NCBI GenBank assembly: GCA_028683385.1
Contig: JAQUIJ010000007.1
Coordinates: 1 to 64,000, forward strand
Direction of reading: 5' to 3'
Source of the DNA: Prolixibacteraceae bacterium
GTDB lineage: Bacteria; Bacteroidota; Bacteroidia; Bacteroidales; Prolixibacteraceae
DNA length: 64,000 bases
Shown here: positions 1 to 64,000 of the stretch, one piece after another
How the letters are laid out: every line of letters begins with the position of its first letter
How positions within the stretch are numbered: the stretch's first letter is position 1
Notes under the pieces: model-generated
What the model was told of the DNA's origin: nothing
The model's input: only the letters and a program-made list of their open reading frames with translations
Database searches by the model: none
Position numbers and translations under genes: made by a program

Positions 1-36
1 GGCAAGACAGTTTGTATATACAAACTGACATCTTGC
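1..36. repeat. Strong palindrome at the window edge
   Basis: CAGTTTGTATATACAAACTG (8-27) is a perfect 20-bp palindrome. It is flanked by a second inverted pair, GCAAGA (2-7) and TCTTGC (31-36). It lies about 310 bp downstream of the primase stop, inside the mobile element. It could be an operator, part of a transfer or replication origin, or a hairpin terminator for a gene further left. The symmetry is visible; its function is inferred. Confidence 0.6.
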
Positions 37-345
37 ATTGCCTCTTTGACAGACGTTTCCACATTACTAACTTCATCTCTCCATCAAAAATCTGCTCAAA
101 AATTTGCTTTTTATTATAGTATCTTGCTCCCCACTCAGACAGAATAGTGCTGCATGAATATGACTAATAATGAATAAATTATCTGATTCTATTCGAAAAT
201 GTTTATTTCTATTCGTTCCTGTTCATTCTTATTTATTTCGGTTCAGAATTATTCATAATTCGCTATTCAGCTACCGGGTTACAGTTCTGGGCTAAATACA
301 TATTTCTTTCCCGATAAAACCAAAGATTGCCCGCCGGATTACGTT
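37..345. other. Non-coding tail of the mobile element with short repeats
   Basis: I see no convincing gene here. The stretch is AT-rich. TTCTATTCG occurs at 187-195 and again at 207-215, exactly 20 bp apart, followed by looser TTATTC/TATTTCG variants up to about 275. The two-helical-turn spacing suggests protein binding sites, but low complexity is an alternative explanation. Confidence 0.35.
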
Positions 346-1257
346 TTACCGTTTCAATCCCGGTTGTTTTAATTTTTGAGTTAAGTCCAGGTTTTTTTTC
401 TTCTGGCAGAGGTAATCGTTCAGGTCATTGTATTTCCGGTAAGTGGCAGACATATCTTTTACATTTTGTCCGCATTTCTCCTGGATCTCACGGAAAGCGG
501 AAATACCGGCCTTGTCATTGTCCAGGTAGCAATACTTCTCCTTATAACTTACAATGGCGCTGATTGCTTTGGAAACATTAGCAACGGAATTCAGGATAAT
601 GTAATCCTGCTTGTTTATGCTGCCAGGACTGGTAGTTTGTTTCTGTGCAATGGTAAGAAATGAAAGATAGTCCATAAATCCTTCAAAAATGCAGCAGGTA
701 TCTTTTTCGTTTTGGATGTGCGTAATTCCTTTTGGGGACAGAGTACCCTGAAAGTACTTGTTTCTCAACTCAAATCCGCCCAGGTTGTTTTCAAATCCAA
801 TAGCAAAATAAGCCTTGTCGTTGGTTCTGAAATGTACTTCTTTACAGGTTTTCATGGCAGAAACAACATGAATCTGCCGATCTTTCAGGTATTGAATTAG
901 AGCTGGGTTTTCAAGCGGTTTAACACGAATATTCTCGAAACAAGGTATATTCTCCTGCTGGCGAAAAGAAAACGAATGGGGCTTAATTTCCGAAGCAGTC
1001 CCGGACAGCATTAGAAGAGCTTGTGAAACATTGTCGGATTGGTGTTGCTCCAGGATAAAGTTGATAATGTTACCGCCTTTACCCAGTCCGAAATCATACC
1101 ACTGGTTTAAGGCAAGGTTTATCTTGAAAGAAGGTTCGCTTTCACTGCGGAAGGGCGAATAGTACCAAAGGTTGTTTCCTTGCTTTTTGCAGGGACTTAT
1201 CCCGATGGATTGCAGGTAGTCTGCCAGATCTATATTTTTTGCTTCATTGATATTCAT
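346..1257 (-). CDS. Toprim-domain primase of a mobile element
   Basis: This resembles the short DNA primases carried by Bacteroidota integrative and mobilizable elements. The N-terminal part matches the zinc-finger-like primase fold of these proteins (WYYSPFRSESEPSF, then WYDFGLGKGGNIINF), without the full Cys/His ligand set of CHC2. The C-terminal half has Toprim signatures: EGFMDYLS for the catalytic Glu and YLDNDKAG for the DxD motif. I prefer the start at 1257 (MNINEAKN) over the upstream ATG at 1332, because the extra 25 residues are Asn/Gln-rich and unlike the family. It probably primes replication of the excised or transferred element. It lies downstream of the ATPase gene across a repeat-rich spacer. 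Confidence 0.8.
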   Translation of the reverse strand: MNINEAKNIDLADYLQSIGISPCKKQGNNLWYYSPFRSESEPSFKINLALNQWYDFGLGKGGNIINFILEQHQSDNVSQALLMLSGTASEIKPHSFSFRQQENIPCFENIRVKPLENPALIQYLKDRQIHVVSAMKTCKEVHFRTNDKAYFAIGFENNLGGFELRNKYFQGTLSPKGITHIQNEKDTCCIFEGFMDYLSFLTIAQKQTTSPGSINKQDYIILNSVANVSKAISAIVSYKEKYCYLDNDKAGISAFREIQEKCGQNVKDMSATYRKYNDLNDYLCQKKKNLDLTQKLKQPGLKR

Positions 1258-1435
1258 GTTATTAAAGTTTAATTGATTAATTGAATGATTGTTGTATTGA
1301 CACATTGACGTGCTGTTGTATTGTTGTACCAACGTACTTAACTATGCACCAACATACCAATGGCCGTATATACCATCGTATTTTAATCCGTATCTTTTTC
1401 TTTTGGCCAGCCTGATTATTTGATAAACCCGGATT

Positions 1436-1560
1436 GGAGTTTAGTTTAGTGGTTTAACCTAAACCATACCGGAACCCTGGTACGATAAACCGGTTTAAAC
1501 TCCTTAAACTGGTTTAGTATGGTTTATTATATATACACCCAGACTAAACTAAACCGGTCA
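1436..1560. repeat. Cluster of TAAACCGGTTTA-type palindromes (candidate origin or operator)
   Basis: The spacer between the ATPase and primase genes is packed with TAAAC/GTTTA half-sites. TGGTTTA-ACC-TAAACCA is an inverted repeat at 1450-1466. TAAACCGGTTTA is a perfect palindrome at 1486-1497. TAAACTGGTTTA at 1505-1516 starts 19 bp after the previous one. A further TAAACCGGT lies at 1550-1558, and another copy continues into the end of the ATPase gene near 1575. Iterated sites beside an ATPase/primase pair suggest a replication origin or an autoregulatory operator; this is inference. Confidence 0.55.
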
Positions 1561-2616
1561 AAAGTGAAAATCAGGGTTAAACCGGTACGATTTATCGTCT
1601 TTGAGGATCATCCGCTTATTTTCCAGAAATACTTTCAATAATTTGGCTTTGTTCACTCCGAAAGAATAACCGACCTGAGCATAGCTTTTCTGTAACTTAT
1701 CGATCAGGCTGGAGTACGAGATCAGTTCTGCATCAGCAAACAGATTTTCCAATGCTTCCATGTGCCTGGCCTCAGGAACTTCGAGATAATCGAAACCCTT
1801 TTGAGATGAAGCCTGCTTTACCTGATAATCTTCCACTGGTTCCGGCAATCCAATGGCGTTAATCCGGAAGGCGAACGGGTTAAAATCGATATCCCGGATA
1901 TACATGGACGATACCGAACTGATGTCTTTGTCAAGCTCGTCTTTGGTTACCTGTAGAACGGTTTCAGCTTTGTTGTTCAGTTCAGTTCCCAGATGCCCGC
2001 GAGTATTATCATCCCCTTTGTTCAGGTGTAGGACCGTGTGGATATGCACCTGCTGTTCGTCAGTCCATTGCATTAGTTTCGTAATCAAATCGGTTGATTC
2101 GCCCGGGCTATTAATGTCGTAAGCCAGGTCACGGATTCCGTCGATGATTACCAGTCCTAAACCTTCAGTGTGGCAGATTGCTTCCTCGATGATGGCCAGC
2201 CGTATTCTTGGAGAATACTTACGCAGGGAAAGGAACTCCAAAGAATTAGGTTGCTGGTTTAAAGGAAGATTGGCCAGATTCAGGATTCGTTTCAATGTTC
2301 GCTGGCAATGAAAAGCGCTTTGCTCGGTGTCGGCATACAGAATTTTACGTTTACCATCAGGCAAAGAGGCTGAATAATTCAACACCGTGCTGTTGGTTAA
2401 AGCCGCTGCAACAATAGCACAGACATTAAACGTTTTCTTGCTCTTGGCCTTGCCGGTTGAAGCGCTGAAATTTCCCAATGTACAGATGATTGAATCCTCC
2501 ACCTTCACAATTACTGGCGGAGAAACAAACTCATCCGTTATTAAAAGCCGGGATTTTTGCCAAAGCTCAGAGATATTCACCGATGAAGCAGACTTATCTA
2601 CATTTCCTTTTTCCAT
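1558..2616 (-). CDS. AAA/RepA-like ATPase of a mobile element
   Basis: This is a P-loop ATPase of the AAA_25/RepA-like group that accompanies primases on Bacteroidota mobile elements. A Walker A-like loop (GNFSASTGKAKSKKT) sits near residues 48-62 and a Walker B strand GLVIIDGIRDLA near the middle. A later conserved stretch, HTVLHLNKGDDNTRGHLGTE, resembles the sensor region of RecA/RepA-type helicases. The loop has KKT where a typical GKS/T would be expected, as in other members of this group. It is probably a replicative helicase or loader. It follows the small HTH gene by 24 bp in the same direction, suggesting co-transcription. Confidence 0.75.
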   Translation of the reverse strand: MEKGNVDKSASSVNISELWQKSRLLITDEFVSPPVIVKVEDSIICTLGNFSASTGKAKSKKTFNVCAIVAAALTNSTVLNYSASLPDGKRKILYADTEQSAFHCQRTLKRILNLANLPLNQQPNSLEFLSLRKYSPRIRLAIIEEAICHTEGLGLVIIDGIRDLAYDINSPGESTDLITKLMQWTDEQQVHIHTVLHLNKGDDNTRGHLGTELNNKAETVLQVTKDELDKDISSVSSMYIRDIDFNPFAFRINAIGLPEPVEDYQVKQASSQKGFDYLEVPEARHMEALENLFADAELISYSSLIDKLQKSYAQVGYSFGVNKAKLLKVFLENKRMILKDDKSYRFNPDFHF

Positions 2617-2640
2617 TGAGGATGTTTAATGCTTGTGGTC

Positions 2641-2994
2641 TTATCGATTTCGAAATCCTGATGGTCTTTTATGCACTGAGGTTTCTAATTCCGCGGTAAG
2701 TTCATGTACAGTTTTCTTTCGACCATTCTCGATCCAGGCCATCAACTCATCTTCAAAAAAATAAAGTTTCTTACCGTTTTTGTAACATGGGAGCAGGCGC
2801 TTGCGAACAAGAGCATAAACGGTAGGCTTGGCTTTACCAATAATTTTACAGGCATCCTCAATTCCAATGGGAATTCGTTTAGGTGGGAGCGGGGTTTGCC
2901 CTTTTTGTACTAATGATTTAATCTCAGCTACTTCGTCCACCAAGTGCGCAACTGCTTTTGGCAGATTTTCAAAAGAAATTTCGTTTGCATTCAT
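2641..2994 (-). CDS. Excisionase-like helix-turn-helix protein
   Basis: A 117-aa protein with an HTH_17/MerR-like module: GIEDACKIIGKAKPTVYALVRKRLLPCYKNGKKLYFFEDELMAWI in the middle and C-terminal half, split here only by description. The N-terminus (about residues 8-35) is predicted helical. Such proteins on Bacteroidota elements bind DNA as excision or transfer regulators. It is the first gene of the HTH-ATPase(-primase) set. Two exact 14-bp direct repeats lie 60-95 bp upstream and are good candidate binding sites. Its role is inferred from family and context. Confidence 0.75.
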   Translation of the reverse strand: MNANEISFENLPKAVAHLVDEVAEIKSLVQKGQTPLPPKRIPIGIEDACKIIGKAKPTVYALVRKRLLPCYKNGKKLYFFEDELMAWIENGRKKTVHELTAELETSVHKRPSGFRNR

Positions 2995-3054
2995 AATTAT
3001 TGTTTTTAATTGTTATGGTGCAAACAAACGATGTGTTTTCTCTGTGTTTTACAT

Positions 3055-3090
3055 CACAGGAAAAACACAATAAGAACACAGGAAAAACAC
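3055..3090. repeat. Two 14-bp direct repeats upstream of the HTH gene
   Basis: CACAGGAAAAACAC occurs at 3055-3068 and 3077-3090, with a 22-bp period. Related GTGTTTT motifs lie at about 3033 and 3044 in the opposite orientation. They sit in the short gap between the membrane-protein gene and the excisionase-like HTH gene, so they may be its operator. The repeats are visible; binding is inferred. Confidence 0.55.
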
Positions 3091-3116
3091 TGATTATTGA
3101 TGATAGATAGCTGCGA

Positions 3117-3839
3117 TTATTTCAAAAGGTCTTCCTGAATCTTGATGATTCCTTTAAGTTCATCATCTTTAAGATGTTTTTTGATGGTTTCTACTTCCAT
3201 ATCTTTTAATGGAATGGCAAATACTAGTTTCAAAAAATAGGCAGCATTATGCTGGTTACTTATCCTAAAGTGATTCCAGATGTTCCATCCAAAGTGCAAA
3301 AGATCGAGTGTCGATAAATCACTCTTTGTGATGACTGGCTTTAAGTTGTTTAAATCCAATTTATTAGCGTAATGGATAATGTCCTCACAAAGAATATCAA
3401 TCTGTTCATCGGAAGCGTAGGATACAAAAGTCTTTTTTGAATAACGAAGCGCCACTTTTAATTTTCTTTCCTTTTCCTCTGCTTTATTGTGAAGTTGTTC
3501 GTTTCTCCAATCATTCAAGGAAGGGACAGATTCCTGCTCAATGATATTTATCTCCACCAAGGGTGGCGTTTCCTCTTTTTTATTACTGAAACGCGGTGTT
3601 TTTAATACTAGCTTTTTTATCCAGGGGAACATCAAGTTCTTAATTGTCAATTGAATCGAGAGAAAAATACTAACTGCAATTGCAATGAAAACAACAAAGA
3701 CAAGGTTGGCTGTGAAAACATCTAAACCTAATTTCAATGCAGACAATCGGGCTAATGCAGCAATCACAATGCCTGCACATCCACATAACATGTAGATTAT
3801 AACCAACTCAAATTTTTGATCTTCGTCTTTTTTCATCAA
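3117..3839 (-). CDS. Membrane protein of unknown function in the mobile element
   Basis: I do not recognise a family. The 240-aa product has two hydrophobic segments near the N-terminus (about residues 12-32 and 41-64). A charged, mostly helical cytoplasmic part follows, containing two Trp-containing stretches (NDWRNEQLHNK and FGWNIWNHFRI). The start lies 4 bp after the integrase stop, so it is probably translated from the same message as the integrase and the four-HTH protein. That makes it a candidate accessory factor of the element rather than a host gene. Confidence 0.6.
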   Translation of the reverse strand: MMKKDEDQKFELVIIYMLCGCAGIVIAALARLSALKLGLDVFTANLVFVVFIAIAVSIFLSIQLTIKNLMFPWIKKLVLKTPRFSNKKEETPPLVEINIIEQESVPSLNDWRNEQLHNKAEEKERKLKVALRYSKKTFVSYASDEQIDILCEDIIHYANKLDLNNLKPVITKSDLSTLDLLHFGWNIWNHFRISNQHNAAYFLKLVFAIPLKDMEVETIKKHLKDDELKGIIKIQEDLLK

Positions 3840-3843
3840 CTGT

Positions 3844-4944
3844 TTATTTCAATGATATTTTATTTGCCGATTCTCGCTTTTTCGAATTTACCAAATCAGC
3901 ATAAATCTGTGTTGTAGAAACGTTTTTATGAGTCAACATTTTTGATACAGTATAAATATCTGTTCCGAGGGCAATTTGCAGTGTTGCAAAAGTGTGTCGA
4001 AAACAATGAAAGGTAATGTTTTTGTCAATACCTGCTGATGTAATCCAGCTTTTCAATGGTTGTTGGGTCATATTGCGTTCCAACCCCTTAAATACCTTTC
4101 CGGTGCTTCGCTCGCCACAAAGTTGTAATGCTTCAAAACTTATAGGTAAGGTGGTTTCGGTTTCGGTCTTCTCAGTACATAGTCTCATGCAGTATTCACC
4201 ATCAGAAGCGAAGACTATCTCACTCCAATCTAGTTTTAAAATATCACTGATTCGCAGTCCCGTCAGGCACGAAAATAATGAAGCCTTTTTTAAAACTGGA
4301 ATGTCACATGGCGTTTCAGATAGAATTTTGAGTTCATCCAAAGTTAGATATTCCTTTTTTGTGTCTTTTATATCAATACTTTCGAGAAATTCATTTATGT
4401 TTTCGTTGATCAATTTATCCCGATATGCAATTTTTAATAATGAACGAAAAGTTGAGAAATAACCAGCCGCAGAGTTCTGCGAAACTTTCAATTTTGTGCT
4501 TTTGAGTTGATCAGTAAATAGAAGATATGCTCTAAATTTCCTACAAAGGTCAACTGTTACATCTCCAAATGAACATTTTCCTTTTACAAATTTTTCAAAA
4601 TGGGCATATACCATGCTCCATTTTGGGTCTTTTCTGGTTGAAAGCTGATAAAAATAATCCAGAAAATCTGCATTACGCTTATTTTTGTCTAAAAACCCAA
4701 AGTTCTCATTAATAATCGACTGGACCCGGATAGCTCGAATGGCTTCAGCTTTTGTCAGCATTTCCCGATTGTATTCCTTTTCAATTTCAGTTCGAGGTTT
4801 TGCATGGATGTAAATTCCCAAATACTCACGTCGACTCATTTGCATTGTCTCAGGAATGCGAATGGCCGGATAGAAATCCAGATATAAAGAATACCGACCT
4901 TTAGATATTTCTCGCTGCCGTAAAGTTACTTTTGTGCTACCCAT
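3844..4944 (-). CDS. Tyrosine-type site-specific integrase
   Basis: A 366-aa phage-type integrase with a complete catalytic set: Arg231 in TGLRISD, Lys259 in the beta-hairpin (TEKT), His313-x-x-Arg316 in HCFRHTFA, His339 in MLTHK and the nucleophile Tyr348 in TQIYADL. The N-terminal arm-binding domain (about 1-80) and SAM-like core-binding domain (about 90-185) are of the Bacteroidota type. It should catalyse integration and excision of the element. It starts 3 bp after the stop of the upstream zinc-finger/HTH gene, so the two are probably co-expressed. The nearest chromosomal gene is mnmE, making its 3' end the likely target. Confidence 0.92.
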   Translation of the reverse strand: MGSTKVTLRQREISKGRYSLYLDFYPAIRIPETMQMSRREYLGIYIHAKPRTEIEKEYNREMLTKAEAIRAIRVQSIINENFGFLDKNKRNADFLDYFYQLSTRKDPKWSMVYAHFEKFVKGKCSFGDVTVDLCRKFRAYLLFTDQLKSTKLKVSQNSAAGYFSTFRSLLKIAYRDKLINENINEFLESIDIKDTKKEYLTLDELKILSETPCDIPVLKKASLFSCLTGLRISDILKLDWSEIVFASDGEYCMRLCTEKTETETTLPISFEALQLCGERSTGKVFKGLERNMTQQPLKSWITSAGIDKNITFHCFRHTFATLQIALGTDIYTVSKMLTHKNVSTTQIYADLVNSKKRESANKISLK

Positions 4945-4947
4945 TTA

Positions 4948-5865
4948 TTAGAATATTATAGTTTTCTCAAATATTCGATCTACAAAAGGCTTCGATATTT
5001 TAATAAAACGACCCTCTTTTATTTTGGGGATATTTTTACTGCGGATATGTGCATAAAGACTATCTTGAGTAAGGTTGTATTTTTGCATTGCTTGCGCAAT
5101 CGTATAGAATTCAGGCTCTTTTGGTAGTTGCCTTCCCTTGGCCAGATCAAAATGCTCTTTTGAATAATAAACAGTTCTGCCATCTTTCTTCTTCGGAATT
5201 TTATTGGTAGAAACAAAACTATAAATGGCGGACAAAGTCATATTATAGCTTTCACCAACTTCAGCAACAGAATACCACTCTTTAATATTCTGATTATCAA
5301 AAAAGCCCTTCCTTTTAAAATAGTAGTCCACATGCTTTTTGCTAAAATAGCTTTTGCCCTTATTTAAAATTCGTGGAATATTTCCGCTATTAGCGATTCT
5401 ATAAATCCAACTCTCTTTTACATTAAATTTGGTCTTTATATCATCTGTTGAATAAAATTCCGTAATAAGTTCTGGCTCTTTAACCTGAAGGGTTTCATAG
5501 GCTGCAGATGTTTCTAACATCTCTTCTATATTTTTAAGACTAACCAAGGTCAATCGACTTGAAAAATGAGCGGCTTTCAACTTACCACTATAAATCATGT
5601 TATAAACAGACTGCTTGCTTAAACCTAACAATAGAGCAACTTCTGCAACTTTAAAATATTCTCTATCCTTTAATTGCTTGAGTGGTTTCTGGTATTCCTG
5701 AATGCGAACTTGCTCGCCTATATTCTTAATTTTATCAACTCTTTTAATCGATTTATAGGCTTTTGAATTACACACATGAGAGCAATATTTTGTTGTGGTT
5801 TTTTTAGCAATAAAACGATTGCCGCACCATTCACAAATCTTTTCTATTTCTAATTTACTACTCAT
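4948..5865 (-). CDS. Zinc-finger protein with four tandem HTH modules
   Basis: The 305-aa product starts with a Cys4 zinc-finger-like motif (C11-x2-C14, C28-x3-C32). It continues with four repeated excisionase-type HTH units at about residues 70-117, 137-185, 197-243 and 252-300. Each has the pattern Tyr/Phe-x-hydrophobic-x-(E/D/Q)-hydrophobic...(S/T/L)-x-x-hydrophobic-Y followed by a short beta wing (for example FYTIAQAMQKYNLTQDSLYA). It is the first gene of the integrase operon and lies nearest the chromosomal junction. A role as DNA-bending or directionality factor, or as transcriptional regulator of int, is inferred. Four tandem copies in one protein is unusual for a factor that is normally one module. 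Confidence 0.75.
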   Translation of the reverse strand: MSSKLEIEKICEWCGNRFIAKKTTTKYCSHVCNSKAYKSIKRVDKIKNIGEQVRIQEYQKPLKQLKDREYFKVAEVALLLGLSKQSVYNMIYSGKLKAAHFSSRLTLVSLKNIEEMLETSAAYETLQVKEPELITEFYSTDDIKTKFNVKESWIYRIANSGNIPRILNKGKSYFSKKHVDYYFKRKGFFDNQNIKEWYSVAEVGESYNMTLSAIYSFVSTNKIPKKKDGRTVYYSKEHFDLAKGRQLPKEPEFYTIAQAMQKYNLTQDSLYAHIRSKNIPKIKEGRFIKISKPFVDRIFEKTIIF

Positions 5866-5900
5866 TTATTTCGCCAATTTATATGCAACTATATTATATC

Positions 5901-5993
5901 ATAGTCCACTATAGTCAAAATTGTGTACAACCTTTGAATGAAATCATGAGCTAATATACAAATTTTTATTTTGCGGTACAAATGCGGTACAAA
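5901..5993. repeat. Putative attachment/arm-site region of the element
   Basis: Between the four-HTH gene and mnmE lie several short repeats: ATAGTC at 5901-5906 and 5911-5916, and a perfect back-to-back tandem TGCGGTACAAA at 5972-5982 and 5983-5993. The mnmE 3' end nearby (6115-6127) reads TTTGCCGATACAA, loosely similar to TTTGCGGTACAA. These may be integrase core or arm sites. The other end of the element is outside the window, so no direct repeat can be confirmed. Confidence 0.4.
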
Positions 5994-6111
5994 TTTGATC
6001 AAAACAAGTAGCATTTTTAATTACTAGCTATAAATAAATAATTAAATAAGTAATTGTATGTCAATAATTTGGTGATTAATGCTAAGATTTGTTGATTAAT
6101 AATAATCATAA

Positions 6112-7506
6112 TTATTTGCCGATACAAAAATTCTTGAAAATATGCCCTAAAATCTCGTCATTTGAGATCTCTCCTGTGATTTCGCCCAGGAAATGAAGGC
6201 ATTCGCGGATGTCTTGTGCCAGAAAGTCTCCTGAGATCAGATTGTCAAGTCCAAGTTGCACGCGTTCAATGGATTCAAGAGCTTTTGATAATGCTTCGAA
6301 GTGACGCACATTAGTTACGATCACAGCGTCTTCGCTAATTGAATCGAGAGAAACGGCGTGTTGCATTTCTGAAATTAGCTCATCCAGATTAGTTCGCTGT
6401 TTGGCAGCAATAAATACTAGTTTTTCATTGGCTTTTAAGCTTAGTTTCCGGAGTTTTTCTATTGTTTCAGCCCGCCCAATATCGCTTTTGTTGGCTGCGA
6501 TGATCAGGTGCTGGTCCTTAATTCTTTTCCTGATTTTGGTGATTCGCTCTGAAACAGTATTAAAATCATTTAGGGTATCGATCACCAGAATAACCACGGT
6601 TGCCAGATCAAATTTACTGTAACTTCGTTCAATTCCAAGCGTTTCAATTTGGTCGGTTGTTTCGCGTATCCCGGCAGTATCAAAAAAGCGGAAAGCAGTT
6701 CCGTGAATATTGACAACGTCTTCAATCACATCTCTGGTGGTTCCGTGGATATCCGAAACAATGGCTTTTTCTTCATTCAACAAAGCATTGAGTAGGGTAG
6801 ACTTGCCCACATTGGTTTCCCCGATGATTGCAACCGGAATACCATTTTTGATCACATTTCCCAATTGAAACGAATCCTTTAACTTTCTTAAGATTGATTC
6901 TATTTTCGAAACTAACTTTTTGAGTTGATCCCGGTCAGCAAATTCAACATCTTCTTCACTGAAATCAAGTTCCAACTCAATCATAGCAATGAAATGCAGC
7001 AATTCGCCTCGTAAATTGGTTAATTCAGAAGAAAATCCACCGCGCATTTGATTGATAGCCACTTTTTGGGCTGCCCGGTTGGTTGATGCAATCAGATCAG
7101 CAACGGCTTCTGCTTGCGAAAGATCCATTTTTCCATTCAGGAATGCCCGCTGGGTAAATTCGCCTGGAAGCGCCATACGCGCGTCTTTTGCGATTAGTAA
7201 TTGTAATATTCGTTGCTGTATATAAACCGAACCATGACAGGTAATTTCTACAACATCTTCGCCGGTAAACGAATGTGGTGCCCGAAAGATTGAAACGACA
7301 ACTTCATCGATCAGTTCATTTCCGTCGGCAATGCTTCCAAAATGTAAGGTGTTTGGTTGTTGTTCAGCCAGTTTCTTCCCTGATTTGGGTGACTGAAAAA
7401 CCGAATCGGCAATTTCAAGAGCTTTTTCTCCTGAAAGACGTATGGTTGCAATTGCTCCCATTCCGGGAGAAGTAGCTATGGCGCAAATGGTTAACTGGTC
7501 GAGCAT
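6112..7506 (-). CDS. mnmE: tRNA uridine-5-carboxymethylaminomethyl GTPase MnmE
   Basis: MnmE with MnmG modifies U34 in the wobble position of several tRNAs. The 464-aa protein has the usual order: an N-terminal tetrahydrofolate-binding domain (about 1-120), a helical domain interrupted by the GTPase (about 220-375), and the C-terminal CIGK tail with its functional Cys. GTPase motifs seen are GETNVGKST (229-237), the DIHGTTRD switch, DTAGIRET (276-283) and NKSD. The C-terminus GHIFKNFCIGK is intact even though a mobile element lies directly downstream. The 3' end of this gene is a known integration target in other phyla (SGI1 in Gammaproteobacteria). Confidence 0.97.
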   Translation of the reverse strand: MLDQLTICAIATSPGMGAIATIRLSGEKALEIADSVFQSPKSGKKLAEQQPNTLHFGSIADGNELIDEVVVSIFRAPHSFTGEDVVEITCHGSVYIQQRILQLLIAKDARMALPGEFTQRAFLNGKMDLSQAEAVADLIASTNRAAQKVAINQMRGGFSSELTNLRGELLHFIAMIELELDFSEEDVEFADRDQLKKLVSKIESILRKLKDSFQLGNVIKNGIPVAIIGETNVGKSTLLNALLNEEKAIVSDIHGTTRDVIEDVVNIHGTAFRFFDTAGIRETTDQIETLGIERSYSKFDLATVVILVIDTLNDFNTVSERITKIRKRIKDQHLIIAANKSDIGRAETIEKLRKLSLKANEKLVFIAAKQRTNLDELISEMQHAVSLDSISEDAVIVTNVRHFEALSKALESIERVQLGLDNLISGDFLAQDIRECLHFLGEITGEISNDEILGHIFKNFCIGK

Positions 7507-7563
7507 GAATCAAAAATTTAATGCCACAAAAATACACTATTTGAAGGGATTAGCTATCGTTTG

Positions 7564-8376
7564 TTATTCAAACTTGAATTTCTTGAAATAGATAACAGGC
7601 AACTCAATGCAATTCAATTGCTTTTTCTTAAACCAAACCGTAAGCAAACGTTCGGCCATAAAGCCCAGAATTCGTTTCTGATAATCGGTATAATTGTTCA
7701 GGTCGATTCTTCGTTCAAACTCAAACAGCAAGTCGATCCACCACATCATAAATTCCTGATAATGTTCATCTTTCAGAATAAACATGTTGTTGGCATATAA
7801 TCTTTTACCCTGAAGTACTTCATGAAAAGCTTCCAGATATTCCGGATGTTTTTCGATCAGTATCGTTTCAAGAAGTTTCAGATCGTTTATGTCGTGATAG
7901 CGGCGATAGTGCGTTTCAACCGTATATTTCAGCTTTCGGGCTTGTGGTAAAATAGCATCGTATCGATTTAGTAAATCATTCAACTCCTGCTTGTTGAGAA
8001 TTCTGGGGACAAAAAGGTCAGTATTTTCAGTATAAATCAATCCATATCGTTTTTTGTATAGTCCCGCCGGATAATAAAGCAGACGTTTTAGTTTGTACAA
8101 AAATGGTTCAGGTTGCGCGGTAAAGAAACGGCGGTAATGGCAGCTTCCGGTTACTTCCTGATGTGTATTTTTCCAGACCCAGTAAATGCCCGTTAATTCG
8201 CTGAAGTATGGGTTTTTATGCGAAATATTTTCGCCAGAGTCATCGCCGATAATAGCTGATTTTTCTTCATGCTGTGCATTTCCAGCCATAATTGGCTGAT
8301 AGATTGGATCTGTTTGCAGAATTGAACCATTCTTGTAATAAAAAACATAAACCTTAATTCTTGAATGACCTGACAT
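7564..8376 (-). CDS. DUF4422 glycosyltransferase-like protein
   Basis: The 270-aa product matches the DUF4422 family, found in polysaccharide gene clusters and believed to be glycosyltransferases. Visible features are the N-terminal strand IKVYVFYYKN, the IYWVWKN motif around residue 65, SCHYRRFF, and the C-terminal half with NMFILKDEHYQEFMMWW and GFMAERLLTVWF, which are typical of the family. No signal peptide or membrane helix is seen, so it is probably cytoplasmic. It stands alone rather than in a polysaccharide locus: mnmE follows after 57 bp on the same strand and fabG is divergent. The sugar and acceptor cannot be predicted. Confidence 0.82.
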   Translation of the reverse strand: MSGHSRIKVYVFYYKNGSILQTDPIYQPIMAGNAQHEEKSAIIGDDSGENISHKNPYFSELTGIYWVWKNTHQEVTGSCHYRRFFTAQPEPFLYKLKRLLYYPAGLYKKRYGLIYTENTDLFVPRILNKQELNDLLNRYDAILPQARKLKYTVETHYRRYHDINDLKLLETILIEKHPEYLEAFHEVLQGKRLYANNMFILKDEHYQEFMMWWIDLLFEFERRIDLNNYTDYQKRILGFMAERLLTVWFKKKQLNCIELPVIYFKKFKFE

Positions 8377-8561
8377 TGTACAATTTAAATAGTTGTGCAG
8401 AGGTAATTATTTATTCAGCCAAAAATAGCACTTTAATTTTTATAAATAATTGGCGATTGAGATTTCGAAAATACCGGTTAAAAGTTCCATTTGATTTTGT
8501 CTAGTTTGGCTTGAAAAAGCTGATAAAAGAAGCATCAAACGATCAGTTTCGCATATTTTAT

Positions 8562-8569
8562 TACTTTTG
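8562..8569 (+). promoter_or_regulatory. Possible -7 element for fabG
   Basis: TACTTTTG matches the Bacteroidota -7 consensus TAnnTTTG and lies 37 bp before the fabG start codon. I find no good TTTG at the -33 position, so the assignment is tentative. Confidence 0.35.
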
Positions 8570-8606
8570 CCCGTAATTCGAAAATTCATAAATCAAATAC
8601 TTTAAT

Positions 8607-9353
8607 ATGAAACTTCTTGAAGGAAAAACGGCCATAATTACTGGCGCATCCAGAGGCATTGGAAAAGCAATTGCCCTCAAATTTGCTGAAGAAGGTTGCA
8701 ACATCGCCTTCACCGATCTTTTTGAAGACGAAAACATGAAAAACACAGAAGCTGAATTGACTGCCCTTGGCGTAAAAGCTAAAGGATATGCATCGAATGC
8801 AGCTAACTTTGAAGATACTGATCGGGTAGTGAACGAAATTGTTGCCGATTTTGGCGCAGTTGATGCATTAGTAAACAATGCAGGTATTACGAAAGATACC
8901 TTGTTGATGCGTATGACTGAAGATCAATGGGATGCAGTGATTAATGTGAACCTGAAGTCAGTTTTCAATTTCACAAAAGCGGCCCAAAAAATTATGCTGA
9001 AACAAAAATCAGGCTCTATCGTTAATTTGAGCTCGGTTGTTGGTGTAAGCGGAAATGCTGGTCAATCAAACTATTCAGCTTCAAAAGCTGGAATCATTGG
9101 TTTCACCAAATCTATCGCTAAAGAATTAGGATCACGCGGAATTCGTTCGAATGCAATTGCTCCGGGTTTTATTATTACCGAAATGACAGCTAAAATTCCG
9201 GAAGATGCACGTAAACAATGGGAAGCAAATATTCCGATGAAACGTGGTGGTTCTCCTGAAGAAGTTGCTAAGGTTGCATTATTTTTGGCATCTGACCTTT
9301 CTTCGTATGTAAGCGGACAAGTCATAAATGTTTGTGGCGCAATGAATACTTAG
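8607..9353 (+). CDS. fabG: 3-oxoacyl-ACP reductase FabG
   Basis: This NADPH-dependent reductase performs the first reduction of fatty-acid elongation. The 248-aa protein is a classic short-chain dehydrogenase: cofactor loop TGASRGIG (13-20), NNAG, and catalytic Ser-Tyr-Lys in NLSSVVG and NYSASKAG. PGFIITEMT and the C-terminal SYVSGQVINVCGAMNT are FabG-like rather than those of other SDRs. It is transcribed alone and ends in a strong terminator, so it is not in a fab operon here. Other SDR functions cannot be excluded, but length and motifs fit FabG. Confidence 0.93.
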   Translation: MKLLEGKTAIITGASRGIGKAIALKFAEEGCNIAFTDLFEDENMKNTEAELTALGVKAKGYASNAANFEDTDRVVNEIVADFGAVDALVNNAGITKDTLLMRMTEDQWDAVINVNLKSVFNFTKAAQKIMLKQKSGSIVNLSSVVGVSGNAGQSNYSASKAGIIGFTKSIAKELGSRGIRSNAIAPGFIITEMTAKIPEDARKQWEANIPMKRGGSPEEVAKVALFLASDLSSYVSGQVINVCGAMNT

Positions 9354-9377
9354 GGAAACGAATATTCAATACAATTC

Positions 9378-9410
9378 AGGCCGATTACATTTGTATCGGC
9401 CTTTTTTTTT
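9378..9410 (+). terminator. Rho-independent terminator after fabG
   Basis: AGGCCGAT (9378-9385) pairs with ATCGGCCT (9395-9402) around a nine-base loop, followed by a run of T to 9410. It starts 25 bp after the fabG stop. Confidence 0.9.
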
Positions 9411-9516
9411 GCCACTCAGGAATAGAAAGTTCTATCTTAAACTTTTTTTAGGTTTTTACTCAACCATAATTGGCTAACTTTTTACTATATTAGTTAAGCA
9501 AAAAAAATCAGATAAA

Positions 9517-11421
9517 ATGAAGCAGCGAAGGATCTCCTTTCTTTTGAACTCCAATATAACTACCATCGCGATCGTTATTATCTCAGCTATTGTGTACATC
9601 AATTATCATCTGAGTAAGGAGGTATTGGTGAAAAAAATTGAAGATGGAGCTGTTAATCAGAGTAATATGATCATTTCGAAGATTTCCAGGATTTCAGTTG
9701 GAACCGAAGAGATTGCAAGAAACGTATCAGCCCAAGTCTTGTATTATTATAAGAATAATGATTTGGATGTTTTTCTCCGTCAAGTTCTTAAATCTAATAC
9801 TATTATTGAAAGTATTCATGTTCAGTTGATTGGAAAGGATACAAAACATCTTTTGAGATTTTATTCCATTAAAAATGGCCGGGATAATTGTAATTCTGAT
9901 GATTTAGCAGATGATAAATTTATTCTTGATCTGAAATCCGGAAATCCCCAATTGAGCAATGGAGTTTGGACTAGCCCATCTTATTCTAAACCGGATACTT
10001 CGCATTTATTTGTTTCCTACAAATTGCCAATATATTATCCTGAAAGCAATCAGATTGCCGGGATTGTTTCATGTGAGATTTCGTTAAATGCGATTAGACA
10101 AATGCTCTCCGCAATTCGATTAGGAGAGAATGGTTATATTTTTATCGTGGATCAATTGGGTAATTACATTTCACATCCACGCTCTGACTGGATTCTTCAA
10201 CATAATATTTTTGAAAAAACTTCAACCATTTTTAAGGATAATGGTCAGGAAATCGAATCGGAAATCAAACAGGGTAGGAGCGGAGCCGGTTTAGGTATTT
10301 CTGAATATCTGAATGGTCAGGCTGCCTGGTTTTACCATGCCCCTATCACCAATTCTGGTTGGAGTGTAATTATTGTAATTCCTGAAAAAGAACTGTTTAA
10401 AGAACTTCACGAAATATTTCTAAAAATTATTGTGGTTTCGGTTTTTGGAATTCTTCTATTATTTCTGGTTAATATTTTAGTATTCAAAAAGATGCTCGAT
10501 CCACTGGTTCGAATTACCCATGCCATTCAACTGTTCACCTCTTCTCCGGATAGAGAACACGAATCGAAGAATGAAATTATGATGCTTGTCAATAGCCTGG
10601 AAGATTGGCAGGAAAAGTATGGATTGCTTATAAACGATCAAAAGAAAACGGCTAGTGACAAAATCAAATTTGAAAAAGATCTAAAATCGGCTCAAGAGAT
10701 ACAACTAAATATTGTTCCTTCCGGAAAGCCAACATTTCTGGAAAATCCGGAGATAGATCTTTATGCCATGCTAAAGCCAGCTGAGACTATTGGTGGAGAT
10801 TTGTATGATTATTTTTTTATCGATAAAAATCATTTGTTAGTAGCGATTGGTGATGTCTCTGGAAAAGGAATTCCAGCATCACTTTTTATGGCAATTACGA
10901 GTACGCTAATAAAAACTCATGCTAAAATATTATCGTCGAAAGATATTGTCAAGCGTGTCAATAACGAATTGAGTGACCGAAATTCGAATCAATATTTTGT
11001 TACTCTTTTTCTCGGAATACTTGATATTCGTTCAGGATTATTGGATTACTGCAATGCTGCACATAATTTTCCATACCTATTACGTGCCGATGGTACTTTA
11101 GAAACGCTATCAAAGAGTCATGGGTTACCTCTTGGAATATATAAGGGTAAAAAATATAAAAGCAGTAGTATTGAACTTAAAATGAACGATTTGATGATCC
11201 TATATACCGATGGAGTAATTAATTCAAGAGATACGAATAAGAAACATTACGGAACTAATCGATTAGAAAATACCATTCAGAACCTAACTGATTTAACCGC
11301 AGAAGAGGCCGTTGAAAGATTAGTGAAAAGCATTATGATATTTGAAGGACAGGGTAATCAAGCTGATGATATTTCGCTTTTAGCTTTAAAGTACCTAAAT
11401 AAACCAGAAGACCAGGCTTAA
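9517..11421 (+). CDS. Membrane sensor PP2C-type phosphatase (SpoIIE/RsbU family)
   Basis: The 634-aa protein has a membrane helix at about 8-30, a periplasmic dCache-like sensor domain (about 33-295, including GENGYIFIVDQLGNYISHP), a second membrane helix (about 303-325), a HAMP-like linker and a C-terminal SpoIIE/PP2C phosphatase. Metal-binding motifs are GGDLYDYF, GDVSGKGIPASLFM and the late YTDGVINSRD and QADDISLLAL. Such enzymes dephosphorylate anti-sigma-factor antagonists in partner-switching pathways; no partner is encoded nearby. The sensed ligand is unknown. The last codons and the stop are embedded in a 38-bp perfect palindrome shared with the clpC terminator region. Confidence 0.9.
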   Translation: MKQRRISFLLNSNITTIAIVIISAIVYINYHLSKEVLVKKIEDGAVNQSNMIISKISRISVGTEEIARNVSAQVLYYYKNNDLDVFLRQVLKSNTIIESIHVQLIGKDTKHLLRFYSIKNGRDNCNSDDLADDKFILDLKSGNPQLSNGVWTSPSYSKPDTSHLFVSYKLPIYYPESNQIAGIVSCEISLNAIRQMLSAIRLGENGYIFIVDQLGNYISHPRSDWILQHNIFEKTSTIFKDNGQEIESEIKQGRSGAGLGISEYLNGQAAWFYHAPITNSGWSVIIVIPEKELFKELHEIFLKIIVVSVFGILLLFLVNILVFKKMLDPLVRITHAIQLFTSSPDREHESKNEIMMLVNSLEDWQEKYGLLINDQKKTASDKIKFEKDLKSAQEIQLNIVPSGKPTFLENPEIDLYAMLKPAETIGGDLYDYFFIDKNHLLVAIGDVSGKGIPASLFMAITSTLIKTHAKILSSKDIVKRVNNELSDRNSNQYFVTLFLGILDIRSGLLDYCNAAHNFPYLLRADGTLETLSKSHGLPLGIYKGKKYKSSSIELKMNDLMILYTDGVINSRDTNKKHYGTNRLENTIQNLTDLTAEEAVERLVKSIMIFEGQGNQADDISLLALKYLNKPEDQA

Positions 11422-11438
11422 GCCTGGTCTTCTGGTTT
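11401..11438. terminator. 38-bp perfect palindrome acting as bidirectional terminator
   Basis: Positions 11401-11419 are the exact reverse complement of 11420-11438, giving a 19-bp stem with no spacer. The left arm encodes the last residues of the SpoIIE-family protein (NKPEDQA) and the stop codon TAA at 11419-11421 sits at the centre. The convergent clpC gene ends at 11455. It is probably a transcription terminator for both genes, though neither flank has a long pure T-run. Confidence 0.75.
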
Positions 11439-11454
11439 CAATTAAATTCCTATT

Positions 11455-13977
11455 TTATTTTTTCTGAAGCGTAGATAAGATCTTGATTTTTATCTTTTCA
11501 GTTTTCTTGTCAAAACCTACAGAAATAGTATCTCCTTCAACAACTGAAGCCCTAATAATAACTTCAGCCATTTCATCTTCCAGATATTTTTGTATTGCCC
11601 GTTTCAATGGCCTCGCTCCAAATTGAGCGTCGTATCCCTTATCTGCTATAAAATCTTTGGCTGCTGCTGAAATTTTTAATTTGTAATTCAGTGAGTTAAC
11701 TCGTTCATACAAACCCTTTAATTCAATATCAATGATTTCGTGGATGTGTTCTTTAGTCAATGAATTAAACATGATCACGTCATCAATACGATTCAGAAAT
11801 TCAGGAGCAAAAGCTTTCTTTAATGCCTTTTCAACAATGTATTTCGAATTTTCGCCATCGTCAACACTTTTGTTTTGGGTGGTAAAACCGACGCCACGAC
11901 CGAACTCTGATAATTGACGTGAGCCAATATTTGAGGTCATGATAATTATAGTGTTTTTGAAATCGATGCTGCGCCCCAAACTGTCAGTTAACCGTCCTTC
12001 ATCTAAAACCTGAAGTAATAAATGGAAAACATCAGGATGGGCTTTTTCGATTTCATCTAAAAGAACAACACAATAGGGTTTCCTTCTAACTTTTTCAGTC
12101 AACTGTCCACCTTCTTCGTAACCAACATATCCCGGAGGCGCTCCGACCAATCTGGAAACAGAAAATTTCTCCATGTATTCGCTCATGTCAACTCTAATTA
12201 AAGAATCGATACTGTCGAATAAATATTTAGCTAAAACTTTGGCCAATTGTGTTTTACCAACACCGGTAGGTCCAAGAAAAACAAATGAGCCAATTGGTTT
12301 ATTGGGGTCTTTAAGTCCAGCACGGTTTCGTTGTATGGCTTTAACAATCTTAACAATTGCGTCGTCTTGTCCAACCACGCTTCCCTTAATCTGTTTGCCC
12401 ATGTCCATCAATCGTTTCCCTTCAGCCTGTGCAATGCGCTGAACAGGTACTCCCGACATCATGGCAACCACTTCTGCAACCTTTTCTTCAGTTACTGTTT
12501 CGCGGTGACTGATCAGTTCCTTTTCCCATTCTTCTTTTTCCTGCTCAAGCAACTGTAAAAGGCTCTTTTCTTTATCACGGTGATTGGCGGCCAGTTCAAA
12601 GTTCTGACTTTTTACCGCTTTGATTTTTTCCTCTTTGGTCTTTTCAATTTTTTCCTCCAGCTTCACAATACGATCCGGAACATTGATGTTTGAGATATGC
12701 ACACGCGAACCCGATTCGTCAAGCGCATCAATTGCTTTGTCAGGCAAAAAACGGTCAGGAATATACCTGGCAGTTAATTTTACGCAGGCTTCAATTGCTT
12801 CAGGAGTGTATATTACATTGTGATGATCCTCATACCTCGATTTAATATTATTCAGAATTTCAATAGTTTCATCAACTGAAGTTGGCTCAACCATTATTTT
12901 CTGGAACCTTCTTTCTAAAGCGCCATCTTTTTCAATCTGCTGACGGTATTCGTCGAGGGTAGTGGCTCCAATACATTGAATTTCGCCACGTGCCAATGCC
13001 GGTTTCAGCATATTGGCCGCATCAAGCGAACCTGTTGCACCACCCGCACCAACAATGGTATGAATTTCGTCGATAAACAAAATAACGTTACTGACTTTCG
13101 ATAACTCATTCAGAATAGCCTTCATTCGTTCTTCAAACTGTCCACGGTATTTGGTTCCGGCAACAATTGAAGCGATATCCAAGCTAACAACGCGCTTGTC
13201 GAAAAGAATCCTCGATACTTTTTTCTGAACGATTCGTAAGGCAAGTCCTTCAGCAATAGCCGATTTACCGACACCTGGTTCGCCAATCAGAATTGGATTG
13301 TTTTTCTTTCTTCGCGATAATATTTGAGCTAATCGCTCAATCTCACGTTCCCTTCCAACAATCGGATCCAAATTATTTTCTTCTGCGGCTTTGGTAATGT
13401 CAACACCAAAATTATCAAGCACAGGTGTGTCTGATTTTGGGTTTACAGGCTTTTTGGCAGATGATGAAGACGCGGCTCCTCCAGGTGATTTGGAGAAACT
13501 ATCATCATCTGAATCTTCATCATCAAAGTCAGATTTTGCCTCCGGATTTTTATAATCTTCCAATCTTGATTTCAAAATATAATAATTGATGTGGTACTCG
13601 CTCAGAATATTACTGATCATGCTATCCTTGTCCTTAATTAAAGCAAGGAGAAGATGACCTGTGTTGATAGTAGGGCTGTTGAAAGCCCGTGCTTCCAAAT
13701 AAACAAGCTTCAAAGCTTTTTCAGCTGATTTTAATAATTGCACAGAGGCCTGCGAATCGATATCCTTGCCAGTTCTTAGTTTTTCTTCGATCGATTGTTT
13801 TATTTCAGACAAATTGACACTAAGGTTAGAGAGAATCTCAATAGCTACGCCTTCTCCATCTCTAAGGATTCCGAGGAAAATATGTTCTAATCCAATGCTC
13901 TCATTTCCTAGTCGGATAGCTTCCTCCCGGCTGTATGAAAGAACATCTTTAATTCGTGGTGAAAATTGTGAATCCAT
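11455..13977 (-). CDS. clpC: ATP-dependent Clp protease ATP-binding subunit ClpC
   Basis: ClpC is a Hsp100 unfoldase that feeds proteins to ClpP. From the preferred start the protein has about 840 aa: N-terminal Clp repeats (about 1-145), an acidic/Ser-rich linker, AAA1 ([17 protein letters not shown]), a UVR-type coiled middle domain, AAA2 ([21 protein letters not shown]) and the C-terminal ClpB-D2 small domain. I choose ATG at 13977 ([16 protein letters not shown]) rather than the ATG at 14019, because family members begin at this point. It lies divergent to gyrA with a 274-bp shared upstream region. ClpP is not in the window. Confidence 0.95.
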
Positions 13978-14070
13978 ATGCTTCGTCACATTAATAAAGT
14001 TACGCATCCAAAATAACAAAAAGTATTCCTAAAAGTTGGTACTGTCATACTCAATCTCATTTTCTTTATT

Positions 14071-14078
14071 CAAAAATA
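14071..14078 (-). promoter_or_regulatory. Possible -7 element for clpC
   Basis: On the minus strand this reads TATTTTTG, a match to TAnnTTTG, about 95 bp upstream of the chosen clpC start. No clear -33 TTTG accompanies it. Confidence 0.3.
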
Positions 14079-14178
14079 CACAATAAAAGTCAGGCATTAC
14101 TTATAATTTGTTGATTTTACGAACATTACATTGTTAAAATCTTATTTGTATTTTACCCATGAAAAGCGCAATAATCGC

Positions 14179-14207
14179 TTGATTCATAAAGTATTTTTGT
14201 ATTTTTG
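14179..14207 (+). promoter_or_regulatory. Probable gyrA promoter
   Basis: TATTTTTG occurs twice back to back (14192-14199 and 14200-14207), each matching the -7 consensus TAnnTTTG. TTG at 14179-14181 is suitably placed for the second copy (18-bp spacer). An unusually strong ribosome-binding site, AGAGGAGGAG at 14239-14248, precedes the gyrA ATG at 14252. Confidence 0.5.
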
Positions 14208-14251
14208 TCAATCAAAATTTTTAAAGCAAAAATCATTTAGAGGAGGAGTAA

Positions 14252-16771
14252 ATGTCTGAAGGCGAAAAAATTATCAAGATTAATATTGAAGAGCAAATGA
14301 AGTCAGCTTACATCGATTATTCGATGTCGGTTATTGTTTCAAGAGCTCTTCCGGATGTAAGAGATGGTTTAAAGCCTGTACATCGTCGCGTTTTATTTGG
14401 AATGAGTGAGTTGGGAAACTTTTCTAATAGACCCTACAAAAAGTCAGCTAGGATCGTTGGGGAAGTAATGGGTAAGTATCACCCGCATGGTGACTCGTCC
14501 ATTTACGGAACATTGGTTCGTATGGCTCAGGATTGGTCATTGCGTTACACATTGGTTGACGGCCAGGGTAACTTTGGGTCAGTTGATGGTGATAGCCCTG
14601 CAGCAATGCGTTATACTGAAGCCAGATTGTCGAAAATAGCGGAAGAAACGCTTGCCGATTTGGAGAAAAATACGGTGGACTACCAACCTAATTTTGACGA
14701 ATCGCTGAAAGAACCAACAGTATTACCAACCCGAATCCCACAATTGTTGGTTAACGGAGCATCAGGAATTGCAGTTGGGATGGCAACAAACATGCCTCCC
14801 CACAATTTGTCTGATACCATTGATGCTATTGTTGCTTACATTGATAATCCGGAAATTGACATTCAGGATTTGATTCCAATAATCAAAGCGCCTGATTTTC
14901 CAACTGGAGGTATTATTTATGGATACAGAGGGGTTCAGGAAGCATATGAAACCGGAAGAGGCCGGATCGTTATCAGGGGAAAAGCACACATTGAAGTAAC
15001 ACCGAATGGTCGTGAAAAAATTGTAATTACTGAAATCCCTTATATGGTAAATAAAGCAGAACTCATTATAAAGACTGCTGAGTTAATCAATGATAAGAAG
15101 ATCGAAGGAATCTCCAATGTAAACGATGAATCAGACCGCGAAGGTATGCGAATCGTTTTTGACATCAAACGAGATGAGATTTCGAATGTTGTTCTGAACA
15201 AACTCTACAAATTCACACAACTTCAGAATAGTTTCAGTGTAAATAATATTGCGTTGGTACATGGTAGGCCACAACTGCTTAACCTGAAAGAATTAATTCA
15301 TTATTTTGTCGAACATCGGCATGATGTAGTCATCCGCAGAACACAATTTGAATTGGATCAGGCCGAAAAACGTGCCCACATCCTGGAAGGACTTATCATC
15401 GCCAGCGATAATATTGAAGAAGTAATTGCTATTATCCGTGCTGCAAAAAATCCGGATGAAGCCAGAGTGAACCTGATGGAACGGTTTACATTATCTGACA
15501 TTCAATCCAGGGCGATTGTTGAAATGCGTCTACGTCAGTTGACAGGACTGGAGCAAGATAAATTGCATGCTGAATACGAAGAGATTTTGAAACAGATTGA
15601 ATATCTGAAAAGTGTATTGGCCGATATCAATTTGCGCATGGAAATAATCAAAAATGAGCTTATTGAGATTAAAGATAAATATGGCGACGGACGTAAAACG
15701 GAGATTGTTCCTAATGCAGAAGAGTTCAATCCGGAGGATTTTTATGCCGACGAAGAAATGGTTATTACTATTTCTCATTTGGGATACCTTAAGCGGACAC
15801 CATTAACCGATTTCAAAACTCAGGGTAGGGGTGGCAAAGGATCAAAGGGAAGTACTACAAGAGATTCCGATTTCCTTGAGCATATGTTCAATGCTTCAAT
15901 GCACAATACTTTACTTCTGTTTTCAGAAAAAGGTAAGTGTTTTTGGTTGAAGGTTTATGAAATTCCGGAAGGAACAAAGACTTCCAAAGGTCGGGCCATT
16001 CAGAATGTGATTAATATTGAACAGGATGATAAGATTTTGGCCTATATTAATGTAAACAATCTTACTGATCCTGATTATATTAATAACAACTTCATTATTC
16101 TTTGTACCAAGAAAGGTATCATCAAGAAAACTTCTCTTGAGGCTTATTCGCGTCCAAGGCAAAATGGAGTAAATGCAATTACAATCCGTGAAGATGATCA
16201 GCTTTTTGAAGCCAGAATGACCAATGGAAGTCATCACATTATGATGGCTGTTCGTTCCGGAAAAGCAGTTCGTTTTGAAGATGGTAGTGTTCGCCCGATA
16301 GGAAGAACAGCTTCCGGAGTTCGTGGGATAACCCTTGGACATGATCTGGATGAAGTAGTTGGCATGGTTTGTGTTGAAAACGAAAATGCAGACATTTTAG
16401 TTGTTTCTGAAAATGGCTATGGGAAACGCTCTAAAATTGGTGATTACCGATTGACTAACCGTGGCGGAAAAGGTGTTAAAACCATTAATGTTACTGAAAA
16501 AACTGGTCAGGTAATTTCAATTAAAAGTGTTGACGATACCAATGACCTAATGATCATTACTCAGTCAGGATTAACGATAAGGATGTCGATTTCATCTCTT
16601 AGAATTTTGGGAAGAACAGCACAGGGAGTCCGTTTGATAAATCTTAAAGAAGGTGATCAAATAGCTTCAATTACAATTGTTCCAACATCGGAAGATACAG
16701 ATGAAGTTTCTGAAATTTTGGATGAAAATATTGAATTGTCAGACGAGAATGATTCTCAACCTGAAGAATAA
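14252..16771 (+). CDS. gyrA: DNA gyrase subunit A
   Basis: GyrA is the cleavage-religation subunit of the A2B2 gyrase that introduces negative supercoils. The 839-aa protein has the winged-helix/tower core with active-site Tyr121 in [12 protein letters not shown], followed by six beta-pinwheel blades. The GyrA-box QGRGGKG near residue 525 separates it from ParC. The quinolone region reads [10 protein letters not shown]: Ser at the position of E. coli Ser83 and Gly at the position of Asp87. An acidic tail ends the protein. It is followed after 58 bp by a TPR protein on the same strand. A strong Shine-Dalgarno, rare in this phylum, precedes it. Confidence 0.97.
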
Positions 16772-16829
16772 TAGATATTTTTAAACTTTTAATTAAATAT
16801 TATAGCGTAACAACAAACTTTTTATCACA

Positions 16830-18011
16830 ATGAAGAGAACGACAATTTTATTTGTTTTACTTTTTGCCGTTTCATGCGCGTTCGCTCAGAAAGGCAAAGT
16901 AACCAGTGCATTAAGTTATAAAGAAGCTGGTAAGCTCGACAAGGCAGTTGAAGCAATAGAAGAAACTATTGATGCTAGTAACCCTAAAACTGAGGGTTCT
17001 GTTACATGGCCCAGAACATGGGAAGTACGTGGTGAAATCTACCAAGCTGTATTTCAATCGAAAGATGAAAATTATAAAAAGCTTAGTGCGGATCCATTGA
17101 CTGTGGCATATGATTCTTATATGAAAGCCTTACAACTTGACGACAAAGATCGTTTTTCAAAGAGTGTAAAAATTAAACTTACTCTTTTGATTGGTGACCT
17201 TACAAATCAGGCAGTTGCAGGTTTTAATGAAGAAGCTTATGAAAAAGCAATGACATCATTTGAACAGATTATGGCCATTGAGCAGTTACCTGTTTACAAA
17301 GCTGATGATCCAAATGCTGTGGATACTGTTATTATTTTCAATGCCGGATTAGCTGCATACAATGCGCAGAAATATGATAAGGCTATTCAGTATTATAAAG
17401 AAGCAGCTAAGTATAAATACAATGGTGCAAAAACTTATTCGTTGATAGCTAATAGCTATTTCCAGAAAAAAGATACCGTTGGTGCATTACAAGTATTGCA
17501 AGATGGGTTAAAAGAATATTCTGATAATGGAATTCTTTTAGTTGAAGTGATCAATGTTTATTTGAATGCTAACAAAATTGATGATGCGATGAAGTATTTA
17601 GACATCGCTATTGCACAGGATCCTAAAAATGCTTCGTATTTCTTTGCTCAAGGTACACTGTATGACAAACTTCAGAAACCTGAGGAAGCAGCTACTAGTT
17701 ATCTGAAAGCAATTGAATATAAAGAAGACTATTTTGATGCATATTATAATTTGGGAGCTCTGTATTACAATAAAGGAGTAAAACAGGTTGATGTAGCAAA
17801 TCTTGTTCCAAGCAATCAACCCGAAAAATATGAAATAGAAAAAGATAAGGCTGATGTTGAATTCAAGAAAGCAATTCCATACATGGAAAAAGCACATGAA
17901 ATTAATCCTACCGATAAATTTACTTTAGAGTCTTTGAAGACTTTATATTATCGCTTAAAAATGTTAGATAAACATGCTGAGATTATCGAAAAGATGAAAA
18001 GCATTCAATAA
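16830..18011 (+). CDS. Exported TPR-repeat protein
   Basis: The 393-aa product has an N-terminal signal peptide (about residues 1-19, ending AFA before Q). The rest is built of tetratricopeptide repeats, for example AGLAAYNAQKYDKAIQYYKEAAKYK, here described rather than exactly bounded, and YYNLGALYYNKG. It therefore probably acts as a periplasmic or envelope scaffold. The specific partner is unknown. It follows gyrA by 58 bp and ends in a clear terminator, so it may be transcribed partly from the gyrA promoter. TPR proteins beside gyrA are common in Bacteroidota. Confidence 0.8.
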   Translation: MKRTTILFVLLFAVSCAFAQKGKVTSALSYKEAGKLDKAVEAIEETIDASNPKTEGSVTWPRTWEVRGEIYQAVFQSKDENYKKLSADPLTVAYDSYMKALQLDDKDRFSKSVKIKLTLLIGDLTNQAVAGFNEEAYEKAMTSFEQIMAIEQLPVYKADDPNAVDTVIIFNAGLAAYNAQKYDKAIQYYKEAAKYKYNGAKTYSLIANSYFQKKDTVGALQVLQDGLKEYSDNGILLVEVINVYLNANKIDDAMKYLDIAIAQDPKNASYFFAQGTLYDKLQKPEEAATSYLKAIEYKEDYFDAYYNLGALYYNKGVKQVDVANLVPSNQPEKYEIEKDKADVEFKKAIPYMEKAHEINPTDKFTLESLKTLYYRLKMLDKHAEIIEKMKSIQ

Positions 18012-18021
18012 TCGATATTTT

Positions 18022-18049
18022 AAAGAAGGAGCTTTTGCTCCTTCTTTTT
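18022..18049 (+). terminator. Terminator after the TPR gene
   Basis: AAAGAAGGAGC (18022-18032) pairs with GCTCCTTCTTT (18037-18047) around a TTTT loop, and the message runs into Ts. It begins 11 bp after the stop codon. Confidence 0.9.
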
Positions 18050-18539
18050 AGTTGTATGAAAATAACATAATATTAATTCTAAGACAAATGTGCAAATTTC
18101 AAAACCGATTATAATATTATCATAATTAAGTCGAAATGGCGAGCTTAAAATCTAATAATTCCGAAAAATTAGGCAGATCTCTAATTAAAATTCATCAAAT
18201 TCTGCAATGCAAAATTTAAAAGGTTTACGTGACATCCAAAATTTGATTTTAAAAGTATTATTTCTGAATTTGTTTTGCACGAAATAATTTGAATTTCACC
18301 TGTTGATTACTTAGCCATCAATAACTCAAAGCCTGCACATCAAATACTTGAAAATTTACAAAATAATTAGATTAAATAAGAATTACATTTGTAACTAAAA
18401 AATATTTAATGTGGTTTAATAACTTGATAAACAATGTTTTGTATTGATTTACATATGACAATTTAACTTTTTAAACTATCGTTTTATCTCAGTATGATCT
18501 AAATCAGATCGTGCTGTACGCAAAGAATATAAAATGAAA
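18050..18539. other. AT-rich stretch without a recognisable gene
   Basis: About 490 bp with no ORF of convincing composition. A 27-codon ORF at about 18136 has no supporting features. I see no tRNA, riboswitch or IS remnant. The only marked structure is at its right edge, the hairpin that ends the minus-strand small ORF. Confidence 0.5.
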
Positions 18540-18578
18540 AACGATGATACTCCTATGAAATCTAGGAATATCATCGTT
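18540..18578 (-). terminator. Terminator of the 59-codon small ORF
   Basis: AACGATGATA (18540-18549) pairs with TATCATCGTT (18569-18578). After one C/A mismatch, TCCTA (18551-18555) pairs with TAGGA (18563-18567) around a seven-base loop. Read on the minus strand it is followed by TTTCATTTT. It lies 15 bp beyond the small ORF's stop. Confidence 0.75.
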
Positions 18579-18592
18579 AAAGTAAATCAATA

Positions 18593-18772
18593 CTAACTAA
18601 CTCTCAGAGAATAGAACTCCTCGAGACTTTGGTCGATAATGTCATCAACTTCCGTAAGAACATTAGATTTTGGTTTAAATCTAAAAGCATGGTCATCTTC
18701 TTGTTTCTGTCTTAAGACTTCACGAAGAAGATACATTGTTTTGATCATCTTTTTCAATCTGTCTTCTTTCAT
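18593..18772 (-). CDS. Small 59-aa protein of unknown function
   Basis: An ATG-started ORF of 59 codons that reads MKEDRLKKMIKTMYLLREVL at the N-terminus. It is predicted helical, basic in the first half and acidic towards the end (EVDDIIDQSLEEF). Support for its reality is natural amino-acid composition, an isolated position in a gap of about 800 bp, and a terminator immediately downstream on the same strand. It has no membrane segment and no Cys. It lies 88 bp downstream of mgsA and could be on that transcript. I recognise no family. Confidence 0.6.
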   Translation of the reverse strand: MKEDRLKKMIKTMYLLREVLRQKQEDDHAFRFKPKSNVLTEVDDIIDQSLEEFYSLRVS

Positions 18773-18860
18773 GGCTAAATTGTTTGTTTAACCAAAGCTA
18801 TGAAGTCAAATCGCCATACACAACTAAATAAGCTTACTATTCCATTAAAAAACAGTTAAT

Positions 18861-19337
18861 TTATTGGTTAAAATCAACATTTCTTTTGATGTATGTGCTG
18901 TAATCTTTCAGGATTGGATCATATTCCTGATGGAAAAGCTTAGATGAAATGATAAAATCGGCAGTTGAGCGGTTAGTTGCAGTTGGAATATTATAAAGCG
19001 TTGAAATTCGGAGTAAAGCCTTGACATCTACATCGTGAGGCTGAGGTTGCATGGGATCCCAAAAGAATATAAGCATATCAACCTTTTCTTCACAAATTAG
19101 TGCACCTAATTGTTGATCACCGCCAAGAGGCCCGGATTTCAATCGAGTAATTTCTGGTGGAATAACATCATTTTCCCGACATTTTTCCACGAGTGTTGCT
19201 TCGACCAAACTTCCTGTTGTGCCAGTGCATATGAGGCTATGCTGTATGAATTCTTTCCAATTCCAGGATACCCATTCAATCATATCTTTTTTACGATTGT
19301 CATGAGCTACTATTGCTATAACTTTTTTCTTTTTCAT
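18861..19337 (-). CDS. mgsA: Methylglyoxal synthase
   Basis: MgsA converts dihydroxyacetone phosphate to methylglyoxal and phosphate, a bypass of lower glycolysis when phosphate is short. The 158-aa length is typical. Signatures are the N-terminal strand VIAIVAHDNRKKDM, the phosphate-binding TGTTGS, and the catalytic segment KSGPLGGDQQLGALI containing the essential Asp. FFWDPMQPQPHDVDVKALLR is also family-specific. It is monocistronic or shares a transcript with the small ORF downstream. It should be a soluble homohexamer. Confidence 0.95.
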   Translation of the reverse strand: MKKKKVIAIVAHDNRKKDMIEWVSWNWKEFIQHSLICTGTTGSLVEATLVEKCRENDVIPPEITRLKSGPLGGDQQLGALICEEKVDMLIFFWDPMQPQPHDVDVKALLRISTLYNIPTATNRSTADFIISSKLFHQEYDPILKDYSTYIKRNVDFNQ

Positions 19338-19459
19338 TTCAATATGCTTAATTTTTTTATACTCGAAAAACGGACTAGTGCAAATATAAAGTTATTTGAC
19401 CATACCTTTTGCTGTAGGCCTCCGATTCAAAAGACAGATCCACATTAGATACTAAAAAA

Positions 19460-19490
19460 TAAGGGCATGATGTTAATAATCATGCCCTTA
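19460..19490 (-). terminator. Terminator after the flavodoxin gene
   Basis: TAAGGGCATGAT (19460-19471) and ATCATGCCCTTA (19479-19490) form a perfect 12-bp stem with a seven-base loop. On the minus strand it runs into TTTTTT. It ends the E2-E1-flavodoxin transcription unit, 22 bp after the flavodoxin stop. Confidence 0.9.
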
Positions 19491-19512
19491 TACTTAAATT
19501 AAAAAATGTTTA

Positions 19513-20022
19513 TCAACTAAATTGTGATTTCAAGTCAGTGACCCATTTCTCAATTCGTTCCTTTGATTGACGGGGCTGAGTCTCCTGATCAAGAACCAAT
19601 CCCATAAATTTATCTTCAACTAAAGCTCTCGAGGATTCATATTTGTAACCTTCGGCTGAGGTAAATCCAACAAGCTTAGCTCCTCTTTCCTGAACCAATT
19701 CACCCATAATTCCTACGGCATCACCAAAATTCTCAGGGTATTCAACCTGATTTCCCAGGCCGAAAATTGCAATCGTTTTGCCTTTTAAATTTAAGTCTTC
19801 CAATGCAGGGACAAACTCGTCCCAGTAGTTTGGCAATTCACCGTCAAACCAAGTAGGAACTCCAAGAATCAGATTAGTAAACGAAAGGAATAACTCTTCT
19901 GTTAATTCTTCCGCATTAACCTTTACAATGTTAAAATCCGAACCAAAAGCTTCTATTATTTTTTCAGCAGCTTTGGCCGTCTTTGTTGAATTAAAACTAT
20001 AGAATATGCCTGTTTTATTCAT
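19513..20022 (-). CDS. fldA: Flavodoxin
   Basis: The 169-aa product is a long-chain flavodoxin, a small FMN-binding electron carrier. The FMN phosphate loop lies in GIFYSFNSTKTAKAAEKI (residues 4-21). GVPTWFDGELPNYWDEF carries the aromatic residue stacking on FMN, and IFGLGNQVEYPENFGDA is the 90s-type loop. I choose ATG at 20022; a longer in-frame extension to 20172 overlaps the upstream gene and is not flavodoxin-like. It starts 13 bp after the E1 stop, so it is co-transcribed with the 2-oxoacid dehydrogenase. That pairing is unusual, since E3 uses NAD. Confidence 0.92.
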   Translation of the reverse strand: MNKTGIFYSFNSTKTAKAAEKIIEAFGSDFNIVKVNAEELTEELFLSFTNLILGVPTWFDGELPNYWDEFVPALEDLNLKGKTIAIFGLGNQVEYPENFGDAVGIMGELVQERGAKLVGFTSAEGYKYESSRALVEDKFMGLVLDQETQPRQSKERIEKWVTDLKSQFS

Positions 20023-20035
20023 GATTGATATGTTT

Positions 20036-22078
20036 TTAGTAGGCCAAAATTTCTTTGGCTGTATTGTAAATCTTTTCGGTATTTGGCAGTATGATCCTTT
20101 CAAATGAACGATGAAATCCGACTGGAGTAAAAGATGAACCAACACGTTTAACAGGTCCGTCGAGGTACTCAAAAGCTTCTTCCATGATCATGGAAGCTAC
20201 TTCTGCACCAAAACCAGAGTGAACTTTATCTTCATGAACAACCATCACTTTCCCGATTCTCTTAACTGAATTCAGAATTGTTTCCTTATCAAGCGGAATC
20301 AACGAACGAAGATCGATTACTTCAACTGAAGCTCCTTCTTTTGACAACTTTTCAGCCGCTTCGAGACACATATGTGTCGTGTTTCCATATGTAATCATCA
20401 CTAAATCTTCTCCGTCACGACGAATTCGTGCTTTACCAAAAGGAACTTCAAAATCATCGGGAATCACAGTTGCAGCTTTTGGGTCATTGTAAAGTGCTTT
20501 GGGTTCCATAAACATGGTCATACCTCTTGATCTAATGGCAGTTCGTAAAAGTCCTGCAGCATCGTCAGCAAAAGATGGATATACAATCCGAACCCCTGGA
20601 ATTGATGCTAAAGATCCCTCAATGTTCTGCGAATGGTATAATCCTCCGCCAATGTAGCCGCCCGACGCAAGCCGGATGGTGACATTTGGAGTAAATTTTC
20701 CGTTCGATCTCCAATAATCATGACTGGAATCGACATATTGCTCCATAGCAGGCCAAAAATAGTCGGCAAACTCCGCCCCTTCAATTACAATCCTGATTTT
20801 TTCATTATACCGCGACATCCCGTTTGCAGTTCCGACGATGAAGTCTTCAGCGATTGGGGCATTAAACACCCTTTTGGGGCCAAATTCCTGCTGCAATCCC
20901 TTTGATACGTTAAAGATACCACCCTTGTCTTTATTAGCCATATCCTGACCCCAAATAAAGGTATCCGGATTCAGCTTGAATTCTGCTTTAATTGTTTCAT
21001 TAAGTGCGGTAATCAGCTTTTTCTTTTCACCTGTATCCTGGTGTATTCCTTCAGGATATTTTTGTGAAATATAAGGTTCTGGAAGAACAAAGTCCAGATA
21101 GGTATTCGGATCTGGATCCGGAGCCTTTAATGCAAGCTTGTGAGCCTCTTTAAGCTCAATTTTAGCCTCATTTTCGATGCTTTCAAGTTCTTCAGGAGTA
21201 AATCGTTCGTAACGGATCAACATTCTTTTATACTTGAATAACGGGTCATATTCCTGAACATAGTTCCGTTCATCCTCCGACCGGTATAATTCGTGTCGAT
21301 CCGAATTGGAATGAGAATGAATGCGAATACAGTTTGCCTGAACCATTACTGGCATTCCGGTTTCTAACGCGTGCTTTTTGGCTTCGTGCATGGCATTCAT
21401 CGAATCGAAAACATCTTTTCCGTTGCAATGTATAATCCGGAGGTTTTTAAATCCAGTGAAATTATTAGCAACCTTCCGGTTTGCTGTTTGATCTTTCTTC
21501 GGAACAGAAATCCCGAAGCCATTATCCTGAATTGCAAAAATAACGGGTAATTTTTCTTTGGAAGCGCCATTGATGGCTTCATAAACGAATCCTTCTGACA
21601 AGGAAGATTCGCCTTGTACACTAATTGCAACAGCTTTTTCTCCGTAATATTTAATAGCTCGCGCAACTCCAACAGCATGCAACGTGTGATTTCCAGTTAA
21701 GGAGGAAACGTTGTGCATGTTCCATGCCGGTTTGGCGAAGTGATTCGACATGTGGCGACCACCGCTGGATGGATCCGTAGCTTTTGAAATTCCATTCAGG
21801 ATAATTTCTTCGGCAGTCAATCCGCATGACAAAGCTGTCAGCAAATCTCGGTAATACAAAAAAATATGATCTACCTCTTTTTCAAAGGTTTGACCGATTG
21901 CCAACTGGATTCCATCATGACCAGCATATGGTGCATGATACGACCAACCAATGGCTTGTTTCAGGTAATTCGGAGCTTTTTCATCAATAGCCCGGCCAAG
22001 AGTCATCAGCCGGTACCATTTTTCAAGTATTTCTTTAGGGGTTGTTTTTACCGAAAATACTTTAGGAACTGTAGTCAT
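20036..22078 (-). CDS. Branched-chain 2-oxoacid dehydrogenase E1, alpha-beta fusion
   Basis: The 680-aa protein fuses both E1 chains of a thiamine-diphosphate-dependent 2-oxoacid dehydrogenase. Residues about 1-330 are the alpha part, with GGRHMSNHF and the diphosphate-binding QGESSLSEG...DNGFGIS. Residues about 345-680 are the beta part, with GANGMS-like GTANGMSRYN, RLASGGYIGGG and HEDKVHSGFG. It decarboxylates a branched-chain or related 2-oxoacid and acylates the E2 lipoyl group. Fused E1 is common in Bacteroidota. E2 is 23 bp upstream; no E3 (dihydrolipoyl dehydrogenase) is in the window. Substrate is inferred from similarity to 2-oxoisovalerate enzymes. Confidence 0.9.
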   Translation of the reverse strand: MTTVPKVFSVKTTPKEILEKWYRLMTLGRAIDEKAPNYLKQAIGWSYHAPYAGHDGIQLAIGQTFEKEVDHIFLYYRDLLTALSCGLTAEEIILNGISKATDPSSGGRHMSNHFAKPAWNMHNVSSLTGNHTLHAVGVARAIKYYGEKAVAISVQGESSLSEGFVYEAINGASKEKLPVIFAIQDNGFGISVPKKDQTANRKVANNFTGFKNLRIIHCNGKDVFDSMNAMHEAKKHALETGMPVMVQANCIRIHSHSNSDRHELYRSEDERNYVQEYDPLFKYKRMLIRYERFTPEELESIENEAKIELKEAHKLALKAPDPDPNTYLDFVLPEPYISQKYPEGIHQDTGEKKKLITALNETIKAEFKLNPDTFIWGQDMANKDKGGIFNVSKGLQQEFGPKRVFNAPIAEDFIVGTANGMSRYNEKIRIVIEGAEFADYFWPAMEQYVDSSHDYWRSNGKFTPNVTIRLASGGYIGGGLYHSQNIEGSLASIPGVRIVYPSFADDAAGLLRTAIRSRGMTMFMEPKALYNDPKAATVIPDDFEVPFGKARIRRDGEDLVMITYGNTTHMCLEAAEKLSKEGASVEVIDLRSLIPLDKETILNSVKRIGKVMVVHEDKVHSGFGAEVASMIMEEAFEYLDGPVKRVGSSFTPVGFHRSFERIILPNTEKIYNTAKEILAY

Positions 22079-22101
22079 ATATCTGAGTTTATTTTTTGAG
22101 T

Positions 22102-23442
22102 TTACACTTCGCGATCAATACTGAATTCTTCAAGAACATCTGCTATTCGCCGCAAGAAAGCCCCGCCCAATGCGCCGTCTATAATTCTGTGATCATATGA
22201 TAAAGAGAGGAACATTTTGTGCCGTACAACAATTGCATCGCCTGTCGGAGTTTCCATTACTGCAGGTTTTTTCTCGATACTTCCAGTTGCAAGAATGGCA
22301 ACTTGTGGTTGATTGATGATTGGTGTTCCGATCAAATTGCGGAATGAGCCAAAGTTAGTTATCGTGAAAGTTCCGCCCTGATAATCTTCAACACCAAGTT
22401 TATTTTTGCGCGCGGCTTCAGCCAATTGATTCATATTTTTCGTCAATCCAACCAGATTTTTTTGTTCAGCATTTTTTATGACGGGAACTACCAGGTTACC
22501 ATCAGGTTTGGCTACAGCAACAGCAATGTTAATATCCTTGTGCATAATGATTTTATATCCGTCAACTGAAGAATTCAGTAATGGAAATTCAGTTATTGCA
22601 CGAGCCACAGCTTCAATAAATACAGGCATATAAGTAATCTTATCACCATATTTCGAAGCAAACTCATCTTTCACTTTGGTTCTCCATAAAACGAGGTTGG
22701 TCACATCGGCTTCAACCACTGCCGTAACGTGTGGCGAAACCTGTTTCGACATCACCATGTGATCGGCAATAATTTTACGAACCCGATCCATTTCAATAAT
22801 CTGATCGCTTGTACCCACCGGAACAGAAACTTTTGCCGGTGCGGGTGCCGGTGTTTCTTTAGCCTGAACATTTGGAACAGAAGGAGTTTTTACACTATTT
22901 CCACTTTTCCGGGCTTCAATGTAGTTCAGTATATCTTTTTTCTGGAGGCGGTTATTTAGTCCAGATCCTTCAATTGTCTCAAGTTCGGTTAAACTTACCT
23001 GTTCTGAATTGGCAATTGAAAGCACAAGTGGTGAGTAAAAACGTGTAGCTTTTGTTTCATCACTTTGAACAACAGGCTTTGATTCACTGGCTTGAGTAGT
23101 TGAACTAACAGTAACTGGTTCGGCTTTTGCTTTTTGCTCCTGAACTTTAGACTTTTCAGGTTCGGCTACAACTTCATTCGTTTTTTCCGATGAGTCGTCA
23201 TCTTCTGTAGTTATAATCGCAACGATTTCACCTACAGGAACCAAAGCATTAAGCGGATAAAATATCTTTTTTATAAAGCCATCAACAGGCGATGGAATTT
23301 CGGAGTCAACTTTATCGGTTGCAACCTCAAAAAGAGGTTCGTCTTCTTCAATTCGATCGCCTTCTTTAACAAACCATTTTGTGATGGTAGCTTCCTGAAC
23401 ACTTTCACCCAATTTAGGCATCTGGATTTTAAATTCTGACAT
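22102..23442 (-). CDS. 2-oxoacid dehydrogenase E2, dihydrolipoamide acyltransferase
   Basis: The 446-aa core of the complex has one N-terminal lipoyl domain with modified Lys44 in EVATDKVDSEIPSP. An Ala/Pro/Lys/Val-rich linker follows, then a peripheral-subunit-binding domain (about 132-172, FYSPLVLSIANSE), a second flexible linker, and the catalytic acetyltransferase domain with SYDHRIIDGA near the C-terminus. It transfers the acyl group from E1 to CoA. It is the first gene of the E2-E1-flavodoxin operon, and the upstream 200 bp is AT-rich and should hold the promoter. Specificity (branched-chain rather than pyruvate) is inferred from its E1 partner. Confidence 0.93.
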   Translation of the reverse strand: MSEFKIQMPKLGESVQEATITKWFVKEGDRIEEDEPLFEVATDKVDSEIPSPVDGFIKKIFYPLNALVPVGEIVAIITTEDDDSSEKTNEVVAEPEKSKVQEQKAKAEPVTVSSTTQASESKPVVQSDETKATRFYSPLVLSIANSEQVSLTELETIEGSGLNNRLQKKDILNYIEARKSGNSVKTPSVPNVQAKETPAPAPAKVSVPVGTSDQIIEMDRVRKIIADHMVMSKQVSPHVTAVVEADVTNLVLWRTKVKDEFASKYGDKITYMPVFIEAVARAITEFPLLNSSVDGYKIIMHKDINIAVAVAKPDGNLVVPVIKNAEQKNLVGLTKNMNQLAEAARKNKLGVEDYQGGTFTITNFGSFRNLIGTPIINQPQVAILATGSIEKKPAVMETPTGDAIVVRHKMFLSLSYDHRIIDGALGGAFLRRIADVLEEFSIDREV

Positions 23443-23645
23443 ACTTTTCTTATATTATTTAACATTTATAAATTCTAGTTTTCAGACAAACTAACAAGAT
23501 ATAGATTGAAAAGTTCAGTATTTAAAAGCCAATCTTTTTAGCTGAAAATGTATTTTGCTCTTTGAATGATACTTAGTTACAGATTAAATGGTAAATAATA
23601 GATACGCAAGTCCGTATTTTCTTTTTATGAGTTTTGTTGAAAGCA

Positions 23646-23679
23646 AAAAAGGATGAACCGTTGTGGGTTCATCCTTTTT
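23646..23679. terminator. Bidirectional terminator
   Basis: AAAAAGGATGAACC (23646-23659) and GGTTCATCCTTTTT (23666-23679) form a 14-bp stem with a six-base loop. On the minus strand it ends the pyrK-pyrD-hydrolase unit, lying 20 bp after the hydrolase stop. Confidence 0.9.
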
Positions 23680-23698
23680 CAATATTTTAAAATTCCAT

Positions 23699-25006
23699 CT
23701 ATTTTAAATTCTTAGGCGGCTCATATTTGAAGAGGTCTTTTTTGGGCCACGAAGTAATTTTCTTTTCAATTTGCCTCATCATGTAATCGACGTATGCAGG
23801 TAATCGTGGACCTTTCCAACTGCTTGAGTTGATAATAATTACCCAGCCAAATCCATTGCTTTGCCGTTTTACGATTGCCGAAGTTCCGGCCATGCTGCCT
23901 GTTCTGATCCAGTCGCCATTTTTCTTTATAACTTTCCAGCCCAGAGGGCCTTTGAAATCTTTATTCACAACCATCTGATCAATCAAATGACCCGAAATCA
24001 TATCGGGTACACTTCTGAAGCCGTCGATTAAAACCATAAGTTTGGCCAATTCAACGGAAGAGGCAATCCATCCGCCAGCCGAACTAAGCAATTCAATTGG
24101 ATTACCTCCGTATGGCTTTGGAACCATCGTTCCTGAACCGTCAAACGAAGGTATCATTGGACTATCTTCAGCTTCGTAATATTTTACTTCATTTATTCTT
24201 CTATCAGCCAAATAACTTCGACCAATGTGCATATCCAGGATTCCCTGAGGTTTTAATACATCGTTAATCACAAAATCCTCGTATTTTTTTCCTGAAGCTG
24301 CTTCGATTACTTTGCTCAGGAACATGTAACCCATGTTCGAATACGATGAACGTTTGCCTGGCTCAAAATGCAATTTACGGGTGGCTACAAAACGACAATA
24401 TGAATCCATAGTTGCGGCTCCGGTTTCACCTGTTTTTTCCAGCACTACCAATGAATTAAATGCTGGGTCACCGTATGTTAGGGTCCAGCCTCCTGCATGA
24501 GCAAGTAAATGCCTTACAGTAATGTTATAGAGCCGTTTATCAACTACTTTATTAAAAATCGAATCTTTTAAAATAGCTTTTGGCCCAAATACTTTCGAAT
24601 CTAGCGATATGACCTTTTTCTCAACTAATTTCATAATTGCCACAGCAGTAATAAGCTTACTTACACTGGCAATCCGAAATAGATTCCCGGGAGTTACGAC
24701 AGTCTTTGCTTCAACATCCGAATATCCGTAACCATGTGCAAAAACCAGCTTACCATCCTTTACAATGGCCATGGTCATTCCGGCTAAATTCCACTGTTTC
24801 AGAAAATCATCAGCTTTTTTAGCAATAAAACTGCTTCCTGAGAAGTCGGATAATTCGTTTGATATTTTGAAGTTTAAACTATTTTTATCTACCTCCTGAA
24901 CCTTTTTTGGTACTTCAACGGGCTTCGTGGTATTGTTTGTGTTTGTACATTGACTAAAAATCAGAGCGAAAATCAGGCTATAACTAATAGTTTTTAAAGT
25001 GTACAT
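23699..25006 (-). CDS. Serine-hydrolase lipoprotein of the beta-lactamase/PBP fold
   Basis: The product (about 435 aa from the ATG at 25006) is a class C beta-lactamase-like esterase or peptidase. Motifs are SVSK (the catalytic Ser-x-x-Lys in RIASVSKLITAVA), YSNMGY (Tyr-x-Asn) and a late GSMAGT in place of the KTG box. The N-terminus is a lipoprotein signal (MYTLKTISYSLIFALIFSQC), so it is probably anchored in the envelope. An upstream in-frame ATG at 25030 overlaps the pyrD stop, but the signal peptide starts better at 25006. It follows pyrD closely and may be co-transcribed. The substrate cannot be predicted. Confidence 0.85.
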   Translation of the reverse strand: MYTLKTISYSLIFALIFSQCTNTNNTTKPVEVPKKVQEVDKNSLNFKISNELSDFSGSSFIAKKADDFLKQWNLAGMTMAIVKDGKLVFAHGYGYSDVEAKTVVTPGNLFRIASVSKLITAVAIMKLVEKKVISLDSKVFGPKAILKDSIFNKVVDKRLYNITVRHLLAHAGGWTLTYGDPAFNSLVVLEKTGETGAATMDSYCRFVATRKLHFEPGKRSSYSNMGYMFLSKVIEAASGKKYEDFVINDVLKPQGILDMHIGRSYLADRRINEVKYYEAEDSPMIPSFDGSGTMVPKPYGGNPIELLSSAGGWIASSVELAKLMVLIDGFRSVPDMISGHLIDQMVVNKDFKGPLGWKVIKKNGDWIRTGSMAGTSAIVKRQSNGFGWVIIINSSSWKGPRLPAYVDYMMRQIEKKITSWPKKDLFKYEPPKNLK

Positions 25007-25023
25007 ATGTGTCTTTGAGTAAT

Positions 25024-25935
25024 TCAGCATTGTAAACTTCCAATTATTTCGTTAACAGACTGAATTTTATGTCGTTCCATGTATTGAGTAATGCCATCAA
25101 TAATCTGAACCGGGATTGTTGGGTCGATAAAAAGTGCGGTACCAACCTGAATTGCTGAGGCTCCTGCAATCATAAACTCAATCGCATCTGTTGCATTCAT
25201 GATGCCTCCCATTCCGATAACAGGAATTTTTACGGCATTATAAACCTGCCACACCATTCTGATGGCGATTGGTTTTACTGCGGGGCCCGATAATCCTCCG
25301 GTAATAGTTGAAAGTACAGGTTTTCTGGCTTCGGCATTTACAGCCATCCCAAGTAAAGTATTAATTAATGAAACACTATCAGCACCTTGTCCTTCTACGG
25401 CTTTTGCAATTTCGGCAATGCTGGTAACGTTAGGCGATAATTTTACAATTAAGGTTTTACTATAAACTTTTCTTACGGCTTTAACCACTGCTTCGGCTGA
25501 AGGACAGCTAATACCAAATGCCATTCCACCTTCCTTAACATTGGGGCAACTGATATTCAATTCAATGGCTGGTATTCTATCCAGTTCATTTAATCGTTCA
25601 GTTAATGCCACATATTCTTCAATCGTAGAGCCATTTACATTTACAATCAAATGTGTGTCGAGATCTTTTATCCTTGGATAGATATTAGCTATAAAATTAT
25701 CTACACCCTTATTTTGAAGCCCAACAGCATTCAACATTCCTGAAGGAGTCTCGGCCATTCTTGGATATGCATTTCCCTCGCGGTGTTTTAAGGTAGTTCC
25801 TTTAACTACTAGTCCCCCAAGTCTCGACAAATCAAAAAAGTCAGCAATTTCTTCACCAAACCCACAAGTGCCAGAGGCTGTCATAACCGGATTTTTTAAA
25901 TCCAGATTATGAATCTTTATTCCTAAATCTACCAT
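25024..25935 (-). CDS. pyrD: Dihydroorotate dehydrogenase B, catalytic subunit
   Basis: This FMN enzyme oxidises dihydroorotate to orotate in pyrimidine synthesis. The 303-aa protein is of class 1[16 protein letters not shown] near the N-terminus, active-site Cys in [12 protein letters not shown], and phosphate-binding [15 protein letters not shown] and [10 protein letters not shown]. Its partner PyrK is directly upstream and overlaps the start by 7 bp, which indicates translational coupling and supports NAD as the final electron acceptor. Confidence 0.96.
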
Positions 25936-26708
25936 TTCAGATCGTTTACATTAAATACGGGTCCATCAGTACAAACACATTTATGCCCAGCTTTGGTATC
26001 TTCAACACAACACAAGCAAACGCCAAAACCACATGCCATCATGTTTTCAAGCGAAACTTCGCAAAATATATTTTTTTCGATAGCTGTTCGTCCAATCGAT
26101 TTCATCATCAAATCGGGCCCACACGTATATATTTTACTAAACTGAGTCAATTGGTCTGTAAAAACCGGATGATTGGTAACATATCCTTTTTCGCCAAGCG
26201 ATCCGTCTTCGGTTGTGAAGAAAAAATTACCATACGGTTGATAAGCTGTTATATCAATGTGGTCAGATGAAGACCTGGCGCCAATGAGTACGGCAACGTT
26301 GGCCGGATCTAATCCACATATTTTAGAAAGAAATAGCATGGGAGCAACTCCACTTCCGCCTCCTATTAATAAGATCTTATCCTTTTTATCGGGTAATGTG
26401 AACGATCTTCCTAGTGGAAATATAGCACTGATCTTTTGTCCCTCCTTGGCTTCAGTTAGTTTACGGGAGCCCCTTCCCAAGATTTTAACCAGTAATGATA
26501 TGGTTTGTTTTTCGTAATCAACATCCAAAACTGAAAAAGGCCGGCGTAGAAAAATTTCTGTTGCCTCCTTTATTTCAACATTGATAAACTGCCCTGGAAA
26601 AATATCAGAAACAGTGATAGGAGATTGAAGTATAAGAATAAAATTATCTTTATTAAGTTGCTTATTTTTAAGCAATAAGAAGTCAATTACCGTCTTTTTC
26701 ATGCACAT
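25929..26708 (-). CDS. pyrK: Dihydroorotate dehydrogenase electron-transfer subunit
   Basis: PyrK carries electrons from the PyrD FMN through FAD and a [2Fe-2S] cluster to NAD. The 259-aa protein has an FAD-binding beta-barrel ([10 protein letters not shown]), a nucleotide-binding fold ([17 protein letters not shown]) and a C-terminal four-Cys cluster motif ([14 protein letters not shown]...[11 protein letters not shown]). It overlaps pyrD by 7 bp. The start may be ATG 26708 or, two codons later, ATG 26702. Confidence 0.95.
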
Positions 26709-26738
26709 GAATTTGCCGGCAAAGATAGTCTAAAAAAC

Positions 26739-27236
26739 TTACAGGGAAGGATAATAAACCTTAAATGTTTGGTCTTTGAAGAAAACAATTAGCCGTTCAA
26801 TTGGCTTTTCAGGACTAAAAAATTGATCCTGAATGGTATTGTCAGTTGCTTTTTTTTCGATTGGTGGAGGGGGCGTAATTATTTCCTTGGTTTCAACGAA
26901 AGCTTGTTCATTAATCGTTGGTTTTACCTCAATCGTTGGTTTTACCTCCTCTTTCTCTGGTAAAGGACTTTGAGTCGTTACAGGTTGTTCTGTTAGTTGA
27001 TCAAAAAGGGTTCTGTTCTTAGTCGAAGATTCAACCATTGGGCCGGTTCCGAGTAGGAGCCATTTTGCATTCAGGTCAGGATATACCTGAAGCATTTTTT
27101 CGATAAACTGAAAACTTGGTTTATTTCTGCTTTTCAGAACATGAGTAACATTTGACCGCTGCACGCCAATTGTGTCGGCAAGTTCAGAAGGAGAAATTCC
27201 TTTGTACTCCATGAATTTTCTGATCCGGTCTTCCAT
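26739..27236 (-). CDS. XRE-family HTH regulator with a Pro/Glu-rich linker
   Basis: The N-terminal 60 residues are a Cro/C1-type HTH (GISPSELADTIGVQRSNVTHVL). A disordered Pro/Thr/Glu/Lys linker follows, then a short hydrophobic C-terminal tail (PIERLIVFFKDQTFKVYYPSL) found in related Bacteroidota regulators. I choose ATG 27236 (MEDRIRKF) over 27260, because the HTH starts there. The linker contains a perfect 18-bp tandem duplication (26913-26930, 26931-26948) encoding VKPTIE twice. Paired inverted sites upstream of the gene suggest autoregulation. The targets are unknown; it lies 30 bp upstream of pyrK in the same direction. Confidence 0.8.
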   Translation of the reverse strand: MEDRIRKFMEYKGISPSELADTIGVQRSNVTHVLKSRNKPSFQFIEKMLQVYPDLNAKWLLLGTGPMVESSTKNRTLFDQLTEQPVTTQSPLPEKEEVKPTIEVKPTINEQAFVETKEIITPPPPIEKKATDNTIQDQFFSPEKPIERLIVFFKDQTFKVYYPSL

Positions 27237-27250
27237 TGATATGTAAATTT

Positions 27251-27335
27251 TGCAATACACAAATGTAATACATAAATTTTAAATATTCATTCAATATTGG
27301 CAATTTAGCAAAGTTACATTTGTTACTTTATTGCA
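27251..27335. promoter_or_regulatory. Paired inverted operator-like sites upstream of the XRE gene
   Basis: TGCAATA-1 nt-ACAAATGTAA at 27251-27268 is mirrored by TTACATTTGT-5 nt-TATTGCA at 27314-27335. The two composite half-sites face each other across about 45 bp, just upstream of the XRE start codon. This arrangement fits a looping or cooperative operator for the regulator; binding is inferred. Confidence 0.5.
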
Positions 27336-28109
27336 TAAAAGTTGAAAAATTAGATTGTAATTAATTGATATATAACTTCAGTTAATTAATATAAAATACT
27401 GATATTAAATGATATTAATGCTATATATACTATCAAATACACAGATAATTAACAGACGTAAACATATATTGAATTTTTTAGTTCAATAAAATACGTTTAA
27501 TATTCTTATTTAATGTACTTTATGATTTAATTTTATTGACTTTATAATTGCCTGTTGTGAGCATTAGTAATGTTAATTATCAATGATACTTTTTTGAATA
27601 ATTAAGTAAATTCATGCTATTTACATTTGATACAAAACACGATTGTATCTAAATGTAAATTGAATTGTGGATTTTTTATTCGTTGACATTTGTGAACAAG
27701 CAGGATTCTGATTACTTCTCTCCTCTTGGTGCAGGTTGTTCATTAATTCCGCAGAGATTTCCTTCTAGCTTTTTTGCTATTGAAATTGCTTTTTTGCCTT
27801 TTGAGTTCCATTTGTCGGGTTAAAATTGAAAATGAAATGAAAATGGATTTTAACCGGAAATCACAACGTAATTCCCCTACTTCTTTTAAACCTCAAAATA
27901 AATAACGAATTCTAATGCAGTTTGATTTAGATAAGATGTGTATTAATTATTTCATTATCACAGTAATACATCATAAATTCCTAATCGTAAATTTCTTGCA
28001 TTCTGTGTAAAAAATGCCTTTTTTGAACTCTTAGTTGTTAAAATGTACTTTTTACCGTTGAAATCGATAGTAAAATGGTAATTTTCTTACGTCAATAAAA
28101 TTTTAGTAT
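27336..28109. other. Long AT-rich intergenic region
   Basis: About 770 bp without a convincing gene. It contains an imperfect dyad at 27619-27660 (ATTTACATTTGATACAA against TTGTATCTAAATGTAAAT, one bulged base, seven-base loop). It also holds a short minus-strand open stretch at about 27725-27835 ending in a stop at 27721-27723 (GNLCGINEQPAPRGEK is its tail). That stretch has coding-like composition but no plausible start, so it may be a gene relic. I see no tRNA, IS or riboswitch. Confidence 0.4.
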
Positions 28110-29330
28110 ATGAGAGGGATACCTTCATCGGTTTTAACTTTATTTTTTGCTTTTGTTTACCTCGTGGAGTTTATTTCCTATTTGGGATTCAGGCAACTGA
28201 TTTATCAGGCAACAAAGAAAATACAATGGTATTTGAGTCTACTCTTTTTTTTGATTAGCTTTTTTACTATTGGTATGCTCATTTATGCCTTTTCAAACCC
28301 TGAAAGCATTCGGCAGAGTCGTGATTATACTTTTTTCAATTTTGTAATTGTAGTTTCTTTTCTAAATCTGGCGCCAAAATCATTCTTTGCCTTAATGACC
28401 ATCCTCTCCTACTTAATACGGTGGATTGCTGGTCTTCGGGAACAGATTATTACTTTGCTAGGTTCGCTCCTGGTTGGTTCAGGTATCTTTATAGTTTTCT
28501 CATATGGAATTTTTATTGGTCGCTATCAAGTGATTATTAATAGGCAAGATTTATACTTCGATAATTTGCCAGCACAGCTTGACAGTTTTAAAATTGTTCA
28601 ATTATCTGATATTCATTTAGGCAGTTTTCGAAATGATCCTGATATCTTGAAAAAGACGATTAAAATGATTGAAACTATTCAACCTGATTTGTTGCTATTT
28701 ACCGGCGACATTGTGAATAATTTTGGTGACGAAATGAAAGGTTTTGAGCCCTATTTAAAACAGCTTTCTGCCCGATATGGAAAGTATGCCATTCAGGGTA
28801 ATCATGATTATGGCGACTATTATGAGTGGCCTGATTCGATAAGTAAGCAGAAAAACCTCGATCAAATTGAAAGTGGTTTAACCCAAGCTGGATTTAAACT
28901 GCTTCTAAATCAATGGGATAAGATTATTGTGAAAGATACCTCATTTGCATTGATTGGAGTAGAAAACTGGGGTCACAAACCATTTCCTCAGTATGCAAAT
29001 TTGGATGTTGCCATGAAAGGAGTTCCGGCGAACTCGTTTAAAATACTCATGTCGCATGATCCGGCACATTGGAAAGCGATTGTGCTTCCTCAATCAGATA
29101 TTCCTTTAACGCTTTCGGGGCATACGCATGGCGGACAGTTTGGATTAAAAATAGCTGGTATAGAATTTAGCCCGATTTACATTGTTCAGAAGTATTGGGG
29201 CGGGCTGTATAAGTCAGGTAATCAGTATCTTTATGTGAATAGAGGGCTTGGAACAATCGGATTCTCAGGCCGCATCGAAATGAATCCGGAAATAACCTTA
29301 CTTACATTATTCAGGACTAAAAACCATTGA
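28110..29330 (+). CDS. Membrane-anchored metallophosphoesterase
   Basis: The 406-aa protein has about four N-terminal membrane helices (residues about 5-140) and a C-terminal calcineurin-like phosphoesterase domain. Metal ligands lie in SDIHLGS, TGDIVNN, GNHDYGD, MSHDPAHW and SGHTHGGQFG, the complete set. It resembles YkuE/YpbG-type enzymes that act at the membrane, possibly on lipid or nucleotide phosphoesters; the substrate is not predictable. Its last 14 bp overlap the end of the convergent barrel-protein gene. Confidence 0.9.
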   Translation: MRGIPSSVLTLFFAFVYLVEFISYLGFRQLIYQATKKIQWYLSLLFFLISFFTIGMLIYAFSNPESIRQSRDYTFFNFVIVVSFLNLAPKSFFALMTILSYLIRWIAGLREQIITLLGSLLVGSGIFIVFSYGIFIGRYQVIINRQDLYFDNLPAQLDSFKIVQLSDIHLGSFRNDPDILKKTIKMIETIQPDLLLFTGDIVNNFGDEMKGFEPYLKQLSARYGKYAIQGNHDYGDYYEWPDSISKQKNLDQIESGLTQAGFKLLLNQWDKIIVKDTSFALIGVENWGHKPFPQYANLDVAMKGVPANSFKILMSHDPAHWKAIVLPQSDIPLTLSGHTHGGQFGLKIAGIEFSPIYIVQKYWGGLYKSGNQYLYVNRGLGTIGFSGRIEMNPEITLLTLFRTKNH

Positions 29331-32226
29331 AATTAATCGAAAATAAAAGATTAAACTGGAAATCCTGAAAGTCGGGTCGATAAATAGATCTGAACCCAAT
29401 TTCGATCGGCGCAAAAAACCGAAGTACATGAAGATCAGAGGTTAGTTCTATCCCTAAAGATTTCATTTTCATTTCAACGCTGTTCGGATAAATGGTTCCG
29501 TTCTTATCTCTCGTTGGCATTGAAAGCCAAGCATAATCATAGAATAGCGATGATTTTATCCGCTTGATGTACGCCAATTTCCCGATACTGAAATCGGGAT
29601 ACAGGAGCGGGAATTTATAATCTGCCGCCAACGAATACATTTGATTATTTTGATAACCATAAAAACCTCGGGGAACACGAATAAAATTTGCAAAGTTATA
29701 GCTACTGTTTGTGAAACTCTTGTTCTGAAATCCTTGGTATATCTTGAATCCATCATTTTTTGAAAATCCTGGGAAATAGAAAACCGACTGAATTCCGGAA
29801 AGCCTACCTAAATCAGAACCAACAAATGGCGTATGTCTGTAAATAATGTCGAACTGTTGACCCCATTTAGGCATGATGCTTTGGCGCGATTGATGCAATA
29901 AATTGTAAAAGTAAATTCGGTACGACAATGCGTGGTAATTGTCTGGATAAAAATCTCTTAAAGCAGAATCCGGTTTTGACGTATTCACCATAGAGTATTT
30001 TATTTCAGGATAAAATAGGCGTGAATATTTGCCTTTCGAAAAATTGAGTGGCAATCGCACATCCAAGTCGGCGGTTATTTCTCTCCAGCTATAACGCTGT
30101 ATAGTTGTGTCGCTCCGGATAACCTGATGATTTTGATTAACTGTATTTGTAATCTGGTAATAGTTTGAAGCTTCGTTACCAGCCGATATTTCAGCAGTTA
30201 TCTCTGGAAACCAACCTAAATAGCTAAATGCAAGTTTGTATTTTCCGGTACGATTGGTTACATCGTAATCGTAACCCAATCGGGTTTCGGCTGTACCTAG
30301 TTTGTTCTGCGAAAATACGGAAACTCCGGGCCTGATTTCATAACTGTTTACATCGACATAGAGTGGAGCCCAACTATGAAAATTAAACAAATGCCCAAGT
30401 TTCGAGTATTTTTTTGTAGGGTAAACTTCGGAAACCGAATTTGAAAAATCGGGTACTCCTTTTTCCTGAGCAGCCAGATTTTCAGCAAGATGATCAGTTG
30501 CTAATTGAATATCGTTAATTTCTTTGTTCTTATTTTTATCCAGAAGTTGAATACTTGCCAGTTGATATCCGTTAGAATTGTAATTGCTGAAAACCAATTG
30601 ATTGCCTGCTTTATTGACAGAAGGATAATCAGCTCCAAATGGGACAGATGCAACCGGAGTAATTTTTTTACTTTGTAGGTTCAACGAATACAGATTATCA
30701 ATTCCGGAGAAATCGGCTGAAAAAATGATCCACTCTTTTGAATAGACCGGATTTTTCAGATTCGCAAAGGTTTTGTCTGTCAATTCCTGAAGCTGTTGGG
30801 TTTTCAAATCCAGCGAAGCCAGGTATTTTCCGTTTGATGACAAACAAACAACGAACAGCTTCTCCCCTTTCTCGTCCCAACATGGTGTGAAAAAATATTG
30901 ATTATCAGATGTTTTATGCCTCGAAATTAACTTTCCTGTTCCCAGATCAAAGACCGAAAGGAAAAAATTATTTTCAGGATCGACTTCAACAGCTACGAAC
31001 GATTTTAAATTTGGAGATATTACCGGACTGAATAATTTGTTCTTAGGCTTGATTTCGTGAATGGTTTTACTTTCAATGTTATATACCTGAATGACAGATC
31101 GATCGGAATGTGTCCAGCGCAAATCAGCTCTATTTTCAGCCCAAATGATCAGGTTATCAGTCATCGAGACTGATTCTTTGAAAATTGTTCCGGGTGTATA
31201 AATAATACGTTCCGTTTTATCCGGATTGATCAGCACAAACCGTCCAATATCATTAATTGAAGTCCGATAAGCAAACAGGATTGAGTCGCGATAAACTTCA
31301 GGATATAAATATTCGGTGTATGATTTTTTTGTAGGTGAAACAACTGAAAAAGAATCAATTGCTCTGGTTAATAGGTTCTGTTTCCATTCTTCAGTAAGGT
31401 TATCAAAAATGCCGGAATACAACTGTTTGCTGGTTTGTTTGGTCGATAATTTTAATGAAGAATTTAATGGAGTTATTGAGAATGGCCGTTTCCCGATTCG
31501 TTGTACCGCATCAGACCAAACATTAGTTCCAAATTTTTCCCGACTTTTGCCAACCATCCAATAGCCCAATTTATAGTGGTCTGTTACAAAATCTTTGTAA
31601 GAACCCAGATAAGCTTTGTCAAACGAATATTTTCCTTTTTCAATCAACTGGGCACGGTATTCCATACTGAACGAAGCCATTCTACCTCGCCCACTGTGTG
31701 AAAGAGCGGTTTCTGTTACTACAGCATCACCCTCCAAAAACCAGAATGGCAGGTAAGCACCAGCAACAATGGCGGTGGCTTGTTCTCCCAAAATGGCTTT
31801 CACTAATATAGGTAGTTCACTCTGAATTTTATCCATTTGAACCAGATGCCTGAATTCGTGCAATGAAAGTTGTTCCAACCAATCCTGCGAATAAATTTGT
31901 TGATTTGGGGTGGTAAAAAGTTCAATTCTTTTGGGTGCCCAGGCCACTAATCCGTTCGAATTTACCGTTCGGGTGTGCAAAATAACTGAAACTTTGCGCG
32001 GATGGAAGTCCAACGATTTGGAGCCATATTCATAAACTTTATCTAACACAAATGAAACTCTTTGTGCTTGTATTTCAAATTCTTCTGGGTAAATAACCTG
32101 AAAATTAGTTGTATTTATCTGCTTCCATTTGATCGACGAAGGGTCTTGTCCTGTCTGAAAATACTGGGCATTCGCATGTGCTATTACTACAAAAAGTAAA
32201 ATTGTGAGAGTTATAATTTGCTTCAT
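29317..32226 (-). CDS. Outer-membrane protein: zincin-like domain, beta-propeller and C-terminal barrel
   Basis: The 969-aa product has a signal peptide (1-20, cleavage after ANA). A peptidase-MA-like domain follows, with H123-E-F-R-H127 and a downstream WFLEGDAVVTE that would supply the third zinc ligand. Next is a TolB-like propeller region (about 280-590), and the C-terminal third is rich in alternating aromatic strands ending in Phe, as in outer-membrane barrels (FQFNLLFSINFNGF). The full HExxH set suggests an active metallopeptidase, but the substrate is unknown. It could be a surface-exposed protease or an assembly factor. Propeller and barrel assignments are from pattern, not alignment. 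Confidence 0.75.
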   Translation of the reverse strand: MKQIITLTILLFVVIAHANAQYFQTGQDPSSIKWKQINTTNFQVIYPEEFEIQAQRVSFVLDKVYEYGSKSLDFHPRKVSVILHTRTVNSNGLVAWAPKRIELFTTPNQQIYSQDWLEQLSLHEFRHLVQMDKIQSELPILVKAILGEQATAIVAGAYLPFWFLEGDAVVTETALSHSGRGRMASFSMEYRAQLIEKGKYSFDKAYLGSYKDFVTDHYKLGYWMVGKSREKFGTNVWSDAVQRIGKRPFSITPLNSSLKLSTKQTSKQLYSGIFDNLTEEWKQNLLTRAIDSFSVVSPTKKSYTEYLYPEVYRDSILFAYRTSINDIGRFVLINPDKTERIIYTPGTIFKESVSMTDNLIIWAENRADLRWTHSDRSVIQVYNIESKTIHEIKPKNKLFSPVISPNLKSFVAVEVDPENNFFLSVFDLGTGKLISRHKTSDNQYFFTPCWDEKGEKLFVVCLSSNGKYLASLDLKTQQLQELTDKTFANLKNPVYSKEWIIFSADFSGIDNLYSLNLQSKKITPVASVPFGADYPSVNKAGNQLVFSNYNSNGYQLASIQLLDKNKNKEINDIQLATDHLAENLAAQEKGVPDFSNSVSEVYPTKKYSKLGHLFNFHSWAPLYVDVNSYEIRPGVSVFSQNKLGTAETRLGYDYDVTNRTGKYKLAFSYLGWFPEITAEISAGNEASNYYQITNTVNQNHQVIRSDTTIQRYSWREITADLDVRLPLNFSKGKYSRLFYPEIKYSMVNTSKPDSALRDFYPDNYHALSYRIYFYNLLHQSRQSIMPKWGQQFDIIYRHTPFVGSDLGRLSGIQSVFYFPGFSKNDGFKIYQGFQNKSFTNSSYNFANFIRVPRGFYGYQNNQMYSLAADYKFPLLYPDFSIGKLAYIKRIKSSLFYDYAWLSMPTRDKNGTIYPNSVEMKMKSLGIELTSDLHVLRFFAPIEIGFRSIYRPDFQDFQFNLLFSINFNGF

Positions 32227-32465
32227 GAATTCAATTTGAAAAATAGCTGTTTATTCTCCGTCCTTTTTGATTTCTGATCCTCATTGGGGTTAAAGTGAGA
32301 ATTTAAAACTAATCAATTTATTTAATAAACGGGGCAAAATGGGAAAGTGTATAAAGCCATTTTGTTTTGTGGTAGAATCAGGAATTCAATAGGTCCTATA
32401 ATTGCTCGGAAATCTGGATTTATTGATCAGAAAATAGTTCGGAAGGAGGCCTTGTTAGCCCAAGT
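32227..32465. promoter_or_regulatory. Divergent upstream region with an AGGAGG ribosome-binding site
   Basis: This 239-bp spacer separates the divergent barrel-protein and VWA-like genes. AAGGAGG at about 32443-32449 is the only strong Shine-Dalgarno here. It precedes the TTG at 32466 by 16 bases, longer than usual. No in-frame ATG lies near it, so a TTG start is the best reading. Confidence 0.4.
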
Positions 32466-34571
32466 TTGTTAATTTTGAATCGTTCTAAAAACAGAAGCAC
32501 TTTGGAAATTATTTTTGAGCCTAATCTTTCCGGATTTTTTGTTGCATTGTCTATTGTTATGGCTGCAGGCATCAGTTATTTTCTTTATTTCAGAAATACT
32601 GATAGTGTGAGTCTTACGACTTATCAAAAAATATTTTTAGCCATTCTACGCTGCTTATCTCTTTTCCTGATTTTCTTGTTTTTGCTATCGCCTTTGATTG
32701 AGAGATCAAAAAAAATAAAACAATTGCCCATACTTGCTGTCGCTTTCGATAATTCGCAATCGGTACAACCTTACGAAGCTTCATTCAACGAATTAGCGAA
32801 GTCATTAAAGAATAAGTTTGCTGATGATTACCAACTGGAATTCTGGTCGTTTGGATCAAAAGTTGAAAATACCGAATCATTTACCGGAACTGATCGCCGA
32901 TCGGATTACGGACAGATGTTAAAAGCATTGAAAAACAATTATTTAAATAAAAATATTGGTGCATTAATTTTATTGGGCGATGGTATTTACAATCAAGGAC
33001 AAGATCCTGAGAATTTTGCTTCCGGGCTTAAATTTCCGGTTTATTCGGTCGGTGTGGGAGATACAACCCGCAAAACAGATGCTGCGATCCGAAATGTCAA
33101 GACTAACAAGATTGCTTTCCTGAAAAATAAATTTCCCGTTGAAATAGAATTGAAGTTTTTGAAACTTAAAAATAAGATTGCCTATATTGATATCGAAAAC
33201 AACCACAAATCGGTTTATTCAACTACCGTTTCAATTACTTCGGATGATGATTTTAAGCTTGAATTTGCTAATCTGGAAGCATCAGAAGTTGGAATGCAGC
33301 ACTACAAAATCAAAATACGACCCTTTGATGGCGAAGTTAATTTGAAAAACAATGAGTATGAGTTTGTGATTCAGATCATGGAGAACAAACAGAAAATTTT
33401 AATGCTCAGTGATGGTCCTCATCCTGATTTGGGTGCTATTCGCACGAGTCTGAGTGACTTGCAAAATTATGACATTAAGGTACTTACAGGTAATAGCATG
33501 CCAGATAGTCTTTCGTCGTACAGTCTTATTGTTTTGAATCAACTTCCTTCGGTAAAAAATGTTGCAAGTAAGCTTTTAACCAGGATTAAAGAGAGCCGGA
33601 TTCCGGTTTTATTCCTTGTTGGACCAAATTCGATGCTTGCACAACTGAACTCGCTGGACATGGGTTTGAAAATCACGACAAGTTCGAATACCGAAGAAGT
33701 GCAGTCTGCTTTTGACCCTAATTTTTCTTTATTTGTGTTATCTGATGCAACCAAAGAAATTATAGAGTCCTCTCCTCCTTTGCTTTCGCCTTTCGGAAAT
33801 ACAGAACTGACTCCAACGATTCAGAATCTGGCCTACCAAAACATCCGAAATATTAAAACCAATAAAACGATGATGGCGTTTGGGGCCGTTAAAGGTCGGA
33901 AAGTTGGATTTGTTGTTGGTGAAGGACTTTGGCGCTGGCGTTTGTACGATTTCCAGCTAAACGGTAATCATGAAGCTTTTGACGAATTGATTCAGAAGAC
34001 CATACAGTATTTGGCACTCAAAGAAAACGAAGACAACTTTAATGTTTACCATCCGGCGCTTTTTCAGGAAACTGATAATATTGAATTTACTGCCGAATTG
34101 TACAACGACAGTTACCAATTGGTAAATTCACCGGATGTTTCTATCCGGATAAAAAACGATAGTTTAAAGGAATTCACCTATCTGTTTGATCGCACGGACG
34201 ATTATTATCAGCTTAATGCCGGAAACTTAGAGCCGGGAGATTATTCTTTTGAAGCACAGACGAAGCTTGGAAATCAGAATTTTACTGAGAAAGGAAACTT
34301 TAGCATCGTAAAGAATGAAATTGAGATACAAAACAATCAGGCTGATTTTGGCGTTTTGTTTCAATTGTCTCAACAATCAGGAGGCCAATTTTACCCGTTC
34401 AAAAATTATGGCACATTACTTGATGACATTAAGGCAAACAAACAGATAGGAGTTCAACAACATAGACAGACACTCCAAACTGAGTGGATTAATCTGAAAT
34501 TGTTGTTCTTTCTGTTGATCCTTTTGCTCGGTGTCGAATGGTTTTACCGTAAATACTGGGGAATATACTAA
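32466..34571 (+). CDS. VWA-like membrane protein, large Bacteroidota family
   Basis: The 701-aa protein has two N-terminal membrane helices (about 23-43 and 55-77). A von Willebrand A-like domain follows, with the MIDAS motif D-x-S-x-S (AFDNSQSV) and LLGDGIYNQG. A long extracytoplasmic part comes next, and a C-terminal membrane helix (LLFFLLILLLGVEWFY). Similar proteins lie near Bat/aerotolerance and envelope genes. The start is apparently TTG, since no ATG occurs until deep in the first helix. It precedes three lipoprotein genes on the same strand, the first only 19 bp downstream, so an envelope-complex operon is likely. Exact function unknown. Confidence 0.75.
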   Translation: MLILNRSKNRSTLEIIFEPNLSGFFVALSIVMAAGISYFLYFRNTDSVSLTTYQKIFLAILRCLSLFLIFLFLLSPLIERSKKIKQLPILAVAFDNSQSVQPYEASFNELAKSLKNKFADDYQLEFWSFGSKVENTESFTGTDRRSDYGQMLKALKNNYLNKNIGALILLGDGIYNQGQDPENFASGLKFPVYSVGVGDTTRKTDAAIRNVKTNKIAFLKNKFPVEIELKFLKLKNKIAYIDIENNHKSVYSTTVSITSDDDFKLEFANLEASEVGMQHYKIKIRPFDGEVNLKNNEYEFVIQIMENKQKILMLSDGPHPDLGAIRTSLSDLQNYDIKVLTGNSMPDSLSSYSLIVLNQLPSVKNVASKLLTRIKESRIPVLFLVGPNSMLAQLNSLDMGLKITTSSNTEEVQSAFDPNFSLFVLSDATKEIIESSPPLLSPFGNTELTPTIQNLAYQNIRNIKTNKTMMAFGAVKGRKVGFVVGEGLWRWRLYDFQLNGNHEAFDELIQKTIQYLALKENEDNFNVYHPALFQETDNIEFTAELYNDSYQLVNSPDVSIRIKNDSLKEFTYLFDRTDDYYQLNAGNLEPGDYSFEAQTKLGNQNFTEKGNFSIVKNEIEIQNNQADFGVLFQLSQQSGGQFYPFKNYGTLLDDIKANKQIGVQQHRQTLQTEWINLKLLFFLLILLLGVEWFYRKYWGIY

Positions 34572-34590
34572 CGATGTAATTGAAATTTAG

Positions 34591-35649
34591 ATGATGCGAT
34601 TTTTCAAAAAGATCACAACCTATAAAACGATACTATTTCTACTTGCCGGACTAATATTGGTTTCGTGTAAAAGCAATTATGCGCTACTAACTATTGAAAA
34701 TATACAACATGCTAAGGAAGAATTATCTCCTGAAATTCAGAGCATAACATTGATGAATCGCAGTATGAGCAGCCAGTTTCAGAATCATCGGGAAGATTCG
34801 CTGCAAATGTATTTTTACCGGAAAGGATTTCAATTGTCAAATGTGGTTCTCGACAGCGCTGCTTCGGACACAACGATTAGAGCTCTTGCTGCATTGATGT
34901 TCGAGTCGGGCCGGTACGACGTTGTCGTTCCGCTTGAACGAAATTTCAAAAGAACGCTTTCCTATGACATTATTCCGGATACCTTAAGTCAGTCTCAGGT
35001 TCGCGAAATCTGCACCAATTTCAACACCGACGCTTTAATGGTTCTTGAACGCTTTTCAACCAAAGCAATGGCCGATTATTCGGCGGAAAAGTTTCTTGAT
35101 GGGAATAACGGTAACATCTATTCTTACAATGCAACTCTTGATTTGAAATACGATGCCTTTTTCAGGATTTATAAGCCTGGAAAAAATACTTTGGTTAAGG
35201 AAATTGCGCTGAGCGACACCATTTACTGGGAAAGTGCAGATTATACACTCGAAGGGCTTTTCAGTAAATTGCCTTCAGTAAAACAGGCATTGATCAATGC
35301 GGGTATTAAGGTTGCTCTTGATGTTGACACAAAGCTCTCTCCTACCTGGATTCCTGAAAAAAGAGGATACTTTTTGTTCAAGAGCAAGGATGACAAAGGG
35401 CAGAAATTCATGAATGAAAATAACTACAAAGAAGCAGGCCAATATTGGACAGAAATGGCTCAATCGATGAATAAAAAGATACGAAGCAAAGCAGAATATA
35501 ATCTGGCGCTTATTAATGAATTAAACGGTGATATTGATAAAGCCATCGAATTTGGCTTGAAATCGTTTTATTCGTTTTACAGGTTTCAGACAGAGACTTA
35601 TTTGAAAAAACTTGAAGCCAGAAAATTAGCGTTACAAAAGACAGACTAA
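34591..35649 (+). CDS. DUF6340-like lipoprotein, first of three paralogues
   Basis: The 352-aa product has a lipoprotein signal with lipobox LILVSC (Cys26). The body resembles DUF6340 proteins: an N-terminal half starting PEIQSITLMNRS, a middle segment NTDALMVLERFS followed by IYSYNATLDLKYDAFFRIYKPG, and SPTWIPEKRGYF. A C-terminal TPR-like part carries EAGQYWTEMAQ and EYNLALINELNGDIDKAIEF. The same order of motifs appears in the next two genes. Function is unknown; it is probably periplasmic and anchored to a membrane. ATG at 34594 is an alternative start. Confidence 0.75.
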   Translation: MMRFFKKITTYKTILFLLAGLILVSCKSNYALLTIENIQHAKEELSPEIQSITLMNRSMSSQFQNHREDSLQMYFYRKGFQLSNVVLDSAASDTTIRALAALMFESGRYDVVVPLERNFKRTLSYDIIPDTLSQSQVREICTNFNTDALMVLERFSTKAMADYSAEKFLDGNNGNIYSYNATLDLKYDAFFRIYKPGKNTLVKEIALSDTIYWESADYTLEGLFSKLPSVKQALINAGIKVALDVDTKLSPTWIPEKRGYFLFKSKDDKGQKFMNENNYKEAGQYWTEMAQSMNKKIRSKAEYNLALINELNGDIDKAIEFGLKSFYSFYRFQTETYLKKLEARKLALQKTD

Positions 35650-35722
35650 CAACCGAATTTGAATTCAAAAAATAAATGTTGGTTCGAAAATTGTAGAAAA
35701 CAACATAAAAAAAAATGATTGT

Positions 35723-36751
35723 ATGAAACTTAAGTCAGGATTACTTTGGTTTGTTTTTTTGTTGATTTTGAGTTCATGCGTGAGCTTCGAAAAATTTTCA
35801 ATTGAAGTATATAAGCCATCGGAACTGCACCTTGGCTCGAATGTCAAAAAAATTGCAATTATTTCCCGAAACCTGAAGTATGTAAATGACACACTACAAA
35901 ATTATCAGGTAAAAAACCGTCATCTGATTAAGGACAAAATCAGATTTAATTTTGATAGTCTGGCTATTCAGACCTGTTTGGATAGTTTGTCCGGACATTT
36001 GTTGGCACAAAATCGATTCGATAGCATCTTAATTTTACCATTCCATACTTTTCCTAAAAATGAGGTAAAAGAAATAAGACCAGCTAACCCCGAATGGTAT
36101 AAAGCGATTTCAAATAAAACGGGTGCAGATGCGCTGATCTTACTCGATATGTTCTCCTGTTTTTATAGCCAGACCAATGACAACCCGAATCCGACGGTAA
36201 ATGTTGTAACTTCCAATATTTGGTCGGTTTATGGCGCTAAAGAACAACGGATCATTGATCGTTTTACTCAAGTTGATACCCTTTATTGGGATGAATTGGA
36301 TGAGAATGGTCAATATCGTAAATTACGGATGCCTGATAAAAAGAGTGCTATTAAGCTTGCCGCAGAGGTGATTGGGGAAAACTACTCGAAACATATTTTA
36401 CCTACATGGACTAAGGTCGACCGGACCATCATGCAGAATACCGACCCCGAATTTAAAAAGGCAACAAAACTGGCTCAAAATACGAAATGGGAAGAGGCAG
36501 TTGCCATCTGGCAGAAATATTCTGACAGCAAAAGTAAATTGAAAAGAGTAACTGCGTTGTATAATTTAGCGCTAGCCAGTGAAATGAATGGAAACGTTGA
36601 TCAGGCAATCGAGTTGACTGATCAGGCAGCAAAAGTGAGTTCAGGATTATTTATGTCATCTGAAAACGAAGCTGTCAGGAAATATTCGGCTGTATTGCAT
36701 CAGCGAAAAAATGAGATCAACAAGCTAAACAACCAATATGAAACCCGCTAG
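35723..36751 (+). CDS. DUF6340-like lipoprotein, second paralogue
   Basis: The 342-aa product has a signal peptide ending in a lipobox (LLILSSC, Cys19). It shares the layout of its neighbours: NVKKIAIISRNL near the N-terminus, TGADALILLDMFSCF in the middle, HILPTWTKVDRTIMQ, and the TPR-like tail KATKLAQNTKWEEAVAIWQKY followed by ALYNLALASEMNGNVDQAIE. It is separated from the first paralogue by 73 bp and overlaps the third by 14 bp, so translation of the latter is probably coupled. Sequence divergence between copies is high. Function unknown. Confidence 0.75.
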   Translation: MKLKSGLLWFVFLLILSSCVSFEKFSIEVYKPSELHLGSNVKKIAIISRNLKYVNDTLQNYQVKNRHLIKDKIRFNFDSLAIQTCLDSLSGHLLAQNRFDSILILPFHTFPKNEVKEIRPANPEWYKAISNKTGADALILLDMFSCFYSQTNDNPNPTVNVVTSNIWSVYGAKEQRIIDRFTQVDTLYWDELDENGQYRKLRMPDKKSAIKLAAEVIGENYSKHILPTWTKVDRTIMQNTDPEFKKATKLAQNTKWEEAVAIWQKYSDSKSKLKRVTALYNLALASEMNGNVDQAIELTDQAAKVSSGLFMSSENEAVRKYSAVLHQRKNEINKLNNQYETR

Positions 36752-37745
36752 AAATATTCTATCGTTTTTTTTGCTTGCTTTAAATCTATCCTCTTGCATG
36801 ATAACTGATAGTGCCCGAACTACTCAGATTGAAATTATGAAACCCGCATTATTTAATCTTCCTGAGGAGATTAGAACAGTTGCCATCATTAATCGTGCCT
36901 CCTATCAAAGCGACAGTGTTCCTTTCCAATATCTTAATCTGAATAAGATTCAAACGGATACACTAGTTAAATACAGGGCGTTGTCAAATAATTGCGTTAA
37001 TGCGTTGTCCGGTTTTTTCGAAAAGGAAGAATATTTCGGAAAAGTGAAAAATTATCGCGATAGTCTGTCTGTTATCTATTCTTCAATAGAAACTGGAATA
37101 GTTACGCCTGAAGAATTGTTTCAAAAGACAAAATCAGACATTTGTATTTTTCTCGATCGTTTCAATTTTAATGTTGTAGCCATTAATGGTTTTAGTGATG
37201 TTGTTGCAAATGGTGCAGCTCTTTCCTGGTCAATTGCAATTAAAACCGACACTGTAGGCTATTGGTATAATCAAATGGATACCTTGGTTTATGAAGCCGC
37301 TGATTTCCCCTTTAATTTAAAAGATCATGCGAAACTCAATTTGCTTGTCAATAATTCTTCAGAATACCTAGGACGATCTTTTGGTTCAAAAATCGTTCCT
37401 ACGTGGCTGTCGGTTGAACGCCTTTATTACAAATCGAATAATCCCTATATGCTTTTGGCCGAAAAATACGCATTAAACAATGAATGGCTCAAAGCTGCAG
37501 AAATCTGGAATAAACAATCGAAAAATAAAAATCCCCGTATGGCTGCAAAGGCTTGCTACAATATGGCACTGGCCTGCGAAATGGAAGGAAAACTTGATGT
37601 TGCCATTGACTGGCTTGTACAATCTCATTCACTACTAAAGGAAAATAATGAAGATCATAGAGAGAATTGCAAGCGGTACATTACAGTACTTGCCTTACGA
37701 AAAAAGGAGATCGATAAATTAGCACATCAAGTCAGGAATATTTAG
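36738..37745 (+). CDS. DUF6340-like lipoprotein, third paralogue
   Basis: The 335-aa product has lipobox LNLSSC (Cys20). It repeats the family layout: EEIRTVAIINRAS, KSDICIFLDRFNF, KIVPTWLSVERLYYKSNNPYM and the TPR-like EWLKAAEIWNKQSKN followed by ACYNMALACEMEGKLDVAIDWL. The start codon lies within the end of the preceding gene. The end is marked by a bidirectional terminator shared with lgt. Function unknown; a heteromeric envelope complex of the three paralogues with the VWA-like protein is conceivable. Confidence 0.75.
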   Translation: MKPARNILSFFLLALNLSSCMITDSARTTQIEIMKPALFNLPEEIRTVAIINRASYQSDSVPFQYLNLNKIQTDTLVKYRALSNNCVNALSGFFEKEEYFGKVKNYRDSLSVIYSSIETGIVTPEELFQKTKSDICIFLDRFNFNVVAINGFSDVVANGAALSWSIAIKTDTVGYWYNQMDTLVYEAADFPFNLKDHAKLNLLVNNSSEYLGRSFGSKIVPTWLSVERLYYKSNNPYMLLAEKYALNNEWLKAAEIWNKQSKNKNPRMAAKACYNMALACEMEGKLDVAIDWLVQSHSLLKENNEDHRENCKRYITVLALRKKEIDKLAHQVRNI

Positions 37746-37783
37746 TTTGCTTCATACGAAATATTCAGATATAGACATTACTA

Positions 37784-37828
37784 AAAACCCTGAAAACGAA
37801 GCATTTTTGCTAACATTTTCAGGGTTTT
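37784..37828. terminator. Bidirectional terminator between the lipoprotein genes and lgt
   Basis: AAAACCCTGAAAA (37784-37796) and TTTTCAGGGTTTT (37816-37828) form a 13-bp perfect stem with a 19-base loop. A-runs and T-runs flank the stem on each side, suiting both directions. Confidence 0.85.
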
Positions 37829-37846
37829 CAAAATCCGATTCTATTT

Positions 37847-38677
37847 CTATTTTTTGCCTGAAACTACTTGATTTTGGTAAATCACAGGTCCTTTTTTCAA
37901 TGCCCGTATTATCAGGAATATCCCGGTAAGAACAAATGGAATACTCAGCCATTGCCCCATATCAAGGGTCATGCCTTTTTCAAACGGTTCCTGAACTTCC
38001 TTTATAAATTCGATGAAGAACCGAGCTGAGAATACCATGACAAAGAAAACGCCGACCAGCAAACCTTGATAGTCCTTGGCTTTGGTTTTCCAGTACATGT
38101 AAAGCATCACGCCAAAAGTGACCAGATAGCTAAGCGACTCATAAATCTGTGTTGGATGTTTGGCAACAGTCTCGTGGTTGCGTTCGAATATTACTCCCCA
38201 GGGCAATGTGGTTGGAATTCCATAAATTTCAGAATTCATGAGATTTCCTAAGCGAATTAATGCGGCTACAAATACCGATGGAACAACTACCCGATCTAAA
38301 ACCCACAGAATAGAGCGTTTCGACACGTATTTGCTCCAGATAAACATGGCAATAATGATGCCGAGGACTCCACCATGACTGGCCAGTCCACCTTGCCAAA
38401 CGTATAGAATTTCAATGGGGTGCTGCGAATAATAATCCCAACCGTAAAAAAGTACATGTCCTAAACGCGCTCCAATAATTGTAGCAACAATCAAATAGAT
38501 GAACAGACTCTCGAGCCACTTCAAGTCAATATTTTCATGTTTGAACATCTTTTCGCCATGGTTGTAGCCAAAAAGGAAACCAACTGCAAAAAGAAGTCCG
38601 TACCAACGAACATGCACTGGTCCTAGCGAAAAAATCTCGGGGTTAACGTTCCAATGAATAAATGCGAGAATGTCCAT
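37847..38677 (-). CDS. lgt: Prolipoprotein diacylglyceryl transferase
   Basis: Lgt transfers diacylglycerol from phosphatidylglycerol to the lipobox Cys of prolipoproteins in the inner membrane. The 276-aa protein has about seven hydrophobic segments. Its signature motifs are VHVRWYGLLFAVGF, GLASHGGVLG and RLGNLMNSEIYGIPT (the essential Arg-Gly-Asn region), then HPTQIYESL. The many lipoproteins in this window would be its substrates. It is convergent with the lipoprotein cluster and 130 bp downstream of secA in the same direction. Confidence 0.95.
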   Translation of the reverse strand: MDILAFIHWNVNPEIFSLGPVHVRWYGLLFAVGFLFGYNHGEKMFKHENIDLKWLESLFIYLIVATIIGARLGHVLFYGWDYYSQHPIEILYVWQGGLASHGGVLGIIIAMFIWSKYVSKRSILWVLDRVVVPSVFVAALIRLGNLMNSEIYGIPTTLPWGVIFERNHETVAKHPTQIYESLSYLVTFGVMLYMYWKTKAKDYQGLLVGVFFVMVFSARFFIEFIKEVQEPFEKGMTLDMGQWLSIPFVLTGIFLIIRALKKGPVIYQNQVVSGKK

Positions 38678-38714
38678 GTTGTTGATTTGATGGGTTTTTA
38701 AAGAATTTATGGAG

Positions 38715-38798
38715 ATTGGAAACCGGAGAACGGAGAAGGGAAAAAGGAAAACTTCAATTTAATTTTCCTGTCTCCCGTTTCCAGACTCCGGTTTTTCT
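38715..38798. repeat. Imperfect inverted repeat between secA and lgt
   Basis: A purine-rich left arm (AAACCGGAGAACGGAGAAGG, then AAAAAGGAAAA) is followed after a short AT spacer by a pyrimidine-rich right arm (TTTTCCTGTCTCCCGTTTCC, then CTCCGGTTTTT). The arms pair over about 30 bases with small gaps. On the minus strand it could terminate secA. It may also be a genomic interspersed repeat. Confidence 0.55.
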
Positions 38799-38807
38799 AT
38801 TTTTTTC

Positions 38808-41800
38808 TTAGTCTACCAAATCTTTACCGTGGCAAGATTTGAATTTTTTACCGCTTCCACAAGGACAAGGATCGTTCCGGCCAACTCGTTTTTCAACCCG
38901 AATAGGTTGAACATGTTGCGGTTCACGTGGCGCTTCTGGTCGGTTTGACGAGCTTTCAGGCGTATCAGATTTTGAAGTTGACAGTTTACTCATGTCCAAT
39001 CCACGGCGTTCATGTCCTTCGTGAATTTGTTCAGGTTCGCTTACAGGAATATGACCTTTTGCCAAAGTAGAAACAATCTGCTTATTCACCTTGCTTACCA
39101 TTATCTTAAACAAATTGAACGATTCGAATTTGTAGATGAGCAGCGGGTCTTTTTGTTCGTAAGTGGCGTTCTGAACCGATTGCTTCAAATCGTCCATTTC
39201 GCGGAGTTGTTCCTTCCATGCCTCGTCGATAGTAGCCAGAACGGTTTGTTTCTGGTACGATTTGACAAGCTCTTTCCCCTGATTTTTATATGCTTTTTCA
39301 AGATTGGTGATAATCTGGAAAATATGAATTCCGTCAGAAATAGGAACTACGATGTTTTGATACAAGTGTGCTTTTTGCTCATAAACCTCACGAATGACAG
39401 GATAAGCCTGCTTACTTATGGTTTCCATCTTACGGGTGTATGTTGCAACCATTTCGTGATAGGTCTTGTCAATCAGCTCATCCGATTTGATCTTCAAGAA
39501 TTCCTGTTCAGAAACTGGTGATTCCATCGACATCAGACGAATCAATTCAAGATTAAATTCTTCAAAATCACCATTTGCCTGAGATTCAGTAACCAGATTA
39601 TCAATTACATCATACATCGTATTCAGGATATCAACTTCAACCCGCTCGCCAAATAAAGCGTGACGGCGTTTTTTGTAGATGACTTCACGTTGTGAGTTCA
39701 TTACATCATCGTATTCGAGCAAACGTTTACGAATTCCGAAGTTGTTTTCTTCTACTTTTCTCTGAGCGCGCTCAATCGACTTGGTAATCATCGAATGCTG
39801 AATCATTTCGCCTTCTTTCAATCCGATTTTGTCCATGATCCCGGTAATACGATCGGAGCCAAACAGACGCATCAAGTCGTCTTCCAGCGAAACAAAGAAC
39901 TGAGAAGAACCCGGATCTCCCTGACGTCCTGAACGTCCACGCAACTGGCGGTCGACACGGCGCGACTCATGTCGTTCGGTACCAATAATGGCCAAACCGC
40001 CCAATGCTTTCACTTCAGGAGTTAATTTGATGTCGGTACCACGACCTGCCATGTTGGTAGCAATGGTAACCATTCCTTTCATCCCGGCATCAGCCACAAT
40101 TTCAGCTTCACGAGCGTGCAATTTGGCATTCAGCACGTTGTGCTTGATGCCGCGCATTTTGAGGTATCGACTTAATAATTCCGATATTTCAACCGAAGTT
40201 GTCCCAACCAAGGCTGGTCGTCCTATTTTATTCAGTTCAACAATTTCTTCAACAACTGCATTGTATTTTTCGCGTTTGGTTTTATAAACCAAATCTTCGC
40301 GGTCGTCGCGAATAACTTTCCGGTTGGTTGGAATAACAACCACATCCAATTTATAGATGTCCCACAATTCACCTGCTTCAGTTTCGGCTGTACCGGTCAT
40401 ACCGGCCAGTTTGTGATACATTCTGAAGTAATTCTGTAGCGTGATGGTTGCAAAGGTCTGTGTAGCGGCTTCAACTTTAACATGTTCCTTTGCTTCAATT
40501 GCCTGGTGCAATCCGTCAGAATAACGACGGCCTTCCATGATACGGCCAGTTTGCTCGTCAACAATTTTAACCTTGTTTTCGATAACTACGTATTCCACGT
40601 CTTTTTCGAACATGGCGTAGGCTTTCAGCAACTGGTTGATGGTATGAACGCGTTCTGATTTGATTGCATAATTGGTCAACAGATCATCTTTTTTCTCCAG
40701 AACCTGTTCTTTGGTAAGCGCTTTATTGTTTTCAATTTCAGCAATTTCAGAACCAACATCAGGTAAAATAAAAAATGATTGATCTTCAACGTCATCCGAA
40801 ATCAGGTCAACTCCCTTGTCTGTTAGTTCCACTGAATTTTGTTTTTCATCGACCACAAAAAACAGAGGATCGGTTATAATATGCATCATCTTGTTGTTGT
40901 CCTGCATATGGTAATTCTCTGTTTTGGTCATCATGGCCTTGATTCCCTCTTCACTCAGGAATTTGATGAGCGCCTTACTCTTTGGCAAACCTTTGTGGGC
41001 ACGAAGCAGCAAAACAGAACCTTCTTCCCTTTCTTCCTTTGTGGCATTCGGATTATTAAGGATTCGTTTGGCATCCGACAAACACTGATTGGCCAGATTT
41101 CGTTGTGCAGCGTATAATTTTTCAACTTTAGGTTTTAATTCTTCAAACTTCTGGTTTTCACCTTTTGGCACCGGCCCTGAAATAATCAACGGAGTACGGG
41201 CATCATCGATCAAAACAGAATCGACCTCATCCACAATCGAGTAGTGGTGTTTCCGCTGAACCAGATCGCGCTGGCTGATTGCCATGTTGTCACGCAAGTA
41301 ATCGAAACCGAATTCGTTGTTTGTTCCGTAGGTAATATCCGAAAGGTAAGCTTTACGGCGACCTTCGGAGTTTGGCTGATGTTTATCGATACAATCAACG
41401 CTCAAACCGTGGAATTCGAAGATTGGTCCCATCCATTCCGAGTCACGTTTCGACAGGTAGTCGTTTACAGTAACCAAATGAACTCCTCTTCCGGTTAAAG
41501 CATTCAGGAATACGGCTAAAGTAGCAACCAATGTTTTTCCTTCACCAGTTCCCATTTCAGCAACTTTTCCCTGATGCAATACAATACCACCAATGAGCTG
41601 AACATCGTAATGAACCATTTCCCAGGTAATCTCGCTTCCTCCAGCCATCCATTTATTTAACCAGATGGCGTTTTCACCTTCAATTAGAATACTGTTACGT
41701 GTCGTAGCCAAATCCCGGTCGAAATCGGTGGCTGAAACAATAACGCGTTCATTTTCAGTGAATAATTTGGCTGTTGCTTTAACAACTGAGAATGCAATTG

Positions 41801-42125
41801 GAAGAATTTCATTCAGAACCTCTTCTAATTTATCATCTATTTTTTCCTCAAGTTTATCTATTTCCTGATAGATTTTTTCGCTTTCCTGAATATCAACAGT
41901 ATCAACGAGTTCTTTTAACTCAGCAATCCGATCTTCTTCCGGTTTAATCCGATCTTTAATCAGTTCTTTTAAACGGGCCGACTCGGCTCTCAATTCGTTG
42001 TTCGACAACAAACTGATGCGTTCGTATTCTTTTTTGATGAGTGCGAGCAGAGGAGCAATCTCAGCCATATCTTTATCTGATTTTGAGCCGAGAAATTTGC
42101 CTAGGATTTTGTTTATGAATGCCAT
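38808..42125 (-). CDS. secA: Protein translocase ATPase SecA
   Basis: SecA drives preproteins through SecYEG. The 1105-aa length exceeds E. coli SecA (901) but is usual for Bacteroidota. Features are an N-terminal charged region with the typical long insertion, Walker A in [13 protein letters not shown], Walker [21 protein letters not shown]2 with [11 protein letters not shown] and [15 protein letters not shown], the helical scaffold, and a C-terminal zinc-binding tail [13 protein letters not shown] that contacts SecB or ribosomes. It is divergent from the nitroreductase gene. Confidence 0.97.
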
Positions 42126-42324
42126 TATCTGGGTTTTAATTTGATCAAAAAATGAAAGTTACAAATGTAGTCATATTGTTTAAATCTCGAATTGGTTTTT
42201 ACGATTATCATGCCATTGAAAAAAACGACCTAAGATCGGTCAGAATTGCCTTTTTCGAAGAAATAACTGCCAATAAATCAGTAAAAAGTCACATCTATTC
42301 ATTGAAAAGGTGACATGAAGTGAC
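42126..42324. other. Upstream region of secA without other genes
   Basis: Together with the nitroreductase promoter this makes about 300 bp of non-coding sequence between divergent genes. It is AT-rich. I see no ORF or strong structured RNA. Confidence 0.4.
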
Positions 42325-42354
42325 TTTGAATCCGGATTTATTCATGTATTTTTG
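42325..42354 (+). promoter_or_regulatory. Probable promoter of the nitroreductase gene
   Basis: TTTG (42325-42328) and TATTTTTG (42347-42354) are separated by 18 bp. This matches the Bacteroidota -33/-7 promoter pattern and lies 72 bp upstream of the ATG. Confidence 0.55.
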
Positions 42355-42426
42355 AAGTTAAATACTTTTAATATTTTCAACTTTTAGCCGATTTTTACAT
42401 TCGGTATTTATACAGAACAATCAGTT

Positions 42427-42948
42427 ATGGAACTTGATAAAGCGATAAGGAACCGTTATTCAGTCAGATCTTTTACCAGTGAAAAAATTGATCGGAATAT
42501 CATTTTAGAAATATTGGAAGCTGCACGAATGGCGCCATCGGCAGTAAATTATCAGCCGTGGCATTTTATTGTTATTACTGATCCGGAGAATCTGGCTGAT
42601 ATTCATGAAGTGTACCATAGAGCTTGGTTTAGGGAAGCGCCTGCCTGTATTGTAGTTTGCTCAGATCATGGGCAATCATGGAAACGAAAATCGGATGGGA
42701 AAGATTTTGCTGATGTTGATGCTGCTATTGCAATCGATCACTTGGTTTTAAAGGCTACCGATTTAGGTATTGGCACCTGTTGGATCTGTAATTTCGATGT
42801 TGAAATGACCCGAAGAAAACTGCAATTGCCTGTTCGTATTGAGCCCATTGCCCTTATCCCATTGGGATTTACGACTTCAGAAGCTCCGCAAAAATCAAGG
42901 AAAGCCCTTTCTGAAATGGTACATTGGGAGAAATTTACAAGCCTTTAA
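42427..42948 (+). CDS. Nitroreductase-family flavoprotein
   Basis: The 173-aa protein belongs to the FMN-dependent nitroreductase superfamily. The N-terminal RNRYSVRSFTSEKI with its basic phosphate contacts, AARMAPSAVNYQPWHFIV, and the later GIGTCWICNF and IALIPLGF are typical. These enzymes reduce nitro groups, quinones or flavins with NAD(P)H; the physiological substrate is unknown. The final 14 bp overlap the end of the convergent aminotransferase gene. Confidence 0.88.
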   Translation: MELDKAIRNRYSVRSFTSEKIDRNIILEILEAARMAPSAVNYQPWHFIVITDPENLADIHEVYHRAWFREAPACIVVCSDHGQSWKRKSDGKDFADVDAAIAIDHLVLKATDLGIGTCWICNFDVEMTRRKLQLPVRIEPIALIPLGFTTSEAPQKSRKALSEMVHWEKFTSL

Positions 42949-44083
42949 ATTCCTGAAGATATCTCTCCAATCGGTTCAAACCTTCAATTATATTCTCAAG
43001 AGAATTGGCATACGAAAAACGCAAATATCCTTCTCCATTTTCGCCAAAATCAATTCCGGGCGTCACTCCGACATGTGCTTTCTCCAGAATGTCAAAAGCC
43101 AGTTTATACGAATCGGTTGATAAATGCTGAGCATTTACGAAAACATAGAATGCTCCAGTTGGCTCAACGGTAATCCTGAATCCCAGTTCGCGCAGCCGGC
43201 TAATCATGAATTTACGTCGTTCGTTGTAAATGTTTTTCATGTGCTCAACATCGGCATCTGCCTCGCGGAGAGCTGAGATACCGGCACGCTGGGCAACAGA
43301 ACTGGCACAGATGTACAGATTTTGCTGAAGTTTTTGGATTGGGCGCACAAATTCTTCAGGAACAATTACATAGCCCAGCCGAAGTCCGGTCATGGCATAC
43401 AATTTCGAAAATCCATTCAGCACAAAAGCACGTTTGGTAAACTCCAAAATGGAATGTGCCTGATCTTCGTAAACCAGTCCGTGGTAAATTTCGTCTGAAA
43501 TAATATAGGGTGAAAATCCGGCGATTGATTTTAACGTTTCCGGAGAAAGCAGGTTCCCGGTTGGATTCATAGGGCTGTTAATCATGATCGCTTTGGTGCG
43601 TTCGGTAATTGCTGAGCAAATATTCTCAGGCCGGTACTGAAACCCATCTTCTTCGTAAACCGGTACTTTTACCATTTTTGCTCCGGAAAGGCTGATGAAA
43701 TTTGGATAACAGGCATATCCCGGATCGGAAAGGATAATTTCGTCGTCGGGATTGCATAGCGCAAAAAGTACCATTAAAATGGCAGGCGATGTTCCTGAAG
43801 TAACGATAACTTGTTCCGGAGAAATATGAACGCCATAGTTCTTCATGTAGGTGTTGCAAATCTCCTGTCGCAATTCCGGATCGCCCAGACTGTGCGTATA
43901 ATGTGTCCGGCCTTGTTTCATGGCCGTTTCACTGGCTTTTAACACGCATGCCGGAACATCAAAATCAGGTTCTCCAACTTCTAAATGAATAATGTTTTTA
44001 CCCTCTTTTTCTAAAACCGAAGCTCGTTCAAGAACTTCCATAACGATAAAAGGAGTAATGTTTTTGGCCTTTTCAGAAATCAT
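42935..44083 (-). CDS. Class I pyridoxal-phosphate aminotransferase
   Basis: The 382-aa protein is a fold-type I aminotransferase, closest to aspartate/aromatic aminotransferases of the AT-Ig group. Motifs are HLEVGEPDFDVP, TSGTSPAILM, NSPMNPTGN, SDEIYHGLVY and the PLP-binding Lys in FVLNGFSKLYAMTGLRLGY. The second Arg for the substrate carboxylate lies in YLRFSYANS. The amino donor cannot be told apart from sequence. It is isolated, with no amino-acid pathway gene beside it, and overlaps the end of the nitroreductase gene by 14 bp. Confidence 0.9.
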   Translation of the reverse strand: MISEKAKNITPFIVMEVLERASVLEKEGKNIIHLEVGEPDFDVPACVLKASETAMKQGRTHYTHSLGDPELRQEICNTYMKNYGVHISPEQVIVTSGTSPAILMVLFALCNPDDEIILSDPGYACYPNFISLSGAKMVKVPVYEEDGFQYRPENICSAITERTKAIMINSPMNPTGNLLSPETLKSIAGFSPYIISDEIYHGLVYEDQAHSILEFTKRAFVLNGFSKLYAMTGLRLGYVIVPEEFVRPIQKLQQNLYICASSVAQRAGISALREADADVEHMKNIYNERRKFMISRLRELGFRITVEPTGAFYVFVNAQHLSTDSYKLAFDILEKAHVGVTPGIDFGENGEGYLRFSYANSLENIIEGLNRLERYLQEFKGL

Positions 44084-44215
44084 TTTGGTTTTTATTTGGG
44101 AATTCGAAAGTACTCAAGAAATTGCAATTGTAAATATTATTGTAAAAAATAATAGGACGCTTTTCTGATTTAAAATTGAAAAAAAGTAATTTTACTGAAC
44201 TAAAAGATTCGGCAC

Positions 44216-45013
44216 ATGAAGAAGATCTTACTTTTTGGCGTTTTGATTGTATTTACGGTTCAGTTCTCGTTTTCGCAAAAAAATGCCAAACCGATCATCT
44301 CATCGCACAATTTTAGTGGTCAAGCTGAATTGTGGGAATCAATTGGCAACGGAATCCTTAATTATCAGGCTGATGTGATGTATATCTATGGAAAAATCTA
44401 TGTCACGCCGCTAATGCCCGACAGTGCAAACCACAAATTGCCAACATTAACCGAAGCATACCTCTACCCTCTTTACAATCAGTTTAAAAAGAATAGCGGT
44501 GAAATTATTCCGGGATATTCCGGAGATATTTTTCTCATACTAAATTTCACAACTCAACCCGTTCAGATCTATAAACAACTTGCTAATGAAATGCGACCTT
44601 TTTCAGATATGCTGACTTATAAAATCGATGGAACAGTACATCAAGGGAAACTACGCATTTTGATCAAAGACAAGGAGCAACTCGACAAAATAAATAGCAT
44701 TAAGCCAAGCTTTCTGGGTCTGGTAGGCAATTTAAAAGATATTGACCAAAATATCGACTCAAATAAAATGCCATTGATTGAAGTCGATTTCAACGAATTA
44801 ACGGCGTGGAAAGGAATCGGAAATATACCTTTTGAAGATTTCATGAAGATCAAGGCCTTAGTTGATAAGGTACATGCGCAAAAAAAGAAGATTAGTATTG
44901 CAAATTGTCCGTCGTATAAGACTGTGGCCGATCTGATTCAAACATCAAAAGCTGATTTCATAACCACTGCTGAAGCTACACGAATGGCAGGATTTTTTGA
45001 CACAGCCAAATAA
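44216..45013 (+). CDS. Exported PI-PLC/GDPD-like protein with altered active site
   Basis: The 265-aa product has a signal peptide (1-20). The remaining sequence resembles the PI-PLC-like/glycerophosphodiester phosphodiesterase TIM barrels of the AIM6 type. The usual HNDY-like start reads SSHNFSG. The usual E-A-D-V reads QADV, and the later V-x-H reads VTP (IYVTPLMPD). Thus the second metal/acid residue and the later catalytic His appear replaced. Later strands (LIEVDFNELTAWKG, KADFITTAEATRMAGFF) still fit the barrel. It may be a binding protein rather than an enzyme. Family assignment is by eye. Confidence 0.55.
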   Translation: MKKILLFGVLIVFTVQFSFSQKNAKPIISSHNFSGQAELWESIGNGILNYQADVMYIYGKIYVTPLMPDSANHKLPTLTEAYLYPLYNQFKKNSGEIIPGYSGDIFLILNFTTQPVQIYKQLANEMRPFSDMLTYKIDGTVHQGKLRILIKDKEQLDKINSIKPSFLGLVGNLKDIDQNIDSNKMPLIEVDFNELTAWKGIGNIPFEDFMKIKALVDKVHAQKKKISIANCPSYKTVADLIQTSKADFITTAEATRMAGFFDTAK

Positions 45014-45033
45014 TCTGTTCCTTCAATTCTGCT

Positions 45034-47262
45034 TTAAGGGAGATAGGCCACCTTCCCGATAATTTTTTTACCACCCGATTTTAGATGTATAAAATATATC
45101 CCAGCTCTCTTGCCATTGAAATTTAAACTCATTTTATTTAATCCCGTTTGTGTGAAGGTCACGTTTTGCTTTTTTCCAAGCAGATCATAAACTGCAATGT
45201 CTTCCTGGGTATCAATAGCTTCAGTTGTTTCAATATTTAAAGTTGTATTTCCGGAGAATGGATTGGGATAGAAATGCGCTTCAAGTAAGCCAGACTTTGT
45301 TGTATCGACAGAAGCCGTGTCATTAATATTACAGGCTATTAGTTCGGAAAGCAAAGCGGAACCATTTCCTTCCAGGTTCACTGAATTGTATGTTGACCAT
45401 ACTGAGTTGTTTTTAAGGAAAAAACTATTTGTGAAGTCCGATTTCCGGTTTGCCATATATACCACCAACGAATCGCCTGCATTTATTTTCGAAATGTCGT
45501 AGGACACAAAAAAGTTCCCGGTTGTTTTTACCGAATTACTGAAAGAAAGATAATTCATAGCATCGCCGTAAAAATTCTTGAGATAGAATTTTTCATTATC
45601 TGCCAATAATCGCTCAGGCTTATCTGTTCCTTCGTAAACCCGGACACTGATATAGGATGTAGAGTTTGTCGTAGCCAGTTTTACTTTTGCGATGCCCAAC
45701 GAAATGCCCGATAACTCACAGCTTTTAGAGAACTTAAATTGCTCGGCAAATTCAGTGAATCCTGCCGAATTTGAGCCACCATAATAACCCTTTTTCATTA
45801 TTACATCGGGTATCTTAATAATTGAATGAGTATCAGTGTCTTTAAAGTTGGTGACAGCGCTGCAATGTGTCTCTGGTGGATTTAAAGCCATTCCATCAAG
45901 TTTCTCAACATTCGAATTTATCGGATCGAGCCAGATTTTTAATTGTTTGCTGTTTTCTGTTCTGTAGTCCCAAGCCAAAGCAAATTTTTCGAAATAATCA
46001 TTGGTTGGTAATCCTGGTGGGCAACTTGCCGACCCACCTGTAAGTGAGCCAATTAATTGCTTGTTTTGATCCAGAAGCGGACCCCCTGAAGAACCTTCTT
46101 CAGTAACTCCATAGTCCCATCGGAGAATTTTCCAGAATCCATTAGACAGATAACTACTGTTGAATTTTGCGGTTATAGCAGGATCATTGTCAATCGAAAC
46201 TTTCTTGATATCGCCTAATGGGTGGTGAATAGAAATGGATGAGCTTGGCGCTATGTTTTTTCGATTCCAACCCAATAAATAAGGGCGGTAATTAGCTGTT
46301 GGCGTGTTATTGAGGCGAACCAAAGCAAAATCGAGACTATCGAATGATGCTTTGATAGTACTTCCAGATAATGAATGGCTTACATCGCCATCAATTGAGC
46401 CGCAGTAAGGCGATTCGTAGTTAAATAAAAATAATGCCGCTTGTGCCAGTTTTTCCATTTCAGATGGTGTTGGCTTCGGATAATTTTGTGTTTGAAAACA
46501 GTGATAGGCAGTCAAGACATATGGAGCTCCATCTAAAGCAGTATTATTTACCATTGTTCCGGTGCAAATTTCGGTACCTCCAATTATAATTCGGCAAATC
46601 CCATCGCGCACATTTTCCGTTCCGTTGGCTATATCACAATTCACATTTATATTGCAAGAGCCTGAAATACCCAATGGCCGATGATCTTTGGCCACAATCC
46701 CAATATAATCGTGGGCAACTTTTGCAATTTGCAGTTCTCCCCGAAAAGGAACATTAACAGGCTCTTCATATTGAATAAGTAGTTCATCGCCTTCAATGGG
46801 TTCAACGGCAAAAATGTGCTTTTCTGAATTGTTGTCAGAAGTATAAGCCCCTTTTATTTCACCGGTATTCTCACTGATAACGAATAATCGTGCATTTTCA
46901 GGCAAATTAAACTGATCAAAAATCAGGTTTAATGAGTACGCACCGGTTGAACGAATGCGTAATTGCCATACATTTACCTGTGTCGTATTGTACCAAGTTC
47001 CTGAATTATTAAGGTTTAACGATACATCAAAAGAATAAGCAAAACGAAATGGTTTCAGTTTATTCTGATCAGTCTTGCTGTATAATGCTCTCATTTTCAA
47101 ATTGTCAACAGCTGGCATGACAACCAAATCGGTCTGAGATGATCCTGATTTCTGTTTAAGAATTTGAATCGGGGTTCCACCTCTTGAGATTTGACCGCTT
47201 ACCGCAATTGGTAGTACAAGCAGAAGAATTAGTATTGTTTGAAAAGCCGATTTCAAGTTCAT
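45034..47262 (-). CDS. Secreted trypsin-like serine protease with T9SS sorting domain
   Basis: The 742-aa product has a signal peptide (about 1-23) and an N-terminal domain of about 190 residues. A trypsin-like domain follows, with His in VLTAYHCFQ, Asp in SLDFALVRL and Ser in EGSSGGPLLD. A beta-rich region comes next, and a C-terminal type A sorting domain (YPNPFSGNTTLNIET ... GIYFIHLKSGGKKIIGKV). It should be exported by the type IX system and attached to or released from the cell surface. It resembles lysyl endopeptidase-type enzymes. It converges on the PI-PLC-like gene with a 20-bp gap. Confidence 0.92.
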   Translation of the reverse strand: MNLKSAFQTILILLLVLPIAVSGQISRGGTPIQILKQKSGSSQTDLVVMPAVDNLKMRALYSKTDQNKLKPFRFAYSFDVSLNLNNSGTWYNTTQVNVWQLRIRSTGAYSLNLIFDQFNLPENARLFVISENTGEIKGAYTSDNNSEKHIFAVEPIEGDELLIQYEEPVNVPFRGELQIAKVAHDYIGIVAKDHRPLGISGSCNINVNCDIANGTENVRDGICRIIIGGTEICTGTMVNNTALDGAPYVLTAYHCFQTQNYPKPTPSEMEKLAQAALFLFNYESPYCGSIDGDVSHSLSGSTIKASFDSLDFALVRLNNTPTANYRPYLLGWNRKNIAPSSSISIHHPLGDIKKVSIDNDPAITAKFNSSYLSNGFWKILRWDYGVTEEGSSGGPLLDQNKQLIGSLTGGSASCPPGLPTNDYFEKFALAWDYRTENSKQLKIWLDPINSNVEKLDGMALNPPETHCSAVTNFKDTDTHSIIKIPDVIMKKGYYGGSNSAGFTEFAEQFKFSKSCELSGISLGIAKVKLATTNSTSYISVRVYEGTDKPERLLADNEKFYLKNFYGDAMNYLSFSNSVKTTGNFFVSYDISKINAGDSLVVYMANRKSDFTNSFFLKNNSVWSTYNSVNLEGNGSALLSELIACNINDTASVDTTKSGLLEAHFYPNPFSGNTTLNIETTEAIDTQEDIAVYDLLGKKQNVTFTQTGLNKMSLNFNGKRAGIYFIHLKSGGKKIIGKVAYLP

Positions 47263-47360
47263 TTTCTAGTATAAATAGAATTCAAATTTAAGATAAATTA
47301 TCAATCAAGGAATACTTCACCAAAAAGCGAGTAAATTTGATAAATTAAAATAAAGTAGAT

Positions 47361-47774
47361 GTGAAAGTATTATGTATGTTCGTTGACGAGTTTAGTTATT
47401 TCCCTCAACAGAAAAATCTGGAAAATACAGAAGAAGTTCTGGATGGGAAGCAATTTTCAAAAGCGATTCTTTCGTTTATTCAAGTTGAACAAACAGATGA
47501 AGAAAACGATCTTAAATCTCGTGAAAAAAAGCTTGTTAACCATTTGAAATGGGTTGCCAGAAAGAATGAGACCAATTCGATTATTCTTCATTCTTTTGCA
47601 CATTTATCCGAGTCAAAAGCTTCTCCTGAATTTACTAAGGAATTATTAAATGAGGCTGAAAAAAGGCTTTTGAATGCCGGGTATTCGGTTGTACAAACTC
47701 CGTTTGGATATTTTCTTGATTTAAATATTAAAGCTCCGGGTGTTTCGCAGGCCAGGATATGGGCAAGCTTATAA
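47361..47774 (+). CDS. Free-standing archaeal-type threonyl-tRNA synthetase editing domain
   Basis: The 137-aa protein resembles the N-terminal editing domain of archaeal ThrRS, a fold related to D-aminoacyl-tRNA deacylase. Signatures are the N-terminal MKVLCMFVDEFSY, a central WVARKNETNSIILHSFAHLSES segment with conserved His, and the C-terminal TPFGYFLDLNIKAPGVSQARIW. It has no synthetase domain, so it would act in trans to remove Ser or another residue wrongly attached to tRNA. TatD starts 5 bp downstream. A -7-like TAAATTTG lies at 47332-47339. Activity is inferred from the family. Confidence 0.8.
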   Translation: MKVLCMFVDEFSYFPQQKNLENTEEVLDGKQFSKAILSFIQVEQTDEENDLKSREKKLVNHLKWVARKNETNSIILHSFAHLSESKASPEFTKELLNEAEKRLLNAGYSVVQTPFGYFLDLNIKAPGVSQARIWASL

Positions 47775-47778
47775 AAAT

Positions 47779-48444
47779 ATGCAGCTAATAAATCTACATA
47801 CTCATCAAACTTCTGCATCTGGGAGTACTCAGATTCTGAATGTTTTTGCTCAGGATTTATCTCCAGATGAACCGGATTTTCTTTTTTCGGTTGGACTTCA
47901 TCCATGGCATATTGGGAAAGTAAATCTGGAAGAATGTTTTGAGGCAATTGATCGCTTAGCAGCTCAGAAAAACATGCTTGCTGTTGGCGAATGCGGTCTT
48001 GATCGATCAGTATTGGTGGACTTCGCACTGCAGGAATGGTGTTTTAAACGGCAAATACTGATTGCAAATAATCATCGTAAACCATTGATTATTCACTGTG
48101 TACGGACATATTCTGATTTGATGAAACTGAAGAAAGAAAGCAAATCAGGGTTACCATGGATCATTCATGGTTATCAAGGCAATTGGGAGACTACTTCGAG
48201 CTTGAATAAGCATGATTTTTACTTTTCGGTTGGAGAACAACTCCTGAAAGATGAATCGAAACATGATATATTTCGATCAATTCCTATTGAGCGCTTGTTT
48301 TTGGAAACCGATGATCGCAAAACCTCAATTGATGAGATCTATTCATTAGCAACGCAAATTCTAAAGATTGATGAGAACGAGCTGTCACGAATAATTGCCA
48401 GTAACTTTAAAACGATTTTTGGAGAAGACCATCTTCAGGTGTAA
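47779..48444 (+). CDS. TatD-family metal-dependent hydrolase
   Basis: The 221-aa protein is a TatD-like amidohydrolase. Metal ligands are in INLHTHQT (His-x-His), the Glu in AVGECGLDRS, IIHCVRTY and HGYQGN, and the C-terminal LFLETDDRKTS supplies Asp. Family members are 3'-5' exonucleases or DNases. It is a little shorter than the usual 250-265 aa. I take ATG at 47779 (MQLINLHTH) as start, because a longer in-frame reading from 47740 overlaps the preceding gene and has no family support. It is co-transcribed with the ThrRS-editing-domain gene. Confidence 0.88.
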   Translation: MQLINLHTHQTSASGSTQILNVFAQDLSPDEPDFLFSVGLHPWHIGKVNLEECFEAIDRLAAQKNMLAVGECGLDRSVLVDFALQEWCFKRQILIANNHRKPLIIHCVRTYSDLMKLKKESKSGLPWIIHGYQGNWETTSSLNKHDFYFSVGEQLLKDESKHDIFRSIPIERLFLETDDRKTSIDEIYSLATQILKIDENELSRIIASNFKTIFGEDHLQV

Positions 48445-48457
48445 GGATAAAAGGCTT

Positions 48458-48504
48458 AAAATCAGACAAAAATTGTGCTTAACAATTATTTAATCTGATT
48501 TTTT
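48458..48504 (+). terminator. Terminator after tatD
   Basis: AAAATCAGA (48458-48466) pairs with TCTGATTTT (48494-48502), with an inner AATTGT/ACAATT stem. T residues follow. It separates the tatD unit from the methionine operon. Confidence 0.8.
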
Positions 48505-48524
48505 CGAAACAATTCCGATAATTC

Positions 48525-48555
48525 TTTGTCTATATAGCAAAACTATTTATGTTTG
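48525..48555 (+). promoter_or_regulatory. Promoter of the methionine operon
   Basis: TTTG at 48525-48528 and TATGTTTG at 48548-48555 with a 19-bp spacer fit the Bacteroidota consensus (TTTG, 19-20 bp, TAnnTTTG) exactly. Transcription would start near 48562, about 20 bases before the leader ORF and 200 bases before the first enzyme-like gene. Confidence 0.75.
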
Positions 48556-48580
48556 CAGTCATTAATTCAGGTAATCGAAT

Positions 48581-48676
48581 ATGAATCATTCAGCAAAAAA
48601 TATAACCTCCTGTGTTTCCCATCTGATGGGTTGCAATGATTCTATGATGTCCTTTATGTCTATGATAATGCGCTAG
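48581..48676 (+). CDS. Met-rich leader peptide (candidate attenuator)
   Basis: A 31-codon ORF that starts MNHSAKNITSC and ends SMMSFMSMIMR followed by TAG. Met is at 1, 16, 22, 23, 26, 28 and 30, that is six of the last ten codons if Met22 is counted. It sits between a consensus promoter and an aspartokinase-like/metY/metA operon. Runs of codons for the operon's end product before a biosynthetic operon are the hallmark of leader-peptide attenuation (established for thr, trp, his and ilv in enterobacteria). Translation is not proven, and it has no clear Shine-Dalgarno. A stop codon overlaps the start of the downstream hairpin. Confidence 0.75.
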   Translation: MNHSAKNITSCVSHLMGCNDSMMSFMSMIMR

Positions 48677-48713
48677 CCTTTAGGCGGTGTGATTTTCATA
48701 TTGTTTAAAGGCT
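48650..48713 (+). promoter_or_regulatory. Alternative RNA pairings at the leader end
   Basis: AGCCTTTA (48675-48682) can pair over eight bases with TAAAGGCT (48706-48713). The same distal arm can pair with CCTTTA (48651-48656), which lies inside the Met-codon run. GCCT/AGGC (48676-48685) gives a third, local hairpin. CCCATctgATGGG (48618-48630) forms an earlier one. Competing pairings at the leader stop suit ribosome-position-dependent folding. No intrinsic terminator T-run follows, so a Rho-dependent or translational mechanism would be needed. Confidence 0.5.
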
Positions 48714-48760
48714 CGAACCCAAATCCAAATTTTCCAAATTTCAAATTTTAAACTTATCTC

Positions 48761-50113
48761 ATGTCAAATTGTGTAGTACGATTTGGCGGAAGCAGTTTAT
48801 CTAAATTTCCTGTTCTTGAGGCTTTCGCGAGTCTTTTATCCGAATCAGAAAATGACGAAACTGTTGTTGTTTCCGCCGTTCCAGAAATACTCGAGATCCT
48901 TGAACAGGGCATAGAATCACTTATTAACAATTCAGTTACTTCCGATCTCATTGTTGATCAGATCCAGAATCATATTAATGAGCGATTGAATGTTTTTCAT
49001 CAATCCAAATTCGATGAGAATTTAATTAATGAATTGAAAAGCCTTCAGAATTTACTGAAAGGAATTGAATTTACAGGCGATTTCTCTGTATCATTGAAAG
49101 ATCAGGTAATTAGTTACTCCGAGCGTATTTCTGCATGCATTTTGCATCTATTTCTGGGCAAAAGCCAGGTCAGTTCAAACCTCCTTTTTCCTGAAAATAT
49201 CGGGTTAATTGTGACCAAAGAATACGGAAACGCAACGATTTTGTATGATGAATCCGCCAAGCTTCCCACTTTGCTGCCAAAAGGTATAAATCTGATTCCC
49301 GGTTCATACGGAATTACTTCAGGAGGAAAAGTAGCCAGATTGGGCAAACGATCGGCTGATTACTCTGCAGCTGGAATTACTCGATTGATTGGCGCTGATA
49401 CGCTTCAACTTTGGGAACTCGATGCCGAGTTCAGAACTTCGGATGCAGCTTTTATTCCTGATTCACAGCTTATTTCACGGCTGACTTATGCTGAAGCTTC
49501 AGAATTATCGTATTTCAGCGAGCAATCCATTCATCCGCGTATTGTCGAGCCGCTAATCAGCAATCATATCCCAATTCATGTTTATCGTCTGAAAAACAAA
49601 GAAAAAGAGTTGACTACCATTATCAATTCTGAATCGTTTGTTACGCCCAACGTAGTTAAAAGCGTGGTACATACCGAAGAAATTGCTGTATTGAAACTTA
49701 ATGGCCCTGGCGTTGGTTTCAAACCCGGAATTTTGGCTAAAGTAACAACGGCATTTCATCAATCGGCGATTAACATTCGATCGGTAATTACCTCACAGGT
49801 GAGTATTAATATTATTCTGAATAAGAATGAAATCGAGAAAGCACGGCAAATTTGTAGTCAATTACCGCTAAGTTCGGTAAGCGAGATTGTTATTGAAGAT
49901 CAGGTTTCGCTAATTGCAGTTGTTGGTCACGGCATGCAGCAACATCATGGTGTTTCTGCCAAGTTGTTTACGGCAGTTGCACAGCACAAAATCAATGTAC
50001 TGCTGAGCGGTTCCGGCGCTTCTGATTTAGTTAGTTATCTGATTGTTGATCAAAAGGATACTCAAAAAGCAATAACCGAAATACACAACATATTTTTCAA
50101 ATCGAATTTTTAA
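48761..50113 (+). CDS. Aspartokinase-like protein with two ACT domains, probably non-catalytic
   Basis: The 450-aa protein has the amino-acid-kinase fold (about 1-280) and two ACT domains (about 305-375 and 380-450: AVLKLNGPGVGFKPGILAKV, VSLIAVVGHGMQQHHGVSAK). Key motifs deviate: the usual KFGGTS is RFGGSS (Lys to Arg7), TDVDG is ELDAE (about 219-223), and RGGSDY is KRSADY (196-201). Glu121 and Asp200 remain. Such changes argue against normal aspartate phosphorylation. It may be a regulatory or structural paralogue, or an enzyme of changed activity. It is the first gene after the Met leader, 18 bp before metY. Confidence 0.8.
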   Translation: MSNCVVRFGGSSLSKFPVLEAFASLLSESENDETVVVSAVPEILEILEQGIESLINNSVTSDLIVDQIQNHINERLNVFHQSKFDENLINELKSLQNLLKGIEFTGDFSVSLKDQVISYSERISACILHLFLGKSQVSSNLLFPENIGLIVTKEYGNATILYDESAKLPTLLPKGINLIPGSYGITSGGKVARLGKRSADYSAAGITRLIGADTLQLWELDAEFRTSDAAFIPDSQLISRLTYAEASELSYFSEQSIHPRIVEPLISNHIPIHVYRLKNKEKELTTIINSESFVTPNVVKSVVHTEEIAVLKLNGPGVGFKPGILAKVTTAFHQSAINIRSVITSQVSINIILNKNEIEKARQICSQLPLSSVSEIVIEDQVSLIAVVGHGMQQHHGVSAKLFTAVAQHKINVLLSGSGASDLVSYLIVDQKDTQKAITEIHNIFFKSNF

Positions 50114-50125
50114 CCCTTAAAATAA

Positions 50126-51436
<1,311 letters not shown>

Positions 51437-51450
51437 TTTTACAATCCTGA

Positions 51451-51575
51451 AGGCTGTATCAAAAGTTAGTATTTTCAACGCAGTCACCCCGAACTTGTTT
51501 CGGGGTCTGTTAGCAATACTTTGAGATCCTGAAACAAGTTCAGGATGACGGAATCAATGACTTTTGATACAGCCT
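51451..51575. mobile_element. 125-bp MITE-like element between metY and metA
   Basis: The ends are 16-bp perfect inverted repeats: AGGCTGTATCAAAAGT (51451-51466) and ACTTTTGATACAGCCT (51560-51575). Inside are two further hairpins: CCCCGAACTTGTTTCGGGG and ATCCTGAAACAAGTTCAGGAT described by its arms, GATCCTGAA and TTCAGGAT. No protein is encoded. I see no clear target-site duplication. It is probably a non-autonomous transposable or interspersed repeat, and its transcript would fold strongly. Confidence 0.7.
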
Positions 51576-51599
51576 CATTTCAATTAAAATATTGATATT

Positions 51600-52526
51600 A
51601 TGCCAATTAATGTTCCAGATCAATTACCAGCAATAGAACTTCTTCAGAAAGAGAATATTTTCATCATGGACGAATCGCGTGCCGCGCATCAGGATATTCG
51701 TCCACTTAAGATTATCATTGTCAATCTGATGCCCATCAAGATTACCACTGAGACTGATTTGATCCGATTACTGTCGAATACCCCGCTTCAGGTTGAAATC
51801 GATTTTCTCCGGATGAAAGGCCATGAGTCAAAGAATACGTCGGATGTTCACATGAAGGCGTTCTACAAGACCTTTGATGAGTTGAAATCGAAAAATTATG
51901 ACGGAATGATTTTTACCGGCGCTCCTGTTGAATTACTTCCTTTTGAAGAAGTGACCTACTGGAAAGAGCTGACAGAGATTTTCGACTGGTCGAAATCGCA
52001 TGTAACATCATCGCTGTTTATTTGTTGGGCGGCACAGGCTGGATTGTTTCATTTTTATGGTGTGCCGAAATATCCATTGGAGAAAAAGATGTTTGGAGTT
52101 TTTAAGCACCGGAATTTAAATGATACTCTGCCCATCTTCAGAGGTTTCGATGACGAATACTTTGTCCCGCATTCGCGTCACACTGAAGTTTTGGAAAAAG
52201 ACATTCAGAAAGTAATTGAATTGAATATTGTTTCGAAATCGGAAGAGTCTGGCGTAAATATGGTCATGACTTATGATGGCCGGCAATTCTTTGTGACCGG
52301 ACATTCCGAGTATTCGAGATACACGTTGGATACTGAGTACAAACGTGATTTAAAGAAAAAATTGCCAATTGAAATTCCGATCAACTATTATCCGGATAAC
52401 GATCCTGAAAACGAACCATTGATGCGTTGGAGAGGACATGCTAATTTACTGATATCAAATTGGCTGAATTATTACGTTTATCAGCAAACTCCTTACGTTC
52501 TTGATAATTTATGCTTTGATATTTAA
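51600..52526 (+). CDS. metA: Homoserine O-acetyltransferase (MetA family)
   Basis: MetA activates homoserine with an acyl group from CoA. The 308-aa sequence aligns without gaps to the family at key positions: nucleophile Cys142 (FICWAAQAG), His235 and Glu237 (GHSEYSR). Residue 111 is Glu ([10 protein letters not shown]); in characterised members Glu111 gives acetyl-CoA specificity and Gly111 succinyl-CoA. I therefore predict acetyl transfer despite the traditional name, in line with MetY next door. It is 163 bp from metY across the MITE-like element and is probably in the same operon. Confidence 0.94.
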
Positions 52527-52617
52527 CAACTAAGATATTGACTTAATTTCAGGATACTTTGGGAGGCTTTCTAAAAAGTTAATTTAAATTTGCTGTCTTA
52601 ATTTTAAAGCAATCCTG

Positions 52618-53019
52618 ATGTTTGTTTGGGAAGAAAAATACAGTGTTGGTATTCAGTCAATTGACAATCAACACAAAGAATTATTCAGGCATTTAAACAA
52701 TTTGCTTGAAGCCATGAAACAAGGGCAAGCCAATGCTATTATAACTCAAATTATTTCTGACGTAGAAAGATATGCTGTTATTCATTTTCAGAAGGAAGAG
52801 TTTTTCCTTCAACGATTTAATTTTCAAGGTTCTGCCGAGCATATTAAGGAACATCAGGATTTTAGGGAAAAGGTTTCGTCCTTTAAGGCCGAATTAAAAA
52901 CCGGTGAAGTTACGCTGACGATCGAATTATTATACTATCTGAAAGATTGGATTGATCATCACATTTTGGAAATTGACAAGCTGTACTCTGAGTGCTTCCG
53001 ACAAAATGGATTAAAATAA
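52618..53019 (+). CDS. Bacteriohemerythrin
   Basis: The 133-aa protein is a di-iron oxygen-binding four-helix bundle. Ligands are His19 (DNQHKELF), His56 and Glu60 (HFQKEEFF), His75 and His79 (HIKEHQDF), and His115 and Asp120 (WIDHHILEID), the complete set. It is a single domain with no membrane anchor or sensor fusion, so it probably stores or delivers oxygen in the cytoplasm or senses it. It converges on the OmpA-like gene with a 17-bp gap. Confidence 0.93.
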   Translation: MFVWEEKYSVGIQSIDNQHKELFRHLNNLLEAMKQGQANAIITQIISDVERYAVIHFQKEEFFLQRFNFQGSAEHIKEHQDFREKVSSFKAELKTGEVTLTIELLYYLKDWIDHHILEIDKLYSECFRQNGLK

Positions 53020-53036
53020 TTTCCGATTTGTTTCCA

Positions 53037-54968
53037 TCATCTTTTTATGATCATGAATTCGGTTCTTCGGTTTAGCGCCCTTCCTTCGGGTGTTTCGTTT
53101 GAGCTGACTGGTTGTGTAAGTCCGTATCCTTTGTATTTCATTCTGGTGTCATCAATTCCTTTATTAATCAAATACTTGTAAACTTCTTTAGCCCTCGATT
53201 CTGATAACTTCTGATTCAACTCTTCGTTTCCAACATTATCTGTATGTCCTTCTATTTCTATGAAAACGGTTTTGTTCAAGTTTAGAAACTCGATTAATTT
53301 CTGAAGTTCAACTTTTGATTCGGGAAGCAAATCGAAAGAGCCGGTATCGAAAAATACATTTCGCAGAACTACTGCGCCACCAACTTTTATCTTCTTCATT
53401 TTAATCTCAAGAATGTAAGGATCAATAATTTCTTTCTTTTCCTTCAATTGAAAGTTATCTGAATAAAATAAATATCCCTCCTTAGTTATATTAAAGGCAT
53501 ATTCCTTACCAAGTGGAAGGCACATCAGAAATTCACCTTTTTCCCAGCAGGACTCCCCTCTGATCACCGACTTTGAGTTTTCCAGATCAGTCAATTCAAC
53601 CTTGGCACAAATCGGAGCTCCCGAATCTTCGTCGACCACTTTTCCTTTAATGTACGAAACGGGTGTTGGCCGTGCCTTTTCGTATAATTCAAAAGAATAG
53701 ATGTCCATTCCTTTTGATCCTGGCCGATCTGAAGAGTAATAGGCATTTTTCCCGGCAGCATCAACCACCAGGCCTTGTTCATCTTTGAATGAATTAATCG
53801 GATAGCCGATGTTTTGAGGTTTCGACCAAGCAGAATCATTCTTCTGCCTGGAATAGAATATGTCATAACCGCCCATTCCAGGCCAGTAATCAGAAGCGAA
53901 ATAGAGCGTTTTGCCATCAGAGTGGATGAATGGCGACATTTCATTTCCCGGTGTATTAATTGAATCGCCGAGATTGACCGGAGTTCCCCAAATTGGAGTT
54001 CCCCATGATGAAAAGCCTTTCAAATTGCATTTCCAAATGTCCATTCCGCCCTTACCACCACTACGGCTACTCACAAAATACAGGATCTCGCCATTCGCTG
54101 AAATAGAAGGTTGCGACTCCCACGATGGCGAATTTACTGGTTCACCTGCATTTTGAGGCAATGACCAGTTTCCGTCTTTAAAACGCGAATAGTAAATATC
54201 ACAACTGCCGATACCATCGTTTCGTGTACAGGCCGTAAAAAACAAGAGTTTTCCATCTGTTGAAATTGTCTGCGCCCCTTCGTTGTATATGGTATTTATT
54301 GATGCTATTGGCGTACTAGGTTGCCATACATTATCAACAAGGTCTGATGTATAAAAGTCTTCCTGAGCGATAGGATGTTGTGATGAGATTGTTTTTGAAC
54401 CCACTAATCTGGTAAAAATAAGTGTTTTTCCATCGACTGTAATTGTAGGCCAGTACTCATCATCTTCGGAATTAATATTATCGCCCAAATTTACCGATTG
54501 AAATAAAACCGGATGATTCAATAAGTTTACAGCTCCTATACATTTATCAATGCTTTGACAGGCTTTAACTGCTAATGGAGTTTTCGCTTCAACCAGTTTG
54601 AGATAATTTTCATAGGCATCACTTGCATTTTGATATCTTCCTGAACGGTAATATGCTTTCCCTAACAAATAGTAGAGCTTTGAATTTTTATCCGGAGCAA
54701 TTTGGAGTGCGGCTTCAATGGCTTTTATCTGAAGACCAACAGAATCGATATCCATATAAATATCAGACTTAAGCAGATAAGCATCTAAAAATTGAGGATT
54801 GATGGCCAATGCATCATCCAGAAAATTAAGCGATTTATTGAAAAGTTTACTTTCATAGGCAATTCTTGCCTGCTCGAACAGCTTGCCTGCTTTTTTCTCA
54901 TTTGAAGAGATTTGCCCCGAAGCAAATAAATAAATGAGCATAAAGAAAGAAACAAAATATTTTTTCAT
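53037..54968 (-). CDS. OmpA-family protein with TPR and PD40 repeats
   Basis: The 643-aa product has a signal peptide (about 1-18) and TPR repeats (about 25-145: AYYRSGRYQNASDAYENYLK). A beta-propeller of PD40/WD40-like repeats follows (DGKTLIFTR, DGKLLFFTA, NGEILYFVSS, DGKTLYFASDYWPG, YYSSDRPGSKGMD). Next are a carboxypeptidase-like regulatory domain and a C-terminal OmpA peptidoglycan-binding domain (IEGHTDNVGNEELN ... LSESRAKEVY ... NRRTEF). It should link the outer membrane to peptidoglycan. The architecture is characteristic of Bacteroidota and overlaps that of T9SS-associated PorE-like proteins. Confidence 0.92.
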   Translation of the reverse strand: MKKYFVSFFMLIYLFASGQISSNEKKAGKLFEQARIAYESKLFNKSLNFLDDALAINPQFLDAYLLKSDIYMDIDSVGLQIKAIEAALQIAPDKNSKLYYLLGKAYYRSGRYQNASDAYENYLKLVEAKTPLAVKACQSIDKCIGAVNLLNHPVLFQSVNLGDNINSEDDEYWPTITVDGKTLIFTRLVGSKTISSQHPIAQEDFYTSDLVDNVWQPSTPIASINTIYNEGAQTISTDGKLLFFTACTRNDGIGSCDIYYSRFKDGNWSLPQNAGEPVNSPSWESQPSISANGEILYFVSSRSGGKGGMDIWKCNLKGFSSWGTPIWGTPVNLGDSINTPGNEMSPFIHSDGKTLYFASDYWPGMGGYDIFYSRQKNDSAWSKPQNIGYPINSFKDEQGLVVDAAGKNAYYSSDRPGSKGMDIYSFELYEKARPTPVSYIKGKVVDEDSGAPICAKVELTDLENSKSVIRGESCWEKGEFLMCLPLGKEYAFNITKEGYLFYSDNFQLKEKKEIIDPYILEIKMKKIKVGGAVVLRNVFFDTGSFDLLPESKVELQKLIEFLNLNKTVFIEIEGHTDNVGNEELNQKLSESRAKEVYKYLINKGIDDTRMKYKGYGLTQPVSSNETPEGRALNRRTEFMIIKR

Positions 54969-55235
54969 GAACGGAGCATTGCTAATACGGATTTAAAACT
55001 ACTCGAAATTTTTCAGAGCGAACCAATAACATTTAAATACATTTAGTCGTAAAGTAAATACATTTTCAGGTATGGAGCATAATAATCACATTATCAGAGC
55101 CTCAAAAAAATTAGGCTATAATTTTCAGATTAAAATACTTGGATGTATCTTTTTTTTTCATAGTTTAACGAACAAATAATTTTATAATTTATAAACTTTT
55201 AAACTTTTAATTATCAAACTTTTAGATTTTTCGCG
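54969..55235. other. Upstream region of the OmpA and 65-aa genes
   Basis: This 267-bp divergent spacer is very AT-rich, with AAACTTTTA repeated at about 55194, 55204 and 55218. A 35-codon ORF at 55072 has no support. No further structure is recognised. Confidence 0.4.
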
Positions 55236-55433
55236 ATGAAAACTAACAAGAATCTGAAAATCACGAAGAAAGGTATTGAACCTTTAAAAACGGATGGTGA
55301 TTCCATAAAAAACACCAAATTGCACAAGGATAAGAGTTCTAAACGCAGATTATCTATTTACGACGATTTTGCTGATGAAAATCTTGATGAACTTGATTAT
55401 AAATTTAGCGACGAACAATTTGATGACGAATAA
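55236..55433 (+). CDS. Small charged 65-aa protein
   Basis: The protein is strikingly bipolar. The first 40 residues are Lys-rich (MKTNKNLKITKKGIEPLK, then KLHKDKSSKRRLS). The last 25 are strongly acidic (DDFADENLDELDYKFSDEQF). No membrane segment or Cys is present and it is predicted to be mostly disordered. A perfect terminator hairpin starts 57 bp after its stop, supporting a real short gene. I recognise no family; a nucleic-acid- or ribosome-binding role would be a guess. Confidence 0.65.
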   Translation: MKTNKNLKITKKGIEPLKTDGDSIKNTKLHKDKSSKRRLSIYDDFADENLDELDYKFSDEQFDDE

Positions 55434-55490
55434 AATTTAACCAAATAAAATAAATGTTTCCCAAGGGGTTGACATTTACACGAAAACATC

Positions 55491-55520
55491 AAAGGACCAG
55501 AATTTCTGGTCCTTTCTATT
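55491..55520. terminator. Bidirectional terminator
   Basis: AAAGGACCAGA (55491-55501) and TCTGGTCCTTT (55505-55515) form an 11-bp stem with a three-base loop, then CTATTTTT. It serves the 65-aa gene and, read in the other direction, the DUF4251 gene ending at 55523. Confidence 0.85.
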
Positions 55521-55522
55521 TT

Positions 55523-56026
55523 TCATTTAGCCGAAGCCTCAATTTTTTCAATCGTTCCGTTATAATTAATCCATTGCCTGTTCCTGAAAATAATTTTCAA
55601 ATCAGCGTATCCATCTAATCCAGTATTCAAAAAAATTGCATACGATTCATCCGAATCTTCTAACTCCGTTGAAATCACGAACATTTTTTTCCGCTCATTG
55701 TAAGTTCGATCAATTTTCTTTGCTATTAAATCAAATTTTACTCCTCCGCTCCCACCGCCATATGGAGCAGAATAGGCTCTCCCATAATAAGGCAAATAAG
55801 CTTTTACCCGAAGGCTATCAAAAGTCAGATCGTAATTTGAGGATAAATTATTAAAGTTTCCCAAATTTGAATTGGCAGAGCGGGCAACAAACTTAAAGTG
55901 CCCGCTTTGGATAAGTTGAGCCATTTCAAGTCGTTGCCTGGCTTTAAGTTCTTTTTTATCATTCTGGCTAAAACCAGTTAACGCCAGAAACAAGGTAACG
56001 ATAACAACGGTAGCGAAAGTTTTCAT
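55523..56026 (-). CDS. DUF4251 exported protein
   Basis: The 167-aa product has a signal peptide (1-20). It matches the DUF4251 family: SGHFKFVARSANS, then AYLPYYGRAYSAPYGGGSGG with its Gly/Tyr-rich loop, VISTELEDSDESYAIFLN and the C-terminal YADLKIIFRNRQWINYNGTIEKI. The family is common in Bacteroidota and of unknown function, probably periplasmic. It is a single gene with its own terminator. Confidence 0.82.
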   Translation of the reverse strand: MKTFATVVIVTLFLALTGFSQNDKKELKARQRLEMAQLIQSGHFKFVARSANSNLGNFNNLSSNYDLTFDSLRVKAYLPYYGRAYSAPYGGGSGGVKFDLIAKKIDRTYNERKKMFVISTELEDSDESYAIFLNTGLDGYADLKIIFRNRQWINYNGTIEKIEASAK

Positions 56027-56108
56027 TTTACCCGATTTTTTAGAATTTGACTACATTTATTTACGATAACCATAGTCGTCAGGTTGCTCAAAATGAAACC
56101 AATAGATT

Positions 56109-57095
56109 CTATACCATATTTTGAGGATTCCCTGTAATAAAGCCCTTCAGGTTATCTATTGTAATATTTAATAAACGTTGACGGGCTTCAAATGTTGCCC
56201 AGGCAATGTGCGGTGTAATAAAACAATTTTGCAACGGAATCAACGGATTATCAGGCAGTGGAGGTTCTGTTGAAAGCACATCGAGACATGCCGCTGATAG
56301 CTGACCGGCATTGAGTGCATCAGCCAAATCCTGCTCGTTGATTAACCCGCCCCTTCCGGTATTAATTAGAACTGCAGTTGGTTTCATTGTCGTCAGTAAA
56401 TTCCGGTTCACAAATTCTAGGTTGTCAGCAGTTAGCGGACAATTTAAGCTCACAAAATCACTTTCAGCAAAAACTTCATCTAGATTTTTCTGAATTATTC
56501 CGGATGGCAAATTAGTTTTTTCTGAACGATTTTGGAAGATAACCTTCATCCCGAATGCAAGCCCAATCTCAGCTACTTTACGGCCAATGCGGCCAAATCC
56601 AACTATTCCAAGCGTTTTCCCTGCAAGTTCGATTTGCGGACTTTTTGAATAGGAGAAATCAGCACTGCTGATCCAATCTCCGTTTCTTACTGAATTGGCA
56701 TGGAGTTCAACCCGATTGGCCACATTCAGGATATGTGAAAAAACCAATTGAGCAACCGAATTGGTGCTGTATGCCGGAATGTTGGTTACCACAATATTTT
56801 GCTCTGCAGCAGCCTGAACATCAACAACATTGTACCCTGTAGCCGTAACACCAATATATTTCAATGAAGGCAGCTTAGCCATTAATGCTTTATTAATGAT
56901 GACTTTGTTTGTAATTAAGGCATCGGCACCATAGGCTTTTTCGAAAACTTCTTCAGGCTTGGTTCGGTCGAAAATTACACATTCGCCTAATTCATTTAGA
57001 CTATTCCATGAGAGGTCGCCAGGATTCATGGCAAATCCATCCAATACTACTATTTTCAAAGTTTCAGGTTTTAAATGATGTATAAAGGAATTCAA
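56109..57095 (-). CDS. D-2-hydroxyacid dehydrogenase
   Basis: The 328-aa protein belongs to the NAD-dependent D-isomer 2-hydroxyacid dehydrogenases (glycerate/hydroxypyruvate reductase-like). It has the cofactor loop GIVGFGRIGRKVAE, catalytic Arg in LINTGRGGLINE, and Glu and His in the region ending FITPHIAWAT. The exact substrate is uncertain. ATG at 57095 gives 12 extra residues. A TTG at 57059 (reading LKIVVLDGF) would match the usual family start and is a real alternative. It stands alone between the DUF4251 and DUF4249 genes. Confidence 0.88.
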   Translation of the reverse strand: MNSFIHHLKPETLKIVVLDGFAMNPGDLSWNSLNELGECVIFDRTKPEEVFEKAYGADALITNKVIINKALMAKLPSLKYIGVTATGYNVVDVQAAAEQNIVVTNIPAYSTNSVAQLVFSHILNVANRVELHANSVRNGDWISSADFSYSKSPQIELAGKTLGIVGFGRIGRKVAEIGLAFGMKVIFQNRSEKTNLPSGIIQKNLDEVFAESDFVSLNCPLTADNLEFVNRNLLTTMKPTAVLINTGRGGLINEQDLADALNAGQLSAACLDVLSTEPPLPDNPLIPLQNCFITPHIAWATFEARQRLLNITIDNLKGFITGNPQNMV

Positions 57096-57156
57096 AAAAA
57101 GCAGTTTTACAAAATTCGACGATTATTCCTCTCAATCGTGTACTGAAAATTACAGG

Positions 57157-57975
57157 TTAATTATTGACATAGTCCTTTACAACAATGGGTTTACGGTCGA
57201 AAGAATAGGCCGAAAAATAACCTAGTGCTCCATTGTTGAAATTACTAATTGGGTTGGCAGGTGAAGCAGATTGAATTATTTCTATTCCGGAGATATTCCC
57301 GAGTGTCGAAAAATAATCGTAAGTAGCTTTGTCAATCGACTGAAGTTCAACTGTTATACTATCAGTTTCCTTAAAAACAGCAGAATGCTGAACGAGTCCA
57401 ATTAGCTTGCCATCAAAAAGCTTATCCGAATACAGGTTGATTTCTCCTTCGTTGGTACCAGCGTTTCCATTCACATAGATTTTCATTCGGTAGTAATTAT
57501 CAACTTCGGCCGGATCGCGTACAAAGCAATTTACTTTATAACCGCTATCGAAAAACCCAAAGCCATCGAAATAAGTTAAACTAATGTCAGTAATTGGTAC
57601 CATTTCATGTAGATATGAATGTGCTGAATAGGTAATTCCTTCATATTCGACATCAACAATATACCAGTAATTTGTAAGTGCAACAGTCTTTTCTAATTTA
57701 TAAACGCCCGGCGACGATTCTTTAAAATACCTTGGTTTTCCATTTTCAACTCTTACGCTCACTACTGCGCCCGATACCGAATTGGATGATGATGCACCAA
57801 AATAGGGCGAAGTCTTCGAAACCAACACAGTGAAAGGCCCTTTATTGCTCGTTATGGTGGCTTCAATCACAATAATGGATTTTGAATCGGCCAAATCAAT
57901 CTCAATCACCTTTTCACACGATGAAAATGCAAGACTGGCCAATAACAGGATCGATATAGAAAGAAACTTATTCAA
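57157..57975 (-). CDS. DUF4249 lipoprotein, partner of the TonB receptor
   Basis: The 272-aa product has a lipoprotein signal with lipobox LAFSSC (Cys20), then CEKVIEIDLADS, which is the typical DUF4249 start. The family is found almost always next to a TonB-dependent receptor with a carboxypeptidase-like N-terminus, as here, where it follows 6 bp after the receptor stop. By analogy with SusD-type pairs it may be a surface lipoprotein capturing the ligand, but the ligand is unknown. Confidence 0.88.
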   Translation of the reverse strand: MNKFLSISILLLASLAFSSCEKVIEIDLADSKSIIVIEATITSNKGPFTVLVSKTSPYFGASSSNSVSGAVVSVRVENGKPRYFKESSPGVYKLEKTVALTNYWYIVDVEYEGITYSAHSYLHEMVPITDISLTYFDGFGFFDSGYKVNCFVRDPAEVDNYYRMKIYVNGNAGTNEGEINLYSDKLFDGKLIGLVQHSAVFKETDSITVELQSIDKATYDYFSTLGNISGIEIIQSASPANPISNFNNGALGYFSAYSFDRKPIVVKDYVNN

Positions 57976-57981
57976 ATAGAT

Positions 57982-60303
57982 TTAGAATTTAAATTTATAA
58001 CTTACTGATGGAATGAACTTAAACAATGAAATCTGGACAGCTTCGGTTTGGTCAGGATTATCTTTATTTTGCCTGAAAGAGATAAAATAAGCGTTTTCGC
58101 GACCATAAGCATTATAAACCGAAAAGTTCCAGCTCGATTCAAAACGTGCTGTCTGTCTTCTGATCCAGGTTACACCCAAATCGAGCCGGTGATAATCGGG
58201 CATCCGATATCCGTTGCGTTGAGTGTAATACCCTATCGTTTTTCCGTCGATGGTGTATTTACCATTTGGGAAAGTTACAGCATTTCCGGTATTGTAAACC
58301 CAAGTCGCCGAAAAATTTAGTTTCCGGCTCAAATTATACATCGCAACGATGGAGATATCATGACGTCTATCCTGCCTTGCAGGAAAAGGATTCCCGTCGT
58401 TGATCTGGTCGAACTGCTGCATCGTTTTCGACCAGGTGTAGCCCAGCCAGCCTGTCAGCTTTCCATAATTCTTCCTGAATAAAAATTCGGCGCCATAAGC
58501 CCAGCCACGTCCATAAACCAATTCGGCTTCAACGGTCGAATTAAAAACCAGGTCGGCCCCATTTCTGTAATCAATCTGGTTTTGCAGATTTTTGTAATAA
58601 ACTTCGATGGATGATTCGAACATATTCTGTTTCATATTCCTGAAATATCCCACCGACCACTGATCGGACAGTTGTGGTTTTACGTTATCGCTGCTTGGCA
58701 GCCAAACATCGGTTGGTGTCGACGACGTTGAATTGGAAAGCAAATGAATAAACTGGTAGATGCGGTTATACGAAGCTTTAACAGCCGCCTGTTGGCTCAA
58801 CTGGTAATTGATTGCCAGCCGAGGTTCTGGTCCGCCTTGTGTTCTTACCCATTTAAAATGATCATAGCTAATCAATTGCAAAAGATTCCCATTTGCATCG
58901 AACTGGTAAAAATCACCTGGCCCAACATTCGAGAACAAAGCCAACCGTAAACCATAATAAACCTGCAACCGCCCGGATAACTGCTGACTGTTTGAAATAT
59001 ACACTGAATTCTCAAATGCCCTGCGAGGTCTCACTGCCAGCGAATTGTAAATACTGGTTGGCGACGCATCGATCTCGCCCGGGACTATTTTATGGGCAAT
59101 CAGGTTAATGCCAAATTTTAGTGTATTTCGGGTATTTGGATACCAGCTAAAATCCTGCTTCAGGTTAAAATCCTGAATGTGAGATCCCATAACAACATCC
59201 TTATCTCCTGAAAGATCAATCTGGTACGAATAATTGCTGAAAACAAAAGAACTGTTCGAAAATAGTTTTTCGCTAAACGTATGATTGAGCCGAACGGTTG
59301 CCGTTTTGCTTCCCCAGTCAAATCCAAATTGATCCGGAATGCGAAACTTGTCGCGACCGAAATATCCTGAAATAAATAACCGGCTCGACGGATTCAGTTT
59401 AAAGTTGGTTTTCATATTGATGTCGTAGAAATACAACCTGGCATCACGAATGTCTTTATCGGGTGCGAATTGCAGGAACAAGTCGGCATAGGTGCGGCGG
59501 GCACTCACCATAAACGAGCTCACATCTTCTTTTATCGGCCCTTCAAAACTCAGGTTCGAAGCAATCAATCCTACATTTCCGGTAGTTTCATATTCTTTCA
59601 TGTTTCCTTCCTTCATCCGGATATCCAATACCGATGAAGCACGACCACCATATTCCGCCGGAATTGATCCTTTGAGTAGATTGGCATCGCGAATGGCTTC
59701 CGAATTGAAGACAGAGAAAAAGCCCAACAAGTGAGAAGCATTGTAAACCGGAGCTTCGTCGAGCAGAATCAGGTTTTGATCTAATCCGCCGCCACGTACA
59801 TAAAAGCCTGTATTTCCTTCACCAGCCTGTTTCACTCCGGGCATTAACTGCATGGTTTTTATCAGGTCGCGCTCGCCAAAAAGTACCGGAATATTCTCAA
59901 TTTGCTTCGGATTAATCTTTACATTTCCCATTTCCAGCGAAGAAACGTTCCGGTCGCCACGTTGTCCACTCACTTCTACATCGTCAAGCTCGTAACTTAT
60001 CGCATTCATCTTGAAATTAATAAGTTGACTGGAGTGAAGTTTCAAAGGGACATGCTGATTGGCATAACCCATTTGCCTGACATTAATGGTGTAATCGCCT
60101 TCAGGAATGGATATGGAATAGAAACCATATGAGTTACAAACCGTAGCATAGTTTGTGTTTTGAATGGTAACAATGGCGCCAATCAGGTCCTCGCCATTCG
60201 AAGCATCAGAAATCGTTCCGCTTACCGTATAATTTTGTTGCGAAAATGCTCCAAAGCAAAGAACAACAAAACCAAAAACAGATAAGACGCGCGAAAAAAC
60301 CAT
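57982..60303 (-). CDS. TonB-dependent outer-membrane receptor
   Basis: From the preferred start at 60303 the protein has about 773 aa: a signal peptide (MVFSRVLSVFGFVVLCFGAFS), a CarboxypepD_reg-like domain (about 25-105), a TonB plug (GERDLIKTMQLMPGV, GFYVRGGGLDQNLILLDEA) and a 22-strand barrel ending in FIPSVSYKFKF. An ATG at 60357 would add 18 residues that lie upstream of the signal. It imports an unknown large or metal-bound substrate, energised by TonB. It forms an operon with the DUF4249 lipoprotein and is divergent from the acyl-CoA ligase. Confidence 0.92.
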   Translation of the reverse strand: MVFSRVLSVFGFVVLCFGAFSQQNYTVSGTISDASNGEDLIGAIVTIQNTNYATVCNSYGFYSISIPEGDYTINVRQMGYANQHVPLKLHSSQLINFKMNAISYELDDVEVSGQRGDRNVSSLEMGNVKINPKQIENIPVLFGERDLIKTMQLMPGVKQAGEGNTGFYVRGGGLDQNLILLDEAPVYNASHLLGFFSVFNSEAIRDANLLKGSIPAEYGGRASSVLDIRMKEGNMKEYETTGNVGLIASNLSFEGPIKEDVSSFMVSARRTYADLFLQFAPDKDIRDARLYFYDINMKTNFKLNPSSRLFISGYFGRDKFRIPDQFGFDWGSKTATVRLNHTFSEKLFSNSSFVFSNYSYQIDLSGDKDVVMGSHIQDFNLKQDFSWYPNTRNTLKFGINLIAHKIVPGEIDASPTSIYNSLAVRPRRAFENSVYISNSQQLSGRLQVYYGLRLALFSNVGPGDFYQFDANGNLLQLISYDHFKWVRTQGGPEPRLAINYQLSQQAAVKASYNRIYQFIHLLSNSTSSTPTDVWLPSSDNVKPQLSDQWSVGYFRNMKQNMFESSIEVYYKNLQNQIDYRNGADLVFNSTVEAELVYGRGWAYGAEFLFRKNYGKLTGWLGYTWSKTMQQFDQINDGNPFPARQDRRHDISIVAMYNLSRKLNFSATWVYNTGNAVTFPNGKYTIDGKTIGYYTQRNGYRMPDYHRLDLGVTWIRRQTARFESSWNFSVYNAYGRENAYFISFRQNKDNPDQTEAVQISLFKFIPSVSYKFKF

Positions 60304-60401
60304 AGATTTAGAAATAGGTTTTAAATATAGGGTTATTCCGTTGTATGTCTGTTTCACCCTACAATAAATGTTGTATTTTTAACACTCTTAAACAATCAGT
60401 A

Positions 60402-62045
60402 ATGAACAATACGATCAGTTATACGCTTCCGGCGCGGTTTAAGCAAATTGTTGCAAAATTCGGAGCCAGGCCTTCTCTTTCTTTGGTGAGTGAAAAGCCA
60501 TATACCTATACCGAATTAAATCAGAGAATCGAAGCACTGATCAGGCTGCTTGAAGATCTGGGTTTGCAATCCGGTGATAAAGTTGCGATTTTAAGTACCA
60601 ATATGCCCAATTGGGGAATTGCTTATTTTGCCATTACTTTTATGGGAGCTGTTGCGGTACCGCTTCTACCCGATTTTACGGTTTCTGAAATTGAAAATAT
60701 CATCAACCATTCTGAAACAAAAGCCATCTTTGTTTCAGAAAAGCTGGCGATAAAACTAGATCAGTTGAAAGCGAATACAACGATTCGCCAGATTCGGATA
60801 GAGGATTTCACGGTTACCAAAACGGATAATAAAGTGCCAGTTTATCAGTTGAATCAGAAACCTTCCAATTTGTATGATATTCGGGAAGATGATTTGGCTG
60901 CTATCATTTATACTTCAGGTACAACAGGCAATCCGAAAGGTGTAATGCTGAGCCATAAAAATATTTCGATTACCGCAGAACAGGCTTTGTGCGTCAGGCC
61001 GGTGAATGAAAATGATCGCTTTCTTTCGATTCTTCCATTGTCGCACACCTACGAAAACTCCCTGGGTTTTGTGATGCCTATGCTTTGCGGATCTTCTGTT
61101 TATTATCTTGGCAAACAACCAATTCCATCGGTTTTACTTCCAGCATTACTTGAAGTAAAGCCCACTATGATATTCGCCGTTCCGCTGATCATTGAAAAGA
61201 TTTACCGGAATCGGATTCTTCCGGCTTTTACAAAAAAATGGACGGTTCGCCAGTTGTACAAAGTGCCTTTTATCAGGAAGACGCTGAACAAATTAGCGGG
61301 TAAAAAGTTAATGGAGACTTTTGGTGGAAAGATTGAATTCTTCGGTATTGGCGGTGCCAAGCTCGACCGAAAAGTCGAACAATTTCTGATTGAAGCCAAT
61401 TTTCCGTACAGTATTGGTTACGGATTAACCGAAACGGCACCGCTTTTGGCCGGGATGAAAACATATGCTTTCCGTCTCCAATCGACCGGTCCCGCAATAA
61501 CCGGCGTTGAATTGAAAATTAACAATCCGGATCAGAAAACTGGTGAAGGCGAAATATGGGCCCGGGGAGCCAATGTGATGAAAGGTTATTATAAAGAGCC
61601 TGGATTAACTGACGAGGTTTTAACTCCCGATGGCTGGTTTAAAACCGGCGATTTGGGCGCGTTCGACCAGGATGGGTATTTGCATATTCGAGGCCGGTTG
61701 AAAAATATCATCATTGGGGCAAGTGGCGAAAACATTTATCCTGAAGAAATTGAGTCGGTCATTAATGAATTCCCTGATGTGCTTGAATCGCTGGTTGTTC
61801 ATCAGAAAGGAAGATTGGTGGCTCTCGTACATTTGAACATGGAAGAACTGCAAGCCAAATATTCGGAACTGATTGAAAAGGGTTCTCAACAGGCTGAACA
61901 AAAGATGAACGAGGTCTTGAAAGAATTACAAATCTACATTAACGAAAACGTAAATAAGTTTTCCCAGGTGCAGTTGGTGACCATTCAACCCGAACCTTTT
62001 GAAAAGACTGCCACTCAAAAGATTAAACGTTTTTTGTACAATTAG
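60402..62045 (+). CDS. Long-chain acyl-CoA synthetase (AMP-forming)
   Basis: The 547-aa protein is an ANL-family ligase, most like long-chain fatty acid-CoA ligases. Motifs are the P-loop YTSGTTGNPKGVM, GYGLTETAPLL, GWFKTGDLG and GRLKNIIIGASGENIYPEE, while the C-terminal Lys lies in TATQKIKRFLY-like TQKIKRF. It activates fatty acids for degradation or lipid synthesis at the membrane. I choose ATG at 60402 (MNNTISYT) over 60345, since the extra N-terminal residues overlap the divergent promoter region. Chain-length specificity cannot be read. Confidence 0.92.
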   Translation: MNNTISYTLPARFKQIVAKFGARPSLSLVSEKPYTYTELNQRIEALIRLLEDLGLQSGDKVAILSTNMPNWGIAYFAITFMGAVAVPLLPDFTVSEIENIINHSETKAIFVSEKLAIKLDQLKANTTIRQIRIEDFTVTKTDNKVPVYQLNQKPSNLYDIREDDLAAIIYTSGTTGNPKGVMLSHKNISITAEQALCVRPVNENDRFLSILPLSHTYENSLGFVMPMLCGSSVYYLGKQPIPSVLLPALLEVKPTMIFAVPLIIEKIYRNRILPAFTKKWTVRQLYKVPFIRKTLNKLAGKKLMETFGGKIEFFGIGGAKLDRKVEQFLIEANFPYSIGYGLTETAPLLAGMKTYAFRLQSTGPAITGVELKINNPDQKTGEGEIWARGANVMKGYYKEPGLTDEVLTPDGWFKTGDLGAFDQDGYLHIRGRLKNIIIGASGENIYPEEIESVINEFPDVLESLVVHQKGRLVALVHLNMEELQAKYSELIEKGSQQAEQKMNEVLKELQIYINENVNKFSQVQLVTIQPEPFEKTATQKIKRFLYN

Positions 62046-62155
62046 CCACAGAGGCACGAGGACGAATTTAAAGAAACACCACACTCCCACCTTAACTTTC
62101 AGGCAATAAATCAATACCTGTCAACTATAGCGGAAAGCAAGACGGCAGCTTGAAG

Positions 62156-62386
62156 TTAGCGGTTGGTTGTTCTTATATCTTCATCATTTGCATATTCCAG
62201 AATGTCGCCAGGCTGACACTCTAAAGCAACACATATAGCTTCTAAGGTGCTAAAACGGATTGCTTTTGCTTTTCCGGTTTTTAAAATGGAAAGATTCGAT
62301 AGCGTCAATTCCACTTTTTCGGAAAGTTCGTTTAACGACATTTTCCGCTTTGCCATCATTACATCTAAGTTCACAATTATAGGCAT
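62156..62386 (-). CDS. Small Cro/C1-type HTH regulator
   Basis: The 76-aa protein is an HTH_26-type regulator of the YozG kind (LDVMMAKRKMSLNELSEKVE, TLSNLSILKTGKAKAIRFST, ALECQPGDILEY). It starts 3 bp after the stop of the DUF2975 gene. This HTH and DUF2975 pairing is common in Firmicutes and Bacteroidota. The HTH protein probably controls the pair, and its target is unknown. Confidence 0.88.
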   Translation of the reverse strand: MPIIVNLDVMMAKRKMSLNELSEKVELTLSNLSILKTGKAKAIRFSTLEAICVALECQPGDILEYANDEDIRTTNR

Positions 62387-62389
62387 GGC

Positions 62390-62926
62390 TTATACGGTTA
62401 GGTCGTTTTCGTTTTGAATTTCAACTCCTCTTGAAAAAATAGTCGCAATAACATAGATTACAGCTGCCATTAAAATATAAGCCTGACTGTCAGCCCAAAA
62501 CTGGTTTAGCATGTCGATTTCAAATCCATAATGCTGTATACTTTTGGCTGTTTGTTGCCCTAGGTAACTTATGAGTCCTATGGATAGCGTGTAGTAACTA
62601 ATGTTTTTAATCTGACCGGCAACATAGGTGTCGAATGGTTTTGACAAATTAAGTTTGTTTAAAAGCATAATGACAACGTAGAATAGGCATGCCTTCAAAA
62701 TAGAAATGAACAGTATAAAACTATACATACTGAAAAATACCCATTTGTTAAGATTATACATTTGACTTAAGTCCAACTTTTGATATAAGTTTTGGACAAA
62801 TTCAGGTTTGTACAAACTGAAAATAAAATTGACAATCAAACCTCCTGCTTCAATGCACAAGCCAACGAAGATAATCCAGGCAACAATGTGCAGGCCTTTA
62901 AATACGAAGTTGTTTTTTTGTGACAT
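62390..62926 (-). CDS. DUF2975 membrane protein
   Basis: The 178-aa product (start ATG 62926, MSQKNNFVFK) has four predicted membrane helices at about residues 8-33, 55-85, 100-122 and 138-160, as in DUF2975/YoaS proteins. The C-terminal FSRGVEIQNENDLTV is the conserved family end. A longer in-frame reading to 63031 gives an atypical N-terminus. Function unknown; it may sense a membrane signal and pair with the HTH regulator downstream. Confidence 0.85.
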   Translation of the reverse strand: MSQKNNFVFKGLHIVAWIIFVGLCIEAGGLIVNFIFSLYKPEFVQNLYQKLDLSQMYNLNKWVFFSMYSFILFISILKACLFYVVIMLLNKLNLSKPFDTYVAGQIKNISYYTLSIGLISYLGQQTAKSIQHYGFEIDMLNQFWADSQAYILMAAVIYVIATIFSRGVEIQNENDLTV

Positions 62927-63138
62927 ATTTTTAAAGTTAAAGTTATGCCGCAAATATAATTTATATTTATTGAAAAACAATAAAAATACATTATAATTCA
63001 AAATATATTTATTGCAACTAAAACAATCCAAATAGAATTCTTTTCAATAATTTGAATGAGTTAATATGATATTTGTGAGTTGAGACGCAACGTCGTCGGA
63101 CTTTTAGTCGTTGTCGTGGCATTCCGGCAATGTGGAAT

Positions 63139-63675
63139 TTACTCTTTGCGGTCAACAGGTTCCCATAGTTCTATCTTGTTGCCTTCTGTGTCCATGATAT
63201 GTACAAATTTCCCATAGTCGTAGGTCGCAATGCTGTCAAGTATGGTTACTCCGTTTTCTTTGAGTTTGTTCACAAGTCCCTCTATATTCTGAACCCGGTA
63301 ATTAATCATAAATTCCTTTTTAGACGGGGAAAAATATTCATCTCCTTTTTTGAAAGGACTCCATTGAAGAGAGTTAATCTCGTCAGGTTTATTAATGTCT
63401 CTGGATTCAAAACTCGACGAACCCCATTCATTGATTTCAAGCCCTAAATTTTTGGTATACCATTCTTTTGTTACCTGCGAATTTTCTGAATAAAAGAAAA
63501 TACCTCCAATTCCTGTCACCTTTGGTGTTGTATCAACAGGTGAAGTAGAGTTGTCTGTTTGATTTTTGTTGTCTTTCATATTTTTTGTTTTTGTTGTTGA
63601 AACACAGCTTGCAAAAAGTGTTACAAGTGAAATTATTGGCAATAATATTTTCGTCCAGTTTTGTTTTCTATTCAT
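63139..63675 (-). CDS. VOC-family (glyoxalase-like) lipoprotein
   Basis: The 178-aa product starts with a lipoprotein signal (lipobox LFASC, Cys23 from ATG 63675) and a Thr/Asn/Lys-rich linker. A single VOC domain follows: VTGIGGIFFYSENSQVTKEW, LGLEINEWG, YRVQNIEGLVNKLKENGV and HIMDTEGNKIELWEP. The last Glu-containing strand is typical for metal binding. Exported VOC proteins are uncommon, so the substrate is open. The upstream in-frame ATG at 63777 overlaps the neighbouring gene and is not used. Confidence 0.82.
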   Translation of the reverse strand: MNRKQNWTKILLPIISLVTLFASCVSTTKTKNMKDNKNQTDNSTSPVDTTPKVTGIGGIFFYSENSQVTKEWYTKNLGLEINEWGSSSFESRDINKPDEINSLQWSPFKKGDEYFSPSKKEFMINYRVQNIEGLVNKLKENGVTILDSIATYDYGKFVHIMDTEGNKIELWEPVDRKE

Positions 63676-63679
63676 AACA

Positions 63680-64000
63680 TCAAATCGTTTGTAATTTTCT
63701 GAAACAGCAAAAAACAAAGTTTTGAATTGTGTCAAATGGTGTTTTGTGGTCAACTGTAATGCACTTAATTTTCTCAAAAAACATGCTCATACGTTCGGTC
63801 ATGGTCGTTTCCGAATATTGTTTGATTTCAATTCCGCTACATTTTGTTGGACCTTGTTCCGAAAATGTACCAATTACCAATATACCTGTCGAATTAATAT
63901 GCTGTTGAGCGGTTTCGATGTAATTTGAAATCTCCTGTTCGTCTGTCAAGAAATGAAATGCTGCCCGGTCGTGCCAGAAGTGGTATTTCTCAGTTGGGCT
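63680..64000 (-). CDS. SAM-dependent methyltransferase, C-terminal part (cut by window edge)
   Basis: The reading frame stays open to the end of the window, so the start is outside. The visible part begins with YHFWHDRAAFHFLTD, a class I methyltransferase region (aspartate and aromatic residues after the SAM site). GILVIGTFSEQGPTKCSGIEI follows, and the end is CITVDHKTPFDTIQNFVFCCFRK. This matches small methyltransferases near YozG/DUF2975-type accessory genes. The acceptor is unknown. The SAM-binding GxGxG loop must lie to the right. Confidence 0.75.
   Translation of the reverse strand, partial: SPTEKYHFWHDRAAFHFLTDEQEISNYIETAQQHINSTGILVIGTFSEQGPTKCSGIEIKQYSETTMTERMSMFFEKIKCITVDHKTPFDTIQNFVFCCFRKLQTI

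Follow-up and report, generated by a model that had tools for sequence, protein, structure and literature searches.

A conserved methionine-codon leader ahead of an aspartokinase-metY-metA operon in the Prolixibacteraceae

INTRODUCTION

Leader peptides with a Rho-dependent output are known from tnaC and mgtL. In both, as in the E. coli topAI uORF (PMC12121999, excerpted text), expression depends on where the ribosome stands on a short ORF, with no simple terminator/antiterminator pair involved; inducer and sequence differ from those of the methionine (Met) element described here. A Met leader has been predicted in Streptomyces lividans, where metL precedes metNIQ, and its authors too report no typical Rho-independent terminator (PMC8079986, in excerpt). 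This metL differs from the present element in phylum, in peptide, in having a transporter as its target and in its leaderless transcript, but it means that the idea of a Met leader is not wholly new. Leader-peptide attenuation is suspected ahead of amino-acid operons in Flavobacterium psychrophilum (PMC9723704, in excerpt), short ORFs have been noted in 5′ UTRs of Bacteroides thetaiotaomicron (PMC7366714, in excerpt), and the main text of a survey of attenuation (PMC2965389) contains neither 'Bacteroid' nor 'Flavobacter'. A first-pass annotation of the DNA studied here had proposed a Met-codon leader and thought it possibly novel; a predicted Met leader is thus already in print, and among open PMC papers we found none for the Bacteroidota.

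RESULTS

The leader locus and its level of chance occurrence

The window, i.e. the whole 64,000-nucleotide stretch of DNA analysed here, contains a short ORF between a TAnnTTTG box and three genes of methionine synthesis (Table 1). The ORF translates as MNHSAKNITSCVSHLMGCNDSMMSFMSMIMR up to its stop codon, with Met at positions 1, 16, 22, 23, 26, 28 and 30, and the two promoter elements, TTTG and TATGTTTG, stand 19 bases apart. Promoter box, ORF length and Met positions had been given in the first-pass annotation and proved exact on re-reading the sequence; the downstream genes, which it had called aspartokinase-like, metY and metA, all score above the cut-offs of the corresponding models.

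Table 1. Features of the leader locus and the operon behind it
Feature	Position	Strand	Basis
-33 element TTTG	48525..48528	+	sequence; similar TTTG/TTG upstream in relatives' alignments by reading
-7 element TATGTTTG	48548..48555	+	TAnnTTTG box common to relatives
Leader peptide ORF, 31 codons + stop	48581..48676	+	sequence, conservation
H1, CCCAT-CTG-ATGGG, hairpin within ORF 5′ of Met run	48618..48630	+	fold, shuffle signal, covariation
Met run, codons 22-30, ATG at 22, 23, 26, 28, 30	48644..48670	+	position-specific conservation
H2, overlaps stop codon; 18 pairs, loop 3, -21.9 kcal/mol	48675..48713	+	fold, covariation, covariance model
Spacer, 47 bases, unstructured, single G, no U-tract right after H2	48714..48760	+	
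Aspartokinase-family gene, AA_kinase + ACT domains	48761..50113	+	TIGR00657 above cut-off
metY, O-acetylhomoserine sulfhydrylase	50132..51436	+	TIGR01326 above cut-off
metA, homoserine O-acetyltransferase	51600..52526	+	NF047918 above cut-off

Such a concentration of Met is rare in this DNA. Internal Met makes up 6 of 30 residues in the leader, against 1.93% in the long ORFs of the window (binomial p = 2e-5), and among 463 short ATG ORFs of the window (19–60 aa, both strands) the leader is the only one with at least five Met in its last 10 residues. Two further features of the surroundings may be mentioned. An inverted repeat (AAATCAGA/TCTGATTT) with T residues lies right behind the upstream TatD-like gene (48457-48505) and is possibly the terminator of that gene, in which case the leader would begin its own transcription unit. 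The aspartokinase-family gene of the window, in which a domain search found no homoserine dehydrogenase domain, starts (48761-48800) with MSNCVVRFGGSS, and the genome's ThrA-like aspartokinase (G000:C33) with MKVLKFGG; the Lys of the KFGG motif, which we take to be catalytic in aspartokinases, is replaced by Arg at the equivalent place in the window's copy.

Conservation and distribution

Aspartokinase homology alone, irrespective of any leader, was used to retrieve loci, and 52 distinct ones had 260 or more upstream bases (three further loci were left out, their upstream sequence being too short). An automatic test asked for a short ORF that ends 40–165 bases before the gene and has three or more Met among its last 14 residues. 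A Met leader is present at 47 of the 52 loci, 39 by the automatic test and 8 by reading, the latter having two Met only or an ORF that extends beyond the usual stop; a Thr/Ile version is found at three loci, and neither kind at the remaining two (L156, and L167 from another family). Of 94 leaders, 88 are preceded by the box TAnnTTTG, where shuffles predict 6.3, and the six that lack it all belong to loci in which a SAM riboswitch precedes the leader. The operon is equally constant: among 20 fetched operons aspartokinase and metA occur in all and metY in 19. The conservation of frame, Met run and promoter box supports the earlier proposal of a Met-codon leader that would control a methionine operon.

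The element was found in the window's family only. Among 140 family genomes, 85 contain its tail pattern, ATGNNNATGCGNTAGCCTTY, at a single place each (reversed-pattern control: 0). In a sample of the order the exact pattern matched 6 of 392 genomes, all six from the window's family, of which seven genomes had been sampled; the reversed control pattern matched one genome. A covariance model run over the class with strict filters hit 1 of 148 genomes, the window's own. Of the named relatives, 8 of 18 are labelled Prolixibacteraceae, the others being 'Bacteroidetes' or 'Bacteroidota bacterium' or carrying single other names. We also looked within 400 bases of metA at 22 further loci of the order, 21 of them from other families and one from the window's family, in which metA is part of the operon. 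No Met leader was found there except a weak, probably chance ORF (L235), and since metA follows closely behind another gene in many of these loci, a leader further up would be missed.

Met codons are kept by position and frame

For the codon pattern we used 44 leaders from the aspartokinase-homology loci, selected only by the last Met codon and the base of H2. With codon -2 (counted from the stop) as anchor, ATG occupies codon -4 in 44/44 leaders, codon -6 in 34/44 and codon -9 in 32/44, and codons -3, -5, -7 and -8 hold 8–15 different codons each; codons -9, -6, -4 and -2 are thus shown by these alignments to be the preferred Met positions. Over the last 11 codons, 175 ATG triplets lie in frame, as compared with 4 and 0 in the two other frames; the full set of 95 distinct leaders has 367, 4 and 2. 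The pattern used to select these 95 prescribes the last Met and the base of H2, and 48 of them stem from loci retrieved with a pattern in which codon -4 is prescribed too, so that these columns are not independent evidence; the 52-locus test and the blind hairpin search described below are. With AAAGGC as its H2 3′ arm, the window's own leader falls outside this set.

The check on relatives suggested in the first-pass annotation thus finds reading frame and Met run both kept, with constant Met codons and varying codons between them. This bears on the alternative that the ORF encodes a conserved functional microprotein. The N-terminus is indeed similar within the window's genus (MNHSAK in most), but body and N-terminus differ between genera, and even among members of the genus the changes in most body codons replace the residue (row L010, whose register is off by one codon, was left out of this comparison). 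As the Met codons are conserved by position and frame while the body is replaced, it is the Met codons that are kept and not the whole peptide, and a microprotein is the least probable of the explanations considered here.

Two hairpins and a constant distance from Met codon to H2

Both hairpins exceed shuffles in four groups of genera; H2 has a constant place in all of them, and H1 in three, lying ~12 bases further up in g42. Covariation was assessed in 20 sequences from genera other than the window's (g11, g9 and g10). Changes on both sides were found in 6/6 pairs of H1 (80.8% of cells paired) and in 4/13 pairs of H2 (95.4% of cells paired); none of 500 shuffles attained such values. At its base H2 hardly varies from GCCUUC/GAAGGC, and L044 has GUCUUC/GAAGAC there with pairing preserved. 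A covariance model built from the same 20 sequences, hence without the window's genus, finds the window at 48613-48713 (E = 5e-9) and matched 14 of 18 chosen sources, namely the window and 13 loci, 12 of these from other genera; L155 was matched in part, and there was no match to the Thr/Ile leader L143 nor to the his, ilv and HcyBio loci. Additional hairpins were seen in two genera: most g42 loci (L091-L104) have a small one of the TGCTC..GAGCA type 3′ of H2, and in g7 the extra hairpin is CCGGTCC..GGACC instead.

When hairpins were sought without regard to their sequence, the last ATG lay 6–8 bases 5′ of the best one in 34 of the 52 loci (2.5 expected). The other 18 fall outside this range, seven of them at 4–5 bases with another, overlapping hairpin; the search used a fixed list of widths, so some loci picked another hairpin, and all are counted among the 52. 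By eye, the distance from Met codon to H2 is kept where the stop codon has moved (L044) and where it has been lost (L005, L006, L016, L147, L148 and L149); in these six loci the ORF continues into H2.

Two conserved hairpins, one with an almost invariant base, are also what a metabolite-binding RNA would offer, with Met codons that are incidental. The conservation tracks codon phase, however, and in two genera SAM riboswitches stand separately upstream of the leader. Moreover, no Rfam family reaches its gathering level in the window, where neither the SAM-I riboswitch (RF00162) nor a T-box scores above the gathering threshold and the leader has only a chance-level snoRNA match (E 3). We regard a riboswitch in place of the leader as highly improbable.

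Comparison with the his and ilv leaders of the same family

The genomes of the family offer a direct comparison. Textbook His and Ile/Val/Leu leader peptides precede hisG and ilvD (G000:C23; L205, L210) in 8/8 family genomes each. Like the Met element they combine a short ORF rich in end-product codons, a hairpin behind the ORF and a matching operon, and the presence of both designs in the same genomes makes them comparable side by side. Used as a positive control, these leaders (e.g. MNKAIKHYGHHHGTLSEGRQ and MKNISIISLVIISVVVLLRAE, each up to its stop codon) have a hairpin with a U-tract in 16/16 cases, and pairing of the leader with the 5′ arm of the terminator gives a mean z of -2.41 (his) and -3.30 (ilv), the weakest single case being -0.84 (L202). 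The Met element lacks both U-tract and pairing with a terminator arm, and it differs further in that its control codons lie directly against the hairpin.

These differences weigh on the reading of the Met element as a classical attenuator, in which, as in trp, his and ilv, an antiterminator (2:3) would compete with an intrinsic terminator (3:4). A control-codon leader ahead of the matching operon is what this reading predicts, H1 could serve as the pause hairpin, and the anatomy in question does exist in the family, where eight genomes have it in their his and ilv leaders. At the Met locus, however, only 11 of 95 leaders have TTTT in the 12 bases that follow H2, and H2 is absent from the terminator-like sites of our scan. 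Pairing of the leader with the H2 5′ arm, compared with shuffled leaders, gave mean z values of 0.03, 0.49, 0.01 and -0.30 in four groups, against the -2.41 and -3.30 of the same kind of test on his and ilv, where the terminators had been chosen for their U-tract. A partner-swap test found no class of pairing consistent across genera: its largest signal, -1.31 sd for leader with spacer, occurs in g42 alone (H2 arm with spacer: -1.15 sd), and the window's genus shows weak signals of -0.88 sd for the leader with the H2 5′ arm and -0.92 sd for the Met run with the middle of H2. A conserved antiterminator was accordingly rejected as a candidate, duplex energies against shuffled leaders and against swapped partners giving nothing consistent.

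The first-pass annotation had placed the Met run 'as in classical attenuators'. This part of it fails, as TTTT is absent from the 12 bases past H2 in 84/95 leaders, no alternative pairing is conserved across genera, and the Met run adjoins H2 instead of lying upstream of a competing strand. Its interpretation as a whole is therefore partly supported: the element is real and conserved, it is very probably a sensor of Met supply, and a classical mechanism, which we consider distinctly unlikely, is not supported by the anatomy.

A proposed mechanism

Judging from codon pattern, hairpins and operon content, we think it rather probable that a cis-acting leader peptide reads the supply of charged Met-tRNA and thereby sets expression of aspartokinase, metY and metA. 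That Met supply is what is sensed appears very probable; that H2 is the element switched seems probable, though to a clearly lesser degree. H1 would slow RNA polymerase, so that the ribosome could catch up. When Met-tRNA is short, the ribosome would stall within the Met run. The leading edge of a ribosome lies ~12–13 bases beyond its A-site codon; if that codon is the last Met, the edge would reach over the 5′ arm of H2, H2 would not form and the operon would be on. With plentiful Met the ribosome would depart, H2 would form and expression would drop. The constant distance from last Met codon to H2, taken together with the ribosome footprint, favours such direct occlusion of H2 by a stalled ribosome, and occlusion appears to fit the fixed spacing best.

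Several points stand against this explanation. By footprint geometry only a stall at the last Met codon reaches the H2 arm, and a starved ribosome would be expected to halt at the first Met codons, short of H2; furthermore, H2 has no U-tract, release of its 3′ arm leaves the predicted accessibility of the gene start unaltered, and the ORF enters H2 in six loci. As output of H2, our first guess would be a transcription stop or pause assisted by a factor (Rho or NusA/NusG), with mRNA decay as the second; an off-state by assisted transcription stop is offered tentatively, as somewhat less likely than the contrary. Between H2 and the gene, spacers (range 8–198 bases, some with wrongly called starts) contain 7.3% G and 17.8% C, with a median C/G of 2.2 as compared to 1.0 in 29 control upstream regions.

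Instead of transcription, stalled ribosomes might alter mRNA stability or the translation of aspartokinase. Translational attenuation occurs in Bacteroides (tetQ), a stable hairpin without U-tract followed by an unstructured spacer would suit a switch at the mRNA level, and ORFs that enter H2, as at the six loci, would be tolerable for a switch that acts on finished mRNA. However, H2 does not hide the start region of aspartokinase, whose unpaired probability is 0.50 with H2 closed and 0.48 with its 3′ arm free (n = 88). On this calculation start-site sequestration of the erm/tet type was rejected (mean difference -0.02, n = 88; below -0.1 in 9 cases and above 0.1 in 5). We judge post-transcriptional control unlikely, if less so than the classical scheme.

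If correct, the proposed sensing of Met supply would amount to codon-reading control of a methionine operon in a phylum for which we found none described in open PMC papers, and if the output step proves new, to a way of building an attenuator from one hairpin.

SAM riboswitches and a change of leader codons

The SAM-I riboswitch (RF00162), which senses SAM through RNA, precedes the same operon in two genera. In g7 it stands in tandem with the Met leader at 4/4 loci. In g12 (L141, L142 and L143) a SAM riboswitch lies upstream and a Thr/Ile leader follows it, before the same aspartokinase-metY-metA operon, at all three loci found; a fourth g12 genome, 77% complete, gave no aspartokinase match. 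The g12 leaders read MITMTTITRTSISML (up to the stop codon), MITNNNTIRTNTSML and MITIYYITRTNTSML, and both H2 and the Met at codon -2 are retained. In the same scan, a SAM riboswitch was absent from 13 further loci of other genera. It is likely, going by these leader codons, that g12 has changed the amino acid sensed. The replacement of most Met codons by Thr/Ile codons beside a SAM riboswitch amounts to an evolutionary test of the notion that leader codons name the amino acid that is sensed. Among 12 thrA loci inspected by reading, no Thr leader was recognised before thrA.

More generally, the element may represent a design in which a single hairpin set against the control codons is occluded by a stalled ribosome, without a terminator/antiterminator pair and with a factor-assisted output, in which the codons can be re-specified, from Met to Thr/Ile, once Met sensing has passed to a SAM riboswitch, and in which both can be stacked as a two-input device. 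We put this forward as a possibility that we would not yet bet on.

The window's genome contains one SAM riboswitch, located elsewhere. It is directly followed by a second Met-ending ORF (L135 and L200:328-393; G000:C51), MKQLSILHLLSFMYFSNMCMR up to its stop codon, then by an HcyBio (PF01837) gene, and past this by a NIL-ferredoxin gene and metH. The H2 sequence is not present at this Met-ending ORF. Similar ATG ORFs follow 11 of the 15 riboswitches found outside g7 and g12; at L137 such an ORF may exist with another start codon, and at L138 the next gene is not HcyBio. Met accounts for 26 of the 250 internal residues of these ORFs.
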